Part shown: in pieces, positions 1 to 64,000 of the stretch
Layout: every line of letters begins with the position of its first letter
Position numbering within the stretch: position 1 is the first letter of the stretch
The notes under the pieces: model-generated
Seen by the model: only the letters and a program-made list of their open reading frames with translations
Database searches by the model: none
Told to the model about the DNA's origin: nothing
Made by a program: the position numbers and the translations under genes
From: a bacterium
GTDB lineage: Bacteria > Bdellovibrionota > UBA2428
DNA length: 64,000 nucleotides
NCBI GenBank assembly: GCA_009991595.1
Contig: JAACVK010000036.1
Span: forward strand, 1 to 64,000
Direction: 5' to 3'

Positions 1-456
1 CACGAGCCTTTCGTTAGAAGTATTAGCTTCGTTCTTGTGAAAATGCTTCCAAACCTGTCGGTGTCCCCTTAGGAATTTTTTCTCCATTAGGCGGATGTTT
101 TCTCCAAGCGCTCCGTTGTCGATTCTAAAGCGCATAAAAAGTAGAGGAGCCCACGGATAGAGTCTTATCTGTGTGACCGCTCGTTTAAGGCGAGCAAATT
201 GAAACTTTTCCCAGCTATCATAGGATTTGTAATCATCTATGGTTTCAATTTGAGTGAATTTAGATATCCCAAAGGTAACGGCGTCGTCGAGTAGGTCCTT
301 AAAGTTCGATCCAAAGTAATAATAGAGAGTCGATCTGGGGACACCTGTAAAACGAGAGACTTTTGAGAAGCTCAAGTCGTGAGGTTGATGTCTTAGGAGT
401 AGTTCAATCACTTTAATCCTGGTCTCGTCTAAATCGAACTTTTGTCTTTTTGTCAT
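1..456 (-). CDS. TetR-type transcriptional regulator (partial, runs off left edge)
   Basis: Leftward reading frame that starts at the ATG at 456 and stays open to base 1, giving the first 152 residues; the C-terminus lies outside the window. The N-terminal 50 residues have the three-helix TetR layout: a helix ending in IELLLRH, then LSFSKVSRFTGVPRSTLYYYF, in which a recognition helix is followed by the aromatic YYYF typical of TetR helix 3/4. Such proteins repress a neighbouring gene until a small ligand binds the C-terminal domain. It is divergent from the glycosyltransferase that starts at 540, with 83 bases between them, so that gene is one possible target. The ligand cannot be predicted. 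The family call rests on the DNA-binding domain only. Confidence 0.75.
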   Translation of the reverse strand, partial: MTKRQKFDLDETRIKVIELLLRHQPHDLSFSKVSRFTGVPRSTLYYYFGSNFKDLLDDAVTFGISKFTQIETIDDYKSYDSWEKFQFARLKRAVTQIRLYPWAPLLFMRFRIDNGALGENIRLMEKKFLRGHRQVWKHFHKNEANTSNERLV

Positions 457-523
457 AAACTCCTCAATTGCATGGTCATGTCTAACAAAGCCAGATAACC
501 CTTTTCAAGTCAAAGAAAGCTCG

Positions 524-532
524 TGCTAAGCT
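524..532 (+). promoter_or_regulatory. Extended -10 element, near-leaderless start for the GT-C gene
   Basis: TGCTAAGCT, with the hexamer at 527-532, predicts a start near 539 and the ATG is at 540. No convincing -35 is present. This is one of a repeated set of such sites in the window. Confidence 0.35.
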
Positions 533-539
533 TAAAGGG

Positions 540-1982
540 ATGAGTAAACTGGGAGGTCTTTGGATTTTAGGGTTTCTGGTGTTTTTTGGACGCTGGAATC
601 TTTTGGGTTTGTCTCCTGATGCAGCTTTATATGCAGGCTTGAGTCTTAAAGTGCATCAAAGCTCAGAATTTTGGTTCTTAACGGCTAGTCAGAATTTTTT
701 CCCACATTTTTTCGAACACCCTCCCTATTTTTTTCAGTGGGGTTCGTTTGTCCTAAACATCTTAGGAGTCGGGGATGGCGCAGCAAGAGCGATAGGGGGA
801 ATTCCAGGCTTCTTAGGGTTTATGGCTCTTGTTAGCTGGAGTTTTTTGAGATTGGGCTTTTCTCGAACCTTGGTTTTGGTGATTATGCTTTTAAGTTTTG
901 GGCACTACACCAAATATGCAACTACGACCATGATGGAAGGACCTCTAAGCTTAGGGGTCGTTTTGGCAATGATCGGAGTGGTAGAATTCATCTATCTCGG
1001 CGCTCGTGAGAAGTTTCCTTACCTTCTTTGTGCCCTTGGTTGTATGATTTCGGTTGCATCAAAAGGAGTTGCTGGATTGGGAGCTTTCGGTGCAATTGTC
1101 TTAACTCTACTTTTGATAAGATCACTCACCCATCTTCGTTTTAGTCTCAAGTCTAGTGTTGTTCTTTTGTGCCTTTGCTTGTTTTTTTCTTTGCTTCCCT
1201 TGGGCGTGTGGGCACTGGCTACCCATCCTATTTACGGGTTTGCTCACTCAGGAGACCAGCCTTGGTATTTTATGGAATACTTTCAGCAACAGGTTTTACG
1301 GTCTTTTACGAGTAATCGGGGTTCCGATTTACATAGTGTAACAGGAAGCCGCTGGTTGTATTTTCAGGTTATTTTAAAGTATGGATGGCCTTGGTGGTGG
1401 ACTGTTCCCATGGGCTATTTCTATCTATATAAAAAGAGACTATTACTTCATTTGAATTTGCCAGTTTTTTCTATTTGGGCATTCGCCTCTTTTGCTTGCT
1501 TTTTGAGCTTCTTTGTTCCGTTTTCGTTGAGCACCTTTCAGCTCCCTCATTACATCCATCCTGTTTACCTACCTCTCGCGCCAGTTGGAGCTGTCTTTGT
1601 TCACTATGTATTGAATAAATTTAGCTCAGCATTTTTAGGGTTTTTGGAGAGGAAATGGTGTCTGCCCCTACTGGCCTTGTTGTTGTTGGTTTTTATGTTT
1701 TCCTTTTATCGGGGAGTCAGTAAGTCGAGCAACCGTGGTCAGGACTTTATCGAAGTTTCTGAACTGGTAAATTCTTCCAAACCTGAGTGTGAAGTCGTTC
1801 TAGAAAGTAAAGATATGGATGCGTATCGAATGGAATCTTTTTCATTATGGTATTTTCGTGGCAGAAACTGGAGCAGAGTTGATTCTTTGGACTTGAACTC
1901 AAAAAGCAGCGAAGATCGTTTGATTTGGTATCCTCAAAGTCATCGAGACTTGAGAATGGTTGTGGGAAAAAACTGTCAATAG
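540..1982 (+). CDS. GT-C family polytopic glycosyltransferase (ArnT/PMT-like)
   Basis: 480 aa, with about ten hydrophobic segments. The N-terminus has the layout of ArnT/PMT_2 proteins: a first membrane helix, an acidic loop (SPDAALYAG, near residues 25-33, at the place of the catalytic D/E-A-RYA motif) and then HPPYFFQW, matching the KPP-W loop of this family. These enzymes use polyprenyl-phosphate sugars as donors and modify lipid A or proteins on the periplasmic side of the inner membrane. The donor and acceptor cannot be read from the sequence. The loop has one Asp where ArnT has two acidic residues, so activity is likely but not certain. It stands alone, with a TGCTAAGCT extended -10-like element 8 bases before the ATG. 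Confidence 0.7.
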   Translation: MSKLGGLWILGFLVFFGRWNLLGLSPDAALYAGLSLKVHQSSEFWFLTASQNFFPHFFEHPPYFFQWGSFVLNILGVGDGAARAIGGIPGFLGFMALVSWSFLRLGFSRTLVLVIMLLSFGHYTKYATTTMMEGPLSLGVVLAMIGVVEFIYLGAREKFPYLLCALGCMISVASKGVAGLGAFGAIVLTLLLIRSLTHLRFSLKSSVVLLCLCLFFSLLPLGVWALATHPIYGFAHSGDQPWYFMEYFQQQVLRSFTSNRGSDLHSVTGSRWLYFQVILKYGWPWWWTVPMGYFYLYKKRLLLHLNLPVFSIWAFASFACFLSFFVPFSLSTFQLPHYIHPVYLPLAPVGAVFVHYVLNKFSSAFLGFLERKWCLPLLALLLLVFMFSFYRGVSKSSNRGQDFIEVSELVNSSKPECEVVLESKDMDAYRMESFSLWYFRGRNWSRVDSLDLNSKSSEDRLIWYPQSHRDLRMVVGKNCQ

Positions 1983-2090
1983 AGAATCTTCTAAACGATG
2001 GTTGTGCGCCGTGCTAGATAATTGAACTTAGTCTAGAAATTAAGAAAGATCTGGTTCTATTATGTGGGTCGCGGAGGCTAGTGTGAAATT

Positions 2091-3800
2091 ATGAATTTAC
2101 GTATTTTGGTATTGCTCCTTGTTTTTAGCTCATGCAGTCACATGAATGGTGGTGGCAGTAAGGCGCTTCATCCAGATTGGTCTAAGGCTCAGGCCACTGG
2201 CGACAAGTTTGTTGTTAGCACTCAAAGCGAAAGAGCTTCTCAGGCGGGCAAGTTGATGATTGAGCAAGGTGGAAACATCATTGATGCTTTCGCGGCTACC
2301 TCCTTTGTTTTGGCGGTTGAAGAACCTTATGCCACAGGCATTGGTGGCGGAGGGTTTTTACTGTTTCGGCATGCAGCTACTGGAAAAGTAGTCGCCTATG
2401 ACTTTCGCGAACAAGCGCCCGCTAAAGCAGGGGACAAACTTTTTTTAAAAGCCGATGGCAGTGTCGATGCTGAAAGATCCAAAACAGGGGCCCATGCCGC
2501 GGGAGTTCCTGGATTAGTAGCAGGTATTTTAGAAATTCATAATTTATACGGAAGGCTTTCTAGAGAGAAAGTCATTAAGCCGGCGATTGAACTTGCCGAA
2601 AGTGGATTTAAAGTTTCAAGTGGGTTTGCCTACACGTTAAAGGAATCTAAGGACAGATTATCGAAATACAGAGGAAGTCGTGACTTGTTCTTTAAGAATG
2701 GCGAGGTTTTAAAGGAGGGGGATCTCTTTCAGCAAAAAGATTTAGCGGAAACTCTAAGGACTATCTCAAAAAAAGGGCGTGATGGATTTTATAAAGGCAA
2801 GATAGCATGGGCCACTGTGATGTATTTGCATAAGAATGATGGCCTCCACACGATATCTGACTTTGTTAGATATCGTCCTAAAAAGCGAGATCCGATCAAG
2901 GGAACTTATAATGGATACACAGTTTACGGAATGCCGCCTCCTAGTTCTGGAGGGATTCTTGTCCAGCAAATCTTAAACACTCTCGAGGGAGCGAGGCTTG
3001 GTAATGGAATGCCTTTCGATGTGGACAATGTTCACAAGACAACCATAGCTATGCAAACGGCTTTCGCGGATAGAGGTAAGTATTTTGGAGATGCCGACTT
3101 TATTGACTTTCCTCAGGCAAAACTATTGAGCGAGGATTGGGCTGCCGAGCATCGAAAATTGTTAGACAGCAAGCGTGCGTTAAGTGCGGATGAAATATCA
3201 ACAGCAAAAGGTTTTCCTAAAGAGCCTGATCATACGGTGCATTTTTCAATGGCTGATCAAGAGGGAAATGTTTTGGCGTCGACTCAAACCATCAATGGTT
3301 GGTATGGAAATGCCATGGTTGTTCCTGGAACGGGAATCTTGATGAATAATGAAATGGATGACTTTTCTGCAGCTCCTGGAGCCAGTAACTTATTTGGTGC
3401 TTACGGATCGGCCGCCAATAAGGTTGAAGGAAGAAAGCGACCCCTTAGTAGTATGTCGCCCACTTTAATTTTCAAAAATGGTGAGCCTCGATATGCTCTA
3501 GGAAGTCCTAATGGAACTCGAATAATCAGTTGCGTGGCCCTTACGACTCTTAATTTGGTGGAGTATGGAATGTCTTTAAAGAATGCGATTGCAGCGCCTC
3601 GGTATCATCACCAGTGGAGGCCAGATGAGTTGTGGGTGGAACCTTATTTTCCCACGAAGACTAAGGATGAATTAGCGGCTTTGGGTTACAAGATTCAAGA
3701 GAAGACTTGGGGTTGTAAGGTTCAAGGTGTGTCCTGGAGTCCGGGGAAGCTGAGTGCGGTCGCGGATCCTCGTGGATCTGCCTCGGCATTAGGGCTTTAA
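2091..3800 (+). CDS. ggt: Gamma-glutamyltranspeptidase, lipoprotein form
   Basis: 569 aa, the normal family length. It cleaves gamma-glutamyl bonds of glutathione and related compounds and self-processes into two subunits. The N-terminus is a lipoprotein signal (VFSSC, Cys15), so the enzyme should be anchored in the periplasm rather than soluble as in E. coli. The large-subunit GIGGGGF motif is at about 83-89. The autocatalytic Thr is Thr382 in DHTVHFS, and the small subunit keeps RPLSSMSPT, GSPNGTRI and the APRYHHQW segment. GGAGG lies 13 bases before the ATG. The stop codon abuts the ATG of the downstream ABC ATPase, so the three genes are probably one operon. Family membership is near certain; the physiological substrate is not known. 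Confidence 0.93.
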   Translation: MNLRILVLLLVFSSCSHMNGGGSKALHPDWSKAQATGDKFVVSTQSERASQAGKLMIEQGGNIIDAFAATSFVLAVEEPYATGIGGGGFLLFRHAATGKVVAYDFREQAPAKAGDKLFLKADGSVDAERSKTGAHAAGVPGLVAGILEIHNLYGRLSREKVIKPAIELAESGFKVSSGFAYTLKESKDRLSKYRGSRDLFFKNGEVLKEGDLFQQKDLAETLRTISKKGRDGFYKGKIAWATVMYLHKNDGLHTISDFVRYRPKKRDPIKGTYNGYTVYGMPPPSSGGILVQQILNTLEGARLGNGMPFDVDNVHKTTIAMQTAFADRGKYFGDADFIDFPQAKLLSEDWAAEHRKLLDSKRALSADEISTAKGFPKEPDHTVHFSMADQEGNVLASTQTINGWYGNAMVVPGTGILMNNEMDDFSAAPGASNLFGAYGSAANKVEGRKRPLSSMSPTLIFKNGEPRYALGSPNGTRIISCVALTTLNLVEYGMSLKNAIAAPRYHHQWRPDELWVEPYFPTKTKDELAALGYKIQEKTWGCKVQGVSWSPGKLSAVADPRGSASALGL

Positions 3801-4547
3801 ATGGAGAATACGATTCCTGCTTTAGAGTTTGAAAATGTTGTTAAAAATTTTGGCGACTTTCAGGCTGTCAAAGATCTTAATCTGAAGGTGGAGTCTGGAG
3901 AAATTTTTGCTTTGTTGGGACCTAATGGAGCGGGTAAAAGCACTTCTATCAACATGATTGTTGGTTTGAATAAAATTAGCAAGGGGTCCATTCGAGTTTT
4001 TGGTTTAGATACTCAATCTGAATCTGTAAACACGCGCAGGATGGTTGGGATCATGCATCAAGAGATTATTGCTGAGACTTTCTTGCCTGTGCAAGAATCG
4101 TTGGAGCTACACTGTGGCTATTTTGGAATGGCAGTCGATCGAGACTGGATGAATGAACTCTTGCGGCGATTGGCTTTAGACCCTCATCGGAATAAGCGCT
4201 CTGGACAACTGTCGGGTGGGATGAAGCGCCGTTTGATGATGGCTAAGGCGCTCATTCATAAGCCTCAATTGCTTATTCTGGACGAGCCGACAGCCGGCGT
4301 GGATGTGGATTTGAGGCGTATCATTTGGGAGTTTGTTGAGGAGCTTAACAAAGTTCATGGAGCCACGGTTCTTTTGACAACGCATTATTTGGAAGAAGCT
4401 GAAAAGCTTTGCAAGAGAATTGCCATATTGGATCATGGGGAATTGATTGTTCTCGATGAAACTAAAAAGTTGTTGTCCGATCAAAAGTCTAAAAATCTTG
4501 AAGAAGTTTTTCTTAAATTGACCCAATCCACTGAGGTTCAGGTGTGA
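3801..4547 (+). CDS. ABC-2 transporter ATP-binding protein (YadG-like)
   Basis: 248 aa nucleotide-binding subunit of an ABC exporter. Walker A GPNGAGKST is at 40-48, the Q-loop Gln near 87, signature LSGGMKRR at 137-144, Walker B LLILDEPT at 157-164 and the switch His at about 195. The sequence style (LSGGMKRRLMMAKAL, HGATVLLTTHYLEEAE) is that of the YadG/NodI/CcmA group, which works with an ABC-2 permease. It starts at the base after the ggt stop and its last four bases (GTGA) overlap the permease start, indicating translational coupling. The substrate is unknown; the YadGH group has no firmly assigned substrate. Confidence 0.92.
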   Translation: MENTIPALEFENVVKNFGDFQAVKDLNLKVESGEIFALLGPNGAGKSTSINMIVGLNKISKGSIRVFGLDTQSESVNTRRMVGIMHQEIIAETFLPVQESLELHCGYFGMAVDRDWMNELLRRLALDPHRNKRSGQLSGGMKRRLMMAKALIHKPQLLILDEPTAGVDVDLRRIIWEFVEELNKVHGATVLLTTHYLEEAEKLCKRIAILDHGELIVLDETKKLLSDQKSKNLEEVFLKLTQSTEVQV

Positions 4548-5335
4548 GTAGTTTTTATCAGAATAGAAGTTATTCTCCTTATCGTTCTTTTTATACCTTG
4601 TTGCGGAAAGAAATTCGTCGCTATTTGATCATGGCTCCTCAGACGCTATTGGCGCCTCTGATAACGGTTTGTTTATATCTTCTTGTTTTTGGGGTTAGTC
4701 TTGGCAGGCGTATTTCCTTGGGAACTGAAGTTAGTTATTTAGATTTTGTTATTCCGGGGCTGATCTTGATGGGAGCAATTAACAACACTTTTGCCAACAT
4801 TTCTTCCTCCTTATTTCTCTCTAAATACTTGGGAAATATTGCAGATATTCTTGTGGCCCCTATTAGTGCCATGCAGTTTTTAATGGCTTACACCTTAGCT
4901 GCTATGACCCGAGGTTTATTGGTGAGTGCGCTAATCTATGGAGTGAGTTTGTTTTTCAGCCAGACACCTTGGCAAAGTCCTTTCTTAGGGTTTTTTATTC
5001 TATTTTTAGCTTCTTTTATTTTTGCCCAGATTGGAGTCATTGCCTCTTTGACCTCAGCAAGTTTTGATACTCTGTCAATGTATACAAATTTTTTACTTTT
5101 ACCGTTGATTTACCTGGGAGGTCTTTTTTATCCAGTTTCCAATCTGCCCGCTCCTTGGTCAACACTATCTAAGTTCAATCCTTTGTATTATCTGATTGAG
5201 GGCTTTCGTTCTGCCATGTTGGGAGCTACGGAGTTGTCAATAGGGTCGGCTATCTTCGGGGCGACTATAGTGGCTTTGATACTGTTTTCGATAACTTATT
5301 GGCTGATTAAAACTGGCTATAAGTTGCGAAACTGA
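4544..5335 (+). CDS. ABC-2 type transporter permease (YadH-like)
   Basis: 263 aa with six hydrophobic segments, the ABC-2 membrane fold. The start is GTG at 4544, overlapping the ATPase stop in a GTGA junction. The family is recognised from FVIPGLILMGAINNTFAN in the first third and the C-terminal FNPLYYLIEGFRSAMLG, both typical of YadH/NodJ/DrrB permeases. Two copies with two ATPase subunits would form an inner-membrane exporter. The neighbouring Ggt lipoprotein is cotranscribed, but I see no biochemical link that would name a substrate. Confidence 0.9.
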   Translation: MSSFYQNRSYSPYRSFYTLLRKEIRRYLIMAPQTLLAPLITVCLYLLVFGVSLGRRISLGTEVSYLDFVIPGLILMGAINNTFANISSSLFLSKYLGNIADILVAPISAMQFLMAYTLAAMTRGLLVSALIYGVSLFFSQTPWQSPFLGFFILFLASFIFAQIGVIASLTSASFDTLSMYTNFLLLPLIYLGGLFYPVSNLPAPWSTLSKFNPLYYLIEGFRSAMLGATELSIGSAIFGATIVALILFSITYWLIKTGYKLRN

Positions 5336-5401
5336 TTTTGAATCAAAAAAAATCTTCTTGGCCGTGACTTTAGTAGTTTGAGTCGATAGATCAGTCTAAT
5401 C

Positions 5402-5887
5402 ATGGCTCGCTCTTCTAAATCGTTGAATGAAGTTCTCGATCAGCTTCGTGAAGTTGGTTTGAAGCGAACTCAAGCGCGGCGAGCAATCTTAGATCTGTTG
5501 GTGAGAGAGCATGGGCCCTTTTCCTCTGAAGAGATTCACGCTAAATTAAAAAGTCATGGTTGTGATTTGGTGACGGTCTATCGAAATGTGATTGCTTTGG
5601 AGAAGGTTTCCTTGATTAGAAGATGTGATTTTGGAGACCGTGTTTATCGCTACGAGATTAATGATTCTCATGATGACCATCATCACGTTGTTTGCGCAAA
5701 GTGCTCTGGGGTTACGGTGATCGATTATTGTATTCCCAAAAAGGTCTTAGATTCCCTCAAAAAGAAGGGGTATCAAAATCTAGAGTGCCGGTTAGAGATT
5801 TTTGGTCTTTGTCCTCAATGCTCTAGAGGAAAAAGCCTTGAATCTAGTCTCTCTGACTCTCGCAAAAACGCTTCGCCCAATAACTAA
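5402..5887 (+). CDS. Fur-family metalloregulator (Fur/Zur/PerR type)
   Basis: 161 aa. A winged-helix DNA-binding half (GLKRTQARRAILDLL; recognition helix around TVYRNVIALE) is followed by the dimerisation half. The metal sites are visible: the His-rich loop NDSHDDHHHVVC near 88-98, and two CxxC pairs (Cys98/101 and Cys137/140) that hold the structural zinc. The protein represses genes when loaded with its metal. Which metal cannot be decided from motifs. The nearby Mg-type HemB and zinc-independent FolE2 are classic zinc-sparing genes, which makes Zur worth testing. It converges on hemB, with a 44-base overlap of the two 3' ends. Confidence 0.9.
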   Translation: MARSSKSLNEVLDQLREVGLKRTQARRAILDLLVREHGPFSSEEIHAKLKSHGCDLVTVYRNVIALEKVSLIRRCDFGDRVYRYEINDSHDDHHHVVCAKCSGVTVIDYCIPKKVLDSLKKKGYQNLECRLEIFGLCPQCSRGKSLESSLSDSRKNASPNN

Positions 5888-6821
5888 GAATAATATCCGC
5901 GCCAGCTCGTTTTATCGAAGTTAATGATTCCACAAAGGCTTCGTTTTCAGTGAATAGTTCCTTTTCTACTCCCGCCATGAGCATGGAGTATTCTCCACTA
6001 ACTTGATAGGCGGCAACAGGAACGGGGCTAAAGTCCTTTAGGTCAGAGATAATATCCAAATAGGAGAGAGCGGGTTTGACCATGATCATATCTGCGCCTT
6101 CTTCAATGTCTAAGGCGGCTTCCCGGTGAGCCTCTCGTCGATTAGCTGGGTTAAGTTGATAGGTCTTTTTGTCTCCCTCTTTAGGGGCGGAGTCTAGAGC
6201 TTGCCTAAAGGGTCCGTATAAGCTTGAGCAATACTTAGCAGAGTAAGCGAGGATACCAACCTCCTCGAATCCGCTTTCGTCGAGAGCGCTTCTAAGGTAG
6301 CCAACCCGGCCGTCCATCATGTCGGATGGTGCGATCATGTCTGCGCCGGCCTTTGCCTGGCACAAGGCCATTTCGGCTAAAATAGGCAGGGTTTCGTCGT
6401 TTAGGATTTTCCCATTTTTAACGAGGCCGTCGTGACCATCACAGGAATACGGATCCATGGCCACATCGGTAATCAGGGTTAGGTCGGAGACTTTGTCTTT
6501 TAAGGCCTTGATGGCATTTGGCAGGAGTCCGTTAGGGTTGCTTGACTCCGTAGCAAGGGGATCTTTCTTCGAGTCGTCAATCGCGGGGAAAAGCGCGAGA
6601 GCGGGAATTCCCAGGTGTCTGGCTTGGATGGCTTCTTCGATTAGTATGTCTATGCTCATGCGGAAAACGCCAGGCATTGTGGAGATCGGTTCCTTTCTTC
6701 CGTTGCCCTCGATGAGAAAGACCGGCCATACAAAATTCTCAGGCCGAAGAATAGTTTCTGTGGAGAGTTCTCTCAGCGAAGAAGTTCGTCGATTTCGTCT
6801 TGGTCTTTGAGGCATATTCAT
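5844..6821 (-). CDS. hemB: Delta-aminolevulinic acid dehydratase (porphobilinogen synthase), Mg type
   Basis: 325 aa, full length. It condenses two aminolevulinates into porphobilinogen for haem and other tetrapyrroles. The Schiff-base lysine lies in MIMVKPALSYLD, and the second active-site lysine in YSAKYCSSLYGPFR. The metal loop reads DVAMDPYSCDGHDG, the aspartate-rich form found in Mg-dependent enzymes, rather than the three-cysteine zinc form. The enzyme therefore should not need catalytic zinc. The start at 6821 is one of two close ATG codons (6821, 6815) and neither has a clear ribosome-binding site. Its 3' end overlaps that of the Fur-family gene. Confidence 0.95.
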   Translation of the reverse strand: MNMPQRPRRNRRTSSLRELSTETILRPENFVWPVFLIEGNGRKEPISTMPGVFRMSIDILIEEAIQARHLGIPALALFPAIDDSKKDPLATESSNPNGLLPNAIKALKDKVSDLTLITDVAMDPYSCDGHDGLVKNGKILNDETLPILAEMALCQAKAGADMIAPSDMMDGRVGYLRSALDESGFEEVGILAYSAKYCSSLYGPFRQALDSAPKEGDKKTYQLNPANRREAHREAALDIEEGADMIMVKPALSYLDIISDLKDFSPVPVAAYQVSGEYSMLMAGVEKELFTENEAFVESLTSIKRAGADIILSYWAKRFCESQRD

Positions 6822-6961
6822 GATGACAATATGTTTAGCGGAGTATGGGGGAAAAAGACAAGTTTTGTTGTTGAGCTACGGGTTCTGGCCCGCTGTATGG
6901 GGCTTTTAGGGGTGATTGAGACCAATGTGTAAGATCTCGGTATTATGAGTTTTATTCAGGG

Positions 6962-6980
6962 TTCATGAAAGCTTCATGAA
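6962..6980. promoter_or_regulatory. Paired TTCATGAA palindromes (candidate operator)
   Basis: TTCATGAA occurs twice, separated by AGC. Each octamer is itself palindromic. The pair is centred about 63 bases upstream of the likely start of the secreted acidic protein gene, a place where activators often bind. No bound protein can be named. Confidence 0.3.
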
Positions 6981-7021
6981 ATGAAGGCGGTAGTTTAACC
7001 TGTTTACTAAGCACTACGGTT

Positions 7022-7027
7022 TATAAT
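7022..7027 (+). promoter_or_regulatory. Perfect TATAAT -10 predicting a leaderless mRNA
   Basis: TATAAT at 7022-7027 would place transcription start at 7034, which is the A of the ATG. No good -35 is seen at 16-18 bases, so an activator at the upstream TTCATGAA pair is plausible. Confidence 0.4.
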
Positions 7028-7033
7028 GAAGTC

Positions 7034-7849
7034 ATGAAGCATTTTGGCAATTTTCTATTCACTCTATCGTTTTTTGCTTTCACAGTTCTCCATGTATCTG
7101 CGAAGGATTCCGCAAGCACAGGAGAGAAGAAGGATTACGGTAAGGACAAGGGCTCTTGCACAGCTAAAAAGATGAAGACTATTCCCACTCATGTTGAAAG
7201 ATTGCAATCATGTGATGGAGAAGAAGTCCCTAGTAATTCTAAGTTAGCAGAGACAAAATTCTTTGAGGCCTGTGAAAAATCTGCAGAGGCAAAAGAACAT
7301 GATGGGGCGGCTGAGGGAATGGCAGCGGGGGTTCATTCAGCAGTGGAAAGTAACACCTTTTCACAAGGCAACGTAGGGACCTTGGAGGCTGCTTCAGGTG
7401 AAATTGAGTCAGGAGCTAAAGCTCGTAAGGAAGCTCTTGAGTTGTTTAATGAAGCCAAGGCTGCTGCTGAAGCGGCCAAAAGTGAAGTGGCTGACCATGA
7501 AGACAGTAGAGATGGGCACAATTACTCGTCGGAATCTCTGCTTGCTATGATTCTGTGGACGATTGATAAAGAGGAAGAAAAAGAGAAAGGTGCCGAAGAG
7601 TTGGCCGCTGGTTTGGCTGAAGCAGCCGCTGTTGCCGAGTTAGGGTTTGCCGAGGAACCAACGGACGAAACGGCTACCGATGATGCTGCAAATGATTCTG
7701 AGAGTTCTGATAGTGATTTACTTTCTTGGACTGTTCCTGAAGACGAGTTGGTGGAATGGATTGAGAATCCAGAAGAAGGTGCTAGCCAAACGGGCGAGCA
7801 AAATGGAGCAGCGACTTCAACTGATGATGAAGCGGTGGCTGGTATCTAA
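7034..7849 (+). CDS. Secreted acidic Ala/Glu-rich protein, unknown function
   Basis: 271 aa. It starts with a signal peptide (LFTLSFFAFTVLHVSAK). The mature part is strongly acidic, with an Ala/Glu/Lys helix-rich middle (about 130-200) and a Ser/Asp/Glu-rich tail with little predicted order. Four cysteines lie in the first 80 mature residues (SCTAKK, SCDGEE, ACEKS), enough for two disulfides. I recognise no domain. A perfect TATAAT sits just before the ATG and a strong terminator follows the gene, so it is probably a single-gene transcript. It could be a periplasmic structural or cation-binding protein; this is not shown by any motif. Confidence 0.75.
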   Translation: MKHFGNFLFTLSFFAFTVLHVSAKDSASTGEKKDYGKDKGSCTAKKMKTIPTHVERLQSCDGEEVPSNSKLAETKFFEACEKSAEAKEHDGAAEGMAAGVHSAVESNTFSQGNVGTLEAASGEIESGAKARKEALELFNEAKAAAEAAKSEVADHEDSRDGHNYSSESLLAMILWTIDKEEEKEKGAEELAAGLAEAAAVAELGFAEEPTDETATDDAANDSESSDSDLLSWTVPEDELVEWIENPEEGASQTGEQNGAATSTDDEAVAGI

Positions 7850-7881
7850 TAGTTGTTCTTGAGTGCTTATAGAAAACATTG

Positions 7882-7913
7882 GGCTACTTCCTGGCCAGGA
7901 AGTAGCCTTTTTT
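7882..7913 (+). terminator. Rho-independent terminator after the acidic protein gene
   Basis: A perfect 13-bp inverted repeat (GGCTACTTCCTGG and its complement, adjacent to each other) is followed by six T. The innermost pairs must open to form the loop. It lies 33 bases after the stop codon. Confidence 0.9.
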
Positions 7914-7992
7914 GTAGGTAAGCCGGGCACTTACACCTTGTCGTGAGGTTGACGTGGAGAGCTCCTAAAATCAATTGCTTCTTCAGTGATAG

Positions 7993-8982
7993 ATGACTAA
8001 GTCTTTGAATATGGAGATGGATAGAGGCCGGCTTAAATCAAACAATCAAAGAACAATGCCAGATGTGGCATCTCAGCCCGAGCTTTCTGTTCAGGCTAAA
8101 ATTGATCAAGTCGGAATGACGGGAGTTGAAGTTCCCGTTAGGATGAAGCGTTCTGATGGTGTTGAATTCATTAGTGCTGGTAGGGCGGATGCCTTTGTCA
8201 GTTTGGATGATCCTCATGCAAAGGGAATCCACATGTCTCGCTTGTATCTAGCTCTTGTAGAGTCGCTGGAAAGCGAGACTCTAAGTTTGTCTCTTATGGA
8301 GAAAACTGTGGAAAGTTTTCTTTCTTCTCACAAAGATCTTAGTCAGACGGCTTCATTGAGTTTGGCTTTTGACTTCATGGCTCTACGCAAATCGTTGTTA
8401 AGTGAGAACGCAGGATGGCGCACCTATCCTGTGGAGATGAAATGCTCTATCGGCGCTAACCGTGCACTTGCTTTTTCTATGAGAGCTCAAATTAGTTATT
8501 CAAGCACTTGCCCTTGTTCGGCGGCTCTTGCCAGACAACTCATTAGTGATCGCTTTCTTAGTGATTACTCAAAGGAAAGGGCGGTTTCTGTTAAGGAGGC
8601 TTCAGAATGGCTTCTGAAAGAAGAGTCTATTTGTGCAACTCCTCATTCTCAACGCAGCTATGCCACGGTGGATGTTGTTCTTTCCTCAGAGGGGAAAAGT
8701 CTGTCTCTAGAGGAATTGATTGTATCAATTGAGCAAGCATTAGGAACTGCCGTCCAGGCTGCTGTGAAACGAGAAGATGAGCAAGAGTTTGCTCGCTTGA
8801 ATGGTAGAAACTTAATGTTTTGCGAAGATGCTGCTCGAAAAATGCGCTCTGTGCTCGAGTGTGATTCAAGAATTGTTGATTATAAAATCGAAGCCAAGCA
8901 TGTCGAATCTCTTCATCCTCACAACGCTGTTAGTATACTTGTGAAGGGTGTTGAGGGCGGCTTTAGAGCTTCTTCTTTGTAG
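7993..8982 (+). CDS. folE2: GTP cyclohydrolase I, type IB (zinc-independent FolE2)
   Basis: 329 aa. It converts GTP to 7,8-dihydroneopterin triphosphate, the first step of folate (and queuosine precursor) synthesis, using metals other than zinc. Diagnostic motifs: MPDVASQ near 22, STCPCS with Cys173 and Cys175, TPHSQRS with His218, and HNAVS near the end. About 25 N-terminal residues before MPDVASQ are longer than usual and probably disordered. It follows a terminator, so it has its own promoter. In many bacteria folE2 is induced by zinc starvation through Zur; I see no canonical Zur box here. It converges on the ATP-grasp gene with 11 bases between stops. Confidence 0.95.
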   Translation: MTKSLNMEMDRGRLKSNNQRTMPDVASQPELSVQAKIDQVGMTGVEVPVRMKRSDGVEFISAGRADAFVSLDDPHAKGIHMSRLYLALVESLESETLSLSLMEKTVESFLSSHKDLSQTASLSLAFDFMALRKSLLSENAGWRTYPVEMKCSIGANRALAFSMRAQISYSSTCPCSAALARQLISDRFLSDYSKERAVSVKEASEWLLKEESICATPHSQRSYATVDVVLSSEGKSLSLEELIVSIEQALGTAVQAAVKREDEQEFARLNGRNLMFCEDAARKMRSVLECDSRIVDYKIEAKHVESLHPHNAVSILVKGVEGGFRASSL

Positions 8983-8987
8983 AAGAG

Positions 8988-9007
8988 AAGAGTTTAGGCT
9001 CTTTTTT
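8988..9007. terminator. Possible weak terminator between convergent folE2 and ATP-grasp genes
   Basis: AAGAG, six-base loop, CTCTT, then further T on the plus strand. The stem is only five base pairs and it overlaps the stop codon of the opposite gene. Confidence 0.35.
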
Positions 9008-10010
9008 CAAACCAGCTTAAACCAAGGCTAATTATTTTAGATAGGCATTCTTCGTAGCTATAGCCAAGACGTTTAGCGGCTTCTGGAAATTCTTCAAAAA
9101 TAGCAATTCCTGGATTTGGATTAGCCTCCAAAATAAAAGCATTGTTCTTGTTGTCTACCCTTAAATCAATTCGTGCATAGCCGCTTAGTCCAAGTCGTTT
9201 GTAACAACGCTTTGCAAGCTTTTGAATCTGAGCGTCCAATTCGGAGTTAAGTCGAGCTGGAACCGAGCGAATTCCATACTTGTTTCGATATTTTTGACTC
9301 CATTTAACTTGGCTGGTTGCAATGGGTTCGGAGTCGTCTTTTAGGCGATTGAATTGTAGTTCATAGGTAGGGAGTGTTTGTAGGTTCTTGTTTCCCAAGA
9401 CGCCAATGTAGAACTCTCTGCCTTCGATGTAATGTTCAATGAGTGCATCGGTTCCAATGCTTTTATGGATGAAGGCCACTCTATCAGATAGTTGTTTGTC
9501 ACTTCTTACCACAGAGGCTTGAGATATTCCCAATGAGGCTTCTTCTATTAGAGATTTAACAAAAACAGGATACTCGAGGTTTTTTGGGAGCGAAACCTTG
9601 TGGCCTTTGGCAATGATCGCAAATTTTGGTGTGGGTATGCGATGGTAGGATAATATTTTTTTTGAGAGAGCTTTGTCGCGAGCGAGCATCAGGCCTTGAG
9701 GATTACAGCCCGTGTAGGCTTGGCGTCTAAGCTCTAAATAGCTTACGACATTATGGTCGTAGGTGGCGTTACCATCAAACTCTTCGAGTAGGTTAAAAAC
9801 GATGTGAGGCTTGTGTTTGAAAAGGGCAGTTCGTAGGACGTCCACATTTGAGTGAACTCCGGTGATTAGGACATCATGGCCAAGCGCTTTTAGTCCGTTG
9901 AAAACGTCAAATTCAGTTTTCCAGGGTGCACCTTCGGATAGCTTTTTTGTTGCGTTCTCAGGAGGGATTAACTCCTCATGAAGCAGAAGTAATATTCGAA
10001 GTGTTTTCAT
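8994..10010 (-). CDS. ATP-grasp ligase related to D-alanine-D-alanine ligase
   Basis: 338 aa, the usual Ddl length. The N-terminal Rossmann-like part carries HIVFNLLEEFDGN (about 71-83), the middle ATP-grasp part has FVKSLIEEASLGISQ, and the C-terminal part has ARIDLRVDNKN and FILEANPNPGI, the Mg-ATP binding strand and Asn loop. The N-terminal LHEELIPPEN is not that of true Ddl, so this is more likely one of the Ddl-related carboxylate-amine ligases of unknown substrate. It is last in a leftward run: its start overlaps the DUF6580-like gene by 35 bases. Whether it works on peptidoglycan precursors or on another peptide cannot be told. Confidence 0.8.
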   Translation of the reverse strand: MKTLRILLLLHEELIPPENATKKLSEGAPWKTEFDVFNGLKALGHDVLITGVHSNVDVLRTALFKHKPHIVFNLLEEFDGNATYDHNVVSYLELRRQAYTGCNPQGLMLARDKALSKKILSYHRIPTPKFAIIAKGHKVSLPKNLEYPVFVKSLIEEASLGISQASVVRSDKQLSDRVAFIHKSIGTDALIEHYIEGREFYIGVLGNKNLQTLPTYELQFNRLKDDSEPIATSQVKWSQKYRNKYGIRSVPARLNSELDAQIQKLAKRCYKRLGLSGYARIDLRVDNKNNAFILEANPNPGIAIFEEFPEAAKRLGYSYEECLSKIISLGLSWFEKRA

Positions 10011-10521
10011 TGGTGTGCAAGGGGGCTATGGATGAGCAAAAATGAATGCCGAGATAAAGGAGGGAGGTGTAAATCGCCGTAGATAACAATGAGTTTTGAA
10101 AGAAGGGTAGGGCAGCTTCAAAGCAATAGAGCAATCCAAGGAGTGTTTTGGGATAAAAAGATGAACTGAGCCATACTGCAAAATTGGACGTAATGAAAAA
10201 AATAACTGGACCGATAGCACTCATCCGAAGTGCAGACGAAAAACGTCCGTTATTCGTCTGTCGACTTAGCCAAGCTATGAGGGCCAAGGTTCCGTAGGTC
10301 AACGGGACCAGAGAGTGAAGGCCCAAGAAGAGATCGCTGACGATCATTGCGCCAAGAGTGCTTAGAATGGCAAAGCTCAAGGACCTGGAATACATGCCTC
10401 CGATGATGGCGATGGATAGGATAGGGGTGAAGTTTGGAGGGTGGGGAATCAGTCTACATAGAGCTCCTATGAAAACTGCAGTTAAAACAATGAGAGCTCT
10501 ATTATTTCTGAATATATTCAA
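9976..10521 (-). CDS. DUF6580-like small membrane protein (possible ECF S-component relative)
   Basis: 181 aa, about five transmembrane segments. The N-terminal LCRLIPHPPNFTPILSIAIIGG is the signature I know from DUF6580 proteins; their fold resembles S-components of ECF vitamin transporters. The start is TTG at 10521, supported by GGAAGGAA seven bases upstream. It sits four bases after the methionine/folate fusion gene, so a role in uptake of a cofactor used there (for example a corrinoid or folate) is a reasonable guess, not shown. Some members are annotated only as conserved membrane proteins. Confidence 0.6.
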   Translation of the reverse strand: MNIFRNNRALIVLTAVFIGALCRLIPHPPNFTPILSIAIIGGMYSRSLSFAILSTLGAMIVSDLFLGLHSLVPLTYGTLALIAWLSRQTNNGRFSSALRMSAIGPVIFFITSNFAVWLSSSFYPKTLLGLLYCFEAALPFFQNSLLSTAIYTSLLYLGIHFCSSIAPLHTNENTSNITSAS

Positions 10522-10525
10522 TTTG

Positions 10526-12346
10526 CTATTCCTTCCCCAATGCTCTTAGTGCAACATCCACCTTACCAAGGGGGGCGCTAATGGCAAAGCCTTCGCAGTG
10601 AGCATCGAGTGCGCTGATGACTCTTTGAGCAATTTCAACGCCTCGCTTGATGGCTTCTTCTTTATCGTCGCCAGCTTTTTCCATTTCATCAAGGGCCCAT
10701 TGGGGAACGGTCACGCCAGGCACTTCGTTGGCCATGAATTCTGCGTTTCTTAGGCTGATGAAAGGCCAAATGCCGACTATGTGTGGCCTAGAGTTGGCTG
10801 CGGTCAATTCTCGCCACTTTAGGTAACTTTCAGGATCGTAAACAGGTTGAGTGACGGCAAAGTCTGCGCCCATTTCACATTTAAAGTTCCAACGTTTAAC
10901 CTCGAGTTCCATGTTCATGGCTGTTGGGTTGCTCGCTACGCCAATCCCATAATCGGTAGAAGATCCAAGCTCACCACCTAAAGGGCTAAGACCCTTGTTC
11001 AGACAGTCTACTAGGCGAGTTAGGCCGATGGAATCTAGGTCGTATACCGCAGACGCATCCTTGTTGTTGCCTAGTTTTGGGGGGTCTCCTGTGACTAAAA
11101 GTAGGTCGCGGACCCCGTTTAGGTGGGCTCCGAGTAAATCAGATTGAAGAGCGATTAGGTTTCGATCGCGAGTTGTGAAGTGGGGGAGGATCGAGATTCC
11201 GCAGTTCTTGTGTGCATAGTAACTTGCAATGTGAAGAGAGCTTGCTTTTGTGCTAGCTCTGGCCCCGTCGGGAACGTTGATAAAGCGGACGCCAGCTTTT
11301 TTAATTGTTTGCACTTTTTCTTCAAACTTTTCAATTTCAATGCCTTTTGGCGGAGAAAGTTCTACGGTGATGACCTTTTCTCCAGCGCAAAGAGCTTGCC
11401 CGATGTTGGAAGGAACTCTCTGCCGAAGGGGCCGCCTTTCAGCGTTAGCTGCTTTGAGTTCCTCTCCCATTTGAATGGTGGATTGTTGCACGTTGGTCAT
11501 CAGTAGAGCTTGTCGTATGGCTGCAATATGATGTTCATTCGTTCCGCAACATCCTCCAACACCATTTGCACCCGCTTCTACATAGCGTTTGGCATATTTT
11601 GCTAAATAATCTGGGCTGGTCATGTAAAAGTAACGACCGTTGATGTTTCTGGGCATGCCAGAGTTTGGTTGCACAATGATTGGTTTTTCTGTGAGAGGTC
11701 TCAGGTGTCGTAAGCAGGTGAATAAACCGCTTGGCCCCTCTGAGCAATTGAGTCCGAGAGCTTGAACCATTGGATTCTTTCCAATTCGGTCAGCAAAGGC
11801 CTTGAATCTTCTGGAGGAAGTTGAGAGCACCGTTAGAGAAGCAAGGATGGGGGTTGTCTTGTCGACACTTCTAATCCCTTCAATCGCTCTTTCCATTTCA
11901 GCCATGTATCCAAAAGTTTCTAGGATGTAGCAGTCGATGCTTTCTGAAGCTTGAACCATTCTGGCGATGTCTGCATATTCATCAAAAACTTCTTCAAGGC
12001 TAATCTTTCCCAGGGGTTCGATGAGCTCTCCCATTGGGCCGATAGAAAAAGCAATCTTTGCAGAGCTGCCCTCGCGGGCTTTGTTGGCAAGCTCGATGGC
12101 GCTTGAAATTAGCAGCTGTTGCTGGTTTTCAATGTCGTATTTTTTTAATTGAATCTTGGTCGCTGAAAAAGAGTTAGTCGTGATGACGTCTGCACCGGCT
12201 TGAATATAGCTTTTGTGTAGTGCTACAACATCTTCGGGTGCGTTGAGGCAAAGCTCTTCAAATGGCCGGTTAATGTAGAATCCTCGGTCGTAAAGTGCTG
12301 TTCCTACTGCACCATCAAAAATTAGAACTTTTTTTGCGTTAAACAT
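10526..12346 (-). CDS. Bifunctional homocysteine S-methyltransferase / 5,10-methylenetetrahydrofolate reductase
   Basis: 606 aa fusion. The first ~290 residues are a homocysteine S-methyltransferase barrel: FDGAVGTALYDRG at the start, and three zinc-binding cysteines in LNCSEG and GGCCGTNEHH. The remainder, from about 320, is a MetF-type flavoprotein (VITVELSPPKG, DPPKLGNN, FAVTQPVYDPE). This is the YitJ-like arrangement found in Bacillus and many Deltaproteobacteria. It would make methyl-tetrahydrofolate and methylate homocysteine to methionine. Only 101 bases separate it from the divergent exchanger gene, too short for a typical SAM or cobalamin riboswitch. It leads a three-gene leftward unit. 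Confidence 0.93.
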   Translation of the reverse strand: MFNAKKVLIFDGAVGTALYDRGFYINRPFEELCLNAPEDVVALHKSYIQAGADVITTNSFSATKIQLKKYDIENQQQLLISSAIELANKAREGSSAKIAFSIGPMGELIEPLGKISLEEVFDEYADIARMVQASESIDCYILETFGYMAEMERAIEGIRSVDKTTPILASLTVLSTSSRRFKAFADRIGKNPMVQALGLNCSEGPSGLFTCLRHLRPLTEKPIIVQPNSGMPRNINGRYFYMTSPDYLAKYAKRYVEAGANGVGGCCGTNEHHIAAIRQALLMTNVQQSTIQMGEELKAANAERRPLRQRVPSNIGQALCAGEKVITVELSPPKGIEIEKFEEKVQTIKKAGVRFINVPDGARASTKASSLHIASYYAHKNCGISILPHFTTRDRNLIALQSDLLGAHLNGVRDLLLVTGDPPKLGNNKDASAVYDLDSIGLTRLVDCLNKGLSPLGGELGSSTDYGIGVASNPTAMNMELEVKRWNFKCEMGADFAVTQPVYDPESYLKWRELTAANSRPHIVGIWPFISLRNAEFMANEVPGVTVPQWALDEMEKAGDDKEEAIKRGVEIAQRVISALDAHCEGFAISAPLGKVDVALRALGKE

Positions 12347-12410
12347 TTGGTGGTGATCTGAATACTAGCAAAAGATCCGCTTCGCACAACTAATTTTTAT
12401 ATTCTTAGTC

Positions 12411-12438
12411 TTGTTAATGAGGGTCATGTCCGGATAAT
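12411..12438 (+). promoter_or_regulatory. Sigma-70-like promoter of the CaCA exchanger gene, near-leaderless
   Basis: TTGTTA (12411-12416), 16-base spacer, GATAAT (12433-12438). Predicted start is about 12445, three bases before the ATG at 12448. Confidence 0.55.
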
Positions 12439-12447
12439 CAAAGAAAT

Positions 12448-13416
12448 ATGTATTGGATGACTTTGTTAGGGACCATTATGCTTTTCTTTGGAGGCGATTG
12501 GCTTGTTGCTGGTGCTTCTTGGGTGGCCAGGCGATATGGAGTCTCTAAGCTTGTTGTCGGCTTGACTCTTGTTGCTTTTGGCACGAGTGCCCCTGAGCTT
12601 GCTGTGAGTGTCTATTCCGTTTTGAAGGGTGAACCTGACATAGCTGTTGGAAATGTCGTTGGTAGTAATATTGTAAACATATTACTGGTTCTGGGGGCCT
12701 CTGCTCTTGTTCACCCAATCCAAGTTGGATCCTCGCTTCTTCGATCTGATTTGCCTTTTTTGATGGTGGTAAGCCTTCTTTCTTTTTTCTTAGCTTTCGA
12801 TGGGAGCATAGGGCGCTTTGAGGGTCTTTTTCTGTTTTTGTTACTTGTTGGGTATTTGTTTCGATTGTTTTACAAGGCTTCAAAATTAGGAGAGGTTTCA
12901 GAAGTTATCGATCTAGATGAAATTGACGAAGCTGAGGTGGGCTCAGATGAAAGTGCCATAAAGGAAATTTCTAAACTCATAGGCGGGGTAGTAATTTTGA
13001 TTGTTGGTTCAAAGTTTTTTATTGATGGAGCAACCCAGATGGCTCATAACTTTGGAGTTAGTGATGCCGTCATAGGGTTGAGTGTAGTTGCATTGGGGAC
13101 CAGCCTGCCTGAAGTGGCAGCTTCGGTTGTAGCGGCCTTTCGTGGGCAAAGTGCTATTGCTTTGGGGAATGTGATCGGGAGTAATATATTTAACCTTCTT
13201 GCGGTTATGGGAATCACTTCTATGATTAGTAAGGTTGGAGTTGAGGTGAGTTCCGAAATTTTAACACAAGATTTTCCGCTTATGATTTTAATCACAGCTC
13301 TGTGCTTCCCATTACTGATTACAGGCAATATTGTATCTCGCGTTGAGGGTGGTTTTTTGCTTTTATCCTACGGAGTCTACCTAGCTTACATTTTCGGTTT
13401 TATTGCAATCGGCTAA
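12448..13416 (+). CDS. CaCA-family Na+/Ca2+ (cation) exchanger, YrbG-like
   Basis: 322 aa with about ten membrane helices in two inverted halves. Each half carries the alpha-repeat: LTLVAFGTSAPELAVS with GNVVGSNIVN in the first, and LSVVALGTSLPEVAAS with GNVIGSNIFN in the second. The Glu residues in SAPEL and SLPEV coordinate the transported cation. A short acidic loop (about 150-165) joins the halves. It exports calcium or a similar divalent cation in exchange for Na+ or H+. Its stop overlaps by four bases the end of the convergent bufC-like gene, but there is no sign of shared transcription. Confidence 0.93.
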   Translation: MYWMTLLGTIMLFFGGDWLVAGASWVARRYGVSKLVVGLTLVAFGTSAPELAVSVYSVLKGEPDIAVGNVVGSNIVNILLVLGASALVHPIQVGSSLLRSDLPFLMVVSLLSFFLAFDGSIGRFEGLFLFLLLVGYLFRLFYKASKLGEVSEVIDLDEIDEAEVGSDESAIKEISKLIGGVVILIVGSKFFIDGATQMAHNFGVSDAVIGLSVVALGTSLPEVAASVVAAFRGQSAIALGNVIGSNIFNLLAVMGITSMISKVGVEVSSEILTQDFPLMILITALCFPLLITGNIVSRVEGGFLLLSYGVYLAYIFGFIAIG

Positions 13417-14150
13417 GGTTTTCTATTTTTTCCAAGACTAAGGAGTCTTTTTGCTCCCCACTTTTGGAAAAAACTAGAAACAGATTCATGGTCAAGGTTA
13501 CTGTGTTTTTCTTGTAGGCGCTCAAAAGCTGTTTCTAATGGCGTATTCCTTAGAAGCTCTGCGAAAAAATCGTGTTCGAAAGTCGAGATCGATTCGTAAC
13601 ATGGTGTAGAGCCTTCAACGCAAAAAATATAACAACGGTTTTCGGTGGGATGTATTTCTTCATCCTCATAGATCAAATCAACTGGGAAGGAGCATTCTTG
13701 TAAGACGATAGAACGCTCGATTTGAATCTGCAGACTTCCTGTGCTTTCTTCTAGTGCTATCGCTTTTTGCTTGTTGGAGCCTTGAAAGCGGCATTGAATC
13801 AGGTTCCATTCAAAAAGAGATAATTCTTTCCAGAGATTATTTTGTGGCTCAACTTTAGCCAAAAAATCCGGGAAGGTTCGACTATATTCATTGAGAGTAT
13901 AATATGTGGAGGGATTCTCAATTATGAAGGATTCTATGTTTTTAAGGAAGAGATCTTTACCCATTAACTTTTCTGTAATGGGAAAGTCTTCAATCAGAGC
14001 TTCCTTAAAGCGGATGTTGCATCCGTTTTTATAGATGTTGAAGCGCGCGTTTTGCTCTTCAGTATCTTTTGCTTTAATCCAAGCTAGCTCTCCCGAGGAG
14101 TCTAGCCTCGACACAAAGCGTTTCTGAAAGTCAGCTAACCATTGGCTCAT
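13413..14150 (-). CDS. bufC: BufC-like partner protein (DUF2063 / putative DNA-binding domain family)
   Basis: 245 aa from the ATG at 14150. An in-frame upstream ATG at 14258 would reach deep into the MNIO gene and gives no family match, so I reject it. The N-terminus MSQWLADFQKRFV and the ARFNIYKNGCNIRFKEALIEDFP segment are typical of DUF2063 proteins, which sit next to MNIO (DUF692) enzymes and act as their partner, binding the precursor. The start overlaps the end of bufB by 20 bases, implying coupled translation. Despite the Pfam name, DNA binding is unlikely here. It is the last gene of the bufABC operon. Confidence 0.85.
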   Translation of the reverse strand: MSQWLADFQKRFVSRLDSSGELAWIKAKDTEEQNARFNIYKNGCNIRFKEALIEDFPITEKLMGKDLFLKNIESFIIENPSTYYTLNEYSRTFPDFLAKVEPQNNLWKELSLFEWNLIQCRFQGSNKQKAIALEESTGSLQIQIERSIVLQECSFPVDLIYEDEEIHPTENRCYIFCVEGSTPCYESISTFEHDFFAELLRNTPLETAFERLQEKHSNLDHESVSSFFQKWGAKRLLSLGKNRKP

Positions 14151-15021
14151 TCGAGAGAACCTCCTTTCTTGGCTTTTGCATTCTATTGAAAAGGATTCGA
14201 GCCTTATCCAATTCGGCTTCCAGTCTTTGAAGCGAGGGAATCTTCGAGTCCCATTCAATCATGGTGCTTCTATGGCCAATTTTTTCTAGGGCGTATTCAT
14301 ATATCTTCCATGCTTCGGGCATCATTGGGCCGCTATGGGTATCTATGAAAAGGTCCCCCTTTTTTGAGGGGCCAGCCAGATGATACTGAACAATGTGTTC
14401 TGCGGGGAGGGTGTCTATGTAATCACGTGGATTGTTCTGGTGATTGTGGGCACTTACGAAAATATTGTTAATGTCACACAATAGACCACAGTTAGAGGTT
14501 TTTGCTAACTCCGCTACGAATTTCCATTCAGACATGGTGGACTCTTTAAATTCGACATAACTTGAGACGTTTTCAATGACCATAGGTCTTTGAAGGTAAT
14601 CTTGAACTTGCAAGATCCGAGTGGAGACATGTTGGAGGGTTTCTTTTGTATAGGGAAGTGGGAGTAGGTCGTGAAGATTTCTACCGTGCACTCCTGTCCA
14701 ACACAAATGATCGGAAACCCATTCGGGCTCCACTATTTCAATAAGTTGTTTAAGTTTTTTCAGATAGGACATATTCATGGGGTCGCTGCCTCCAATAGAC
14801 ATCGAAACTCCATGGAGAACAATGGGGTAATTTTCTCGAATTTTCAGCAAACGCTTTAAGGAGCTTCCACCTACGGCTGTATCGGAGAAACCAAGAAAGT
14901 TTTCTGAGATAACCTCGAACCAATTTGCTTTAGATTCGCCTGAAAGCACTTGTTTGTAGTGAGGAGGGCGCAGACCAAGGCCAAAGCCTAAGTTTCTGAA
15001 ATTAAATTTTGAAGTATTCAT
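14131..15021 (-). CDS. bufB: MNIO (DUF692) multinuclear iron oxidative enzyme, BufB-like
   Basis: 296 aa TIM-barrel enzyme. MNIO enzymes use two or three irons and O2 to modify cysteines of a ribosomal peptide, for example to thiooxazoles in bufferins. The expected ligands are visible in order: LHGVSMSIGG (His), EWVSDHLCW (Asp, His), IENVSSY (Glu), CDINNIFVSAHN (Asp, Asn, His), YHLAGP (His), DTHSGP (Asp, His) and MIEWDSKIP (Glu). It lies 61 bases after the precursor gene and overlaps bufC. Its likely substrate is the Cys-repeat peptide encoded upstream. The product and metal specificity are inferred from bufferin work, where these operons protect against copper. Confidence 0.92.
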   Translation of the reverse strand: MNTSKFNFRNLGFGLGLRPPHYKQVLSGESKANWFEVISENFLGFSDTAVGGSSLKRLLKIRENYPIVLHGVSMSIGGSDPMNMSYLKKLKQLIEIVEPEWVSDHLCWTGVHGRNLHDLLPLPYTKETLQHVSTRILQVQDYLQRPMVIENVSSYVEFKESTMSEWKFVAELAKTSNCGLLCDINNIFVSAHNHQNNPRDYIDTLPAEHIVQYHLAGPSKKGDLFIDTHSGPMMPEAWKIYEYALEKIGHRSTMIEWDSKIPSLQRLEAELDKARILFNRMQKPRKEVLSNEPMVS

Positions 15022-15040
15022 TCTTTGAGCTTTTTGTAGA

Positions 15041-15065
15041 AGGAGAGGTTGTTGTGACCTCTCCT
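15041..15065 (-). promoter_or_regulatory. Stem-loop between bufA and bufB (attenuator or RNA-stabiliser)
   Basis: A perfect 9-bp stem (AGGAGAGGT / ACCTCTCCT) with a seven-base loop lies in the 61-base gap. No T-run follows on the transcribed strand, so it is probably a 3'-end stabiliser or partial terminator that keeps precursor mRNA in excess over the enzyme mRNA. Confidence 0.6.
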
Positions 15066-15082
15066 ATCTGTTTAGTTAATCT

Positions 15083-15373
15083 TTATTCTTCGCCAGAACA
15101 AGTGTCTTTGCCGCAGCTATCTTTCTCTTCTTTACCTTCACAGCCATCTTTGCCTTCACAGCCGTCTTTTGCTTTCTCAGCTTTCTTTTTTTTGGCTTTG
15201 TCCATTCCTTTGCAGCCATCTTTACCTTCACAGCCATCTTTTTCTTTTTTCATTTCTTTCTCGGCGGAAGAACTTTTGGATTTAGCGTGGGCTGTTTCGT
15301 TTGCGATTAAAGCCCCTGCAAGAAGTCCAGAGATTGCTGCTGTTGTTAATGTTGCGGTTAATTTTTTACTCAT
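15083..15373 (-). CDS. bufA: Bufferin-type RiPP precursor with repeated Cys-Glu-Gly-Lys-Asp-Gly-Cys motif
   Basis: 96 aa from the ATG at 15373, which begins a clean signal peptide (MSKKLTATLTTAAISGLLAG, cleavage after HA at 30). An upstream ATG at 15418 would add 15 residues that spoil the signal, and AAGGGA precedes the chosen start. The exported part is Lys/Glu/Gly-rich with six cysteines (48, 54, 72, 78, 87, 92). KDGCEGKDGC occurs twice, and a degenerate third copy (KDSCGKDTC) ends the chain. Bufferins have a signal peptide and EGKCG-like Cys motifs modified by the adjacent MNIO enzyme; this version has the Cys pair outside EGKDG. Metal (copper) binding in the periplasm is the expected role. 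Confidence 0.82.
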   Translation of the reverse strand: MSKKLTATLTTAAISGLLAGALIANETAHAKSKSSSAEKEMKKEKDGCEGKDGCKGMDKAKKKKAEKAKDGCEGKDGCEGKEEKDSCGKDTCSGEE

Positions 15374-15436
15374 TTTTTTATATATCCCTTCGGTGAACTG
15401 TTTAGTTCGAGAGCTCATTTTAGAGCCTCATAGTGT

Positions 15437-15464
15437 AATACGTCAGGAATATAAAATTGTTACA
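15437..15464 (-). promoter_or_regulatory. ECF-sigma-like promoter upstream of bufA
   Basis: On the minus strand TGTAACA (15464-15458) and CGTATT (15442-15437) are separated by 15 bases. The AAC core and CGT core are the hallmark of promoters read by ECF sigma factors. Predicted RNA leader is about 55 bases. Bufferin operons elsewhere are ECF-controlled. No sigma gene is in the window. Confidence 0.4.
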
Positions 15465-15505
15465 TCGACTTGCCGCGGAAGAGGTTTAGTCAAATTGCTC
15501 AGGAT

Positions 15506-16291
15506 TCATAGAAAGTAGAAGTTCAATCGAAGTGTTGCTTCTACAAATAAACCGCCGAATCTACTCGTCGCCTCAGTTGTTCCATCTTCCAAATATAGAG
15601 TCGTCGACTCTCTCGGGACATCGAAGAAGTCACCGCCAGGGCTCTTTACACTCCAGGTTCCCCCGAGGGAATGTTGGTAGCCGGTTGTAAGGCTTAAGAC
15701 CCACATGTCCACTAGCCATAGTTCTCCAGTGATTCCTGCCCCTATCAAGTAGTTCGAGGAGTTCAGTGTAATAGTCTCTTTGTTGTCCAAGTCCGGTTGG
15801 AAGGCGAGGATGGCCTTATTCTTTATGTATTCAGCACTTAAAGAAAGCATCAGGCGGGCCGCCGTGTCTCCGGTGAGCATCAGGTCGAGTCCTGCGCCTA
15901 CGCCCATACCCTTGATGGTAGTTCTTCCAACTCCCGTTGGAGCGTTCAGCTTGTTCCAAGTTTTTTTGTTGTTAAAGAGATAGCGTCCGTAAAGATGAAA
16001 TGTATTGAAAGGGCCTCCCCAAAACAGTCCAATTCGACTGGGATAGAGAGCATAGTCTTGAAGTTTTGTGAAATTGTCGTCCTCGCCAGACAATTGTTTG
16101 ACGGGTTCAAATTGAGTGGAGTGGGGAGATAGGGAGGGAAAGCTTCGGCCTATTCCAAAAACTAAACCTCGTTGTTGGTCGTTGAAGCTAGTTTTAACTG
16201 CATGGCCTAGTTCAGAGTGCACAAGGAATGCAAGCGAACAAAAGATCACCCTGACTAGGCTTAGGCAGTAGTTTGAGTCTAGCGTAGACAT
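15506..16291 (-). CDS. Outer-membrane beta-barrel protein, unknown function
   Basis: 261 aa. A hydrophobic N-terminal signal (about 10-30, ending near GHA) is followed by alternating amphipathic strands rich in Gly and aromatic residues. The final strand, EATLRLNFYFL, has aromatic residues near the C-terminus as in barrel insertion signals. I estimate eight to ten strands. It lies directly upstream of the buf operon on the same strand, but the ECF-like bufA promoter sits between them, so co-regulation is uncertain. No closer family can be named. Confidence 0.65.
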   Translation of the reverse strand: MSTLDSNYCLSLVRVIFCSLAFLVHSELGHAVKTSFNDQQRGLVFGIGRSFPSLSPHSTQFEPVKQLSGEDDNFTKLQDYALYPSRIGLFWGGPFNTFHLYGRYLFNNKKTWNKLNAPTGVGRTTIKGMGVGAGLDLMLTGDTAARLMLSLSAEYIKNKAILAFQPDLDNKETITLNSSNYLIGAGITGELWLVDMWVLSLTTGYQHSLGGTWSVKSPGGDFFDVPRESTTLYLEDGTTEATSRFGGLFVEATLRLNFYFL

Positions 16292-16355
16292 TAGGGATAG
16301 AATATCAAAGTCTAATGCCTACGTGCGGCCCCTATTTTGACATATTAAAACTATT

Positions 16356-16631
16356 TTATGCAGATTTCTTAAACTGGGTCACAAAGACTTTTCCGGAAAT
16401 GAATTGGTCAATGTATTCGTCTAGAACGTCCTCGCCAACTAATTGTAACTCGTAGTCTTCGAAGCCGGTAATATCTTTTAATTCTAGAAGCGCGTCGTTT
16501 GTAAGTGGTCTACGGGCAATTAGACACAATTTCTCGTGTTTGATTCCAACTGGAAGGATGTTTAGTTTTATCAAAACATTTTTTGGAATGATGTCTCGAA
16601 CCTCTGTCTGAAAAATTAAAGATGATGCCAT
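16356..16631 (-). CDS. Stand-alone MshEN-like (T2SSE N-terminal) domain protein
   Basis: 91 aa. The segment from about 10 to 85 resembles one GspE/PilB N-terminal (MshEN) domain: IIPKNVLIKLNILPVGIKHEKLCLIARRP, then an Asp/Glu-rich helix and the FEDYELQLVGEDVLDEYIDQF end. In MshE this region binds cyclic di-GMP with two tandem motifs (RLGxxL-type), and the Arg/Leu signature is not clearly kept here. A free single domain without an ATPase is unusual; it could regulate a type IV pilus or type II secretion motor in trans. No secretion gene is in the window. It is divergent from the secreted protein gene at 16891. Confidence 0.55.
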   Translation of the reverse strand: MASSLIFQTEVRDIIPKNVLIKLNILPVGIKHEKLCLIARRPLTNDALLELKDITGFEDYELQLVGEDVLDEYIDQFISGKVFVTQFKKSA

Positions 16632-16890
16632 CTCTTCGTCCTACTCTCTCTCTTTCAACGTTCAGCTTGGATTTTCAACATACATGAACTCCGCCTTGAT
16701 TCTCATCGGGCTTGAGACAAAAAACTTAAGCATTTTAATGTGTTAAGATATGTTAAACATCTTAGTGCTGGAGTTTATAGCCATTACGGGAAATCTTAAC
16801 CGTATTCGCAGCATTGCGAAGGATGTTAAATTAAATTGTTATTTTGCGCCTGTGTTTGACTTTTTTAACGCGCCGTGGTAAGAAACGCAA
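16632..16890. other. 259-base divergent intergenic region
   Basis: No gene or RNA is recognised. It holds the plus-strand promoter at 16855-16884 and, around 16740-16770, an imperfect inverted repeat (TAAGAT ... ATCTTA with an inner ATGTT/AACAT) that could be an operator. Confidence 0.4.
16855..16884 (+). promoter_or_regulatory. Promoter predicting a leaderless mRNA for the 212-aa secreted protein
   Basis: TTTGAC (16855-16860), 18-base spacer ending in TGG, and TAAGAA (16879-16884). The expected start, seven bases after the hexamer, is 16891: the A of the ATG. Confidence 0.55.
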
Positions 16891-17529
16891 ATGCGATCCG
16901 TTTTATATTTTTTCTCTGTAATTCTTATTACTTGTGGCCTTATGCTTTTCTCAGGTTTGGCTCTTAGTGCGGAGCCACTCAACGAAAATATGGTTTTTGA
17001 TTTTAGCGTTTGTGATGAATTGCAGCCCTTTGAACTCGAAGAAAAGCACTTTTATAAAATTGAGCGTGGAGATAGGGGCGAGTTCTTGATGGGAAAGATA
17101 AGCATGAACGAGGGGCTAAACTATAGAGTTCAATTTGGGGCGGTAGAAGGCGATTATACATTGGACGAACGCTTTTCAATTAGACTTTGCCAAATAGAGG
17201 GGCAGAAGCCTTCTGTTAGCCGTTTTTTCATAGAGCAAGAGCTTGGAGTTGATCAAAAGTATTACCTCGTGCGCGAGCTGAATATCCGCTCCCACAAAGT
17301 GCTTGGGCAGGACGTTTTCGCTTTTGAGACAAGAGCACTTGTTCCAGGACAGGGTTTCTTTGAGTCTATGGGCACCCTTTTTCAGCTAGTGCGAACACCC
17401 GAAGGAGGGGCCGTCTTTAGTTTCTTGTCCCCAGCAGTTGAGGAGAGACCTGAGCTTTTAGAGCTCATCAAGGAGCTGTTTGAGCCTGCCTTTGAGGAGA
17501 TCTCTACAGATAAGCTTATAAGTCGTTGA
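16891..17529 (+). CDS. Exported protein of unknown family
   Basis: 212 aa with a signal peptide (first ~27 residues, cleavage near ALSA). The mature part is acidic, mixed alpha/beta, with two cysteines (CDELQPF near 38, and LCQIEG). I recognise no domain. It precedes, by 57 bases, the 1144-aa exported protein gene on the same strand, so the pair may be expressed together, although a -10-like TATAGG lies before the second gene. The promoter predicts a transcript that starts at the ATG. Confidence 0.7.
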   Translation: MRSVLYFFSVILITCGLMLFSGLALSAEPLNENMVFDFSVCDELQPFELEEKHFYKIERGDRGEFLMGKISMNEGLNYRVQFGAVEGDYTLDERFSIRLCQIEGQKPSVSRFFIEQELGVDQKYYLVRELNIRSHKVLGQDVFAFETRALVPGQGFFESMGTLFQLVRTPEGGAVFSFLSPAVEERPELLELIKELFEPAFEEISTDKLISR

Positions 17530-17586
17530 TTTTAGGAGTCCAACTTATGACGCTATGAGTAAAAGTGTGTTATTCTGTATAGGCGC

Positions 17587-20500
17587 ATGGGGTGGATCTT
17601 AAGAGGTAGGGGATATTTCCTTCCAATTTTTTTACTAATAGGACTGTTGGGGTCTTGGCCTGTCTTTGGGGGTTTGTTTTCGAGAAAATCGAAATCTGCT
17701 CCAGCGAGGCGGTCTAGTGAAAAGGGGCCTAGTCAGCAAGAATTAGAGAAACTTCAAAAAATTGATGACAGCTATTTTCTCAGCAAAGAACATTATCAAA
17801 CCGCATTAGCTTCAAAGGATTTCAATAAAGCCAAAGTGTCTTTAGTGAAAAAGAATAAGGAGCGGTATGAGGGGGCCTATTTAAATTTTGAGCATGGTGT
17901 TGAATCGAAGCTAGGGTTCCTGCCTCGTCGGAGTGCAGATTCTCTGGTTGAAAGCTACACCTCGGGCTTGCTGAAAGAATATTACGGCTTGAAGTCCAGG
18001 CGCAAAGCCAGCATCGTGGATGGGTTTTCATTGTTCGCAAAACTATTGATAGGTAGTGGCGACGTTAATTTGAATCGCGGAGAAGTTGCTATAGTTGATG
18101 GTATTGTTAAGCGTGAAGATTATCAAGATAACTTCAACTACATGATGGATGCCATTAGTGCAGCTTACCCCGACCGGGAACAAGCTCAGCGTCAGTTGAC
18201 GAGTGTGATTCCATCAAGGAAGAGAGGTTTGCTTCCCGACTTTGTTTCAATTCCAGAGTTTTGGTTAATGCTGGATCAAACTTCTGATTTAGCTTTTAGA
18301 AACCTCGCAACCGACTTAGTTATGGCTAAGATTGAGCAGCTAAAGAATCAGTCTCCAGAGTTTGCTAATATTAAAGTTTCCAAAGAACAGCTCAGCGCTT
18401 TCCTTCTTCAGTTGGCTGGATATGAAAAGGGAGCTCAGCCAGCGGCAGCCTTTCCGTTTTTTCGCAATTCAGCTAGGCCACAGGCGAGCATTCCAGTGGG
18501 AACCTATCAAGAGTGCTTAGGTCGAAGCCTTGGAGCTACAGCTAAAGCCGAGTGTTTAAATTCATTTGTTGAAGCTTCAACGTATCCTGCCTTTAAGTTC
18601 TTTGCTGAATCGTTAGCAAAACAAGGCTTCCAGCCTTCTTTTGCGTCCGAGGGTTTTGCAGATGATTTGAAACATGCGATCGATTCGAATTTAAAAAATT
18701 ATCAGGATTTCGCGAGCCAGAAAAAAGCTATTGCCGACATGGCGTCTGAGATGACTGGCAAAATCGTGCAGAACTCGTTTCGAAAAGCGGCCGACAAGAT
18801 TACTCTAGAGAACGGATTGCCTGATAGTTTGAGAGTCTCCCGGCATGATTCAATCATGGAGCTGGCGGATTCCTTGCAGAGCTCTTTTTCTGAGATGTCC
18901 GAACAGCTTTTAGAGCACTCAAGGGGAAGAGATTTGAATGACTTTATCTTGAAGGATGTCATTTCTTCCGAGGGCAAAGGTAGGGTCGCGCCGAGCGACA
19001 AGATTGTTTTGAAAGCTTTCAACGATCAAATTGCAGCTCCTGCGGGTATAAAAAAATTAAAAAAGGCTTTTGCCTCAATGTTTTTGAGTGAGAAGAAGCT
19101 AGAGGAATACAATCAATATCTAGCCAGCCCCAAGGGCGAGTTAAAAGACCCCATTTTGCTTCGCTTCGAATCCCATGTGGAAAGTCTTATTAAAAACGGA
19201 GAGCTTTCGGCTAGAGGTGGCCAAGAGCGAGTCGTCGATTATGTGGAACGCCTTTTGACATCGAAGCCTGACCGACCTTCTTTGCTCAATCGATCGATCG
19301 CTAGACTTGCGCCTGTTTTACAGCAGAGCTTATCGGATCGATTTGCGCAGATAGAAGCTGCCGACGAAGAGGGTGAGAAGCTTAGATTTGATCAAGAATT
19401 TAGTCCCGAGTTAGAGTCCGTTCTAGATCTCTTCCAAAAGGCTCACTCTGTTCCCGACTTTAGAAAAGGAACACAGACTCTCAGTTGTCGCTCTACAACG
19501 AAGAGTATTGTTTCTTTGTTAGATAAGAAACTGTTGGATAATGGAGGCAAGTCTTTTTCAGTAAGTCAGACAGAGTTCTTGGTTCAGTTCATTGATGAGA
19601 GCGCAAGAAGCTACACACCGTCTCTTCTTGATTGTATCGTGCTTGGTTTTGCAAAGACGGGAACAACTCTACTAAGCGGAAAGACTTTTAATGATTTGAT
19701 AGAATCAATGGGTTCTTCTTCTTTCTCTGGGGAAACAGTTCCATTTTTGAGAGGTCTTCAGAAAACGGTAGAACCTGCTCATATGCATGATTACCTGAAT
19801 TCGCCTAACTCATCTGCTCATACAATTAAAGAAGATTTTAGGGAAGAGTTAGTGAAGATTCTCAGAGATCCCTCAGGTCCCTTGGGTCCCTCTGTTCATA
19901 ATTTGAGTTTGAAATATGTTCCCAAGCTTGTTTCAGACGCGGCCACCTCAAGTGTTGCTGCTGATGAAATCTTGCTAGGAATGTTTTCCTCTATGAAAAG
20001 TTTGGAGAGTCGGACAGAGTTTTCAGGAGTTGCGGAGAATGCATCTAAGCCATTGCTTGCCAATGCTACAGAGGAAGACTTTCGAAACTTTCTTAGGGAG
20101 ATACCTGCATGTGCTGAGTTGGTGACTAAGTATCATTGGGGAGTTTTGGTTCCTAGCATTGATCATTTCACAAAGATTGTCCTGAATAAGTTGAATGAGG
20201 AAAAGAGACGTCGAATCAAGGCAGGTGAGAATCCAGGCCAAGCCGTGGAGTGGAGTGCTGACGAATTTTTTGAAGAATCGACAGAGGCTAGCAGGATTCA
20301 GCTAATGGATGATTTTTCTAAAGTTGCCAAAGGCTTCTATGCTCAGTTGCCACTTAGTGATCTCCAGTTAAAAAAACTAGAAGATCAGTCGCTAAACTTG
20401 ACGGCATTGTTGACCGAACTTGGCTATTATATATCTGCTCATCCTGAGAAGTTTCAAGAGGGAGCTGGATGGTCTGTTCTTGAGGTTATGGGAGTTGGAT

Positions 20501-21021
20501 CTGATTTTAATATGAAAGATCACTATTTTAAGTTTAACGATCAAACCGTGCGCGCTTGGTTGCCCGCTCTAGATAAAAATAATCAACTTTATAAACAATG
20601 GCAGGCTAGAGAGGTTGAGCGCAGGGCGGCGCTCAAGAGACTAGAGGAAGAATCCGCTCAAAGGGCGCCTTCGGGGATTGAGGGTGAGAAGCTCAGAAGA
20701 GAGATTGATTTGTTGTCCAAGCCCGAGCCCTTTCCAGAGCAAGTTGTTCCAGCTTCGACACACTCAAAGGGGTCGATTTTGTTTTCTTCTTTGATTGGAA
20801 ATATTTTGGCACCAGCTCATAAACTCGGGTCCTGGGCGTCATTCTTAAAAACGATTGAGGAAGATAAGGGTTCGAATCCTTTTAAAGCCTATTTAAATGA
20901 GTCTTGTAGAAAGGGCGAAGGATTTGTTTTGGACACTTCGCTTGGGATTGAGGCCATCTACGAAACCTGGCGTAGAGGTTTCGAGGAAGAGCCAAATTCG
21001 TCTGTTCCTGGTCACAATTGA
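17587..21021 (+). CDS. Very large exported helical protein of unknown family
   Basis: 1144 aa, the longest protein in the window. Residues 13-28 form a signal or signal-anchor segment followed by a basic stretch (RKSKSAPARRSSEKG). The rest is mostly alpha-helical with no membrane segments, few cysteines (about eight) and several similar-looking helical blocks of roughly 100 residues (for example LRVSRHDSIMELADSLQSSF), though I cannot prove a true repeat. No enzyme motif is visible. It would be periplasmic, outer-membrane-associated or secreted. It ends 30 bases before uvrB. Its closest neighbour is another exported protein of unknown family (16891). Confidence 0.8.
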   Translation: MGWILRGRGYFLPIFLLIGLLGSWPVFGGLFSRKSKSAPARRSSEKGPSQQELEKLQKIDDSYFLSKEHYQTALASKDFNKAKVSLVKKNKERYEGAYLNFEHGVESKLGFLPRRSADSLVESYTSGLLKEYYGLKSRRKASIVDGFSLFAKLLIGSGDVNLNRGEVAIVDGIVKREDYQDNFNYMMDAISAAYPDREQAQRQLTSVIPSRKRGLLPDFVSIPEFWLMLDQTSDLAFRNLATDLVMAKIEQLKNQSPEFANIKVSKEQLSAFLLQLAGYEKGAQPAAAFPFFRNSARPQASIPVGTYQECLGRSLGATAKAECLNSFVEASTYPAFKFFAESLAKQGFQPSFASEGFADDLKHAIDSNLKNYQDFASQKKAIADMASEMTGKIVQNSFRKAADKITLENGLPDSLRVSRHDSIMELADSLQSSFSEMSEQLLEHSRGRDLNDFILKDVISSEGKGRVAPSDKIVLKAFNDQIAAPAGIKKLKKAFASMFLSEKKLEEYNQYLASPKGELKDPILLRFESHVESLIKNGELSARGGQERVVDYVERLLTSKPDRPSLLNRSIARLAPVLQQSLSDRFAQIEAADEEGEKLRFDQEFSPELESVLDLFQKAHSVPDFRKGTQTLSCRSTTKSIVSLLDKKLLDNGGKSFSVSQTEFLVQFIDESARSYTPSLLDCIVLGFAKTGTTLLSGKTFNDLIESMGSSSFSGETVPFLRGLQKTVEPAHMHDYLNSPNSSAHTIKEDFREELVKILRDPSGPLGPSVHNLSLKYVPKLVSDAATSSVAADEILLGMFSSMKSLESRTEFSGVAENASKPLLANATEEDFRNFLREIPACAELVTKYHWGVLVPSIDHFTKIVLNKLNEEKRRRIKAGENPGQAVEWSADEFFEESTEASRIQLMDDFSKVAKGFYAQLPLSDLQLKKLEDQSLNLTALLTELGYYISAHPEKFQEGAGWSVLEVMGVGSDFNMKDHYFKFNDQTVRAWLPALDKNNQLYKQWQAREVERRAALKRLEEESAQRAPSGIEGEKLRREIDLLSKPEPFPEQVVPASTHSKGSILFSSLIGNILAPAHKLGSWASFLKTIEEDKGSNPFKAYLNESCRKGEGFVLDTSLGIEAIYETWRRGFEEEPNSSVPGHN

Positions 21022-21033
21022 AGCAAAGATTTG

Positions 21034-21042
21034 TGCTAGAAT
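21034..21042 (+). promoter_or_regulatory. Extended -10 (TGCTAGAAT) of uvrB
   Basis: Hexamer TAGAAT at 21037-21042 with TGC before it. Start is expected near 21049, three bases before the ATG. No SOS (LexA) box is recognised. Confidence 0.45.
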
Positions 21043-21051
21043 CCTCCTTTG

Positions 21052-23094
21052 ATGCCCAAGGTGAAGGAAAAGTTTAAACTTGTTACGGAGTATAAGCCTG
21101 CTGGCGACCAGCCCGAGGCCATCAAGGAACTGGTTAGCTCGCTCAACGCGGGTGAGAAGTATCAAACTCTTTTGGGGGTTACTGGATCTGGGAAAACTTT
21201 TACGATGGCCTCCGTAATAGAGAAGGTTAATCGACCTGCTTTAATCATCGCGCCGAATAAGACTTTAGCAGCTCAACTTTATAGTGAGTTTAAGGGATTG
21301 TTTCCAAACAACGCAGTTGAATATTTTGTGTCCTACTACGATTATTATCAGCCAGAAGCTTATATTGCCTCTACGGATACGTTTATTGAAAAAGACTCTG
21401 CGATCAACGAAGAAATTGATAAACTTCGGCATTCAGCAACTCGATCCTTGTTGGAGCGACAAGATGTGCTGATTGTGGCCAGCGTATCGAGTATCTATGG
21501 TTTAGGTTCTCCCGAAGCTTATTTAGAAATGATGCTCGTGGTTGAGCGTGGGCAGAAGATACGACGCGATGATTTGTTAAGGCAGCTGGTTGAAATTAGT
21601 TACAATCGGAATGATTTAGATTTTCACAGAGGAACTTTTCGTGTGCGTGGTGACACAGTAGATATTTTCCCTGCTTATGAATCGGCCCGTGCCGTGAGAA
21701 TCGAATTTTTTGGCAATGAAGTAGAAGAGCTCAGTGAGCTGGATCCCATTCGTGGTGAGCGTCTGGCTCGATTGAACAAGATTGCGGTCTTCCCAGCGAC
21801 TCATTATGTGACGCCTGCCGATTTGAAGAAGAAAGCTGTTGCGGCCATCTTTGAAGAGTTGAGAGAGCGTCTCGTTCAACTTAAGAGTTTGAACAAGAAA
21901 CTCGAAGCGCAGCGTTTGGAAACCCGAACTCTTTATGACATCGAAATGATGCAAGAGGTGGGCTACTGCCCTGGTGTTGAAAATTATTCAAGGCATATGT
22001 CGGGCCGCAAGGATGGAGAGGCACCTCCTACCTTATTGGAGTATTTTCCAGACGATTGGGTTTTGTTTGTAGATGAAAGTCACATAACCATTCCTCAAAT
22101 TGGCGGAATGTATAGAGGGGATAGAGCTCGAAAAATTAATTTGGTGGAGCACGGCTTCCGTTTGCCTAGTGCTTTAGATAATAGACCTTTAAAGTTCGAA
22201 GAGTTTGAAAAGCTTACTGGGCAAGTCATTTACGTGAGTGCAACTCCAAGTGATTTTGAGCTGGAGCGATCAAAGGGAAAAGTCGTTGAACAGGTGATTC
22301 GTCCCACTGGATTGCTAGACCCAACATTTGAAATTCGCCCTGCCACAGAGCAAGTGGCTGATTTATTGAAAAGTGCCAAGGAGCGTGTCGCGCAAGGGGA
22401 TCGAGTTTTAGTGACCACCCTTACAAAGAGAATGTCTGAGGATTTGACGGATTATTTGAGAAAAAATGATGTTCGAGTGAAGTATCTGCACTCCGACATC
22501 GACACGCTAGAGCGAGTGGCTATCTTGCGGCAGCTTCGAGAGGGTAAGTTTGATGTTTTAGTTGGGATCAACCTTTTGAGAGAAGGTCTAGATCTCCCAG
22601 AGGTTTCTTTGGTGGCTATTTTAGATGCCGATAAGGAAGGTTTCTTGCGCTCGAAGACAGCTTTGATACAGACCTTTGGTAGGGCGGCTCGAAATGCCAA
22701 GGGGCATGTGATTCTTTATGCGGATAGAGTGACCAAGAGTATGAAGGCCGCCATGGACGAGAGCTCACGAAGAAGAGTTATTCAAGAGCAATATAATAAA
22801 GATCATGGAATTGTGCCCAGAACCATCATTAAGGCCGATAGGGCTGACGTGACGGATCGTGTTTCACGGATGGATTACTGGGAGCCGCCAGAACTGCCAA
22901 AGGACGCTTCTGGTTCGGAGCTCAGTGTTGAGCAATTACGTGAGAAGATTAAAGAACTTGAGACTGAGATGAGAAAAGCTGCTAAGCAACTGGACTTTGA
23001 GAAAGCTGCGGAGACACGAGATGAGCTCTTGCAGCTACGGGAGTTAGAGTTGCAATGGAAAAGTTCAAAAACGCCTTCTTCAAGTCTAGAATAA
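21052..23094 (+). CDS. uvrB: Excinuclease ABC subunit B
   Basis: 680 aa, standard length. UvrB is the DNA-damage verification helicase of nucleotide excision repair; it accepts DNA from UvrA and recruits UvrC. Walker A is GVTGSGKTF near 42-50. The beta-hairpin that clamps DNA is seen in [21 protein letters not shown]-like sequence near 92-112. The helicase motifs [34 protein letters not shown] and QTFGRAARN are intact, and the C-terminal UVR domain (residues ~632-667) for UvrC contact is present. ATG 21052 is chosen over the adjacent TTG 21049. The stop overlaps the next start in a TAATG junction. Confidence 0.98.
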
Positions 23095-24233
23095 TGAGTC
23101 CAGGGCCGACACCGGTCCCAAATTTTGCTTTGGCGGCAATGGCTGATTCGGTTCGCTATCATCGCGGACCTGCTTTTTCCGAGATTATGAGTCGTTGTCG
23201 AGAATTGCTCCCACCTTTATTTGGAACCAAGCAAGAGGTGCTCATTTTTTCCGGCAGTGGAACTTTGGCCATGGAAGGCGCAATTTCCAACTTTTTTAAT
23301 CCTGGCGAAGAAGTCATCGCGGTTAACTCCGGCAAGTTTGGTGCCCGTTGGGCAGATCAAGCTAGGGTTTACGGACTCAAGGTTCACGAAATATACGTAG
23401 AGCGTGGAAAGACTGTAGACCTAGCTGAGATTGAAAAACTAATGAGTCCCAACATTCGAGGCCTCTTGATTCATGCAAGTGAAACAAGCACAGGTGCTAG
23501 GCACGATGTAAAAGGGGCTTCTGAAATCGCCCACCGTCAACCCAACTGTTTGGTTGCTGTGGATGCGGTAACAGCACTAGCCGTCTATTCTGTCCCGACA
23601 GATGAGTGGGGAATTGATATAATTGTAGGAGGCTCTCAAAAGGGCTTCATGCTTCCTCCGGGTCTTTCTTTTGGCTCTTGTAGTCCCCGAGCGTGGGAGA
23701 AGGCTCAAAGTGTAAAGAACGTTCGCTATTATATGGACTGGCGAAAAGAACGGAAAGCGGCAGAAAAAAACACGGGGGCGTTTACTTCTCCTGTTACTTT
23801 GATCGGCGGATTACGGTCTGTATTAGAATACTTTAATAAAGTTGGAGTCGATTCCATCTATCAAAAGAATTGGAAGCTATGTTTTGCCTCTCGTGCTGCA
23901 TTGAAAAAAATGGGGGCAACGCTACTAGTGGAAAACGATATTCATGTTTCCCCGGCTTGCACGGCCTTTATGATTGATGAAAAATTTAACGCTAAGGCAT
24001 TTCCCTCAATCTACTCAATGACTCTTGCCGGCGGGCAGGATGAATTGAAAGGTAAGATTGTTCGAGTAGGGCATCTTGGCTATATGGATGCTTGGGATGT
24101 TCTCAATCAACTCATTGCGATTGGGCGCTTGTTTGAGAAGGCAGGTCGTAAAATTGATTTTGGAGCTGTTGTTGAAACCTATATGGCAATAGTGGAGTCG
24201 GAAGAAGACTTCACTCCTGCTGATTTGAAGTGA
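23094..24233 (+). CDS. Class V (SerC/AGXT-like) aminotransferase, probable phosphoserine or serine aminotransferase
   Basis: 379 aa PLP enzyme. The start is ATG 23094, giving [11 protein letters not shown], the family's usual N-terminus; an upstream ATG at 23055 lies inside uvrB and I reject it. The PLP lysine is in GGSQKGFMLPPGLSF, and the cofactor Asp in VAVDAVTALA. Members interconvert serine or phosphoserine with the keto acid (hydroxypyruvate, phosphohydroxypyruvate or glyoxylate). The next gene, a phosphoglycerate dehydrogenase 10 bases downstream, supports phosphoserine aminotransferase in serine synthesis, as in lineages without classical SerC. Translation is coupled to uvrB by TAATG. 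Confidence 0.88.
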   Translation: MSPGPTPVPNFALAAMADSVRYHRGPAFSEIMSRCRELLPPLFGTKQEVLIFSGSGTLAMEGAISNFFNPGEEVIAVNSGKFGARWADQARVYGLKVHEIYVERGKTVDLAEIEKLMSPNIRGLLIHASETSTGARHDVKGASEIAHRQPNCLVAVDAVTALAVYSVPTDEWGIDIIVGGSQKGFMLPPGLSFGSCSPRAWEKAQSVKNVRYYMDWRKERKAAEKNTGAFTSPVTLIGGLRSVLEYFNKVGVDSIYQKNWKLCFASRAALKKMGATLLVENDIHVSPACTAFMIDEKFNAKAFPSIYSMTLAGGQDELKGKIVRVGHLGYMDAWDVLNQLIAIGRLFEKAGRKIDFGAVVETYMAIVESEEDFTPADLK

Positions 24234-24243
24234 GAGTGTTGTT

Positions 24244-25248
24244 ATGAGTTTAGAAAAATGGACTGTTGTTGCCCCTGATGGATTAGATGTTGAAGCTATT
24301 GACCTTTTAAAGTCTCACGATTGGGTTAAGTTAGACCAATGTGAAGGTTGTTCGTCTGACGAAAAATATCAGCGCATTTTAAAGGCCGACTTTTTAATCG
24401 TTCGTTCAGCCACTAAGGTGACTCAAGCAATGTTGTCTGAAGCTTCTTCTCTAAAGGGAGTTATTCGAGCAGGTGTGGGAGTGGATAATATAGACCTTAA
24501 AGCAGCGGAGTCGGCTGGAGTTTGGGCTTGGAACGCTCCAAACGGAAACTTTCAGTCTGCAGCAGAGTTGGCAATTGCGCTTATTTTTGCCGTGGCACGC
24601 AACATTGGACCGGCGTATGTGGCGGGAACTCAACAAAAATGGGCTAAGAAAGAGCTCTCCTCTTCTGGTCGACAAATCTTTGAGGCAAAGCTTGGATTGT
24701 TTGGAGCGGGCAACATAGGTAAACGAGTAGCCAAGATGGCAAGCGGTTTAGGCATGCAAGTGAGTGTGTGTGATCCGTTTTATAAGCCTGATGATCTCCA
24801 TAGCTATCCTTCTATATCTTTTGAGCAGTTGTTGTCTGAAAGTGATTTCATCTCCATACACTCACCCTTATTAGATTCTACAAAAAATGTTTTCTCTAAA
24901 GAGGCCTTTAAGAAAATGAAGAAAGACTCCTTTCTAGTTAATGCTGCAAGGGGCGGCATTATAGATGAGCCAGCACTTCTTGAGGCTTTAGAGCAAGGTG
25001 AAATTGCGGGCGCAGCTTTGGATGTTTTTGCGAGCGAGCCTTTCGAGGGAGATTTCTATAAAAAGCTTCTTTCTTCTCCAAAATTGATCACCACACCTCA
25101 TATTGGAGCTTCAACGAGAGAGGCTCAACGTCTGGTTGGCTTGGAGTGTGTCTTTATAATTGAGCAAGTTCGAGCCAGTTTGGCCGAGAATGACCTCCGA
25201 AAGTGGCCAAAGTCGCTAAATTCGCCCCAAAATCCACGAATTTCATGA
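24244..25248 (+). CDS. serA: D-3-phosphoglycerate dehydrogenase-like 2-hydroxyacid dehydrogenase (short form)
   Basis: 334 aa, without the C-terminal ACT regulatory domain. The NAD-binding Gly motif is GAGNIGKRVAK near 158-168. The catalytic Arg, Glu and His of the family are seen in NAARGGIIDEPALLEAL (Arg), AALDVFASEPF (Glu) and TPHIGASTREAQ (His). It oxidises 3-phosphoglycerate to phosphohydroxypyruvate, the first serine step; the aminotransferase encoded just upstream would use the product. The lack of an ACT domain implies no serine feedback. The symbol depends on this context: other 2-hydroxyacid dehydrogenases share these motifs. Confidence 0.85.
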   Translation: MSLEKWTVVAPDGLDVEAIDLLKSHDWVKLDQCEGCSSDEKYQRILKADFLIVRSATKVTQAMLSEASSLKGVIRAGVGVDNIDLKAAESAGVWAWNAPNGNFQSAAELAIALIFAVARNIGPAYVAGTQQKWAKKELSSSGRQIFEAKLGLFGAGNIGKRVAKMASGLGMQVSVCDPFYKPDDLHSYPSISFEQLLSESDFISIHSPLLDSTKNVFSKEAFKKMKKDSFLVNAARGGIIDEPALLEALEQGEIAGAALDVFASEPFEGDFYKKLLSSPKLITTPHIGASTREAQRLVGLECVFIIEQVRASLAENDLRKWPKSLNSPQNPRIS

Positions 25249-25335
25249 ATTTAGGGCGAAAAAAGTGCTTTCAGACCTTGCTGGCTTAAATATTCGTATT
25301 TAATATCAAAAGGAACACATCAGGAGGGATTCTAC

Positions 25336-26382
25336 ATGAAACGCATTTATAACCTTGGATTTTTGCTATTTTTAGCTACGGGCTTCGTCTATCAGGCGGG
25401 CGCTGTGGACGTCACAGTTGGGGGTTACGTTGATGCTCAATTTAACGCCGGTTGGTCGAAAGACATTTCGACTTCAGCAACTAGCGGCGGCGCAACATTC
25501 TATACAAAAGAGGACGCTGATTATCAGACATTCCGTTTTAATCAGGGAGCCATTCGATTGTCTTCTCAAGTAGGCAGTTCTTCTGTAATGGTTGATATCG
25601 ATTTGTTTGGGCCAGCGATTACTAAATCGACTGGGTTCTCTACTTCTACAACAAATCAAGCAATCTCAATTGGAGAAACTCAGTCTCAAGCTTTTGTTGC
25701 AACTAAGTATGAGAATGGCTTTGATTGGATGTTGGGACAGTTTGATTCACGATACGGCTTTGAAGGTAACGACACTGATACCATTCGTTTCTCTGCCCAT
25801 GGCATACTTTGGGACTTGATGCCTGTAACTCACGTTGGTGCAGTTCTTGGTTACGGTTTCTCCGACCAACTTCGCTTTGAAATCTTGGTAGGCAATGCTT
25901 ACAATCAGGGTCACCTTAAAGAAGGCAACGTCGATATGGGAGCTAAAGTCTACACTGAAATGGGTGGATACAGCTTTAATCTTGGTTTCCTAGGAAGCAC
26001 AGGAGATCACGATCAAGCCGGTTTTGAAAAGGAATTCGGTTACCTTGTTGATCTAGACATTGGTATGGAAGTCGCTGGACATGATTTTGCGATCTACGGA
26101 GCTTATAAGAAGCCAGATCATAAGGATTCTATCAAAGATTGGGGCTTCGGTGCTGATTTTGGATATGGTCCTGATGTAGGAATGGGTTATGGCATGCGCG
26201 TTGAGTATGCTTCTATTTCTGACGATAAAGTTTGGGAAATGACCGTTGGTCCGCAATATCGTTTCAATAGCGATTTTGTAACTAAGTTTGATTATAGCTA
26301 TAAGACTACAAACTTTGCGGATGCGATCAAAGACGATCAACTTGATCACTCTTTAAATCTTGCTGCAGTATATACATTCTAA
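25336..26382 (+). CDS. Outer-membrane porin (OmpL / beta-barrel porin-2 like)
   Basis: 348 aa. The signal peptide ends near AGA at residue 23. The mature part is Gly/aromatic-rich beta-strand sequence throughout, starts with VDVTVGGYVDAQF and ends in AVYTF, the C-terminal Phe that outer-membrane barrels need. The layout resembles putative-porin families (Bbp2/OmpL). A strong ribosome-binding site (AGGAGGG at 25322) precedes the ATG by eight bases and a strong terminator follows, both marks of a highly expressed gene. It probably provides general diffusion across the outer membrane. Selectivity is not known. Confidence 0.85.
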   Translation: MKRIYNLGFLLFLATGFVYQAGAVDVTVGGYVDAQFNAGWSKDISTSATSGGATFYTKEDADYQTFRFNQGAIRLSSQVGSSSVMVDIDLFGPAITKSTGFSTSTTNQAISIGETQSQAFVATKYENGFDWMLGQFDSRYGFEGNDTDTIRFSAHGILWDLMPVTHVGAVLGYGFSDQLRFEILVGNAYNQGHLKEGNVDMGAKVYTEMGGYSFNLGFLGSTGDHDQAGFEKEFGYLVDLDIGMEVAGHDFAIYGAYKKPDHKDSIKDWGFGADFGYGPDVGMGYGMRVEYASISDDKVWEMTVGPQYRFNSDFVTKFDYSYKTTNFADAIKDDQLDHSLNLAAVYTF

Positions 26383-26405
26383 GTAGATACCACCTGAATA
26401 ACCTA

Positions 26406-26446
26406 AAACCGGAGTGAGCCTTTTTGGCTCACTCCGGTTTTTTTTG
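26406..26446 (+). terminator. Rho-independent terminator after the porin gene
   Basis: A 15-bp stem (AAACCGGAGTGAGCC and its complement) with a TTTTT loop ends in eight T. It lies 24 bases after the stop. Confidence 0.93.
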
Positions 26447-26459
26447 TTAGGATGAGATT

Positions 26460-27257
26460 GTGAAAAAACCCAATGCAAGGAATGAACTGTCTAAGCGTAG
26501 GAAGCGTTTCAAAGAGAACGCCGCTAAGCTTGCACAAAAAGATGATGCTTCTCTTAGTTTTCTAGCTGCAGGTGTGGCTCATGAATTTAATAATTTACTA
26601 GGAGCGGCTCACGGTCATGCGACTTGGGCGCTTAGTTCAGGTGACCCTCAAGACATGAAAGAGGCTCTTAAAGTTATTGAGATGGTCTGTGAGAGAAGCG
26701 CATCGATTACCAAGGCCTTGCAGAATTTTTCCCAGCCCAAAGAAGAGAAATTCGAATTATTGAACCTATCTGATTTAGTTCATCAGGCTCTGAAGATAGA
26801 AGAAGCGGAACTCAAGCAGTCTGAAGTTAGTGTGAATTTGGATTTAAAGCCCGTTGAGCTAGAGGTGAACAGCGATGAGCTGCTTGAGGTTTTTCTGAAT
26901 TTAATTAGAAACTCTTTAGATGCTTTTTCTGCCAACAATTCAAAACAGCGGCCCGAGATAAAACTTCAGTTTAAATTAAATAAAAAATATTTAGCTTTTC
27001 TTTATTCCGACAACGGCCCAGGGATTGATCCTGTTTACGGTGAAAGTATCTTCAACGCATTTTGGACGAGTAAGGGTGTTTTAAAAAACGTGGAATCGGG
27101 ATTACAGGGCTCTGACACGTCGCCTCAGCGAGGAAGCGCTGGGCTTGGTTTGTTCCTTTCTCGAAAAATAATTAGAGAGCATGGTGGCGAGATTCGCCTG
27201 CTAAAGCAAAAAAAAGCCGGAGCTCAGTTCGAAATTTTACTTCCCTTGACTCGATGA
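26460..27257 (+). CDS. Soluble histidine kinase (NtrB-like)
   Basis: 265 aa, no membrane segment. It starts at GTG 26460 after AGGATGAG. The phospho-acceptor is His41 in AAGVAHEFNNLLG, followed by the N box (LNLIRNSLDAF), G1 (DNGPGIDP), a disordered insertion (SGLQGSDTSPQ) and G2 (GSAGLGLFLSRKI). There is no sensor or receiver domain, so the input must come from a partner protein. No response regulator gene is adjacent; the next gene encodes an acidic coiled-coil protein whose N-terminus has a receiver-like alpha/beta pattern but no phospho-Asp that I can recognise. Confidence 0.9.
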   Translation: MKKPNARNELSKRRKRFKENAAKLAQKDDASLSFLAAGVAHEFNNLLGAAHGHATWALSSGDPQDMKEALKVIEMVCERSASITKALQNFSQPKEEKFELLNLSDLVHQALKIEEAELKQSEVSVNLDLKPVELEVNSDELLEVFLNLIRNSLDAFSANNSKQRPEIKLQFKLNKKYLAFLYSDNGPGIDPVYGESIFNAFWTSKGVLKNVESGLQGSDTSPQRGSAGLGLFLSRKIIREHGGEIRLLKQKKAGAQFEILLPLTR

Positions 27258-27309
27258 GCGCACAATAAAAGAGCATCAATTACAAACACTTGATTGTTTT
27301 GGGGGGTGT

Positions 27310-27345
27310 CTAGTCTTCCTAGGCTAAGGCTAAGCCTAGGACTAG
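27310..27345. repeat. Inverted repeat / hairpin CCTAGGCT between kinase and coiled-coil genes
   Basis: TCCTAGGCT (27317-27325) and AGCCTAGGA (27333-27341) enclose a seven-base loop, flanked by CTAGT and ACTAG. No T-run follows. It may be an operator, or a structure in the transcript that ends the kinase message. Confidence 0.45.
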
Positions 27346-27390
27346 TGTTAAGTCCCACCACCAAGCTGCCGAATAGAATATTGGATTTTT

Positions 27391-29463
27391 ATGTCAGGCA
27401 AAAAGATAGCTATTTTCGGAACAAAGGAGGCGCTTGGGCAGACTCATGCCAAAGAGCTTCGCGAGAGCTTAGATGCCTTAAAGCATGAAGTCATTTTGTT
27501 GCCTATCCCCAAGGTGTTGATGAGCTTTACTCGATGGAAAGAACTCGTTTTTGATTGGGTTATTTTTGTGGGTGACAAAAGCAAAGCTCCATCCGACTTC
27601 AAGCCTTGGTCCGAAGTTTTTTCTCAGCTGAAGCATCAGCCTCTTTTTGCCTCTTGGACATTTGAAAAATTAGCCCAACCGTTTCGACTTGAACTTAAGC
27701 CTGATTTTGAATTTATTGGTCCTTCTGCAAGAGGAGAAATACTAGAAAGTCTTGGGTTGAAAGGGGCTACAGAGATTAAGTCTGAGCACTTTTTAAGTGA
27801 TGTCGATTTGAACTTGGTGGAGCTTTCTCAAAAGGTAAGTGAAGAGGGGAGCACGGGGTTGCATACAGCGGCCTTTTTAGATGAGCCCTCGTCTTTGTCG
27901 GGAATGCCTGTGGATTCAAATGGTGGATTTGAAGTTGAGCAGGCTGGAGAAGAGCCTCAGCTTAACAATGGTGAAGATTCAAAAAGTTTAGATTTATCGG
28001 GTGACTTTGCTAACGAACCGAGTCTTGGTGGTTTTTCAGAGGTTTCCCAAAAGACGGATGAAGTTTCAAAATACAGCAGTCTAGATGATTTGTTTGATGA
28101 TGATGAAGCAGTTCAAGGTGATTTGTCTTTGGCTGGAGTTGAGGATTCGGAAGAATCTCAATCCCTAGGCTCTGCTTCATTAGGGGATGAAGAGCCAGGT
28201 GGATTGTTTGCGGGCCTCAATGATTCGGAGAAAGAAGAGGATCAAGAATCAGGATCTTTGTTTGAAAGTCCTGACGCGGCCAATGTGGATCTTCATTCAA
28301 CACAAGATGAGAGTAGTTCGAAATCACCAAACAACGACTTGGCAGGTCTGTTTGATCCTGATGAAAAAGAAGAAGCGCTTGATGCCGAAGATCAAGCGGA
28401 CTCTTTCTACAATGAAGAAGCTTCTTTTATGGATGCCATCAACGAAGAGGTGGAAAAAGAAGCCGGAGAATCTTTTATGGCGCGAGAGCCTAAGAAAAAT
28501 TCTCCAGCGAAGAGTGAGTCGGCAGGATCAGCTAATAGTGGCGTAGCTTCCCTAGATGTTTCTGCTTTTGAGGTGTCTATGGAGGAAGAGCAAAAAGAAA
28601 GCGTCACTCAAGATCCTAGCATTCACTCTTCTCAAACAGTTGTAGATGCCATTGGGGCCAATAGCACTCAAAAAAGTTCTGCGTTGTCTTCTTCTCAAAC
28701 GATACAAAAATCTAAATTCAAAGAGCCTGTTCCCAAAGAAAGCCTGTTTGCTCATGACGACATGGATCTATCTCAAATATCATCCAATGATAGTGATGAT
28801 ATGAAGACCATCAAGCGTTACGCTCTTTTAAAAGAGCGTGAAGCTCGAGAAAAGGCCTCTGCCCTAACGGCGCTTAAAAATGAATTTTCAAAATGTCAGC
28901 AGAAGCTAGAAAATTCTGAGATTGAAAGAAGAAAGATGACTCTTAAAGTCGAGGAGCTTGATCTTCAATTGAGAACCTCTCTGGATAAGAGTGAAGAGCA
29001 TCGCCATCAGTTTGGAAAGATGGAGCAAGGTTTTCAAGAGCAGCTAAAAGATTTGAAAGTGCGCTTAGAGAGTGCTCAATTTCAAACCTCCAAATCGGAG
29101 CGGCGTTTGGATGAGTTTCGAGAAAGAGTTAGAAACGATATTCAAAGAATTCGAGTTCGCGAAAGAGAGCTTGCCAATCGGTTGGAGTTACAGAAGCGAG
29201 ATGCCGAAGCTCTGTTGGCCGTTAAAGACGAGAGATTGCTCCAGCAGAAGAGAGAGATCGATCGTTTGCAGTTTGAGGTAGATTCTCTGCGAGAGCGCTT
29301 GGAGGAAGAAGTAGAGCGTTCTGAGGAACGCTCTAAGAAGCTTGGACGAGCCATGCAGTCGCTCAAACTTGCGCAAGGTATGTTGAGTGGGTTAGAGGAC
29401 GTGGACTATAATGACGTCAGTAGTAATGATAATAGTAGTAGTGGTGAGGGAGAAGCCGCATAA
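27391..29463 (+). CDS. Large cytoplasmic acidic coiled-coil protein
   Basis: 690 aa in three parts. Residues 1-125 have alternating strands and helices (GKKIAIFGTKEAL, LVFDWVIFVGDKS) like a receiver or other Rossmann-type fold. Residues 130-460 are very acidic, Ser-rich and disordered, with repeated short blocks such as SLGGFSE and SLFESPD. Residues 470-665 are a long coiled coil (many EKE/RRL heptads). The tail is NDVSSNDNSSSGEGE. This order recalls bacterial polarity and motility scaffolds such as FrzS/AglZ, though I see no direct match. It follows a kinase gene by 133 bases. The function is unknown; a scaffold is the best guess. Confidence 0.8.
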   Translation: MSGKKIAIFGTKEALGQTHAKELRESLDALKHEVILLPIPKVLMSFTRWKELVFDWVIFVGDKSKAPSDFKPWSEVFSQLKHQPLFASWTFEKLAQPFRLELKPDFEFIGPSARGEILESLGLKGATEIKSEHFLSDVDLNLVELSQKVSEEGSTGLHTAAFLDEPSSLSGMPVDSNGGFEVEQAGEEPQLNNGEDSKSLDLSGDFANEPSLGGFSEVSQKTDEVSKYSSLDDLFDDDEAVQGDLSLAGVEDSEESQSLGSASLGDEEPGGLFAGLNDSEKEEDQESGSLFESPDAANVDLHSTQDESSSKSPNNDLAGLFDPDEKEEALDAEDQADSFYNEEASFMDAINEEVEKEAGESFMAREPKKNSPAKSESAGSANSGVASLDVSAFEVSMEEEQKESVTQDPSIHSSQTVVDAIGANSTQKSSALSSSQTIQKSKFKEPVPKESLFAHDDMDLSQISSNDSDDMKTIKRYALLKEREAREKASALTALKNEFSKCQQKLENSEIERRKMTLKVEELDLQLRTSLDKSEEHRHQFGKMEQGFQEQLKDLKVRLESAQFQTSKSERRLDEFRERVRNDIQRIRVRERELANRLELQKRDAEALLAVKDERLLQQKREIDRLQFEVDSLRERLEEEVERSEERSKKLGRAMQSLKLAQGMLSGLEDVDYNDVSSNDNSSSGEGEAA

Positions 29464-29491
29464 GGTATAAGCAACAAGGAAGTTAACAGCA

Positions 29492-32209
<2,718 letters not shown>

Positions 32210-32211
<2 letters not shown>

Positions 32212-32228
32212 ACCCTTTCGGAGGGTTT
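32210..32228 (+). terminator. Possible terminator at the pyrG stop
   Basis: AAACCCT, five-base loop, AGGGTTT, overlapping the TAA stop. The U-run is short (TTT then C), so termination would be partial. Confidence 0.35.
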
Positions 32229-32306
32229 CTGCAGCCAACCCAGGTTTTTCTGCATCGATTAGATTTTTCAATGAACTTGGAGATCGTGTCTTTTCATGTG
32301 TGCGTA

Positions 32307-32315
32307 TGCTAGAGC
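32307..32315 (+). promoter_or_regulatory. Extended -10 (TGCTAGAGC), near-leaderless start
   Basis: Hexamer TAGAGC at 32310-32315 predicts a start near 32322. The ATG of the lipoprotein gene is at 32323. No good -35 is present. Confidence 0.35.
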
Positions 32316-32322
32316 TTTAACA

Positions 32323-33039
32323 ATGAAATTATACCTAACTGGTCCGACTTTATTGCTCTTTTTTTCATTAGGTTCATGTCAAGGCTTAAAGATTAAGCAA
32401 GAGCCTCCTGCATCGAGTTTTGTAGTCAATGTTTCTCGGGAAAAGTCTCCTGTAGGTGGGGCCTATAAGTTAGAGGAGTGGGTTTTCTCTTCTCGATTTA
32501 AAGATTGTGGCTTTAGATGGCATGCTTCTGTTCCTAAGAAGGCGCCCACGACTGTGGAAATATTTACCTATTCTCTGCCAATTGACCGAAGCTCTAGTTG
32601 TGAGGCGAGTTTTGAGGAAAGATTGGATGTGTTTGAACCAATTTTGGCTAAGATCATCGAGAAATTTCCGAAGCATAAGCTCACTCAAATTGTCCTCGGA
32701 CATGATACATTTAAAGATCTAAGCTTCGACATAGCAAGAGCTTCGTTGAGGTCTTCTTCCTGGAAAGCTTTTCAAAAAGAATTAAAAACGAATAGGTATG
32801 CCAACGGAAATACAGCCTTTGTTGGTAGTTTCAACGAAGCAAATATTGCCGCAAACTTAGCTGAATTGTTTGAAAGAAAGAAGATCGGTCTTAGCTTAAG
32901 AAGAGTGGAAAAGGTTTTTACCTCTCAAGTCAGAAACTCTAAATTTGCTAAAGAGCTTCGAGCAGCCTTTCCAGCAAAAAACATTGAGCGAGAACAAGTC
33001 GCTTTGAACGCCGGAATGTATGTCTTTACTCTGGAATAG
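32323..33039 (+). CDS. Lipoprotein of unknown family
   Basis: 238 aa from ATG 32323. An in-frame ATG at 32296 would put nine extra residues before the signal and overlaps the promoter element. The lipoprotein signal is clear: LLLFFSLGSCQG, with the lipidated Cys near residue 19. The mature part is basic and mixed alpha/beta (PASSFVVNVSREK, TQIVLGHDTFKD, ELRAAFPAKNIE). I recognise no domain. It converges on another exported protein gene with 30 bases between stops. Confidence 0.7.
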   Translation: MKLYLTGPTLLLFFSLGSCQGLKIKQEPPASSFVVNVSREKSPVGGAYKLEEWVFSSRFKDCGFRWHASVPKKAPTTVEIFTYSLPIDRSSSCEASFEERLDVFEPILAKIIEKFPKHKLTQIVLGHDTFKDLSFDIARASLRSSSWKAFQKELKTNRYANGNTAFVGSFNEANIAANLAELFERKKIGLSLRRVEKVFTSQVRNSKFAKELRAAFPAKNIEREQVALNAGMYVFTLE

Positions 33040-33069
33040 AAGGGTCGCTTAGCTTTCAGAACTTTTCTA

Positions 33070-33696
33070 TTATTTTTTCTTTATTTCTCGGCCAGGTCCG
33101 CGGCTAAGTTCTAAGTATTGCTGAAGGAGGCCTTGGTCTTTTGGCACGCGGAGGAATACCTCAAGGGAAGAAGGGTCTTCGCCCGCTCCCCAACTCTGTT
33201 GGCGTTTTCCTTCTCGTCCAACTCGACCGTAAAGGTTTGCGATAGCGATCTCGACCATCGAGTTTAACTTTGCGGCATAGATTAGCTTTGTTCTAGTAGA
33301 GACATATTTGTTGTCAATTTTTCTGTCATAGGCTCGCAAGAGCTCATAGGCTGCTTCAATGTTGTAGCCTTTGTTGAATGCAAGAAAGTAGGCAAGGCAA
33401 CCAGATGCTGCCGCTACTGTAGAGTTTTTGTGATTCACATGTAAGTCCAAGGTCGGAATAAGTTGCTCTACTAAATCCCTGGCAGATAGACGGCCATCAC
33501 GGGTTTCAGTTTTACAATAATCCCAAAGAAACAGCTGTGCGTTGAAGTGTGCTTCTTCTTGAGAGATTTTCCCGTCTAAGGATTTTTCAATTTCGTTGTA
33601 ACGAAGCATTGCAGACTCCACAGTCTTGCCTTCTTTTGCAGCTACAAGGACGGGTAACAGGGCGGAAAGGAGGAAATACTTCGTAATTTTTCTCAT
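33070..33696 (-). CDS. Exported helical protein of unknown family
   Basis: 208 aa. The N-terminus MRKITKYFLLSALLPVLVAAK is a signal peptide with cleavage near VAA. The mature protein is almost entirely helical with TPR-like character (EAAYELLRAYDRK, MVEIAIANLYGRVG), two cysteines and a basic C-terminus (GPGREIKKK). A helical-repeat scaffold in the periplasm is possible. The family is not recognised. Confidence 0.65.
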   Translation of the reverse strand: MRKITKYFLLSALLPVLVAAKEGKTVESAMLRYNEIEKSLDGKISQEEAHFNAQLFLWDYCKTETRDGRLSARDLVEQLIPTLDLHVNHKNSTVAAASGCLAYFLAFNKGYNIEAAYELLRAYDRKIDNKYVSTRTKLIYAAKLNSMVEIAIANLYGRVGREGKRQQSWGAGEDPSSLEVFLRVPKDQGLLQQYLELSRGPGREIKKK

Positions 33697-33817
33697 TAAA
33701 TGGCTTCCTAAAGCGGGTAACGCATCTTGTCAACGGTTCTCTCGATTTCGCCCAAAGGGGAAGTGCCAGAGTCGACCTAGCTCTGCATGGGGGAGGGCTA
33801 TGTAAAGGTGGCTAATC

Positions 33818-33846
33818 TTGTCAGATCCTTCAAGTCGATCTATGAC
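33818..33846 (+). promoter_or_regulatory. Promoter of the class I aldolase gene, near-leaderless
   Basis: TTGTCA (33818-33823), 17-base spacer, TATGAC (33841-33846). The expected start is about 33853 and the ATG is at 33855. This ATG matches the family N-terminus, so a later start is unlikely. Confidence 0.5.
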
Positions 33847-33854
33847 TAGGGCCC

Positions 33855-34910
33855 ATGGGTATTAACTACGAAGAACTATTAGGGTCCGACGCGCAACAAC
33901 TATTAGAGCATAAGTGTGAAACAATCTCTCAGGATCAGATTTATGTTCACACTCCTGATCGCATTGATGACGTCATGTTGGAAAGCTCTCGTTCTCCTGC
34001 CGTTCTAAGAAATCTTCAAAGTCTTTCTACGACTGGAAGATTGGCTGGAAGTGGCTATGTTTCTATCTTCCCAGTGGATCAAGGCATTGAGCATTCAGCG
34101 GGTGCTTCCTTTGCTCCTAACCCATTGTTTTTTGACCCAAATAACATTGTAAAATTTGCCTATGAAGCTGGCTGCAGTGGCGTTGCTTCAACTCTAGGTG
34201 TTTTGAGCTCTACTGCTCGACGTTGGGCTCACAAGATTCCCTTGGTATTAAAACTGAACCATAATGAATTGCTAACTTACCCAAATTCATACGATCAAGT
34301 TATGTTCTCTAGCGTGAGGCAAGCGGCTGATATGGGCTGTGCGGCTGTTGGAGCGACTATTTACTTTGGATCTCCAGAAAGCTCACGACAGATTCAAGAA
34401 GTTTCTGAGGCTTTCGAAATGGCTCACGAATTAGGTATGGGAACCATTCTTTGGTGTTACTTGAGAAATGGAGCCTTTAAGGTTGATGGTGTGGATTATC
34501 ACTCAAGTGCCGACCTAACAGCTCAAGCCAACCATTTAGGCGTGACGATTAACGCCGATATTATTAAGCAGAAGCTTCCTACCAATAATGGTGGCTACAA
34601 AGCTACTAAGCATGGAAAAACCCATGACAAAGTCTATTCAGAATTGACCTCTGATCATCCTATTGATTTGTGCCGATACCAGGTCATGAATTGTTATGCG
34701 GGCCGTATTGGACTGATTAACTCTGGTGGTGAGAGCAAAGGGGCTACCGATCTTGCTGATGCTGTGAAAACGGCCATTATCAACAAGCGTGCAGGCGGCA
34801 TGGGTCTTATTGCAGGTAGAAAAGCGTTCCAAAAAGACTGGAACGAGGGAATCAAGCTACTTAATGCCATTCAAGATGTATATCTTGACCGCGATGTTAC
34901 GATTGCGTAG
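33855..34910 (+). CDS. fbaB: Class I fructose-bisphosphate aldolase (FbaB type)
   Basis: 351 aa. It agrees with the FbaB family from the first residues ([14 protein letters not shown]) to the last ([10 protein letters not shown]). It cleaves fructose-1,6-bisphosphate with a Schiff-base lysine and needs no metal. The region of the active site is seen in [21 protein letters not shown] and [12 protein letters not shown], in which the Schiff-base Lys lies, and GLINSGGES binds phosphate. No class II aldolase gene is in the window. A small acidic protein follows 14 bases downstream. Confidence 0.96.
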
Positions 34911-34924
34911 AAGTAGGGGTATAT

Positions 34925-35215
34925 ATGGGTGATTCAAACGTTCTATCAAAAAAATTCATTGTTCCTGATGGTTCAGTGGTTGTTCCTCACTCTTTTGACA
35001 CGCGAGTGACAGATAAGAACCTATCTTTAGGGCGAATTACAAAAAAGCAGTTAGATGAACACCTGGCCGCACTTGTCGATGATTCGGCAAGTGCCGACTT
35101 CCTCGACTATGGAAGTTTAGTTGAGGGAGAGCACATTGATTCAGTTGAGACGAGTGCACCTTCAGCAGATTTTGGATCAAGTCAGGGACCATCTAGTGGT
35201 GGATCCGTCTACTAG
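34925..35215 (+). CDS. Small acidic protein downstream of fbaB
   Basis: 96 aa with no signal peptide or membrane segment. The first half (KKFIVPDGSVVVPHSFD, LGRITKKQLDEHLAAL) looks folded; the C-terminal third is Ser/Gly/Asp-rich and disordered (SSQGPSSGGSVY). It is cotranscribed with fbaB (14-base gap). It could modulate the aldolase or be independent. No family is recognised. Confidence 0.6.
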   Translation: MGDSNVLSKKFIVPDGSVVVPHSFDTRVTDKNLSLGRITKKQLDEHLAALVDDSASADFLDYGSLVEGEHIDSVETSAPSADFGSSQGPSSGGSVY

Positions 35216-35257
35216 AACTCTTTTAAAAAGAACTAGCGATTGTCGGATTGTTCTCGT

Positions 35258-36058
35258 ATGAGTTCTGATTTGCGATTTAAGAGAAAAGTTCCACCTTCGC
35301 TTAGGCGCTTTCTTTTTGTATTACCGAACCTTCTAACGACAGCTAATTTATTTCTAGGTTTTTTTTCTTTGATCATGGCTTCAAGAGAAAAGTGGGAAGT
35401 GGCTGCGATTTCAATTCTAGTGGCAGCTTTTACGGATGGTTTAGATGGTCGTATGGCCCGACTGACGAAAACTCAATCAGAGTTTGGAGAGCAATATGAC
35501 TCTATGAGTGATCTTGTTAGTTTTGGTGCCGCTCCGGCCTTTTTAGTTTTTCAATGGGCTCTTATTCCTTACGGGCGTCTTGGGTGGCTTGCTTGTTTTC
35601 TGTTTTTAACTTGTGTGGCAATGCGCTTAGCTCGCTTTAATGTTCAAAAGCAGAATGAAGAAAAAAGATATTTTTTAGGTTGCCCGAGTCCGGTTGCAGC
35701 TTCGTGTGTAGCGGCTGCCGTTTTGTTTTATCATGAGTTTCAATTGAGCGCTTCGCGTGATGTATTTGTGTTGAACATCATGATCATTTTAGCACTCACA
35801 ATGATTAGCTCCATTCGCTACCGCAGCTTTAAGGATTTAAACTTTAAATCTCAAAGAGGTTTCGGTTATGCCTTGATCATCGTCGTGATTTTGCTTTTGG
35901 TTTCTCGTAAACCAGAGACCTATCTTTTTCCTATTGGTATGTATTACGTGTTGAGCGCTCCTGTGATTGCTTTGCTCATTAAGTTGGGTCTATGGCGCTC
36001 GAATGTGGAAACCGAAGTGGAAGAAGACTCCTCAGAAGACCGCTTTGTCGACCTTTGA
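35258..36058 (+). CDS. pssA: CDP-diacylglycerol-serine O-phosphatidyltransferase
   Basis: 266 aa with about seven membrane helices. It makes phosphatidylserine, the precursor of phosphatidylethanolamine. The CDP-alcohol phosphotransferase motif is complete: DGLDGRMARLTKTQSEFG then YDSMSD, giving DGxxDGxxAR(x)8Gx3Dx3D. ATG 35258 is preferred to the in-frame TTG 35240, though neither has a clear Shine-Dalgarno sequence. The position of FVLPNLLTTANLF directly before the motif and the length fit the PssA subfamily rather than PgsA. Confidence 0.9.
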   Translation: MSSDLRFKRKVPPSLRRFLFVLPNLLTTANLFLGFFSLIMASREKWEVAAISILVAAFTDGLDGRMARLTKTQSEFGEQYDSMSDLVSFGAAPAFLVFQWALIPYGRLGWLACFLFLTCVAMRLARFNVQKQNEEKRYFLGCPSPVAASCVAAAVLFYHEFQLSASRDVFVLNIMIILALTMISSIRYRSFKDLNFKSQRGFGYALIIVVILLLVSRKPETYLFPIGMYYVLSAPVIALLIKLGLWRSNVETEVEEDSSEDRFVDL

Positions 36059-36154
36059 ACGCCTGCCCTTTCTTTTAAACCATTAATATTATTGGGTAGA
36101 TGCTTATGGTTTTTGGCTTCTGCGACCTCGCATAAGTGCTTGAAATCATAACCC

Positions 36155-36183
36155 TTGTGGAAAAACGGGGCTTCTGCTATAGT
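36155..36183 (+). promoter_or_regulatory. Sigma-70-type promoter of the unknown-truA-tonB-like unit
   Basis: TTGTGG (36155-36160), 17-base spacer, TATAGT (36178-36183), with TGC before the -10. The predicted start near 36190 gives a 38-base leader with AAGGAG at 36211. This rules out the in-frame TTG at 36186 as the start codon. Confidence 0.65.
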
Positions 36184-36227
36184 TTTTGTCGCACCAAGTC
36201 ATTTTGGGAAAAGGAGTGCCCAAAGGT

Positions 36228-36938
36228 ATGAAACGGATTTTTATTGAAGGGCACGGGCTCGTTTCCGCAATTTCGGGGGTGGAGCTAGTCAAAGACCCTA
36301 CTCAAGCCGATTTAATTCTTAGCTGGAGTTATCCCTCTAAAACTTCAGATAGGCCGCTTGTTTATCTGTGTTCGGATGCTGCCTTATCTCCCTCAGTCGC
36401 CACGCAGTTAGTTTCTAAAGTCGAACTTTCTAATTGTAATTTTCAAGAGCCACTTGCTTTTCCGAGTTCGGATTGCGAATTGATCCTACTTTGTTTGAGT
36501 GCTTTCAGCGACTTTGGTTTGCTTTCTTTTGATCTCACTTCGTGGGTTCCAGAGGCTGAATCTGAAATACGTAAATCTTTGGTAGCTTCTGGATACGCTG
36601 AATCGGAGTGGTCGCTGATTCAAGAGCTTCGTTCTTGTTTAAGAGCCAAGGCGCTTCCCATACATGTCAAAGCTCTTCAGTCTGATTCTCGTCAGTTTTC
36701 AGTTTCTGTTTCGATGATCCTAGAAGAGGTCGTCGAGGAGGCTGAGCTAAACAAAGCATGGAGTGCATTCTCCCAAAGCGATGTTTGTTGCCCAGCCATT
36801 ACTTTAGAGCGTTTGCGTGTAGACGCTAGTAACTTTAAACGTCTTCATTTTGATTTAGCTTGCGATCGTAGCCTTTTTGAAAAGTGGCGCGTTGAAAAGG
36901 TTTTATCTTTTTGCTTCGAAAAGGCTTCTGTAGAATGA
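36228..36938 (+). CDS. Protein of unknown family upstream of truA
   Basis: 236 aa from ATG 36228. Soluble, mixed alpha/beta: GHGLVSAISGVELVK, ADLILSWSYPSK and RPLVYLCSDAAL look like a Rossmann-type N-terminal half; the rest has strand-helix elements such as FSVSVSMILEEVVEEAE. No catalytic motif is seen. Its stop overlaps the truA start (ATGA), so the proteins are translationally coupled. In Enterobacteria the aspartate-semialdehyde-dehydrogenase relative usg precedes truA, but I cannot show homology with usg. Confidence 0.6.
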   Translation: MKRIFIEGHGLVSAISGVELVKDPTQADLILSWSYPSKTSDRPLVYLCSDAALSPSVATQLVSKVELSNCNFQEPLAFPSSDCELILLCLSAFSDFGLLSFDLTSWVPEAESEIRKSLVASGYAESEWSLIQELRSCLRAKALPIHVKALQSDSRQFSVSVSMILEEVVEEAELNKAWSAFSQSDVCCPAITLERLRVDASNFKRLHFDLACDRSLFEKWRVEKVLSFCFEKASVE

Positions 36939-37762
36939 ACCAATTCCGTTACTGTCTCGTTTTAGAGTTTAATGGAAGTGATTTTTGCGGCTGGCAAAAA
37001 CAAAGTAGCTTCCAGGAAGATGAACAAAAGCCATCTATTCAAAATGTGCTGTTGTCTGCTTTGCAGACCATTACTCGGCAAGATGTTGTGAGTGTAACCG
37101 GATGCGGTCGAACGGATGCCGGGGTTCATGCTCAAGCTTATTTTGCACACTTTGATTTATCTCAGAAACTTGAGGAGCCTCGCAGGATCCGTTTGGGGTT
37201 AGATGCTGTTTTGCCCAATTCGATCGGAGTTTTGGACTTAAGAGAAGTTTCTTCAAGCTTTCATGCGCTAGAAAGTGTGAAAACGAAAACTTACGAATAC
37301 ACGGTCTTACTTCGACGAGGAAAGGATGCTCTTGGTTTGTCAAAGAGATGGTGGATTCCCATTGAATCTGAGCCCAGCTCTGACCAATTTGATTTTGATG
37401 TTTTGAATGATGCCCTTCGGCAGCTAGAGGGAAGTCATGACTTTGTGGGATTTGCTGCCAGTGGGTATGGAGCTAAGACTACGAAAAGAACTCTTCACTC
37501 GGCGACTGTTCGGCGAGTGCCTCAAGGAATGTTACCCTCTCAGGGAACCGAGTTGATTTTTACCTTTACGGGTGATGGCTTCTTGCGACACCAAGTTCGA
37601 AACATGGTGGGGACCTTAGTTAGAATGGCTCAGGGACAATTGGAAGCTAATTTTGTAGAAGTGCTTTTAAAGACCCCTCAACGCCCTGAGAATAGGGTTC
37701 AGGGGCTTCACTGTGCGCCTGGGTTTGGGTTATCATTGAAAGAGGTCGTTTATGAGGAGTGA
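36935..37762 (+). CDS. truA: tRNA pseudouridine(38-40) synthase
   Basis: 275 aa from the ATG at 36935, in a 4-base overlap with the upstream gene. An in-frame TTG at 36911 is less likely. It converts uridines 38-40 of the tRNA anticodon arm to pseudouridine. The catalytic Asp is in GCGRTDAGVHA, and FVGFAASG and FLRHQVRNMVGTL are the other TruA-family motifs. Its end overlaps the next gene by 11 bases. Confidence 0.96.
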   Translation: MNQFRYCLVLEFNGSDFCGWQKQSSFQEDEQKPSIQNVLLSALQTITRQDVVSVTGCGRTDAGVHAQAYFAHFDLSQKLEEPRRIRLGLDAVLPNSIGVLDLREVSSSFHALESVKTKTYEYTVLLRRGKDALGLSKRWWIPIESEPSSDQFDFDVLNDALRQLEGSHDFVGFAASGYGAKTTKRTLHSATVRRVPQGMLPSQGTELIFTFTGDGFLRHQVRNMVGTLVRMAQGQLEANFVEVLLKTPQRPENRVQGLHCAPGFGLSLKEVVYEE

Positions 37763-38669
37763 GGCACGATTCGTTAGAAGGAACTTAGTGGTTTCGTGTT
37801 TGCTCACGCTTGCTTTACATATTTTGTTTTTGTTTGGGTTAAAGCATTTTGAACCAGTGCTTTTGGATCAACCAAAAGTTGAGATCAAAGATAATACAGT
37901 CGTCACTCAATTAATTTCTCAAGATGATTTTTTACAACAAACCAAAAAATCAAAGATTGTTGAGACCGAGATTTCCGAGGAACAAGTTTCTGATAGCGAG
38001 GGCCCGGTTTATTTGGGGGAGACTCGTCAAAGGGTCAAGCGACAGATGGTGAGTTCGCAGTCTGGCAGCGTTGAAGGTGGAGCTGGTCTTTTAAATCCCG
38101 ATCCTTTGAATCTTAAGCGGAGCGTTGAAAACTCTAGAAACGACATTCAAGAGAAAGACACTGCGACTGGAATTCTTGAGGATGGTCGTGGTGAAGCAGC
38201 AAGAGACTCAAAAATTAACTCCATGGCATACGGTTCCATGGATTCCTCCGATGTAGATGCAGAGTTTGGACCCATGACTCAGCTCAATACCGACGAGTTT
38301 AGGTTTTCGTCTTTTTTTAATCGTTATAGGCGCTCTTTATATGGGTTTTGGCAGCCAACGGTCTGGAAATATTCCTCAAAAGAATCTCTTGTCTCAGACA
38401 CATCCTATCTAACAAAACTTGCTATGCATTATTCAAAAGAGGGGAGGTTGGAGAAAATTGTTTTACAAACCAGTAGTGGAAAACAAGCTCTCGATCAAGC
38501 TGCTATCGATTCCGTGAAACAGATGGGTGATGTTCAGAATATTCCCCAGGGTTTGTATGTCGAGTCGGGTGCTGCGGTTGTTCCTATCACCTTTGCTTTT
38601 CAGTTGATACGCTCTCCTGTAGAGATGCGGGTTGGTTCATCTCCTCCGAGAAAAAGCATCTTTCGTTAG
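37752..38669 (+). CDS. TonB-family energy-transducer-like protein
   Basis: 305 aa. One N-terminal membrane helix (LVVSCLLTLALHILFLFG) anchors it in the inner membrane. A long polar, poorly ordered linker (about 40-190) spans the periplasm. The C-terminal ~100 residues have the TonB/TolA_C layout: FFNRYRRSLYGFW, LAMHYSKEGRLEKIVL, ALDQAAIDSVKQM and VPITFAF. The linker has few prolines, unlike classical TonB. ExbB/ExbD are not nearby. It is translationally coupled to truA, whose role seems unrelated. Confidence 0.75.
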   Translation: MRSEARFVRRNLVVSCLLTLALHILFLFGLKHFEPVLLDQPKVEIKDNTVVTQLISQDDFLQQTKKSKIVETEISEEQVSDSEGPVYLGETRQRVKRQMVSSQSGSVEGGAGLLNPDPLNLKRSVENSRNDIQEKDTATGILEDGRGEAARDSKINSMAYGSMDSSDVDAEFGPMTQLNTDEFRFSSFFNRYRRSLYGFWQPTVWKYSSKESLVSDTSYLTKLAMHYSKEGRLEKIVLQTSSGKQALDQAAIDSVKQMGDVQNIPQGLYVESGAAVVPITFAFQLIRSPVEMRVGSSPPRKSIFR

Positions 38670-38725
38670 AATGCGTTCTTGGGGGCGTTGTAGGCTGCTG
38701 CGTTCTTGGGTAGAGTTCTCTGGGT

Positions 38726-41194
38726 ATGAAGGTTTTTCGTATCCTCCTTTTTATTTTCGGTATCGGGCTTCTACTTTTATGGGGGGTTGATTATGGCTTC
38801 CGAAGTTACATGGGGTCGGATGTTGAGACTCTTGCTGTCGAATCTGAAGAATTTAAATTCACGGCCGCTAGAGATGAGCTTGGGGTTTGGAAAATCGATG
38901 TAGAGACGGAAGAATCTCTTTGGTTTTCTTTGGGCTATGTTCAGACGGTTGATCGAGAGTTTCAGTTTGAGCTTTATCGTATGCTTGCTCGTGGACGTTT
39001 GAGTGAATGGCTGGGAGAAAGTCTTTTAAGCACGGATCGGCTCAATCGACATATCTCAAGGGTGGCTAAGCGAATCTGGGATCAGCTTCCGGACACAGAT
39101 CTTTCCAAACGTGCTGCTGAAGCTTTTGTAAAAGGTCACAATGCATTTATTCAAGACACAGAAGGCGCAGAACCTCTTGAGTATTTAGTTCTTCAGCTTT
39201 CACGAAAAAAGATTGAACCATTGGAGGCCTGGGAAGTGTTTGCGATTGCTCGTTTTCAGAGCTGGCAACATTCTTACGACCTTGGAGGTGATCTTGTTAC
39301 CTTGGGCTTGAGGCAACGTTTGGGTGAGAAGTTAGGGAGCTTTTTGGGGCAGACTTTTAGCTATCCAGACTCTTCTATGTATAAGCAAGAGAGTTTGCTT
39401 GGACATGTGAAAAGTCGTTTGGGTGGGAAGGCACCTGCGGCCTTATGGGCCTCTAGCGACCAAGATAGAGCGAGCACCGCTCAGCTTTACAGTAACTCCT
39501 CTCAAGAATTGGACTTGAGTTTTCAATCTCCGGCCTCCTTGGGGGCCTCTAATCTTTGGATAGGTAAAGCAAAAGAGGCTGACGAAGTTTCTTTGTGTAA
39601 TGACACTCATCTGCTATTTAGCTGGCCGACGCCGCTCTATCCAGTCGAGTATAATGTGTCGAAGTCGGTTAAAGGTCGTGGCTTTATGCTACCTGGAGCT
39701 CCTCCAATGGTTATTGGAAATGTCGAACATTTGGAGGGAGAGTCAGTTAAACGTTCTTTAAGTTGGGGGATCACAATCGGAGCCTTCGCAGACACTCAAG
39801 ATTTGGTCGAGTTGTCGAGCCGGGAGTTGCGAAAGGCAGAAAATTATAAAGAGAACTTCAAAGTTTTAGATTTAAAGGCAATGAAGCACTCGACTAAAAG
39901 TTTTGATGAGCAGTGGACGTCTTTAGGACCTAGAGTGGATGGCTTATTAAAAAAATATGATTTAAGTTTTCAAAAGCCCCTTGCTTTGGATTGGATGGGC
40001 TTTCGGGGGCTGCGCTCACCTTCTAATTTTTTCCTCAAAAGAATGTTAGTCGGCGTTGATGATTTACAAAAAGACATGGTCGAAGATTGGGGTTACCCCT
40101 CTGTCAATTATACTTGGATGTCTTCTTCTAAAGGAGTTGTAGAGGCGGGTCATATCCTAACCGGAACGATATTTGAAAGAAGCGGTCGAAGTGTAGATCG
40201 AATATTGAATGAAAAGGAGGCTGCAGCACGACGCCTTTCTAAAGTGAGTGATCGCCCTTTCTTTACAAGACAACTTAAAAAATCTGATGAGTTTTTTCTT
40301 AATACTGCTAATCAGTCTATTTTTTCAGACGACAATCTCAACAAGAGGTTGGCAAATATCTGGATACCTCCGTTTAGAAACAATCAAATTTTAAAGGAAA
40401 GATCTAACAATCACAAGACTGTTGGATATTCTCAGACGGATTACACTGTTCCTTCTTTTCAATGGTTTTGGGCAAGGGTGGCCAACGAGAACCCTCAAGA
40501 TCTTTGTGCCCGCGTTGATCAAAAACAACTTTGCTTAGATGTTTTGTATGGACTGTCCCGTTGGGACTTTAAGGCCGAAAAGAACTCTTGGGAGACTTCG
40601 GTTTTGTCTCTATGGATGGAAAAGTTTAAGCAAAGTTTTTGGACCAATGATCAGATTTTTTCTTCCAAAGAAGCTACCGATTTGTATGAAGAGTGGGCCA
40701 TGAGTTACATTGCTTTGGCCTTTCTCAATCAAATTATGACAGAGCCTAAGATGGAAGAAGCTTTCCAGAAGCAATTTAAGAAATCCGTTAAAGAAAATTT
40801 ATATGCTTCATTTAAAGAAAGCTTTGAACTCCTTTCCGCACAATGGGGAGTTGATCGACAAAGATGGACTTGGGGAAGAATGCACTTTATTGAATGGCTT
40901 CATCCCTTTGCCAAATTTCCTCCTCCTATGAATGAGCTTTTGATGTCGGGAATGTTAGGTAAGCCGCGCTCTGTTCCTGGAGCAATTGATAGTCCAGGGC
41001 GATTTCAATCGGCTTGGTCGCCCAAAGATAGTCTGAGCTTTCCTGTTAGGCATGGAGCCGCTCTTCGCTTTTGTTCAAGTGTAAGTATGAGCGATCCGCA
41101 AATTAAATTAGACTGGTCGATGCCGGCCGGTGTTTCAGGAAAAGCTTTTTCTAAATGGGGTTGGTCTATGTCAGAAAAGTTTTATAAGGATTAG
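38726..41194 (+). CDS. Penicillin-acylase family Ntn hydrolase
   Basis: 822 aa, normal for the family. It begins with a signal anchor (residues 5-20). The precursor should cleave itself between Ala274 and Ser275; Ser275 in GASNLWIG becomes the N-terminal nucleophile of the beta chain. The following NDTHLLFSWPTPLYPVEY matches the conserved N-D-x-H-L block. Family members hydrolyse penicillins, acyl-homoserine lactones or other acyl amides in the periplasm. Substrate cannot be told; quorum-signal or peptide amide degradation are both possible. A -10-like TAGAGT ends 9 bases before the ATG, predicting a very short leader. Confidence 0.88.
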   Translation: MKVFRILLFIFGIGLLLLWGVDYGFRSYMGSDVETLAVESEEFKFTAARDELGVWKIDVETEESLWFSLGYVQTVDREFQFELYRMLARGRLSEWLGESLLSTDRLNRHISRVAKRIWDQLPDTDLSKRAAEAFVKGHNAFIQDTEGAEPLEYLVLQLSRKKIEPLEAWEVFAIARFQSWQHSYDLGGDLVTLGLRQRLGEKLGSFLGQTFSYPDSSMYKQESLLGHVKSRLGGKAPAALWASSDQDRASTAQLYSNSSQELDLSFQSPASLGASNLWIGKAKEADEVSLCNDTHLLFSWPTPLYPVEYNVSKSVKGRGFMLPGAPPMVIGNVEHLEGESVKRSLSWGITIGAFADTQDLVELSSRELRKAENYKENFKVLDLKAMKHSTKSFDEQWTSLGPRVDGLLKKYDLSFQKPLALDWMGFRGLRSPSNFFLKRMLVGVDDLQKDMVEDWGYPSVNYTWMSSSKGVVEAGHILTGTIFERSGRSVDRILNEKEAAARRLSKVSDRPFFTRQLKKSDEFFLNTANQSIFSDDNLNKRLANIWIPPFRNNQILKERSNNHKTVGYSQTDYTVPSFQWFWARVANENPQDLCARVDQKQLCLDVLYGLSRWDFKAEKNSWETSVLSLWMEKFKQSFWTNDQIFSSKEATDLYEEWAMSYIALAFLNQIMTEPKMEEAFQKQFKKSVKENLYASFKESFELLSAQWGVDRQRWTWGRMHFIEWLHPFAKFPPPMNELLMSGMLGKPRSVPGAIDSPGRFQSAWSPKDSLSFPVRHGAALRFCSSVSMSDPQIKLDWSMPAGVSGKAFSKWGWSMSEKFYKD

Positions 41195-41215
41195 GTCTCG
41201 TTTGAGAGAGGGGTG

Positions 41216-41563
41216 ATGGAAATGTTTGAAGATGCAAAAGAAAATGAGGATGGTATTTTAGAGATTGGTCCGGAATCATTGGCGAGAGCGGATTCTACTG
41301 TGAAAATTGTAGACGTTCGAAGGGATGAAGAGTTTGTTGGTGAGTTGGGTCATATCGAGGGAGTTGAGTTGATTACACTTGAAACAGACTTCGAGTCTAG
41401 GTTGAAGACTTTTGATAAGGATCAGACTTATGTTTTTGTGTGTCGATCTGGATTGCGCTCTTCGAAAGCTGCATCTCTGGCTCGGGCAATGGGCGTGAAA
41501 AAAGTTTATAATTTAGCTGGTGGAATGATGGCTTGGAATCAGAAAGGGCTACCAACTAAGTAG
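41216..41563 (+). CDS. Rhodanese-domain protein
   Basis: 115 aa single rhodanese domain. The active-site Cys is in VFVCRSGLRSSKAA, with the loop CRSGLR, and the entry motifs VDVRRDEEFVGELGHIEGV and the C-terminal YNLAGGMMAWNQKG are present. Such proteins carry sulfane sulfur as a persulfide. The start is one of three close candidates (GTG 41213, ATG 41216, ATG 41222). It follows the penicillin-acylase-like gene by 21 bases and is probably cotranscribed with it. Confidence 0.88.
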   Translation: MEMFEDAKENEDGILEIGPESLARADSTVKIVDVRRDEEFVGELGHIEGVELITLETDFESRLKTFDKDQTYVFVCRSGLRSSKAASLARAMGVKKVYNLAGGMMAWNQKGLPTK

Positions 41564-41597
41564 TTTTTTAAAGTTGGCGGCCCTCTGTCGGTGATTT

Positions 41598-41969
41598 TTA
41601 AAATGAGTCTATTCGAGGTCCATGGGACTTTTGGTTAGCGATTTTGAGTGCCTCAGATCGGCTTTCACAAAAATGGAAGTCAGAGTTTTCTTCGAACAAT
41701 CGAAAGAGTTTTTTAAACTCGTTTTTAACCCCGCAGTAGCGAGGCTTTAAATTGAGCTTATTGAATGTTCTAAGTCCTTTTACAAAATTGGATATTCCAG
41801 AGCTTCCTACAAACTCTAGATTGCTTAGGTCAATGATGAGCTGAACCTTGGAGTCATCTTTGTAGATGTCCTCAATGGATTGTGTGAATGGTTTTGCGGT
41901 TTCAAAGTCTAGATACCCACTTACTTCCACTATTGTGCAATTCCCCGCATTAGAAATCCTAGTCTTCAT
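41598..41969 (-). CDS. STAS-domain protein (anti-sigma factor antagonist type)
   Basis: 123 aa single STAS domain. The conserved phosphorylatable Ser lies in NLEFVGSSGISNF, after LIIDLSN. The N-terminal MKTRISNAGNCTIVEVSGYLD is typical of SpoIIAA/RsbV-like proteins, which release a sigma factor or act in a phospho-switch. The matching kinase or phosphatase is not adjacent. It is a monocistronic gene on the minus strand between two rightward units. Confidence 0.88.
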   Translation of the reverse strand: MKTRISNAGNCTIVEVSGYLDFETAKPFTQSIEDIYKDDSKVQLIIDLSNLEFVGSSGISNFVKGLRTFNKLNLKPRYCGVKNEFKKLFRLFEENSDFHFCESRSEALKIANQKSHGPRIDSF

Positions 41970-42121
41970 ATTCTGCTATCCCCCCAAAAGGCCATTGTCT
42001 CAGTCTTTGCATCTAGTTTAGCGTCAAAAATTCAGACAAAACCCTAGTCTTGGTTAGCAGTGCATTAGAAAATTGTGCGCCTTGCCATGTTTGCGACTGC
42101 CGAGAAGACTATGATTCATGG

Positions 42122-42946
42122 GTGATTCTACAAGTGACGGCCTTACCCCTGGGAAATTATGAGGATGTTAGCGCAAGAGCGATTGCTGCCCTAAGGCAAG
42201 CTGAGGTTATTGTTTGCGAGGATACTCGTAAGATTAAACATTTACTCCAAACCCTTTCAATTGACTCAGAGGCCCGCTTTTTCTCGGCACCTGCTGGTAA
42301 AGATGCTGAAATCAATTGGCAACAATGGTGTGAGCAAAACAAGGGCAAAAAGGTTGTTCTGGTGAGCGACGCTGGAACGCCTATAGTAAACGATCCTGGG
42401 CGGCAGCTTTTGTTGGCTGCAAAAAAGGAAGGGGCTCAGATTGAAGCCCTTCCGGGGCCTTGTGCACCTATTTTAGCCTACCAATGGTCCGGAGGTTTTG
42501 GCCTTCCGATTCATTTTGCAGGTTTTGTTCCCAAGAAGCAGATGGCCGAGTTTTTCAAAGAGAATATGCACGGGAGAACTCTGATATTTTTCGAAACGAA
42601 ACATCAATATCGAAAATCCTTATCTGCTTTGGTGGATTTAGGGCTTTCTGACCAAAAGATTTTCGTTGCAAGAGAAATGACCAAAACGCACGAAGAGTTG
42701 CTGTCGACGACAGTTGGAGAATGTTCGCGTTTGCTTGAAGATCGTCAAGGAGATCAGAACGGTGCGCTTGGTGAGATGACTTTTGTTCTAGAGCTTCCGC
42801 CTGCACAAGTGACGGGAAGCGCCTCGGTCGAAGATTTACTTCAGATTCGATTTACTCCGCCGAAAGAGGCTTCCAAAATTATTGCCAAGATTGGTGGCGG
42901 AAACGCCAAAGACATTTATAAGAGGATGGTTGAGTGGAAAGCTTAA
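42122..42946 (+). CDS. rsmI: 16S rRNA (cytidine(1402)-2'-O)-methyltransferase
   Basis: 274 aa from GTG 42122, which gives an N-terminus (ILQVTALPLGNYEDVSARAI) like the usual RsmI start. Upstream in-frame TTG 42050 adds a Cys-rich 24-residue stretch unlike the family. RsmI is a tetrapyrrole-methylase-fold enzyme that methylates C1402 of 16S rRNA. Other motifs: EVIVCEDTRKIKHLL, LVSDAGTPIVNDPG and IEALPGPCAPILAY. The stop overlaps the next gene by 13 bases. Confidence 0.93.
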   Translation: MILQVTALPLGNYEDVSARAIAALRQAEVIVCEDTRKIKHLLQTLSIDSEARFFSAPAGKDAEINWQQWCEQNKGKKVVLVSDAGTPIVNDPGRQLLLAAKKEGAQIEALPGPCAPILAYQWSGGFGLPIHFAGFVPKKQMAEFFKENMHGRTLIFFETKHQYRKSLSALVDLGLSDQKIFVAREMTKTHEELLSTTVGECSRLLEDRQGDQNGALGEMTFVLELPPAQVTGSASVEDLLQIRFTPPKEASKIIAKIGGGNAKDIYKRMVEWKA

Positions 42947-45540
42947 AGAAATATCTTTTACCGATTGGTTTTAGTTTATGTTTTCTTGTTTTAGTGTCGT
43001 GGCTAAGTCTAAAGAAGGCCGAGTTTTTAAATGCTTTGCGCTATTATGAGAGGACTTATTCAAGTCAGGGCCTCCAGGCTAAGGCTGATTCAGCCTTAGT
43101 TCAAGTTTATAAAATTATGCAAAAGGCTGAAGGCTATTGGTATGATTTGAAGTTTGGCTTGAAGCCTCGAAAGCATGCGAGAAAAGTCGCTGTGGCCACG
43201 ATCGATGATTTGTCTCTGGATGTTTATGGCCGCTGGCCTTGGGATCGGCAAAAATTCGAGGTCATTTTAGATAAGCTCTATGCGCTGGGGGCTAAAACGG
43301 TTGCTTTTGACGTTGTTTTCTCTGAGCCTGAAATATCTCGAGATTACATTCAACTTAGCTTTTCTCAACCGCTTCCTGGGTCAGATCAGAGCTACCAACA
43401 AAAACTTGGTTTAAGTGACGCGCAAGTTGCTCAACTCGTGGATATTGTCCCGGGGGTTGGAGGGCAATACTTTTCTCAAGCCTTAAGGAAATATCCCAAA
43501 ACAGTTTTAGGATATCTGTGGCAAGACTCGAATGCTTGTAGAGTCTACAACCCTCAGGATCCAGAATGGTTAAAGCTTACAAATGGCCAAGAGCTTTCTG
43601 TGAAAGAAGCAGCGGCTGCTGGTTTTCGTCATGTTGAAGATTTGATTGATAATCTAGGAGCTATTGGTGGACAGGGGATAGTTGTTGACGGCTCGGCCGC
43701 CTATCATGTGAACTCAAAAGCTCTTTTCCCGGTGATGAGTTGCCCTGTGTCCAACGAGAGTTCCATCTCGACCTATGCTCAATATCAAGGTTTTTTTAAT
43801 TTTATTCCGGATTTGGATGGCCTTTTTAGAAAATATGCTGCTGTTTTTGCCTTTGCTACGGAAAAAATCCCAGAGGAGGAAAGAGATTTTTTGCCAGGAA
43901 GTGCAGTTCAGTGGTTTGAGAATGCAACCTTTTTTTCTTCTTTGGGAATAAAGGCTTTGGAGAGTTATTGGGGCGCAACACTAGAGCCTGTTCTTAAGAA
44001 AGATGAAGATGGGCGAGAGTATGTAGAGACCTTGAATTTTAAAAAAGAAGATGGAAAGGTGTTTTCATTGCCGCTCCGTAGAGACGGCACCTTTTATTTG
44101 GATTTTTACGGAAACCAGGCAAGTGATCAATGGTTTAGCGAATCAAGCAATACCTCGGCTGCACCGCCGATATTGCAGTTTTCACTTGCCGATCTTGATG
44201 TTCCAGATTTGAGAGCTCCTGAGTTTGCCAAGAATTATAATCTTGATATATCGCAGCCTCTCAAGGACTTTGTTGTGTTTATTGGCCCGACTTCCTTAGG
44301 TGTTTACGATATAAGGCCAACCCCAGTTCAAACGGATATGCCAGGAGTTTTCTTGCATGCAACTGCTGTTGGAAAAATTATTGAGGCGGCGGAAAGTAGT
44401 TTTCCTTCGTTCGGCATTAGAGAAATTGATGTCAAATGGGAGTTAGTGTGGCTTTGGCTTCTATCTTTGATGGCCTTATTCGTTATTGGATTTTTTAGGG
44501 CTTCTATTGGAATTCCTCTGATCTTTTTCGTGATTTTTGGTTTGCTAGTCGTGGATTATTATTTGTTCACTATTTTCTCCCTGAAAATCAATGCGGTTCT
44601 TTTTGTTGTTAGTGGGCTGATAGTTTCAATGAGTATGTTTTTATATAAATATTTCACGGAAGAGCGCGATCGCGCTTTTGTAAAAGCAGCTTTTGAAAAA
44701 TATGTCTCTCCAAAGGTTGTTGATTCCATTGTAAAAGATCCCAAGAAACTCGACCTCGGTGGTCGTAAGGAAGATTTAACAGTTTTGTTTAGTGATATTC
44801 GTGGTTTCACAACCATAAGCGAAAAGTTAGGCGCCTCCGAGCTGGCCTCCTTTTTGAATGATTACCTAACGCCCATGAGTGACATCATTATGGATAACAG
44901 CGGAACCATTGATAAATATATGGGCGATGCGATCATGGCCATATTTGGTGCACCCGTGCCAATGGAGAATCACGCTAAGTCGGCGGTGGATGCGAGTTTG
45001 GCGATGTTAGAAAAGCTGAAGTTGATGCAAGTCGAGTGGGCTGAGAAAGGTCTTCCTCACATTGATATTGGCATTGGTTTGAACACAGGTGAGATGAGTG
45101 TAGGCAACATGGGCTCTAAGAAGATTTTCTCCTATACGGTGATGGGCGATTCTGTGAACTTAGGATCTCGTCTGGAGGGGATCAACAAAGAGTATGGGAC
45201 CCGCTTGATTGTGAGCCAGAGCACTAGACTAAGGCTTCCAGCCAACTACGTTTGTAGACAGCTAGACCGAGTTAAGGTGAAGGGAAAAACAGAGCCCGTG
45301 ACTATTTTTGAGGTCCAGGGGGTTGATCTGGTGCAAGAGCGGATTGATTCCGTAGCGAGTTTTGAAAAGGCTCTGGATCTTTATTTTAAGCAAGATTTTA
45401 AGCAAGCACTTCAAGAGTTTGATCGCCTAGCCGAGGCGGGCGATGCAACGGCCGTCATCTTTGAACAACGCTGCGAGTTATTTATCGAGGAACCTCCTCC
45501 TGAGGGCTGGGATGGAACTTGGGTTATGACCTCTAAGTAG
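42934..45540 (+). CDS. CHASE2-domain adenylate cyclase
   Basis: 868 aa. A signal anchor (8-26) leads to a periplasmic CHASE2 sensor (from about 80, VAVATIDDLSLDVYGRWPW, to about 480). Then come three membrane helices (about 505-580) and a class III cyclase domain starting near 615. The cyclase keeps its metal Asp in LFSDIRGF, the adenine-selecting Lys in DKYMGDAIMAIFGAP, and the second Asp in TVMGDSVNLGSR. It is thus an active adenylate cyclase by sequence. A C-terminal helix (about 800-860) follows. The next gene is a CRP-like cAMP receptor, so sensor, synthesis and reading of the signal are neighbours. What CHASE2 senses is unknown. Confidence 0.93.
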   Translation: MESLKKYLLPIGFSLCFLVLVSWLSLKKAEFLNALRYYERTYSSQGLQAKADSALVQVYKIMQKAEGYWYDLKFGLKPRKHARKVAVATIDDLSLDVYGRWPWDRQKFEVILDKLYALGAKTVAFDVVFSEPEISRDYIQLSFSQPLPGSDQSYQQKLGLSDAQVAQLVDIVPGVGGQYFSQALRKYPKTVLGYLWQDSNACRVYNPQDPEWLKLTNGQELSVKEAAAAGFRHVEDLIDNLGAIGGQGIVVDGSAAYHVNSKALFPVMSCPVSNESSISTYAQYQGFFNFIPDLDGLFRKYAAVFAFATEKIPEEERDFLPGSAVQWFENATFFSSLGIKALESYWGATLEPVLKKDEDGREYVETLNFKKEDGKVFSLPLRRDGTFYLDFYGNQASDQWFSESSNTSAAPPILQFSLADLDVPDLRAPEFAKNYNLDISQPLKDFVVFIGPTSLGVYDIRPTPVQTDMPGVFLHATAVGKIIEAAESSFPSFGIREIDVKWELVWLWLLSLMALFVIGFFRASIGIPLIFFVIFGLLVVDYYLFTIFSLKINAVLFVVSGLIVSMSMFLYKYFTEERDRAFVKAAFEKYVSPKVVDSIVKDPKKLDLGGRKEDLTVLFSDIRGFTTISEKLGASELASFLNDYLTPMSDIIMDNSGTIDKYMGDAIMAIFGAPVPMENHAKSAVDASLAMLEKLKLMQVEWAEKGLPHIDIGIGLNTGEMSVGNMGSKKIFSYTVMGDSVNLGSRLEGINKEYGTRLIVSQSTRLRLPANYVCRQLDRVKVKGKTEPVTIFEVQGVDLVQERIDSVASFEKALDLYFKQDFKQALQEFDRLAEAGDATAVIFEQRCELFIEEPPPEGWDGTWVMTSK

Positions 45541-45568
45541 CGAGCATATGGCGACTTTGTTTTATAGC

Positions 45569-45577
45569 TGCTAGAAT
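45569..45577 (+). promoter_or_regulatory. Extended -10 (TGCTAGAAT) of the CRP-like gene
   Basis: Hexamer TAGAAT at 45572-45577 with TGC before it. Predicted start is about 45584, four bases before the ATG at 45588. Confidence 0.45.
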
Positions 45578-45587
45578 CGAAAGCGTT

Positions 45588-46253
45588 ATGCCACTTGGTA
45601 TTCAGCTTAATGAAGAGTTTTTAAAGAAGTTTGGAAAAAAGGTTCCCCCTGAATCAATTTTGGCGAAAGAAGGCCAGCAGGGAGACTCCATGTTCATCAT
45701 TTCTACTGGAAAAGTGGCTGTGCTGAAGAACACTTCTACGGGCCAGAATCAAATTGCAGTTTTAAAGGATGGGGATATCTTTGGCGAGATGGCCCTTATG
45801 GGGATGCAGCCAACTCGAACGGCCACAGTTAAGGCTCTAACTGAGACCTTGGTTTTGGAGCTTAATAAAGCCGCCTTTTTACAGCTGATCAAAAAATCTC
45901 CTGAATTAGCTATGTCCGTAATCCGAATACTCACGGAGCGACTGCGAGATACAAACGGCCGAGTTGTTGCCTTAAGCCACGATGACCACAACAAGCGATT
46001 GAGTGCCTACGTAAATCATTTAGCTGTCAATGTCGGGCGGCCTGCCCCCGAGGGAGAAATTGGTCGTTGTTTTGTTTTTGATATGACGTCTATTTCAAAG
46101 GCTTTAAATGTGCCGCTAACAACGGTTCAGAGTTATTTTACATCGGCTCGAAAAGCCTGTGTGCTTGGAGTCAATGGCGAGTGGTGCTGGGTTCCTTATC
46201 CAGAATACTTGTTTGGTTTTGGAGAATATTTAGCCAAGGTAAATAAGGCTTAG
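45588..46253 (+). CDS. CRP/FNR-type cAMP-binding regulator
   Basis: 221 aa. The cyclic-nucleotide beta-roll has the phosphate-binding cassette FGEMALMGMQPTRTATVKA, with Glu67 and Arg77-Thr78 in the positions that hold ribose and phosphate of cAMP. A central helix (about 105-135) would form the dimer. The C-terminal third, FDMTSISKALNVPLTTVQSYFTSARKA, is a winged HTH. It is immediately downstream of the adenylate cyclase, so it very likely reads that cyclase's product. Its targets are unknown. The last 40 residues (WCWVPYPEYLFGFGEYLA) are aromatic-rich and unusual. Confidence 0.88.
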   Translation: MPLGIQLNEEFLKKFGKKVPPESILAKEGQQGDSMFIISTGKVAVLKNTSTGQNQIAVLKDGDIFGEMALMGMQPTRTATVKALTETLVLELNKAAFLQLIKKSPELAMSVIRILTERLRDTNGRVVALSHDDHNKRLSAYVNHLAVNVGRPAPEGEIGRCFVFDMTSISKALNVPLTTVQSYFTSARKACVLGVNGEWCWVPYPEYLFGFGEYLAKVNKA

Positions 46254-46263
46254 AAAAAGTATT

Positions 46264-47124
46264 ATGGTCATATTTAAAGACCGAAAGACTCCGGGAATAA
46301 AGGGTCCAAAAGAAATCGAAGGTAAGAACCCTGTCGTTGCTCCACAAGGCTTTTGGGTTAAGTGTCCCGAATGCTCCGAAATTTTGCAGCAACCTAAGGT
46401 GGGAGAAAATCTCGACGTATGCCCTGAGTGCGAGTTTCATTTTAGAATCAGTGCGCGCAGACGGATTGAACTGCTTTGTGATCCAGGCGCCTTTGTTGAA
46501 AAAGACACCTCACTACTTACGACCGATATTTTAGAATTTTCTGATTCTCAAAAGTATCCTGATCGCTTAAAAGCCTCTAGGTCGAAGACTCGCTTAAACG
46601 ACGCCTTTGTTTCAGGCGAAGGTAAGGTCAAGGGAAGAAGTGTTCAGATAGGGGTTTTTGAGTTTTCTTTTATGGGCGGATCGATGGGAATGGTCGTCGG
46701 AGAAAAGATCGCTCGCGTCTTTGATCGAGGGACGAAAAAAAAGCAGCCTGTTGTTTTGGTTTTGGCTTCTGGTGGCGCTCGTATGCAAGAAGGCATTATG
46801 TCGCTTATGCAAATGGCAAAAACGGTTGCAGCGCTTAACAATTTTAGAAAGAAGCAAGTTCCTTATATTCCTATCTTTACTCACCCCACCACAGGCGGTG
46901 TAGCGGCTTCCTTTGCTTTTCTGGGCGATGTGAATATTGCAGAGCCGAATGCTTTGATTGGTTTTGCTGGCCCTCGAGTGATTCAACAGACGCTAAGCGA
47001 AAAGTTACCGCCTAAGTTTCAAAGATCCGAATTTCTATTGGAGCATGGCATGTTGGACGGGATAGTTCATAGAAAAGAGCTTCGCCCTTATTTGGATAGA
47101 GTGCTCGGATTTCTGATGGACTGA
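46264..47124 (+). CDS. accD: Acetyl-CoA carboxylase carboxyltransferase, beta subunit
   Basis: 286 aa. With AccA it moves CO2 from carboxybiotin to acetyl-CoA to make malonyl-CoA for fatty-acid synthesis. The zinc ribbon is intact: Cys34, Cys37, Cys53 and Cys56 in CPEC and CPEC. The carboxyltransferase motifs FMGGSMGMVVGEKI, ASGGARMQEGIMSLMQMAKT and HPTTGGVAASFAFLGD are present. It starts ten bases after the CRP-like gene stop and lptD follows one base after its stop, so crp-like, accD and lptD form a compact unit. Confidence 0.97.
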   Translation: MVIFKDRKTPGIKGPKEIEGKNPVVAPQGFWVKCPECSEILQQPKVGENLDVCPECEFHFRISARRRIELLCDPGAFVEKDTSLLTTDILEFSDSQKYPDRLKASRSKTRLNDAFVSGEGKVKGRSVQIGVFEFSFMGGSMGMVVGEKIARVFDRGTKKKQPVVLVLASGGARMQEGIMSLMQMAKTVAALNNFRKKQVPYIPIFTHPTTGGVAASFAFLGDVNIAEPNALIGFAGPRVIQQTLSEKLPPKFQRSEFLLEHGMLDGIVHRKELRPYLDRVLGFLMD

Positions 47125-47125
47125 G

Positions 47126-49381
47126 ATGAGTTTTGATAAAAAGCTGTTTCTATTTTTGTTACTTTCTTCCCCCGTCTTAAGTTCTGCGCAATCTACGGGA
47201 GAACGCTTCACGCATAAATCAGATACCTTCCGAACTGATTTCGAAACCAACGTCACCATTATGGAAGGCGATGTTTTTATCGAATCTAATGAGCGACGTT
47301 TGACTTCTGACAAAATGGAGATCATGGGGAAAACAGGGCAGATTCTATGCTCTGGAAATGTCACTTATAACCAAGGTTCGCTTTCGGTTTCGGCTGAATC
47401 TGGTGAAATGAATATTAAAAGTGGCTTGGGAACTTTTAAGAATGCTGTTTTGCAATTTGGTGATCAGTTGTATCTAGAGGGTAAATACATTGATCGATAC
47501 GAAGAAAATCGTTATCGAGTTCGACATGGTAAATTGAGCTTGTGTCAGGATTGCCCCCAAACTTGGAGTATTGCTGGATCAGTCATTGACGTTGAAATTG
47601 AAGGGTATGCCGAGGTTCACCATGCTCTTGTCCAGGTGAAGGATACGCCTGTTGCTTATATCCCGATTTTTATTTTCCCGATCAAATCGAAGAGGCAGTC
47701 CGGAATGCTTCCGCCAAAATTTAAGAGCGAAAAAGATATGGGCTTTCAAATGGGAGTTCCTTATTTTTGGGCTATTTCCAATGATGCCGACACTACGATA
47801 GAGCTGCGGCCGATGACTAAAGGTGGTCAACGAGTTTGGAATGAATTTCGCTATAAGTATTCGGACCGAAGCTTTATTGATGGGCATTGGTCGGTAAATA
47901 GAAACAATCTAGTCGATACTTTGCCTAGTGTTCGCTGGGGTTCTTCTTTCGAAGAGCGCATACAAATTTCACCATCGCTTGTTCAACGCTACACGGGAGA
48001 ATGGGCAAGCGATACAAGGTATTCGGGACATTTTGAAGAAGATTTTAGACGGAGTCGTTTGCCTCAACTAGTTCACGACTTCAACTTTACCTATCAAAAG
48101 CCAAACCTTTTTGCTTTAGCCGGTGCTCGCTTCAATCGGGACAATGTTCCTAGGGTTTTAAATAAAGATTTGCCGCAGGGTTTAGATCAAAAGCCCGTTC
48201 AAAGTTATCCTGATCTTAGTTTGATTAACCCAAGCTATCGTTTGCTCGGGCCATTGCGTATGGATGTAGATTCTCAATACCTATCGCTTAGGAGGCCTTA
48301 CGATGAGAACTCTCCTAAGGTTTCAGGCTCCATCGATCCCGAAACAGGGTTTATTCGCACTGGAGATCGCGCAACTATGCAGGTTTCCTTGGTTGCCCCC
48401 ATCGGCAGTCGGTATTTGAGTTACCGTCCTGAGATTGGATCTCGAATCGATTTTTATTCTTTTCATCAGCCGGTTTATCCGGGCTCAACTTACAGGGTTC
48501 GGAGTTTTATCGATCAAGAGTTGAGCACAGAGGTTTGGAGGGTTTTTAATTTTGACGATCGAGTGGATTTAAAAGCAGTCAAGCACTCGGTTCGTCCCTT
48601 TGTTCGTTGGAGCTTTTCGCCGGAGGACGTTCGGCAAGAGCATCCTTCCGAGTATCGTTGGGACAGTAGTTCTGGATCCTTTCGAAATGATCATCCATTT
48701 TTTACTCAGCGAGATGATCAAGGGCGAAAGTCTCCGAAGTTTGATTTATTTGACCCAAATTCGGATGCAGAGAGTGTCTCTCTTGGAACCATTTCAGAGG
48801 AGCAGCGTTTAGGGCATCATCACTTGTTAACGCTAGGCTTAGGAACTCGAGTGGTGGGCCGTTATGGCGATGAGCGTAGGCGTTATGAAGAGCATTTTGG
48901 AGCGAATGTTAGCCAAGACTTCAATCTACTTCCGGAAGGAGAGCGCTTGGGTCGAATTCTTTTTGATGCTTTTGGAGCCTACTCTGGATGGCGACTTTCA
49001 ACAAACATGGCTATAGATCCTCGCACTCGAAATGCAGACGTTTTGAACAAGCTTCAATATTCCAAATATTGGTATAGCGCCAATGTCTTTCAAAGCATTC
49101 AAAGAGGCAACCAAAGCGTAGGTGGAGGCGGATCTTTGAACGACATCGGGGCGTTTTCATTTTCATTCTTAAGTAAATATGATCTAGTTTTAAATGATTG
49201 GATTGAGCAGGAATACTCTTTTCTCTATAAGAGTCCTTCAAAATGCTGGCTTGTGCAGTTAACAACCCGAAGCACTGATGGTTGGTGGCCGGTCGATCCG
49301 AGGGTTGGAATCCCGACCTTTAGTTTAGACGTCGAGTATCGTCCTGAAGCCCCAAAATCTAGAAAATCCAAAGACATATAG
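47126..49381 (+). CDS. lptD: LPS-assembly outer-membrane protein LptD
   Basis: 751 aa. The N-terminus is a signal peptide (LFLFLLLSSPVLSSA). An OstA/LptA-like beta-jellyroll follows (about 35-130: VTIMEGDVFIESNERRLTSDKMEI), then the large beta-barrel that inserts LPS in the outer leaflet. VAYIPIFIFPIKSKRQSGMLPP, near 175-200, is the diagnostic start of the barrel domain. Two N-terminal Cys (CQDCP) and a late Cys (KCWLVQL) are in place for the disulfides that LptD needs. It begins one base after the accD stop, probably a translationally coupled operon. Confidence 0.95.
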   Translation: MSFDKKLFLFLLLSSPVLSSAQSTGERFTHKSDTFRTDFETNVTIMEGDVFIESNERRLTSDKMEIMGKTGQILCSGNVTYNQGSLSVSAESGEMNIKSGLGTFKNAVLQFGDQLYLEGKYIDRYEENRYRVRHGKLSLCQDCPQTWSIAGSVIDVEIEGYAEVHHALVQVKDTPVAYIPIFIFPIKSKRQSGMLPPKFKSEKDMGFQMGVPYFWAISNDADTTIELRPMTKGGQRVWNEFRYKYSDRSFIDGHWSVNRNNLVDTLPSVRWGSSFEERIQISPSLVQRYTGEWASDTRYSGHFEEDFRRSRLPQLVHDFNFTYQKPNLFALAGARFNRDNVPRVLNKDLPQGLDQKPVQSYPDLSLINPSYRLLGPLRMDVDSQYLSLRRPYDENSPKVSGSIDPETGFIRTGDRATMQVSLVAPIGSRYLSYRPEIGSRIDFYSFHQPVYPGSTYRVRSFIDQELSTEVWRVFNFDDRVDLKAVKHSVRPFVRWSFSPEDVRQEHPSEYRWDSSSGSFRNDHPFFTQRDDQGRKSPKFDLFDPNSDAESVSLGTISEEQRLGHHHLLTLGLGTRVVGRYGDERRRYEEHFGANVSQDFNLLPEGERLGRILFDAFGAYSGWRLSTNMAIDPRTRNADVLNKLQYSKYWYSANVFQSIQRGNQSVGGGGSLNDIGAFSFSFLSKYDLVLNDWIEQEYSFLYKSPSKCWLVQLTTRSTDGWWPVDPRVGIPTFSLDVEYRPEAPKSRKSKDI

Positions 49382-49397
49382 ACCTCGCCCGCCAGGC

Positions 49398-49425
49398 TTG
49401 ACCACGCGCCATTTCTGACTATGAT
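49398..49425 (+). promoter_or_regulatory. Sigma-70 promoter of tRNA-Val
   Basis: TTGACC (49398-49403), 16-base spacer, TATGAT (49420-49425), then a G/C-rich discriminator (AGGGGCCG). Start is predicted near 49432, 12 bases before the tRNA. Confidence 0.7.
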
Positions 49426-49443
49426 AGGGGCCGTTCATGAGTT

Positions 49444-49520
49444 GGTCGCTTAGCTCAGTTGGTTAGAGTATCTCCTTGACATGGAGGGGGTCGGCAGTTC
49501 GAATCTGCCAGCGACCACCA
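49444..49520 (+). tRNA. tRNA-Val (anticodon GAC)
   Basis: 77 nt with encoded CCA. The acceptor stem GGTCGCT pairs with AGCGACC (49510-49516). D-arm GCTC/GAGT, anticodon loop TTGACAT (49476-49482, GAC at 49478-49480), T-arm GGCAG-TTCGAAT-CTGCC. It reads GTC and GTT valine codons. Confidence 0.97.
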
Positions 49521-49570
49521 ACTTTCAACATCAGTGAAGAATCGAGTTCTGTTCAGATTGGATTTTATCA

Positions 49571-50005
49571 ATGAGCTCACGGCGCGGATTTTTTCTTTCT
49601 TTCTTGGTTTTCGCTTTCTCGGTGTATGCTGGGAAAGACAGGTCTAAATGCCAGGCAAGATTAAACACTAAGGTTAAGGAAGACCAAGGAATTAAAACTT
49701 TAGAATTGTATCAGCAGTCTTTGTCTATATTTAGAAACAAATGTGCTACTTGCCACTTTGGATTGGGGTTAAGTTTTGTCAACTTTCCATTCGAATCGAA
49801 TAGAAGACATGGTTCGAATGATCAATTTTCTATTGTTAAAGACGCCATTCGTCGGGCGCGACTACCTGAGTATCAAACTGTAGCGAGTGGTCGTATTGCG
49901 ATTCCTAACAAAGAGAGAATGCCCCCCTTGAATGCACCTCAACTTACGGATGATGAACTGAAAACTTTAGAGCAATGGCTTAACCTTGGTTTGCCTGAGT
50001 CTTGA
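49571..50005 (+). CDS. Small exported c-type cytochrome
   Basis: 144 aa. A signal peptide (about residues 5-20) is followed by one haem-binding motif CATCH (Cys58, Cys61, His62). The axial Met is probably that in KERMPPLNAP. The C-terminal helix, QLTDDELKTLEQWLNLG, is the usual closing helix of class I cytochromes c. It should carry electrons in the periplasm. No oxidase or reductase gene is adjacent. The stop is two bases from that of the convergent membrane protein. Confidence 0.85.
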   Translation: MSSRRGFFLSFLVFAFSVYAGKDRSKCQARLNTKVKEDQGIKTLELYQQSLSIFRNKCATCHFGLGLSFVNFPFESNRRHGSNDQFSIVKDAIRRARLPEYQTVASGRIAIPNKERMPPLNAPQLTDDELKTLEQWLNLGLPES

Positions 50006-50007
50006 CC

Positions 50008-51321
50008 CTAAGGGCAAAGCTTTTCTCTTGTTCCTCTGATCTCAAATCTTTTAAAGTCTGGGGCAACGGGGATTCGAAGCAACTTTGCGTCGTTTGCGCA
50101 TTGGACAGTTAGCTCGTCCAATTTAGTGGACCAAGAGTAGTCAGTTTCTCGTATAGGTAGAGGGATTCGGTGAAAAGAAAGCCCAAGATAAAAAATTGCA
50201 AAAACACTTAAAATCCACTTTTTCTGAGAGAGAACTCTTGCGTGCAGTAGAAAGTAGAAGGTTACTATTAGTGAGACTCCTTCGAAGATGAATCCATATC
50301 GGAAAAGAGAGAAATTAATCTGGCGATGCATTCTATTGAAATAAAGCATGGTCTCTTCACGAGCGAGAATCATTAAAAGGTGCAATGCAAGGTAGCAAGC
50401 GACAAGGATGACAATGTTTAAAGCGACTTTATCTTTTAGACTTCGCTTTATCCACCAAGCGATTAAAAAGACAATTAGGCCCCACCACAAGAAATCGATG
50501 TTCTGGGCAAGGTAAAGGGTTAGGTGGTCGCCGATAAGAGATCTCAATAGGATCTGATTGCTCAATGTGTGAAAGAGTGAGGAAAAAATCTTCGGTGAAA
50601 AATTAAATTGAGATCCAAAGCGACTTTCTTTTGCAATAAAGCAAGCAAGGGCATTCAAACAAATTAGTGTGAATGCAAAAAAGTCAAAGGACCTCAAAAG
50701 TTTTGAAGGTTGAAATTTGTGAAGGAGTGGAAGGAGTCTCCACGCTAAAATAGGAAGAAAAATGATGCTTTCTCCAGAAGAAAAAACAGCAAGAATGAGT
50801 AAAGTAAACTCCCATAAAGAATGTGGAGTTGTTGAATCGACGTTTCTCAAGGACCAATAGCCCATCCAAAAAGTGCAAACCCAATGCAGATTATTTGTAT
50901 TCGCTAGTGCTTCCCATAAGCCTGGGGCGAATGGAATGAGAATTAAGAGCAGGGCTCGCGCGGAAGGAGTTGGTAAAATTCCTGACAATCTTTGACTTAG
51001 AATCGGGAGCAAATAAATCCAAAAGACAAGAATGGACAGTATTGAGTTAGCAATCGGCCAAAACTCTATTGGAAAGCTGGATGTGACAATCGCTGTGATG
51101 AGTCTTGGCCATGTATGGTAGTAGCCGTCGTGAGGGAGGACTAGGCTTGCCCAGCCATGTTCTAGAAAATCTCTAAAAAAGATGCCGTCGTCAGCCCAGA
51201 AGTTGGGGTCTACGATTCTCCAATAACCTACAAGGAAGAGTAGAAAAAGAGCCGCCAAGGCTGTGAGAATTCTTAAACCCAATGAACCTCTATTTATATG
51301 TAATAAACCGCTTTCTTTCAA
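50008..51321 (-). CDS. Polytopic membrane protein with GT-C glycosyltransferase character
   Basis: 437 aa with about ten membrane helices. After the first helix there is NFWADDGIFFRDFLEHGW: a pair of Asp in the first periplasmic loop, as expected for GT-C enzymes that use lipid-linked sugars. The remaining loops have no recognisable motif. Transfer of a sugar to a cell-surface polymer is likely, but donor and acceptor are unknown. It overlaps, by 59 bases, the upstream non-coding part of the Cys-rich protein gene on the other strand. Confidence 0.65.
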   Translation of the reverse strand: MKESGLLHINRGSLGLRILTALAALFLLFLVGYWRIVDPNFWADDGIFFRDFLEHGWASLVLPHDGYYHTWPRLITAIVTSSFPIEFWPIANSILSILVFWIYLLPILSQRLSGILPTPSARALLLILIPFAPGLWEALANTNNLHWVCTFWMGYWSLRNVDSTTPHSLWEFTLLILAVFSSGESIIFLPILAWRLLPLLHKFQPSKLLRSFDFFAFTLICLNALACFIAKESRFGSQFNFSPKIFSSLFHTLSNQILLRSLIGDHLTLYLAQNIDFLWWGLIVFLIAWWIKRSLKDKVALNIVILVACYLALHLLMILAREETMLYFNRMHRQINFSLFRYGFIFEGVSLIVTFYFLLHARVLSQKKWILSVFAIFYLGLSFHRIPLPIRETDYSWSTKLDELTVQCANDAKLLRIPVAPDFKRFEIRGTREKLCP

Positions 51322-51379
51322 TCAGAAGCCACTTGAAAAGCACTTTACCTTTGGGGCCGTGGGCTCTAATCTACTTAGG

Positions 51380-52099
51380 ATGAAAAATGTTTTTTTGTGC
51401 CTTTTTAGTTTGAGCCTTATTTTTAGTTCTCATGCGCAAAAAGTTTCAAACGATGGTTGTCAGACCTGTGTGCCGCAAGATGTCGCAGATGTTTATGCAG
51501 AGGCGGACGCTGTTTTGGTTGTTCGAGCTAAAAATATTCCGAATCGAGAAAATCCTGTTGGGCAATATACAGTTTTACGCACTTTAAAGGCGAAAGAAGG
51601 TGTTTCTGTGCCCAAGAGTTTTTCGCTGAGGGCGACCTTCGATAAATGTAAGCGTGGTTTGTTTTTGCCTCCTGGTTCAAGCTTTGTAGTCTTTTTGAAT
51701 AAAGATGAAGACTTTCATTTGTTGCCCTGTCGAGCGCGCGAAATCGAGGTAGAAAATGATAAAATTAAGCTTAATGATGAAGAAATTAAGGTTTCGGCTA
51801 TTTCTAATTGGTTCGAGCAGCGAGCCGTGCCCGCGAAGCGGGAGAACGACAAGAAGGATAGTGTTACTGAACCTGTTGTAAGGAATTTTTGTATTCAAAG
51901 CAGTGATTGCACCTTACGTCATGTGGATTGTCTTGTTCATGAGTGCGCTTGCCCCGTGCCAGTTAATAAGAAGTGGTTTCCGGAATGTGGACAGCAAGTT
52001 AAAACGTTTTCTACCGATAAGAATATGAAATGTAGGTCTTGTCCGAAGGCCGAGCTTAGCTGTGTTAGAAATAGATGTGTTCAAGTTGTAAAAAAGTAA
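51380..52099 (+). CDS. Exported cysteine-rich protein
   Basis: 239 aa from ATG 51380, giving a clean signal peptide (VFLCLFSLSLIFSSHAQ). An earlier in-frame ATG at 51263 overlaps the divergent membrane-protein gene and I reject it. The mature protein has about 15 cysteines in two groups: near the N-terminus (CQTC) and in the last 90 residues (FCIQSSDCTLRHVDCLVHECACP, CRSCPKAELSC). The first 120 residues look like a beta-sandwich (AVLVVRAKNIPNRE, FVVFLNKDEDF), somewhat like NTR/TIMP-type domains, which also begin with a Cys-x-Cys. That likeness is a guess. A role in the periplasm or on the surface, stabilised by disulfides, is expected. Confidence 0.65.
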   Translation: MKNVFLCLFSLSLIFSSHAQKVSNDGCQTCVPQDVADVYAEADAVLVVRAKNIPNRENPVGQYTVLRTLKAKEGVSVPKSFSLRATFDKCKRGLFLPPGSSFVVFLNKDEDFHLLPCRAREIEVENDKIKLNDEEIKVSAISNWFEQRAVPAKRENDKKDSVTEPVVRNFCIQSSDCTLRHVDCLVHECACPVPVNKKWFPECGQQVKTFSTDKNMKCRSCPKAELSCVRNRCVQVVKK

Positions 52100-52103
52100 A
52101 CAA

Positions 52104-52652
52104 TTAAAAGGGGGCTAGAGTTTGGTCGCCTTTAATCTCTTGAGTAAGACTTGATTGTATTCTTTTAAAAAGCTCCGCAGTTGCGAGCGCATCTCCCATG
52201 GCTCTGTGCTTTTTTCCGTGGGAAATGCCTAAAGAAGCGGTCAGTTTAGGTAGGCTGTAGGAGGTCTCCTTTGGAAACGCCTTTCGAGCGAGCCGGACGG
52301 TGCAGTGGGTTTGCGCCTGATAATTGTATCCCAGTTCAGAAAATTCGTGTTGTAAAAAATCAAAGTCAAAACGAGCGTTGTGAGCCACGAAAACTCGGTC
52401 TTGAGTCATTTCAATTATTTTTTTTGCAACTTTAAAAAATGGTGGAGCTTGGAGAAGCATCTGATTGTCAATCCCAGTAATTTTGCTAATTAAGGGGGTG
52501 ATTCTTCGCTGGGGGTTGATGAGCGTTTCAAATTTTTCGACAATCTGACTTCCATTCATATTGATGATGGCAATCTCTATAATCTTATTGTCGGATGCTC
52601 GAAGTCCGGTTGTTTCGGTGTCAACTATTGAAAAGCGCTCAGTATGAACCAC
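52104..52652 (-). CDS. DnaQ-like 3'-5' exonuclease (DEDDh)
   Basis: 182 aa. ExoI motif IVDTETTG (Asp, Glu), ExoII FVAHNARFDFDFL (Asp) and ExoIII HRAMGDALAT (His, Asp) complete the DEDDh active site. It resembles the epsilon proofreading subunit or PolC-type exonuclease, but lacks a polymerase-binding tail of known type. The start is GTG 52652, directly next to the HAAS gene stop. It is third in a leftward run PadR - HAAS - exonuclease. Confidence 0.9.
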   Translation of the reverse strand: MVHTERFSIVDTETTGLRASDNKIIEIAIINMNGSQIVEKFETLINPQRRITPLISKITGIDNQMLLQAPPFFKVAKKIIEMTQDRVFVAHNARFDFDFLQHEFSELGYNYQAQTHCTVRLARKAFPKETSYSLPKLTASLGISHGKKHRAMGDALATAELFKRIQSSLTQEIKGDQTLAPF

Positions 52653-53585
52653 TTAATCGCTTTCTTTTGAATTTACAATTTGTCCATTGAGGATGGACAC
52701 CTTTATGGTTTTTGCTTTTTCATTGGTTGAGGAGATAAAGTTTCCGTCTACCTCTCCATTGGTTACATCTAAGCTATAAGAATAATCGAGGTCTTCTCTG
52801 GGGTGGATTGAGACTTGTCCATTTTTTATTTTCAGATCGACGTCAAAAGCAGGTTTTTGAATTTGAATGTTTCCATTGGATCCGTGAATAGAGAGTTTCA
52901 TATCCCTAGGCAGTTCGATGTTGCAGTTTGCTCCCTCGACCTGGCTCATGTCTAAGTTGTATGTGTTGTTTTTTTCTTTTAGTGAAAAGTTCTTAACTTT
53001 AGAGTCCTGCTCAATTTTACAGGTCCAGCTGAGTTTGTCATCTTTGGAGTTGTTAAGAGCCAAGATAGCATTGGCAAAGGGAATGTTTATGTTTTGATTT
53101 TTTCCTGAAAGCGAAGCGGTCCCGGATATTTCTCTTTCTTGAAGGCTTCGATCTACTTTCTTCGTGCTTGAATTTGAGCTGGTGTGATCGCTTATGTCGA
53201 TTAAGCCGCCAAGTATTCTGACGCGTCCTTCGGCTTCGTTGACTTCGATTATGGGGGTGAGTTGAGTGAATAGAAACATGGCTAAAACCGCAAAAACAGA
53301 CAATGTGCCGACTAGGCCGAAGGCAGCCCATTTTATAGCTTGGTGTTTCGAAGCTTTACTTGGACTTAATCCTCGTTCTAAGAGGTAACGGTTGGCAACG
53401 TGCTCAGCTTCACCAAGAGAAGCCAATGTCTTGTCTAGGTTCTGATTCGGGTTTCTGCTTAACTCCGATAGAATATGCGATTTGAGCTCGGTAATAATTT
53501 CTGCTTTCTCACTAACCGCGATCGATCCAAGGGCTTTGTCGATTTTAGTGAGGTAGGCTTCAAGTTTTGGATTTTTATTGTTCAT
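52653..53585 (-). CDS. HAAS-domain membrane protein with beta-helix-like ectodomain (DUF4097-like)
   Basis: 310 aa. Residues 1-75 are a HAAS-type helical domain (LEAYLTKIDKALGS, EIITELKSHILSEL), usually encoded next to PadR regulators. One membrane helix (about 90-112) follows. The C-terminal ~170 residues have repeated short strands ending in G-N/Q-V/I (GSNGNIQI, IKNGQVSIH, VTNGEVDG, ILNGQIV), the DUF4097 putative-adhesin pattern. It lies 11 bases inside the end of the PadR gene, so the two are coupled. It may sense envelope stress and bind the regulator, which is an inference from other PadR-HAAS pairs. Confidence 0.78.
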   Translation of the reverse strand: MNNKNPKLEAYLTKIDKALGSIAVSEKAEIITELKSHILSELSRNPNQNLDKTLASLGEAEHVANRYLLERGLSPSKASKHQAIKWAAFGLVGTLSVFAVLAMFLFTQLTPIIEVNEAEGRVRILGGLIDISDHTSSNSSTKKVDRSLQEREISGTASLSGKNQNINIPFANAILALNNSKDDKLSWTCKIEQDSKVKNFSLKEKNNTYNLDMSQVEGANCNIELPRDMKLSIHGSNGNIQIQKPAFDVDLKIKNGQVSIHPREDLDYSYSLDVTNGEVDGNFISSTNEKAKTIKVSILNGQIVNSKESD

Positions 53586-53943
53586 AATACTTTATGCTCC
53601 TGTTGTTGCTTAATTCTTTTAAGAGTTGATTCATTTTCAAAAACTCTTCTTTCATTTGAACGGCTTTATTTTGTCCTTCATCGGTTACAGAATAGAACTT
53701 TTTTGGGTTTCCTTTGTCTGGGGCGATTTCCCATTGTGCGCTCAAGACACCTTCTTTGCTCAGTCTGCTTAGGAGTGGGTAGAGGGTGCCTTCTTTTATA
53801 CTTAGGCCATGCACTTTAAGTAACTCGAGAAGCTCAAATCCATAGGCTCTTTTTCTCTTTTTAATCAAGAAAAGCAGGCAGAGCTCCAGATAGCCTTTTT
53901 TGATCTGGGTGTTCCAATTGCTGAGGCCGATTGATTTATCCAC
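53575..53943 (-). CDS. PadR-family transcriptional regulator
   Basis: 122 aa winged helix with the PadR core: LLFLIKKRKRAYGFELLELL, LSIKEGTLYPLLSRLSKEGVL and a C-terminal dimerising helix (EEFLKMNQLLKEL). The start is GTG 53943. It overlaps the HAAS gene start by 11 bases, the usual PadR-HAAS operon. On its promoter strand, GTATACTATGC lies upstream of the start and could be part of an autoregulatory site. The ligand or inducer is unknown. Confidence 0.9.
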   Translation of the reverse strand: MDKSIGLSNWNTQIKKGYLELCLLFLIKKRKRAYGFELLELLKVHGLSIKEGTLYPLLSRLSKEGVLSAQWEIAPDKGNPKKFYSVTDEGQNKAVQMKEEFLKMNQLLKELSNNRSIKYYEQ

Positions 53944-54039
53944 GCTTAAACAAAGTGCATAGTATACCTAGGGTAGTGGAGCAATTTTTTAGGGCTGGAT
54001 ATGACGGCGCGCTGCAGAGTATCCGACCTATGAGTCTTA

Positions 54040-54048
54040 TGCTAAGAA
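54040..54048 (+). promoter_or_regulatory. Extended -10 (TGCTAAGAA) predicting a leaderless mRNA
   Basis: Hexamer TAAGAA at 54043-54048 puts transcription start at 54055, the A of the ATG. No good -35 is seen. Confidence 0.4.
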
Positions 54049-54054
54049 GGCTCC

Positions 54055-54534
54055 ATGCAATCAAAAATGATTTTTGCTTTGATTTTAGCTCTGGCGGCGA
54101 GCACATCTGACTCAAGGGCCTCAGGGCTAGACCCCCGCCTAGTTGAGCTTCAAGGGGTTGCGCATATTTCCTCGGCTCTTCTTCAGCTGGAGGGCGTTGA
54201 GATGGGCTCCGAGGAGCGCAGTTTAGACCCTAGTGCTGATACTTTTCTTAGTTTTTACGAGTCTCCGGATGTTCCGCTTGAGAAGAGGCTTCGTGGAACG
54301 GTTTGCTATTTTAATTCTTCTTATCTTTGTTTTTTCGGGGAAAAACTAACCTTGGTCCTGTTTTACCGCGATCCATTGGCTGGTTTTGATGTTGGTCGAT
54401 TTTCTCGAGATTTGGTCGATACCTTCGAGCGCAGAATTCTAAAGCCTAAAGAAACGGCATTGAAGGCAAACCTTTATTTTGCCTTCATTCGGGACAACGA
54501 AGCCATTACCGTCGACACTGCTGTGATGAGATAG
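54055..54534 (+). CDS. Exported protein of unknown family
   Basis: 159 aa with a signal peptide (MIFALILALAAS, cleavage near SRA at 23). The mature part is mixed alpha/beta; a pair of cysteines (VCYFN, YLCFFG) is spaced to form a disulfide. No domain is recognised. It is divergent from the PadR unit and converges on the patatin-like gene with eight bases between stops. Confidence 0.65.
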   Translation: MQSKMIFALILALAASTSDSRASGLDPRLVELQGVAHISSALLQLEGVEMGSEERSLDPSADTFLSFYESPDVPLEKRLRGTVCYFNSSYLCFFGEKLTLVLFYRDPLAGFDVGRFSRDLVDTFERRILKPKETALKANLYFAFIRDNEAITVDTAVMR

Positions 54535-54542
54535 CCTAGACT

Positions 54543-55691
54543 TTATCTTTTGTGTTGATATTTCTTTTTAGGATTCTTGAAGTTCGACTCGTTTCTTTTA
54601 GCGTTTTGCTTGTCGACAGTTTTTCGAATATTTGAAAGTTGCTTCCCTGATTGCCTAGCATTCAGGGCTTCTCGGGCGCGCTCAAGGCCAAAGTTCCATT
54701 CGGCTTTAGCTGTTCTTTTGTAGAGATAGTAATTACTTGGAACTCCTTCAACGAGTTTAAAGAGTATCAAGTGCGGGTTAAATCCATTGTTCTTTCCGTG
54801 AACATCAACCCAGTTAACATTTTGTTTCGAGACATGTGCTTGGCGATCTAAAGCGCTGTAGCCATAGGTTTCTTGGACAATGTCCGACATGTATTGGGGG
54901 AATCTCAAGGGATAGGTTACCATGACCTCATCTGCTAAATCTTTAGCCAGTTCAATCGGATAGAGATTGATTCCACCCGTTATATAGTAATCTCCGTCAA
55001 TGAAAGCAGGCCTCATAAGAACAGGATCGGAAATGCTCGCTCTTGCGGCTTCCATGGGGCTGATGTCGGTGCGGACCTCAACGTTTCGATCGATGAAGCT
55101 GTTAGGATACTGGAGGGCTATGGCCGACTTGCGGCCCCGTAGATATTGGGCGGTTTTTGAATCGGTGAAGTAAGTTTCGCGAAAGCGAACTCTCATTGCT
55201 TCATAGTTGCTTTGTGGGCCAAAAAGAGTTTTTCCAGCTACGATGATGTATCTAGTTCCCTGAGTTGGAAATTTCCCGGGAGCATTTTTCATGAATACAT
55301 TGTCGGGTGCATCGAGAATATATTTTTCAAACATAGTGCTATTGAGCTCAGAAGTGACTGGAGAGATGAGTTTATTAACCTCGAAAGCTGATTTGAGAGA
55401 AATTTCAGGAATTCTCATGAAGTCATGAAATTCTCTTGAGAGAAAGAATTCATTCAGGTCATTTCTATTTGGGTGTCCCATCAGTGCGTTGACTGACAGG
55501 GACGATCCGCAGGTAGCGATGATGAGGTCGGGCTTCCATCCGAGGTCTTCAATGTGTTTTGCAATACTCGCATAGGTGATCGGCGCTAGACCTCCTCCAG
55601 CTAATATGAGAGCCCTTTTAAATGGCTTTGCGTCTGATAGAGAGGTGGCAAAGAAGGAAATAAAAAGAACGATTCTAAAAAAGCTATTCAT
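54543..55691 (-). CDS. Divergent patatin-like phospholipase (atypical nucleophile elbow)
   Basis: 382 aa from ATG 55691, which gives a signal peptide (FFRIVLFISFFATSLS); an earlier in-frame ATG at 55727 adds 12 polar residues. The fold is recognised from LILAGGGLAPITYASI, then LIIATCGSSLSVNALMG, and the late DGDYYITGG. In patatins the motif is GGGxR/KG, GxSxG and DGG/A. Here the elbow is GSSLS (residues 62-66), with Ser for the last Gly, and the Arg/Lys after GGG is missing. It may be inactive or use another mechanism. It lies 100 bases downstream of the acyl-AMP ligase on the same strand, so it may belong to the fatty-acyl operon and act on its product. The C-terminus is very basic. Confidence 0.72.
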   Translation of the reverse strand: MNSFFRIVLFISFFATSLSDAKPFKRALILAGGGLAPITYASIAKHIEDLGWKPDLIIATCGSSLSVNALMGHPNRNDLNEFFLSREFHDFMRIPEISLKSAFEVNKLISPVTSELNSTMFEKYILDAPDNVFMKNAPGKFPTQGTRYIIVAGKTLFGPQSNYEAMRVRFRETYFTDSKTAQYLRGRKSAIALQYPNSFIDRNVEVRTDISPMEAARASISDPVLMRPAFIDGDYYITGGINLYPIELAKDLADEVMVTYPLRFPQYMSDIVQETYGYSALDRQAHVSKQNVNWVDVHGKNNGFNPHLILFKLVEGVPSNYYLYKRTAKAEWNFGLERAREALNARQSGKQLSNIRKTVDKQNAKRNESNFKNPKKKYQHKR

Positions 55692-55791
55692 GCCTTCGCT
55701 TCTAAGGATTGAGCCCCTACTTTTCAAGGTTAAAATTGGGCGTAACCGTTGAGAAGTGCCAGTATCAGGGGGTTATGCGCCGCTAACCACC

Positions 55792-57390
55792 TTAAATAGT
55801 CTGTTCAATGTTGAGTCTCTTGAAGGTAAATCCCGTTGACCCGGTTGCAAATTTTGGAGCTTCGCTAAATTGATCCGAATAAATCTCTTTCAAGGCAGCA
55901 GAGCGGAGCTTCCCGGTTGCCGTCCTGGGAAATTTGTTGAGAACAAGTATCTCTCGGGGAAGATATTTGTTGTGAGATACGCGCTCTTTTAATTTTGTCT
56001 CAATTAGGTCTTTGCCTTCATTTAAGAAGGATTCTTCTAACTCTGGTGGGATCTCTAGGAAGAGAACTGCTTTTGCTCTACCGATATTGGGGCCATCAAA
56101 GGGGAGGCATTTTACGTCGCGAATACAATAGTTAGCGACAAGTGCGATTTGCTCGATTTCTTTCGCAGAAACACGCTCACCGTTAATCTTGAAGATACTG
56201 TCAGAGCGTCCAATGATGGTGAGGCGTCCCTTGTGGTCGAAGCTTCCTATGTCACCTGAAGCAAAAAAATCTCCTCGGGAATTTCTCTGTGCTGAAGGAC
56301 TGTCGTAGCCAAGTGTTACGTTTGGGCCTTGGATATGAATTTCTCCGGCTTTTCCTGGTGGTAAAACTTTTCCTGTTGAAGATCTAACTTCAACTTTCTG
56401 TCCGGGCCAAACATATCCGGCTGTATCGTTGAGGAAGTCAGGATCGTTGCTGTTGATCATGGAGACCCTAGTCGCTTCCGTCATGCCATAGCCTTTGTGG
56501 ATGACTGCATTGGGGAAAAGTTCTTGAGCGATTCTTAGGTGGTCGCGATGAATAATGCCGCCCGCAAGTTGAATATGCTCTACCGAAGTGGCGGGGGGGA
56601 GGTTGCGTCTTTTCTTTTCTTCAAAGCAGATTCTAAGCATGTCTCCTATCAGACCAATGAAAGTGCCTTCAGAAGCAAGTAGGTTTCGATAAATTCTAGA
56701 TAGATTTTGTGAAGTGTTTACAAGGTGTGACTGGCCGCCTGCAAAAAACGTAGGAAAAAACTGAGTGTTCAGTCCCATGCTGTGAGAGGTGGGGAGAAAG
56801 ACTGTGGCTTTTGTGCTTCTATTTAGGCCAAAGTATTCGATCAAATAATCAATTGTATAGAGAAGTCCTTCTTCTGGAACGAAGACACCCTTTGGTTCGC
56901 CGCTGGAGCCAGAAGTAAACAAGATGAGCCCTGTTCCATTCGGGCAACATTCCGAAGGAATCGTTCTTGTTGAGTATTCGAAAATGATCTTACCCTCGTG
57001 ATTTATCTGGGTAGTGGGGTAGGGAAGTTTAAAATTGTTTTCTATGTAAGCGTCGCAAAGAAGTAGAGTTATGTTTTTTTGTTTGGAAAGAAATGCGTAA
57101 GACTCCACTGCATTGAAAACAGCCGGGACGCGGCCCATCTTTAAAACGGTTAGGATGCTCATCATTTTGGCTGCAGAGTTTTGCATGACGATGCCAACTC
57201 GAGTGCCGGGAGCTGAGGTGTTTAGAATGTAGTCTTCGAGCGTGCGCATAATGGTTTCTGTCTCAGCGCCGGTCCAAGAGCCACTCTGATCTGAAAGTAT
57301 GACCTTGTTTCGATTTTGTATAAGCGCGTTTGTGATGCGCCCAGATAGCTGACTGTTTACGTTTGTGCGTGGCGACAACAATTTTTCCAC
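55792..57390 (-). CDS. Acyl-AMP ligase / acyl-ACP synthetase (ANL superfamily)
   Basis: 532 aa. It activates a carboxylic acid as acyl-AMP and loads it on a thiol. Core motifs: LILFTSGSSGEPKGV (A3), GYGMTEAT (A5), SGDIGSFDHKGRLTIIGRSD (A7/A8) and PRTATGKLR with the catalytic Lys (A10). The start is GTG 57390 after AGAGGGGTCACC. A 155-base gap separates it from the upstream operon; it contains a minus-strand TTGACA (57512-57507), so it may have its own promoter. The substrate is probably an acyl starter or the acid released by the adjacent hydrolase. It shows no carrier domain of its own, so the ACP encoded upstream is the likely acceptor. Confidence 0.88.
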   Translation of the reverse strand: MEKLLSPRTNVNSQLSGRITNALIQNRNKVILSDQSGSWTGAETETIMRTLEDYILNTSAPGTRVGIVMQNSAAKMMSILTVLKMGRVPAVFNAVESYAFLSKQKNITLLLCDAYIENNFKLPYPTTQINHEGKIIFEYSTRTIPSECCPNGTGLILFTSGSSGEPKGVFVPEEGLLYTIDYLIEYFGLNRSTKATVFLPTSHSMGLNTQFFPTFFAGGQSHLVNTSQNLSRIYRNLLASEGTFIGLIGDMLRICFEEKKRRNLPPATSVEHIQLAGGIIHRDHLRIAQELFPNAVIHKGYGMTEATRVSMINSNDPDFLNDTAGYVWPGQKVEVRSSTGKVLPPGKAGEIHIQGPNVTLGYDSPSAQRNSRGDFFASGDIGSFDHKGRLTIIGRSDSIFKINGERVSAKEIEQIALVANYCIRDVKCLPFDGPNIGRAKAVLFLEIPPELEESFLNEGKDLIETKLKERVSHNKYLPREILVLNKFPRTATGKLRSAALKEIYSDQFSEAPKFATGSTGFTFKRLNIEQTI

Positions 57391-57545
57391 GGGTGACCCC
57401 TCTCTTCAATCTCTTGATTCCCCCCAAGAGATACGGCAGGTCTATTATTAAAGTAGATACGAATCGAATCGTCTAAGATTTTGTAAGGACAAAATAACCA
57501 GTTTTTTGTCAATTTTAAATGCAGCGCATTGACTTCGTGTTGTTT

Positions 57546-58376
57546 TTATATCTTTTGGAGGCTTAGAGCGTGGAGCAATCCTTTGCGCACGCCGTCAACA
57601 CTGTTGATGTGGATGAAATGCGAAGAGTTTTGTAGGTGAATTAGCTCGACAAAGGAAAGCTTTTCTAGACGCTTCAAATCTTTATCAGAAATGCCACTCA
57701 TGTATTCTGCTTTAAAAACTAAAAGTTTTTGTTGGTCGTTGAGTTTGTTTTGAGTCTTTGCGAGCATTTCCCAAAGTTCGTCAGTTGTATTTCGATCCAG
57801 AAGTTCTTTTAGGCCTTCCATTCCATTGCGCCATTGGCCGGGACCATTTTTATTTTCGTAGAAGATCTGACTTTTGATGAGGACTCTAAAATTTCGATCT
57901 GTAATCGCATTCGAAAGATCTTGTTTTAAGTCGTTCCACGGCTTTGTTAGGTCGAGACTTTCTACGGTGTTGATGACCGTGGAATAAAGGTCTGTATCTC
58001 CCATCAGCCCCGGTGTGATGTCTGAGACGACTCCGCTGGCAAAAATTTCTGGGTAATCGCAGGCAAAGTGATAGACGATTTTTCCACCAATGCTTAGTCC
58101 AATGAGTGTGGCGCTTCTTCCCGGGTGGTTTTCGGCCAAGTAATCGGCAAGGTCATCCGAACAAGCTCGGTAGTCGACGGCGTTTACAGCTTCTGTGCTA
58201 AGTCCCTTAAGCCCTTGTTCCTTGCGTTGAGGGTTTGTGTCGACCAAAAGGATTCGAAACTCTTTTTCAAGCCCCTCTATGATCTGTCTGAAGTCTCCGG
58301 CGCCGCCAATCATGCCAGGCAAGCAAGCAAGAAGCTTTCCCTCGGGGTTACCTATTTCTTGAACTTCAATTGTCAT
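57546..58376 (-). CDS. Alpha/beta hydrolase (probable thioesterase or acyltransferase)
   Basis: 276 aa from ATG 58376, one base after the stop of the enoyl reductase gene. An ORF extension to 58574 overlaps that gene and I reject it. The nucleophile is Ser95 in LIGLSIGGKIV (GxSxG). The oxyanion region is ACLPGMIGGAGDFRQ, and the catalytic His lies in NSSHFIHI near the C-terminus; the acid is probably Asp in VVSDITPG or GISDKD. Position in the fatty-acyl operon suggests it releases the acyl chain from the ACP, or transfers it to an acceptor. Confidence 0.85.
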   Translation of the reverse strand: MTIEVQEIGNPEGKLLACLPGMIGGAGDFRQIIEGLEKEFRILLVDTNPQRKEQGLKGLSTEAVNAVDYRACSDDLADYLAENHPGRSATLIGLSIGGKIVYHFACDYPEIFASGVVSDITPGLMGDTDLYSTVINTVESLDLTKPWNDLKQDLSNAITDRNFRVLIKSQIFYENKNGPGQWRNGMEGLKELLDRNTTDELWEMLAKTQNKLNDQQKLLVFKAEYMSGISDKDLKRLEKLSFVELIHLQNSSHFIHINSVDGVRKGLLHALSLQKI

Positions 58377-58377
58377 A

Positions 58378-59133
58378 TCAACTTGATAACGTTTTTCCAC
58401 CGTCAATAACAATGGTTTGTCCGACAATTTGCGCACTTTCTGCCGAACAAAGGAATTCGACAACGCTTGCAACATCTTCAGGGGTGCAGAGTTTTCCAGA
58501 GGGGGTTGCTTTAAGAACCTTGTCGAGGCGCTCCTCTTTGTCGGGAAACGCGTCGACAGCATCGGTGAGAACAAGTCCAGGGCAAACCATGTTTACGTTT
58601 ATCCCCTTTGGAGCTAACTCGGCGGCATAATGTCTAAACAAAGACTCCATGGCCCCTTTGCTGGCACCAACAGCGGCGTAATAGGGGATGACTCGCGTTC
58701 CACCGGAAGAAGTAATGCCTACAATTTTTGATCCTGGAGACATTCTTATGCAAAGTTCTCGAATAAGATTGTGGATCGCAAACACATTTATGTCGAAGGT
58801 CCACTTCATGTGCCTTTCGCTGAGTTCGTAGCTTTCCTTGTGAACGCCACTTGCAGCAGAGTGAACCAGAATGTCAATCGCATCTGTTTTAGAGCTTAGT
58901 TCGTCAATCACTGATTTAAAGTTAGCTTCTTTAGTGAGGTCGCCTCGTATAGCTACTATGTCGAGGTTGTTTTCTTTGGCTTGAATGCTAAACTCTTCAG
59001 CCGTTTTTCTGTTTCTGCCGTAAAGGGCGAATACTCGAGCTCCTTGCTGGGCAAGTCGGAGGCTTATAGCTTTGCCTATTCCTCTAGTTCCACCTGTTAC
59101 AACAGCAGTCTTGTTTGAGAATTTTTTAATCAT
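58378..59133 (-). CDS. fabL: FabL-type enoyl-[ACP] reductase (SDR family)
   Basis: 251 aa short-chain dehydrogenase. The NADPH site is VVTGGTRGIGKAISLRLAQQG. The sequence follows Bacillus FabL closely in SAASGV, DINVFA and PSGKLCTPEDV, and ends GQTIVIDGGKTL. The catalytic spacing is the enoyl-reductase YX6K (Tyr152, Lys159), not the ketoreductase YX3K. It should reduce trans-2-enoyl-ACP to acyl-ACP, completing saturated elongation in this operon. ATG overlaps the preceding ketoreductase stop by four bases. Being a close FabL relative outside Firmicutes is of interest: FabL is insensitive to triclosan in Bacillus. Confidence 0.82.
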   Translation of the reverse strand: MIKKFSNKTAVVTGGTRGIGKAISLRLAQQGARVFALYGRNRKTAEEFSIQAKENNLDIVAIRGDLTKEANFKSVIDELSSKTDAIDILVHSAASGVHKESYELSERHMKWTFDINVFAIHNLIRELCIRMSPGSKIVGITSSGGTRVIPYYAAVGASKGAMESLFRHYAAELAPKGINVNMVCPGLVLTDAVDAFPDKEERLDKVLKATPSGKLCTPEDVASVVEFLCSAESAQIVGQTIVIDGGKTLSS

Positions 59134-59903
59134 GAAGCAGAATCTCCCAGGGATCGTCCCCCATCAATTACCTGGACTGTGCCAGTGATATAAGCGGCTT
59201 CTTGAGAGGCCAGAAAGGCAATCAATGCCCCAACCTCTTCGGCGCTGCCGGCGCGTCCGGCTGGAATTCTAGAGCTAAGGTTTTTGTTTTTTGCCTTTAA
59301 CTTCTCTAGTAATTTTTCAGTCATAGGAGTTTCTATGAGTCCGGGGGCGATGGCGTTTACCGTGACCCCTCGGTGGGCGACCTCTAGGGCGAGTGTTCTT
59401 GTGAAGCCCTCTAGCCCTGCTTTTGCAGCAGCGTAGCTAGATTGTCCTCTTTTTGAATAGTGGGCGCTGATGGAGCTCATGTTTAAAATTCTTCCAAAGC
59501 GTTTTCGATACATGGATTTCACTGCCAAATGAGACAGTGACATGCTCACAATGAGGTGTTCGTTGATTAGATCGAGGTGTTCGCTAAAGTCTGAACCAAG
59601 AAAAAGACTGTCTCGTATTCTTCCCGCACAATTAACAAGAACAAGAGGGTCTTGTTGAAAATGTTTTTGAACACTTTCGTAGAGCGCGACACAGTCTTCG
59701 TGTTTAAAGAGGGGTTTTTGAAATATTTCGACTTCGCAGTTGGGATACTTGTCTTTGATGTGGTGGAGGGCTTTCTTTGCTTTAATTTCATTTTGAGCAA
59801 AACTTAAAGCAAGGTCGTGAGTGGGGGCTAATTTTAAGGCGGCACCAAAGCCAATTCCTGAGCTTCCCCCCGTGATTAAAGCTAAGTTTCTAGATTCGGC
59901 CAT
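59130..59903 (-). CDS. fabG: 3-oxoacyl-[ACP] reductase (FabG-like SDR)
   Basis: 257 aa. NADPH motif TGGSSGIGFGAAL, active-site Asn in NCAGRIRDS, Ser in NMSSISAH and the YX3K pair Tyr157/Lys161 in SSYAAAKAG. The C-terminal GTVQVIDGGRSLG closes the family signature. It reduces the 3-oxo group of the acyl-ACP made by the neighbouring ketosynthase. It begins nine bases after that gene and overlaps the enoyl reductase gene by four. It is probably dedicated to this operon, in addition to a housekeeping FabG elsewhere. Confidence 0.88.
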   Translation of the reverse strand: MAESRNLALITGGSSGIGFGAALKLAPTHDLALSFAQNEIKAKKALHHIKDKYPNCEVEIFQKPLFKHEDCVALYESVQKHFQQDPLVLVNCAGRIRDSLFLGSDFSEHLDLINEHLIVSMSLSHLAVKSMYRKRFGRILNMSSISAHYSKRGQSSYAAAKAGLEGFTRTLALEVAHRGVTVNAIAPGLIETPMTEKLLEKLKAKNKNLSSRIPAGRAGSAEEVGALIAFLASQEAAYITGTVQVIDGGRSLGDSAS

Positions 59904-59912
59904 TATGAAAAC

Positions 59913-61148
59913 CTATTGCTTCCAGACCTTGAGAACGAGGCAGGCGTTTTGACCACCAAAGCCTAGGCTATTGCTTAGAGTGTATTTTAACTGAGCCTCT
60001 CTGGCGGAGTTGGGCACATAGTCCAGATCGCAATCAGGGTCTCTTTCGTCAAAGTTAATAGTGGGAGCCACTTTTTGATTTTTTAGCATTTCGATACAGG
60101 CAACGGTTTCAACTGCACCCGAAGCAATGGTTGAATGGCCAATCTGAGACTTCAATGAGCTTACGGGGATTTTATAGGCGTGTGCGCCTAGAGCATCTCG
60201 TATAGCTTTTGTTTCTAGACGATCGTTTAAGGGGGTGGAGGTTCCATGAGCATTGATGTAGCTAATTTGCTCGGGTGAAATATTGGAATCTTTAATAGAG
60301 GATAGGATTGCTTTGATCACGGACTGACAATCTTCTCTTCCATCGGTAAGACGGTAAGCATCGCTTGTGAAGCTATATCCAGTGACTTCAGCAAGTATTG
60401 TGGCGTTTCGAGCTTGAGCGCTCTCCAAGCTTTCAAGCAGAACGGTTGCGGCTGCTTCGCCCCTAACAAAGCCAGAACGGGTTTTTGAAAAGGGTCGGCT
60501 AGCAGTTTCTGGTTCAACCTCAGCGGTGGTGAGCGCACCCAGCATATTAAAGTTCAAGAGATTGCTGGGCTCACAGCGGGCATCAACCCCTCCGGCTAGA
60601 GCTCGTGTCCATTCTCCTGATCGAATTCTTTGAAAGGCCACTCCAATAGTTTGAGTGCCTGTAGCACAAGCGCTGTTTAAACTGATCTGTTTGTGGGGAG
60701 CAATTGGAGGGTGTCCTCGCTTTTTTAATATGTCTTCAATAATTAAAAGTGGGGATTCTGAGCGAACGGTGTTCCAGTTGAATTGATCTGCTCCGAACTC
60801 TCGAAGAGAGTCCAATACGATTTCAAAAGAAAGTCCGTCGGCGGTTCCGTATACAAATCCGTCTATAGGGGCGCTGCCATCTAGGTCGTTTAGAGCTTCT
60901 TCGGTGGCCAGTGCGGTGAAGATCCAGGATTTCGGGAGTGAGCTTAGATCTTCATAGTTAATAGATTTCTGCAAACGAGTCCGGTCTATAATAGCCGCAT
61001 AGGGAACTGGAAAGTTTTCTTCCGTGAAGCCTCCGCGAATATTTACGACGCCAGATTTTCCAGCAAACATATTTGTTGAAAAATCTTTGGTGGTTGTCCC
61101 TATGGGAGAAACCACGCCAGCGCCGGTGATGACTACACGATTTTGCAC
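59913..61148 (-). CDS. Beta-ketoacyl-[ACP] synthase II (FabF-like), full active site
   Basis: 411 aa, standard KAS II length. The catalytic triad is complete: Cys161 in SLNSACATGTQ, His301 in NAHGTSTPLND and His338 in KSQIGHSTIASG. It starts VVITGAGVVSPIG and ends with SLGFGGQNACLVL, both canonical. It condenses malonyl-ACP with the acyl chain. It follows the ACP gene by 20 bases. Together with the short Cys-less ketosynthase-like protein encoded two genes upstream, it may form an elongating pair like KS/CLF in polyketide and aryl-polyene systems. Confidence 0.93.
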   Translation of the reverse strand: MQNRVVITGAGVVSPIGTTTKDFSTNMFAGKSGVVNIRGGFTEENFPVPYAAIIDRTRLQKSINYEDLSSLPKSWIFTALATEEALNDLDGSAPIDGFVYGTADGLSFEIVLDSLREFGADQFNWNTVRSESPLLIIEDILKKRGHPPIAPHKQISLNSACATGTQTIGVAFQRIRSGEWTRALAGGVDARCEPSNLLNFNMLGALTTAEVEPETASRPFSKTRSGFVRGEAAATVLLESLESAQARNATILAEVTGYSFTSDAYRLTDGREDCQSVIKAILSSIKDSNISPEQISYINAHGTSTPLNDRLETKAIRDALGAHAYKIPVSSLKSQIGHSTIASGAVETVACIEMLKNQKVAPTINFDERDPDCDLDYVPNSAREAQLKYTLSNSLGFGGQNACLVLKVWKQ

Positions 61149-61168
61149 TTCAACCCTTTCTTCAGACC

Positions 61169-61456
61169 TTAGGCAGGATTTGCTTCAAGATAAGCAATTA
61201 CATTGGCCACAGACAATTCTTTAGCAGCATTTGGGTTGTTTGCATTCTTGTTCACGAATTCGCTAACATCTTTAAAGTCAACTTCGCGTCCGATTGCATT
61301 TTCTAATTCACAACTTACGTCCAAAAAGTCAATGCTCTCCAAACCCAAGTCTTGGACAAATCTGCTTTCAGCCTTAATTTCAAGTTCGTCATTATTGAGA
61401 ACCTCTTTAATTGCAGTTCCAATGGTTGATAATAGTTCCTCGTTTTTGTTTGCCAT
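61169..61456 (-). CDS. Dedicated acyl carrier protein
   Basis: 95 aa, a little longer than housekeeping ACP. The phosphopantetheine site is Ser41 in QDLGLESIDFLD. Acidic helices on both sides (CELENAIGREVDF, SVANVIAYLEAN) are typical. It starts at the base next to the stop of the short ketosynthase-like gene. It should carry the growing chain for the enzymes of this operon only. Confidence 0.93.
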   Translation of the reverse strand: MANKNEELLSTIGTAIKEVLNNDELEIKAESRFVQDLGLESIDFLDVSCELENAIGREVDFKDVSEFVNKNANNPNAAKELSVANVIAYLEANPA

Positions 61457-62200
61457 TTAATTCCCTTTCATTTTCTTAGTTAAATTTACAATTTCGTCTG
61501 AAATTCCATAGTAGGTATTTGAGTCTGATCGAACAAGGTCTGACCAGTTTGTGCGGTCTCCATTGTTCGTTAACAAGATTGCGGCCGCACCTTCAGAAAT
61601 AGTGCGCTGTGGTTCGTCTCGTCTTATCCGGGCGTTGATTAAGGGATCTTCGAAGCTGAAGGCTGTGCAGACAAGTGCCGCTTGAACGTTATTGTGAATC
61701 AAGTCAAACTCGGCTTGTTCAAGTGCCTGCAGGCCAGCGTGAGTTGAATGGGTGTAAACATTTAAGGGGCCCTGAATCTTTAAAAATATTCCAGTTTGAG
61801 CAGGAGCTAGATTTGGTAGTTGTTTGAGATACATTTTGGGGTTTCTCAATTTTTTATAAGTGCTTGCAAACTCCCCTTCCGGTAGATTCGTCATTTCTTT
61901 TGTGGTTGGCACGTGGATGGGGCCGTTTTCTACAGCGGCATACATTCCAACACTGAAAGGGTCTTTTCCCAAATAGCTAGCAATGTGGGATTCGACACTT
62001 TGGCAAGTTGCGCTCAGCAAAAGTGCGGCACGGCTCATAGATCGAAAGGCTCTTGGTTCCGCAATTGTTATGTCTTTGTCCGTGAGTGGGATTCCAGCAA
62101 ATCCTTCTAAGTTTTGCATGTTGGGATACACGTCATAAGTTAAAGTGCTGGGGTTTTGCTCCTCAGGGAGAATGCTATTTGTCCAAAGTATCTTGCTCAC
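61457..62200 (-). CDS. Short ketosynthase-like protein without catalytic Cys (ApeC / chain-length-factor-like)
   Basis: 247 aa, equal to the N-terminal half of a ketosynthase. It has the nucleophile-elbow region LNVYTHSTHAGLQALEQAEFDL but the Cys is replaced by Ser152, and the C-terminal domain with both active-site His is absent. SEGAAAILL near 208 matches the conserved EGAA segment of KS. The same short, Cys-less form (Ketoacyl-synt_2) is known from aryl-polyene clusters (ApeC). A structural or chain-length-setting partner for the full ketosynthase is the best inference. It overlaps the dehydratase gene by four bases. Confidence 0.75.
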   Translation of the reverse strand: MSKILWTNSILPEEQNPSTLTYDVYPNMQNLEGFAGIPLTDKDITIAEPRAFRSMSRAALLLSATCQSVESHIASYLGKDPFSVGMYAAVENGPIHVPTTKEMTNLPEGEFASTYKKLRNPKMYLKQLPNLAPAQTGIFLKIQGPLNVYTHSTHAGLQALEQAEFDLIHNNVQAALVCTAFSFEDPLINARIRRDEPQRTISEGAAAILLTNNGDRTNWSDLVRSDSNTYYGISDEIVNLTKKMKGN

Positions 62201-62670
62201 AATGAAGACTCCACACTCTGAGTTGGGACGTGCTGTTGGCGTGACAAAAACTCTTGACTCACTTCATCGAAAGACTCTGAGCTTAGATTTTTTCGGTCAA
62301 TCAATCCAAAAAGGATTTCGGCTGCGGCCATCTTTTGATCATTTACAGTGATGATTCCAGAGGCAATGCCATAGGCTCTGGAAATCTTTTTTACTTCGAT
62401 GGAAATGATGCATTGATCGCCAGGTTTAATGTTCTGGTAGAATTTTGCAGACTTTACAGAACCTAAAACGGGTAAGACCGCAGGGTTCTTCATCGCCATG
62501 CACTTGCCGGCCATCTGAGCAATCATCTCAATTTGAAGAACACCTGGAACAATGGGCATGCCTGGGAAGTGATCTCTAAAGAAATCTTCTGATCGTGTGA
62601 AACATTTAACTCCAGACGCTCGAACGCCTGGTTCACAATCAATTATTTTGTCTAATAGCTGCCACCTCAT
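62197..62670 (-). CDS. 3-hydroxyacyl-[ACP] dehydratase (FabZ/ApeI-like hotdog)
   Basis: 157 aa from ATG 62670; an in-frame TTG at 62682 lies too close to AGAGAGG to be served by it. The hotdog catalytic pair is His34 in FFRDHFPGMP and Glu48 in GVLQIEMIAQMAG. It removes water from 3-hydroxyacyl-ACP to give the 2-enoyl-ACP. The C-terminal 40 residues (SSESFDEVSQEFLSRQQ) go beyond the FabZ core and look flexible. It is the first gene of the leftward fatty-acyl operon, with a candidate promoter 40-65 bases upstream. Confidence 0.9.
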   Translation of the reverse strand: MRWQLLDKIIDCEPGVRASGVKCFTRSEDFFRDHFPGMPIVPGVLQIEMIAQMAGKCMAMKNPAVLPVLGSVKSAKFYQNIKPGDQCIISIEVKKISRAYGIASGIITVNDQKMAAAEILFGLIDRKNLSSESFDEVSQEFLSRQQHVPTQSVESSL

Positions 62671-62707
62671 CTTAGAACCCAAACCTCTCTTCTAAGGAAT
62701 TCCCGAC

Positions 62708-62735
62708 CATATATTAAACTTCAATGAAATTGCAA
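62708..62735 (-). promoter_or_regulatory. Candidate promoter of the fatty-acyl operon
   Basis: On the minus strand TTGCAA (62735-62730), 16-base spacer, TATATG (62713-62708). It would give a leader of about 30 bases ahead of ATG 62670 with AGAGAGG in it. Confidence 0.4.
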
Positions 62736-62856
62736 GTTTTAGCTATTCATTTCAAATGACAGAAATGTAGTTAAAGCGTCGAATTTAAGACTCAAAAGGC
62801 CCAAATGCTCGAGCCTAAAAACGCCTTACTTCACACTTTTTGTTTTTCTGGCGCTT

Positions 62857-62889
62857 AAGTTGGTTCAAAATGTTCTCTTGAACCAACTT
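62857..62889 (-). terminator. Strong hairpin after the small membrane protein gene
   Basis: A perfect 12-bp stem (AAGTTGGTTCAA / TTGAACCAACTT) with a nine-base loop begins at the stop codon of the leftward gene at 62888. No T-run follows on that strand, so termination may be incomplete; it would separate that gene from the fatty-acyl operon. Confidence 0.5.
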
Positions 62890-63337
62890 ATCTGATTTTT
62901 AAAGGGTGATTAAACGGGGTGACCGAAGTTTGGGTGTCGCCTTTTTTTAAACAACCAAGAAGATTGTTGATCTCAACTTGATTTTTTAAATTCGTGGTGA
63001 TGATTGATACGCTCCGAATCTGTTTTGCGGAAAGACGCTCTTCCATTTCGGAGCAAACGCTCTTCCATTCTGAAATGTGCCGAACAAGACCGATGGTCTT
63101 GGTCTTACTTCTTTTTTCAATTGTTTTGACTGTTTGTCGAAGCTCGTCGTAAAGCCCACCCTCTTGGATGTCTATTGTTCCACCCGTAAGGGCGATAACA
63201 GCAGAGGATGGGCTTCTGTGGGTTTTGCCTGAATTTTGTTTCATTGTTTCTTGGTAATAGGGGTAGGCTCCCACCAAAGCGCAAAGCAGGCAGCCGATCG
63301 CCGTCCAGAAGATTGGAGTAAAGATGAATGATCTCAC
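62888..63337 (-). CDS. Small membrane-anchored protein with YdcF/DUF218-like start
   Basis: 149 aa. The N-terminal helix (IFWTAIGCLLCALVGAYPYY) is a membrane anchor. After it, SSAVIALTGGTIDIQEGGLYDELRQTVKTIEK recalls the first strand-turn-helix of DUF218/YdcF proteins, which then have an SRNT/Glu-rich active region. That region is missing: the protein ends about 60 residues short. Two cysteines (VCSEME, GCLKKG) follow. It could be a shortened family member or a false likeness. It precedes the fatty-acyl operon, from which a hairpin separates it. Confidence 0.55.
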   Translation of the reverse strand: MRSFIFTPIFWTAIGCLLCALVGAYPYYQETMKQNSGKTHRSPSSAVIALTGGTIDIQEGGLYDELRQTVKTIEKRSKTKTIGLVRHISEWKSVCSEMEERLSAKQIRSVSIITTNLKNQVEINNLLGCLKKGDTQTSVTPFNHPLKIR

Positions 63338-63626
63338 ACTAATAACTCGGCGCGTTGTGAGTTTTCCTTAAGCTTTGGGGTTTTTTTTGAGCTTCTTGTT
63401 GAAAACTTAATCAGTTGGTTTCGTGTCCCGTTGACCTTAGCTGAAGCTGCTCAGGGTTCTTAACTCAAATTTCATTTGTTAAAAGATCTTGAAACTCGGT
63501 ATTCTGTAACAGTCGAAATCAGTTGCATGTAAGCCAGAGACTAACAAGATCTAGCATCTACCGTGGCTCGGCGCATGTAGTTCAAAATGCCAAGGTGGAA
63601 AATACTAAACCGTAAAGGTAATAGTC
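63338..63626. other. 289-base divergent intergenic region
   Basis: No gene or RNA is recognised. It should hold promoters for the leftward membrane protein and the rightward VWA lipoprotein, but none stands out. Confidence 0.4.
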
Positions 63627-64000
63627 ATGTCACATTGGCAACGTTTAATCTCATTGAGTGCGATCCCACTCCTGGTCGCTTGCGGCGGAGATTTGCCAGG
63701 GTTTCGAGTGGATGAAACCTCCAATGCTTTCGTTCAAAACTCATCGGTGAACGACAAGGTGGATATGCTGTTTGTGATAGATAACTCTGGCTCTATGGCC
63801 GAGGAGCAGGCTGCTCTCGCGGACAACTTCGAAACTTTCATCACTGAGTTTTCTAGCCGTGATTTAGACTTCAGAATTGGTATCATCGCTACTGATAACA
63901 GAGATACACCAGCTTGGTGGGCAGGAGCTCCATATGCTGGTATTTTAAACGACGGAGCAGGTTCCTTGCTTTCTAAGTATGCTTCTTATAGGTGGCTAAG
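63627..64000 (+). CDS. VWA-domain lipoprotein (partial, runs off right edge)
   Basis: First 124 residues of a protein that continues beyond the window. The signal peptide ends in a lipobox, LLVACGG (Cys19). A von Willebrand A domain follows: MLFVIDNSGSMAEEQ is the metal-ion-dependent adhesion site (DxSxS), and FRIGIIATDNRD is the next strand. Surface or periplasmic VWA lipoproteins of this build are common in the Deltaproteobacteria and often bind other proteins. AAAGG lies about nine bases before the ATG. Confidence 0.85.
   Translation, partial: MSHWQRLISLSAIPLLVACGGDLPGFRVDETSNAFVQNSSVNDKVDMLFVIDNSGSMAEEQAALADNFETFITEFSSRDLDFRIGIIATDNRDTPAWWAGAPYAGILNDGAGSLLSKYASYRWL

Follow-up and report, generated by a model that had tools for sequence, protein, structure and literature searches.

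We found on the minus strand of the window (the whole stretch of DNA that was analysed, 64,000 nt) a real and intact bufferin/captophorin-type operon, bufABC, made up of genes for a Cys-rich precursor, an MNIO maturase and a PME-type 1 partner. By analogy with characterised relatives, this would be a RiPP operon in which BufBC makes thiooxazoles and the exported peptide buffers copper; we give this reading a probability of about 0.75. The kind of operon is already known, but the repeat of its precursor falls outside the current BufA2 model. As judged from sequence comparison, what is unusual is Glu rather than Lys after three of the cysteines, paired with Ser259 in BufB. The features of the locus are as follows.

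15083..15373, minus strand: bufA, RiPP precursor of 96 aa with 6 Cys in three di-Cys cassettes (open reading frame, translation)
15284..15373, minus strand: putative Sec signal peptide and leader, MSKKLTATLTTAAISGLLAGALIANETAHA (reading of the sequence, leader motif)
15212..15241, minus strand: cassette 1, KDGCEGKDGC, residues 45-54 (sequence pattern)
15140..15169, minus strand: cassette 2, KDGCEGKDGC, residues 69-78 (sequence pattern)
15098..15124, minus strand: cassette 3, degenerate, KDSCGKDTC, residues 84-92, with a Cys spacing of 5 and not 6
15041..15065, minus strand: hairpin between bufA and bufB (RNA fold of -16 kcal/mol, z of -3.76 against dinucleotide shuffles)
14131..15021, minus strand: bufB, MNIO (DUF692) maturase of 296 aa (Pfam PF05114, NCBIfam NF050167)
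14245..14247, minus strand: codon of BufB Ser259, beside the putative catalytic Asp258 in IEWDS (alignment; Phe at this position in 3BWW)
13413..14150, minus strand: bufC, partner with DUF2063 and RRE (PME-type 1), 245 aa (PF09836, predicted fold)

The operon and its enzymes

The sequence-only reading had placed at 13413-15373 a bufABC-type operon with a precursor that carries a signal peptide and repeated cysteines. The interval was reproduced exactly, from the stop of bufC to the start of bufA on the minus strand, and the type of the operon was borne out by the open reading frames and by the MNIO/BufB and DUF2063 profile matches. From the open reading frames and their translations, the order is bufA, bufB, bufC, with a gap of 61 nt between bufA and bufB; the start of bufC was best set at 14150 (MSQW...), with a 20 nt overlap with bufB. 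The whole genome has one MNIO gene and one DUF2063 gene, both at this locus. The identities, order and intactness of the genes were seen directly, as were the leader motif, the cassette architecture, the fold of BufC and the family links described below.

BufB scored 340 bits against Pfam PF05114 and 351.8 bits against the NCBIfam model MNIO_BufB NF050167 (cutoff 310). It could be aligned with 3BWW, TglH and MbnB, and the residues H70, H105, E150, D183, N186, H214, D227 and H229 were aligned with and identical in cpMbnB; as far as the alignment tells, the MNIO metal-site residues are kept in BufB. The methanobactin system MbnA/B/C is alike in having an MNIO with shared metal-site residues. It is unlike the present operon in that MbnA has no signal peptide and the partner is of a different family, while BufB reached 60 bits against the MbnB model, far below the cutoff of 325. 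In a scan of viral contigs, no relatives of BufB were found.

BufC matched Pfam PF09836 (DUF2063) with 54.6 bits (cutoff 27.2) and was too divergent for the NCBIfam model HvfC (34 bits against 142). An AlphaFold2 model, built on 23 aligned BufC proteins, had a pLDDT of 83.8. The best Foldseek matches of this model were TglI 8hi7, from the TglHI holoenzyme (E 1.9e-6), and NGO1945 3dee (3.2e-4), and a weak match was observed to the leader-bound RRE domain TbiB1 (0.34). The model thus points to a PME-type 1 partner, a type defined by DUF2063 plus an RRE (PMC12452194), with a predicted two-domain fold as in TglI and NGO1945.

The neighbouring ORFs included no DoxX gene, and bufABC has no metal regulator next to it. 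Two candidate members of the operon were rejected, an antiporter gene (12448-13416) and an outer-membrane-like gene (15506-16291), because the homologues of both were absent near every other MNIO fetched as well as in the wider loci of two close relatives. The promoter scan produced 5 matches compared to 3.7 expected, too close to chance to tell anything.

The hairpin between bufA and bufB is not accompanied by a T run on the minus strand. Among the relatives, a stable structure directly after the precursor stop was common (mean z of -2.6 over 117 loci, mononucleotide shuffles), and in several of them it was followed by T runs; such structures fit the expectation for leaky terminators that hold the precursor above the enzyme. 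The hairpin is probably a partial terminator or an mRNA stabiliser, by which the precursor would be kept in excess of the enzyme.

The precursor and the spread of its repeat

BufA consists of the signal peptide, a Lys-rich stretch, cassette 1, a Lys-rich linker, cassette 2 and cassette 3. Its cysteines are at residues 48, 54, 72, 78, 87 and 92, in agreement with the six cysteines of BufA2 (Buf_6/12Cys). Two exact KDGCEGKDGC units and a degenerate third one had been reported earlier, and they were found at the residues listed above. The two exact cassettes differ in 3 of 30 bases with every change synonymous, pointing to selection at the protein level. The pattern D[GAST]CxGKD[GAST]C occurred nowhere in the genome but in cassettes 1 and 2, while the reversed control pattern gave 0 matches; neither a KC dyad nor EGKCG repeats were found in bufA.

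The n-, h- and c-regions of the Sec signal peptide were recognised by reading the sequence, without a signal-peptide predictor, and cleavage probably occurs after AHA. The h-region fits a leader motif, roughly LLxxAAhAGLhxG, whose core was present in 86 of 116 relative precursors. Since the signal peptide is reported to double as the leader in HvfA and bufferin (PMC13419390), we infer that this motif is the likely docking site of BufC.

Against Pfam, DUF2282 included, BufA had nothing over the cutoff, and against the NCBIfam BufA2 model NF050166 (cutoff 60) it had no match at E<=10. A tblastn search with the BufA protein against the genome contigs gave no relative, whereas a degenerate DNA pattern did find relatives. 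The pattern KD[GAST]CxGKD[GAST]C, scanned across 84,980 named genomes, occurred at 53 places compared to ~2 by chance by our own estimate. At 43 of the 53 places the stretch that was fetched also contained an MNIO, in most cases together with DUF2063. The repeat was found together with an MNIO in at least six phyla, Verrucomicrobiota (including Opitutaceae and Akkermansiaceae), Planctomycetota, Bacteroidota, Ignavibacteriota, Myxococcota and Bdellovibrionota; this genome is therefore not alone in having it.

Hybrids, in which KDGC repeats are fused to canonical BufA2 units, were also observed (loci L072, L076, L077, L088, L094 and L098). The NF050166 scores formed a gradient, from 62-69 bits for three canonical relatives to 40.6 for the hybrid L077, 19-21 for pure repeat arrays and none for this BufA. 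The strings GKDGC, CKGKDG and KDGCKG were absent from the main texts of the papers listed in a search of the open full-text literature. Hundreds of unclassified small Cys ORFs have been mentioned (PMC12452194), and the (CxGKDG)n precursors may be among them.

With the other (CxGKDG)n precursors, of Verrucomicrobiota, Planctomycetota, Bacteroidota/Ignavibacteriota, Myxococcota and Bdellovibrionota, BufA shares C-x-G-K-D-x-C, the leader motif and the operon. Unlike BufA, they mostly have Lys, Ser, Ala or Pro after Cys and their arrays are often longer and uninterrupted, while their MNIOs fall mostly in clades away from this BufB.

Buf2/BufA2 (the 'Cys-Lys' captophorins, NF050166) is alike in the signal-peptide precursor, the MNIO BufB, the DUF2063 partner, the six cysteines, the six-residue Cys spacing C-x-G-x-[ND]-x-C and the residue before Cys (Gly, Ser or Thr here; mostly Gly, Ser or Ala in the relatives). 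On the other hand, in this BufA three cysteines are followed by Glu instead of Lys, the cassettes are arranged 2-2-2 with linkers rich in Lys rather than as 5+1 Cys, and the C-terminal GW...C tail is missing; the peptide lies outside the BufA2 model, and BufB has Ser259 in place of the reported Asp.

The EGKCG precursors (oxazolin HvfA, fontiphorin FonA, Microbulbifer MmrA) are similar in their repeated short Cys motifs and in the same enzyme pair, with three di-Cys cassettes in HvfA and MmrA (flanked by Lys runs in MmrA) and a signal peptide in HvfA. However, the BufA cysteines follow Gly, Ser or Thr rather than Lys, with a spacing of 6 (5 in cassette 3), and BufB lacks the Phe reported for Lys-Cys MNIOs. 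The earlier statement that the spacing was not of the usual EGKCG form was right in that EGKCG is absent but chose the wrong comparator, as the six-residue spacing and C-x-G-K-D-x-C belong with Buf2. The BufA1 (DUF2282) bufferins share the MNIO/DUF2063 operon and Sec export; they have a 4-Cys domain compared to six repeated Cys here, and this BufA has no DUF2282 match.

When the precursor types were mapped on a tree of 117 MNIOs, a minimum of five changes on supported branches was needed to account for the repeat-type precursors, and KDGC repeats probably have more than one origin. This BufB is placed outside the large repeat clades, in a weak grouping (SH-aLRT 80-85) with canonical and CADGSCG-type enzymes. 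The two closest enzymes (55-56% identity), one of which comes from the window's own family, are encoded with another kind of precursor, sited after bufC. Taken together with the at least five changes, this indicates a fast turnover of precursors. The 2-2-2 arrangement of cysteines, which HvfA and MmrA share, was seen in 5 of the 117 precursors; the 5+1 layout was the commonest one among the relatives.

Ser259 and the residue after cysteine

Selectivity around the modified Cys is reported to be set by the residue that follows the catalytic Asp; this residue is Phe in Lys-Cys MNIOs and Asp, which contacts the substrate Lys, in Cys-Lys MNIOs (PMC13097082). The present operon differs from both groups. 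Of its six cysteines only Cys54 is followed by Lys and three (Cys48, 72 and 78) by Glu, and Ser259 is not Asp as in the Cys-Lys group; neither is it Phe as in the Lys-Cys (Buf_EGKCG / oxazolin) group, the EGKCG of which is also missing. Glu in the context C-x-[GSA]-K-[DEN]-x-C was seen in 2 of 117 precursors, this BufA and the one of locus L114, and the enzyme of L114 also has Ser at the specificity position.

The prediction, set before counting, that an acidic residue after the catalytic Asp goes with Lys after Cys was rejected (means 0.51 versus 0.44, p 0.26), and phylogenetic pairing gave no trend for it. The group of enzymes with Ser, Asn or Thr was chosen post hoc, after the acid/non-acid result had been seen. 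In the first sample all 9 of its 9 precursors had Cys-Lys values <=0.17 compared to a mean of 0.52 (p 4.7e-5). The second sample, which was only partly independent, compared 5 with 36 (p 0.003), one of the 5 being a duplicate of an earlier precursor and three being from one family. When the group was widened, with His and Arg added later still, Lys-poor precursors made up 17/18 versus 18/138; under phylogenetic pairing the trend kept its direction (4-5 to 0 in most cases) and was not significant (median p 0.125). Hence, only as a hypothesis drawn from these sequences, a small-polar residue at the specificity position may go with a Lys-poor precursor.

A tentative and rather unlikely extension is that BufA and BufB belong to a separate MNIO substrate class, neither Lys-Cys nor Cys-Lys, with a small polar Ser, Asn or Thr next to the catalytic Asp, in place of the Lys-binding Asp or the Phe, and Glu, Gly, Ser or Pro after Cys in the precursor; the array of Glu-flanked thiooxazoles would then bind metals differently as to charge, number or preference. 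The proposal of the sequence-only reading that the product has another metal preference found no support: nothing in this analysis bears on the choice of metal, which is unreadable from sequence.

Probable thiooxazole formation and competing explanations

The characterised MNIO-PME1 products are all reported to carry 5-thiooxazoles and generally to bind Cu (PMC13097082). In HvfA, which has three paired motifs, as well as in MmrA all six cysteines are modified, with -4 H each (PMC13419390, PMC12538549); the three cassettes of Microbulbifer MmrA are situated between Lys runs (PMC12538549).

By analogy with these relatives, the thiooxazole chemistry, the export and the copper function of the present operon would proceed as follows. 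In the cytoplasm, the RRE-like part of BufC, bound to BufB, would recognise BufA by its Sec signal peptide acting as the leader. The mixed-valent di-iron centre of BufB, together with O2, would convert Xaa-Cys (here Gly/Ser/Thr-Cys) to 5-thiooxazole with the loss of 4 H each. The modification would be iterative along the three di-Cys cassettes, and 5-thiooxazoles would most likely form at all six cysteines or at the majority of them. The modified peptide would then be exported by Sec and its signal peptide cut off, whereupon the thiol-bearing rings would bind Cu(I) and buffer excess periplasmic copper. More speculatively, BufB may be adapted via Ser259 to substrates without Lys after Cys and may thus accept the Glu-flanked cysteines.

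It is unlikely, in our estimate, that BufBC converts only Cys54, 87 and 92 and leaves Cys48, 72 and 78 unmodified, either as free thiols or in disulfides, in which case a mixed thiooxazole/thiol peptide would result. The Lys-Cys enzyme FonBC leaves substrates with a charged residue after Cys unprocessed, QCEKA included (PMC13097082), so that the Glu-flanked cysteines of BufA may be poor sites; in addition, BufA1 has only the central two of its four Cys modified (PMC12452194), and few relatives have Glu in the repeat context. However, the selectivity position is Ser259 here and Phe in FonB, the Cys-Lys enzymes evidently accept charged neighbours, and Glu is kept in both exact cassettes, where the changes are synonymous only.

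A metallothionein-like use, where the exported cysteines bind metal directly and the MNIO modification is minor or falls on another precursor, we consider highly improbable. BufA is short and rich in Cys, Lys, Asp and Glu, and some bufferin-like precursors do occur without MNIO genes (PMC12452194); still, bufA directly precedes the genome's only MNIO gene, BufA carries the shared leader motif, and elsewhere the repeat mostly adjoins an MNIO. That BufA is a low-complexity or collagen-like surface peptide, or a spurious ORF, located beside the MNIO by chance, has a negligible likelihood and is largely refuted by the linkage, as the leader motif, the Cys placement and the cross-phylum association with MNIOs would be left unexplained, and the weak collagen-like and phage-tail-fibre matches (Pfam 0.15, NCBIfam SclB 0.0011, PHROGs 9e-5), far below the curated cutoffs where such exist, are artefacts of the G-K-D composition.

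With thiooxazole formation and copper buffering as the preferred reading, the (CxGKDG)n precursors would, by analogy, add to the peptides that are likely to buffer copper. The curated BufA2 model does not detect them, though BufB-type MNIOs adjoin them in many phyla that are poorly cultured. Their loci also represent natural enzyme/substrate pairs that allow two residues to be swapped, the one next to the catalytic Asp and the one that follows the modified Cys, and this makes the substrate selectivity of MNIOs directly testable.

Genes flanking the operon

On its two sides, the bufABC operon is adjoined by the following genes:

12448-13416, + strand, Ca/Na antiporter gene, convergent with bufC, with a 4-nt overlap
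15506-16291, - strand (as bufA), gene upstream of bufA for a protein predicted to be secreted and barrel-like

DUF692 operons with a neighbouring cation antiporter are mentioned in PMC8692599; among the other MNIO loci fetched for comparison, we found none with a cation antiporter adjoining the MNIO gene. The protein encoded at 15506-16291 had no match in Pfam or NCBIfam.

Precursor types in other MNIO loci

Four MNIO operons (loci L007, L018, L020 and L021) were observed in G011, a genome of the window's phylum; two have canonical Buf2 precursors, one has a KDGC-repeat precursor, and the precursor of the remaining operon looks like BufA1.

In L039, L033 and L030, loci whose MNIOs are related to the window's enzyme, the small ORF directly 5' of the MNIO gene encodes a different precursor type, KCADGSCGDKKDKKKKK, which matched no named group in the present analysis and which in L039 is arranged as three di-Cys cassettes. 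In loci of another phylum (L206-L209), the precursors adjoining the MNIOs contain long arrays of KKCSGDKKCSGDKK or KKCGADKKC, and the enzymes carry His or Asn directly after the catalytic Asp.

Hairpins between precursor and MNIO genes

Strong hairpins were found right after the precursor stop codon, before the MNIO gene, in L157, L026, L008, L105, L113 and other comparison loci. Several of them are accompanied by T runs, and such hairpins suggest that leaky terminators are widespread in MNIO operons.
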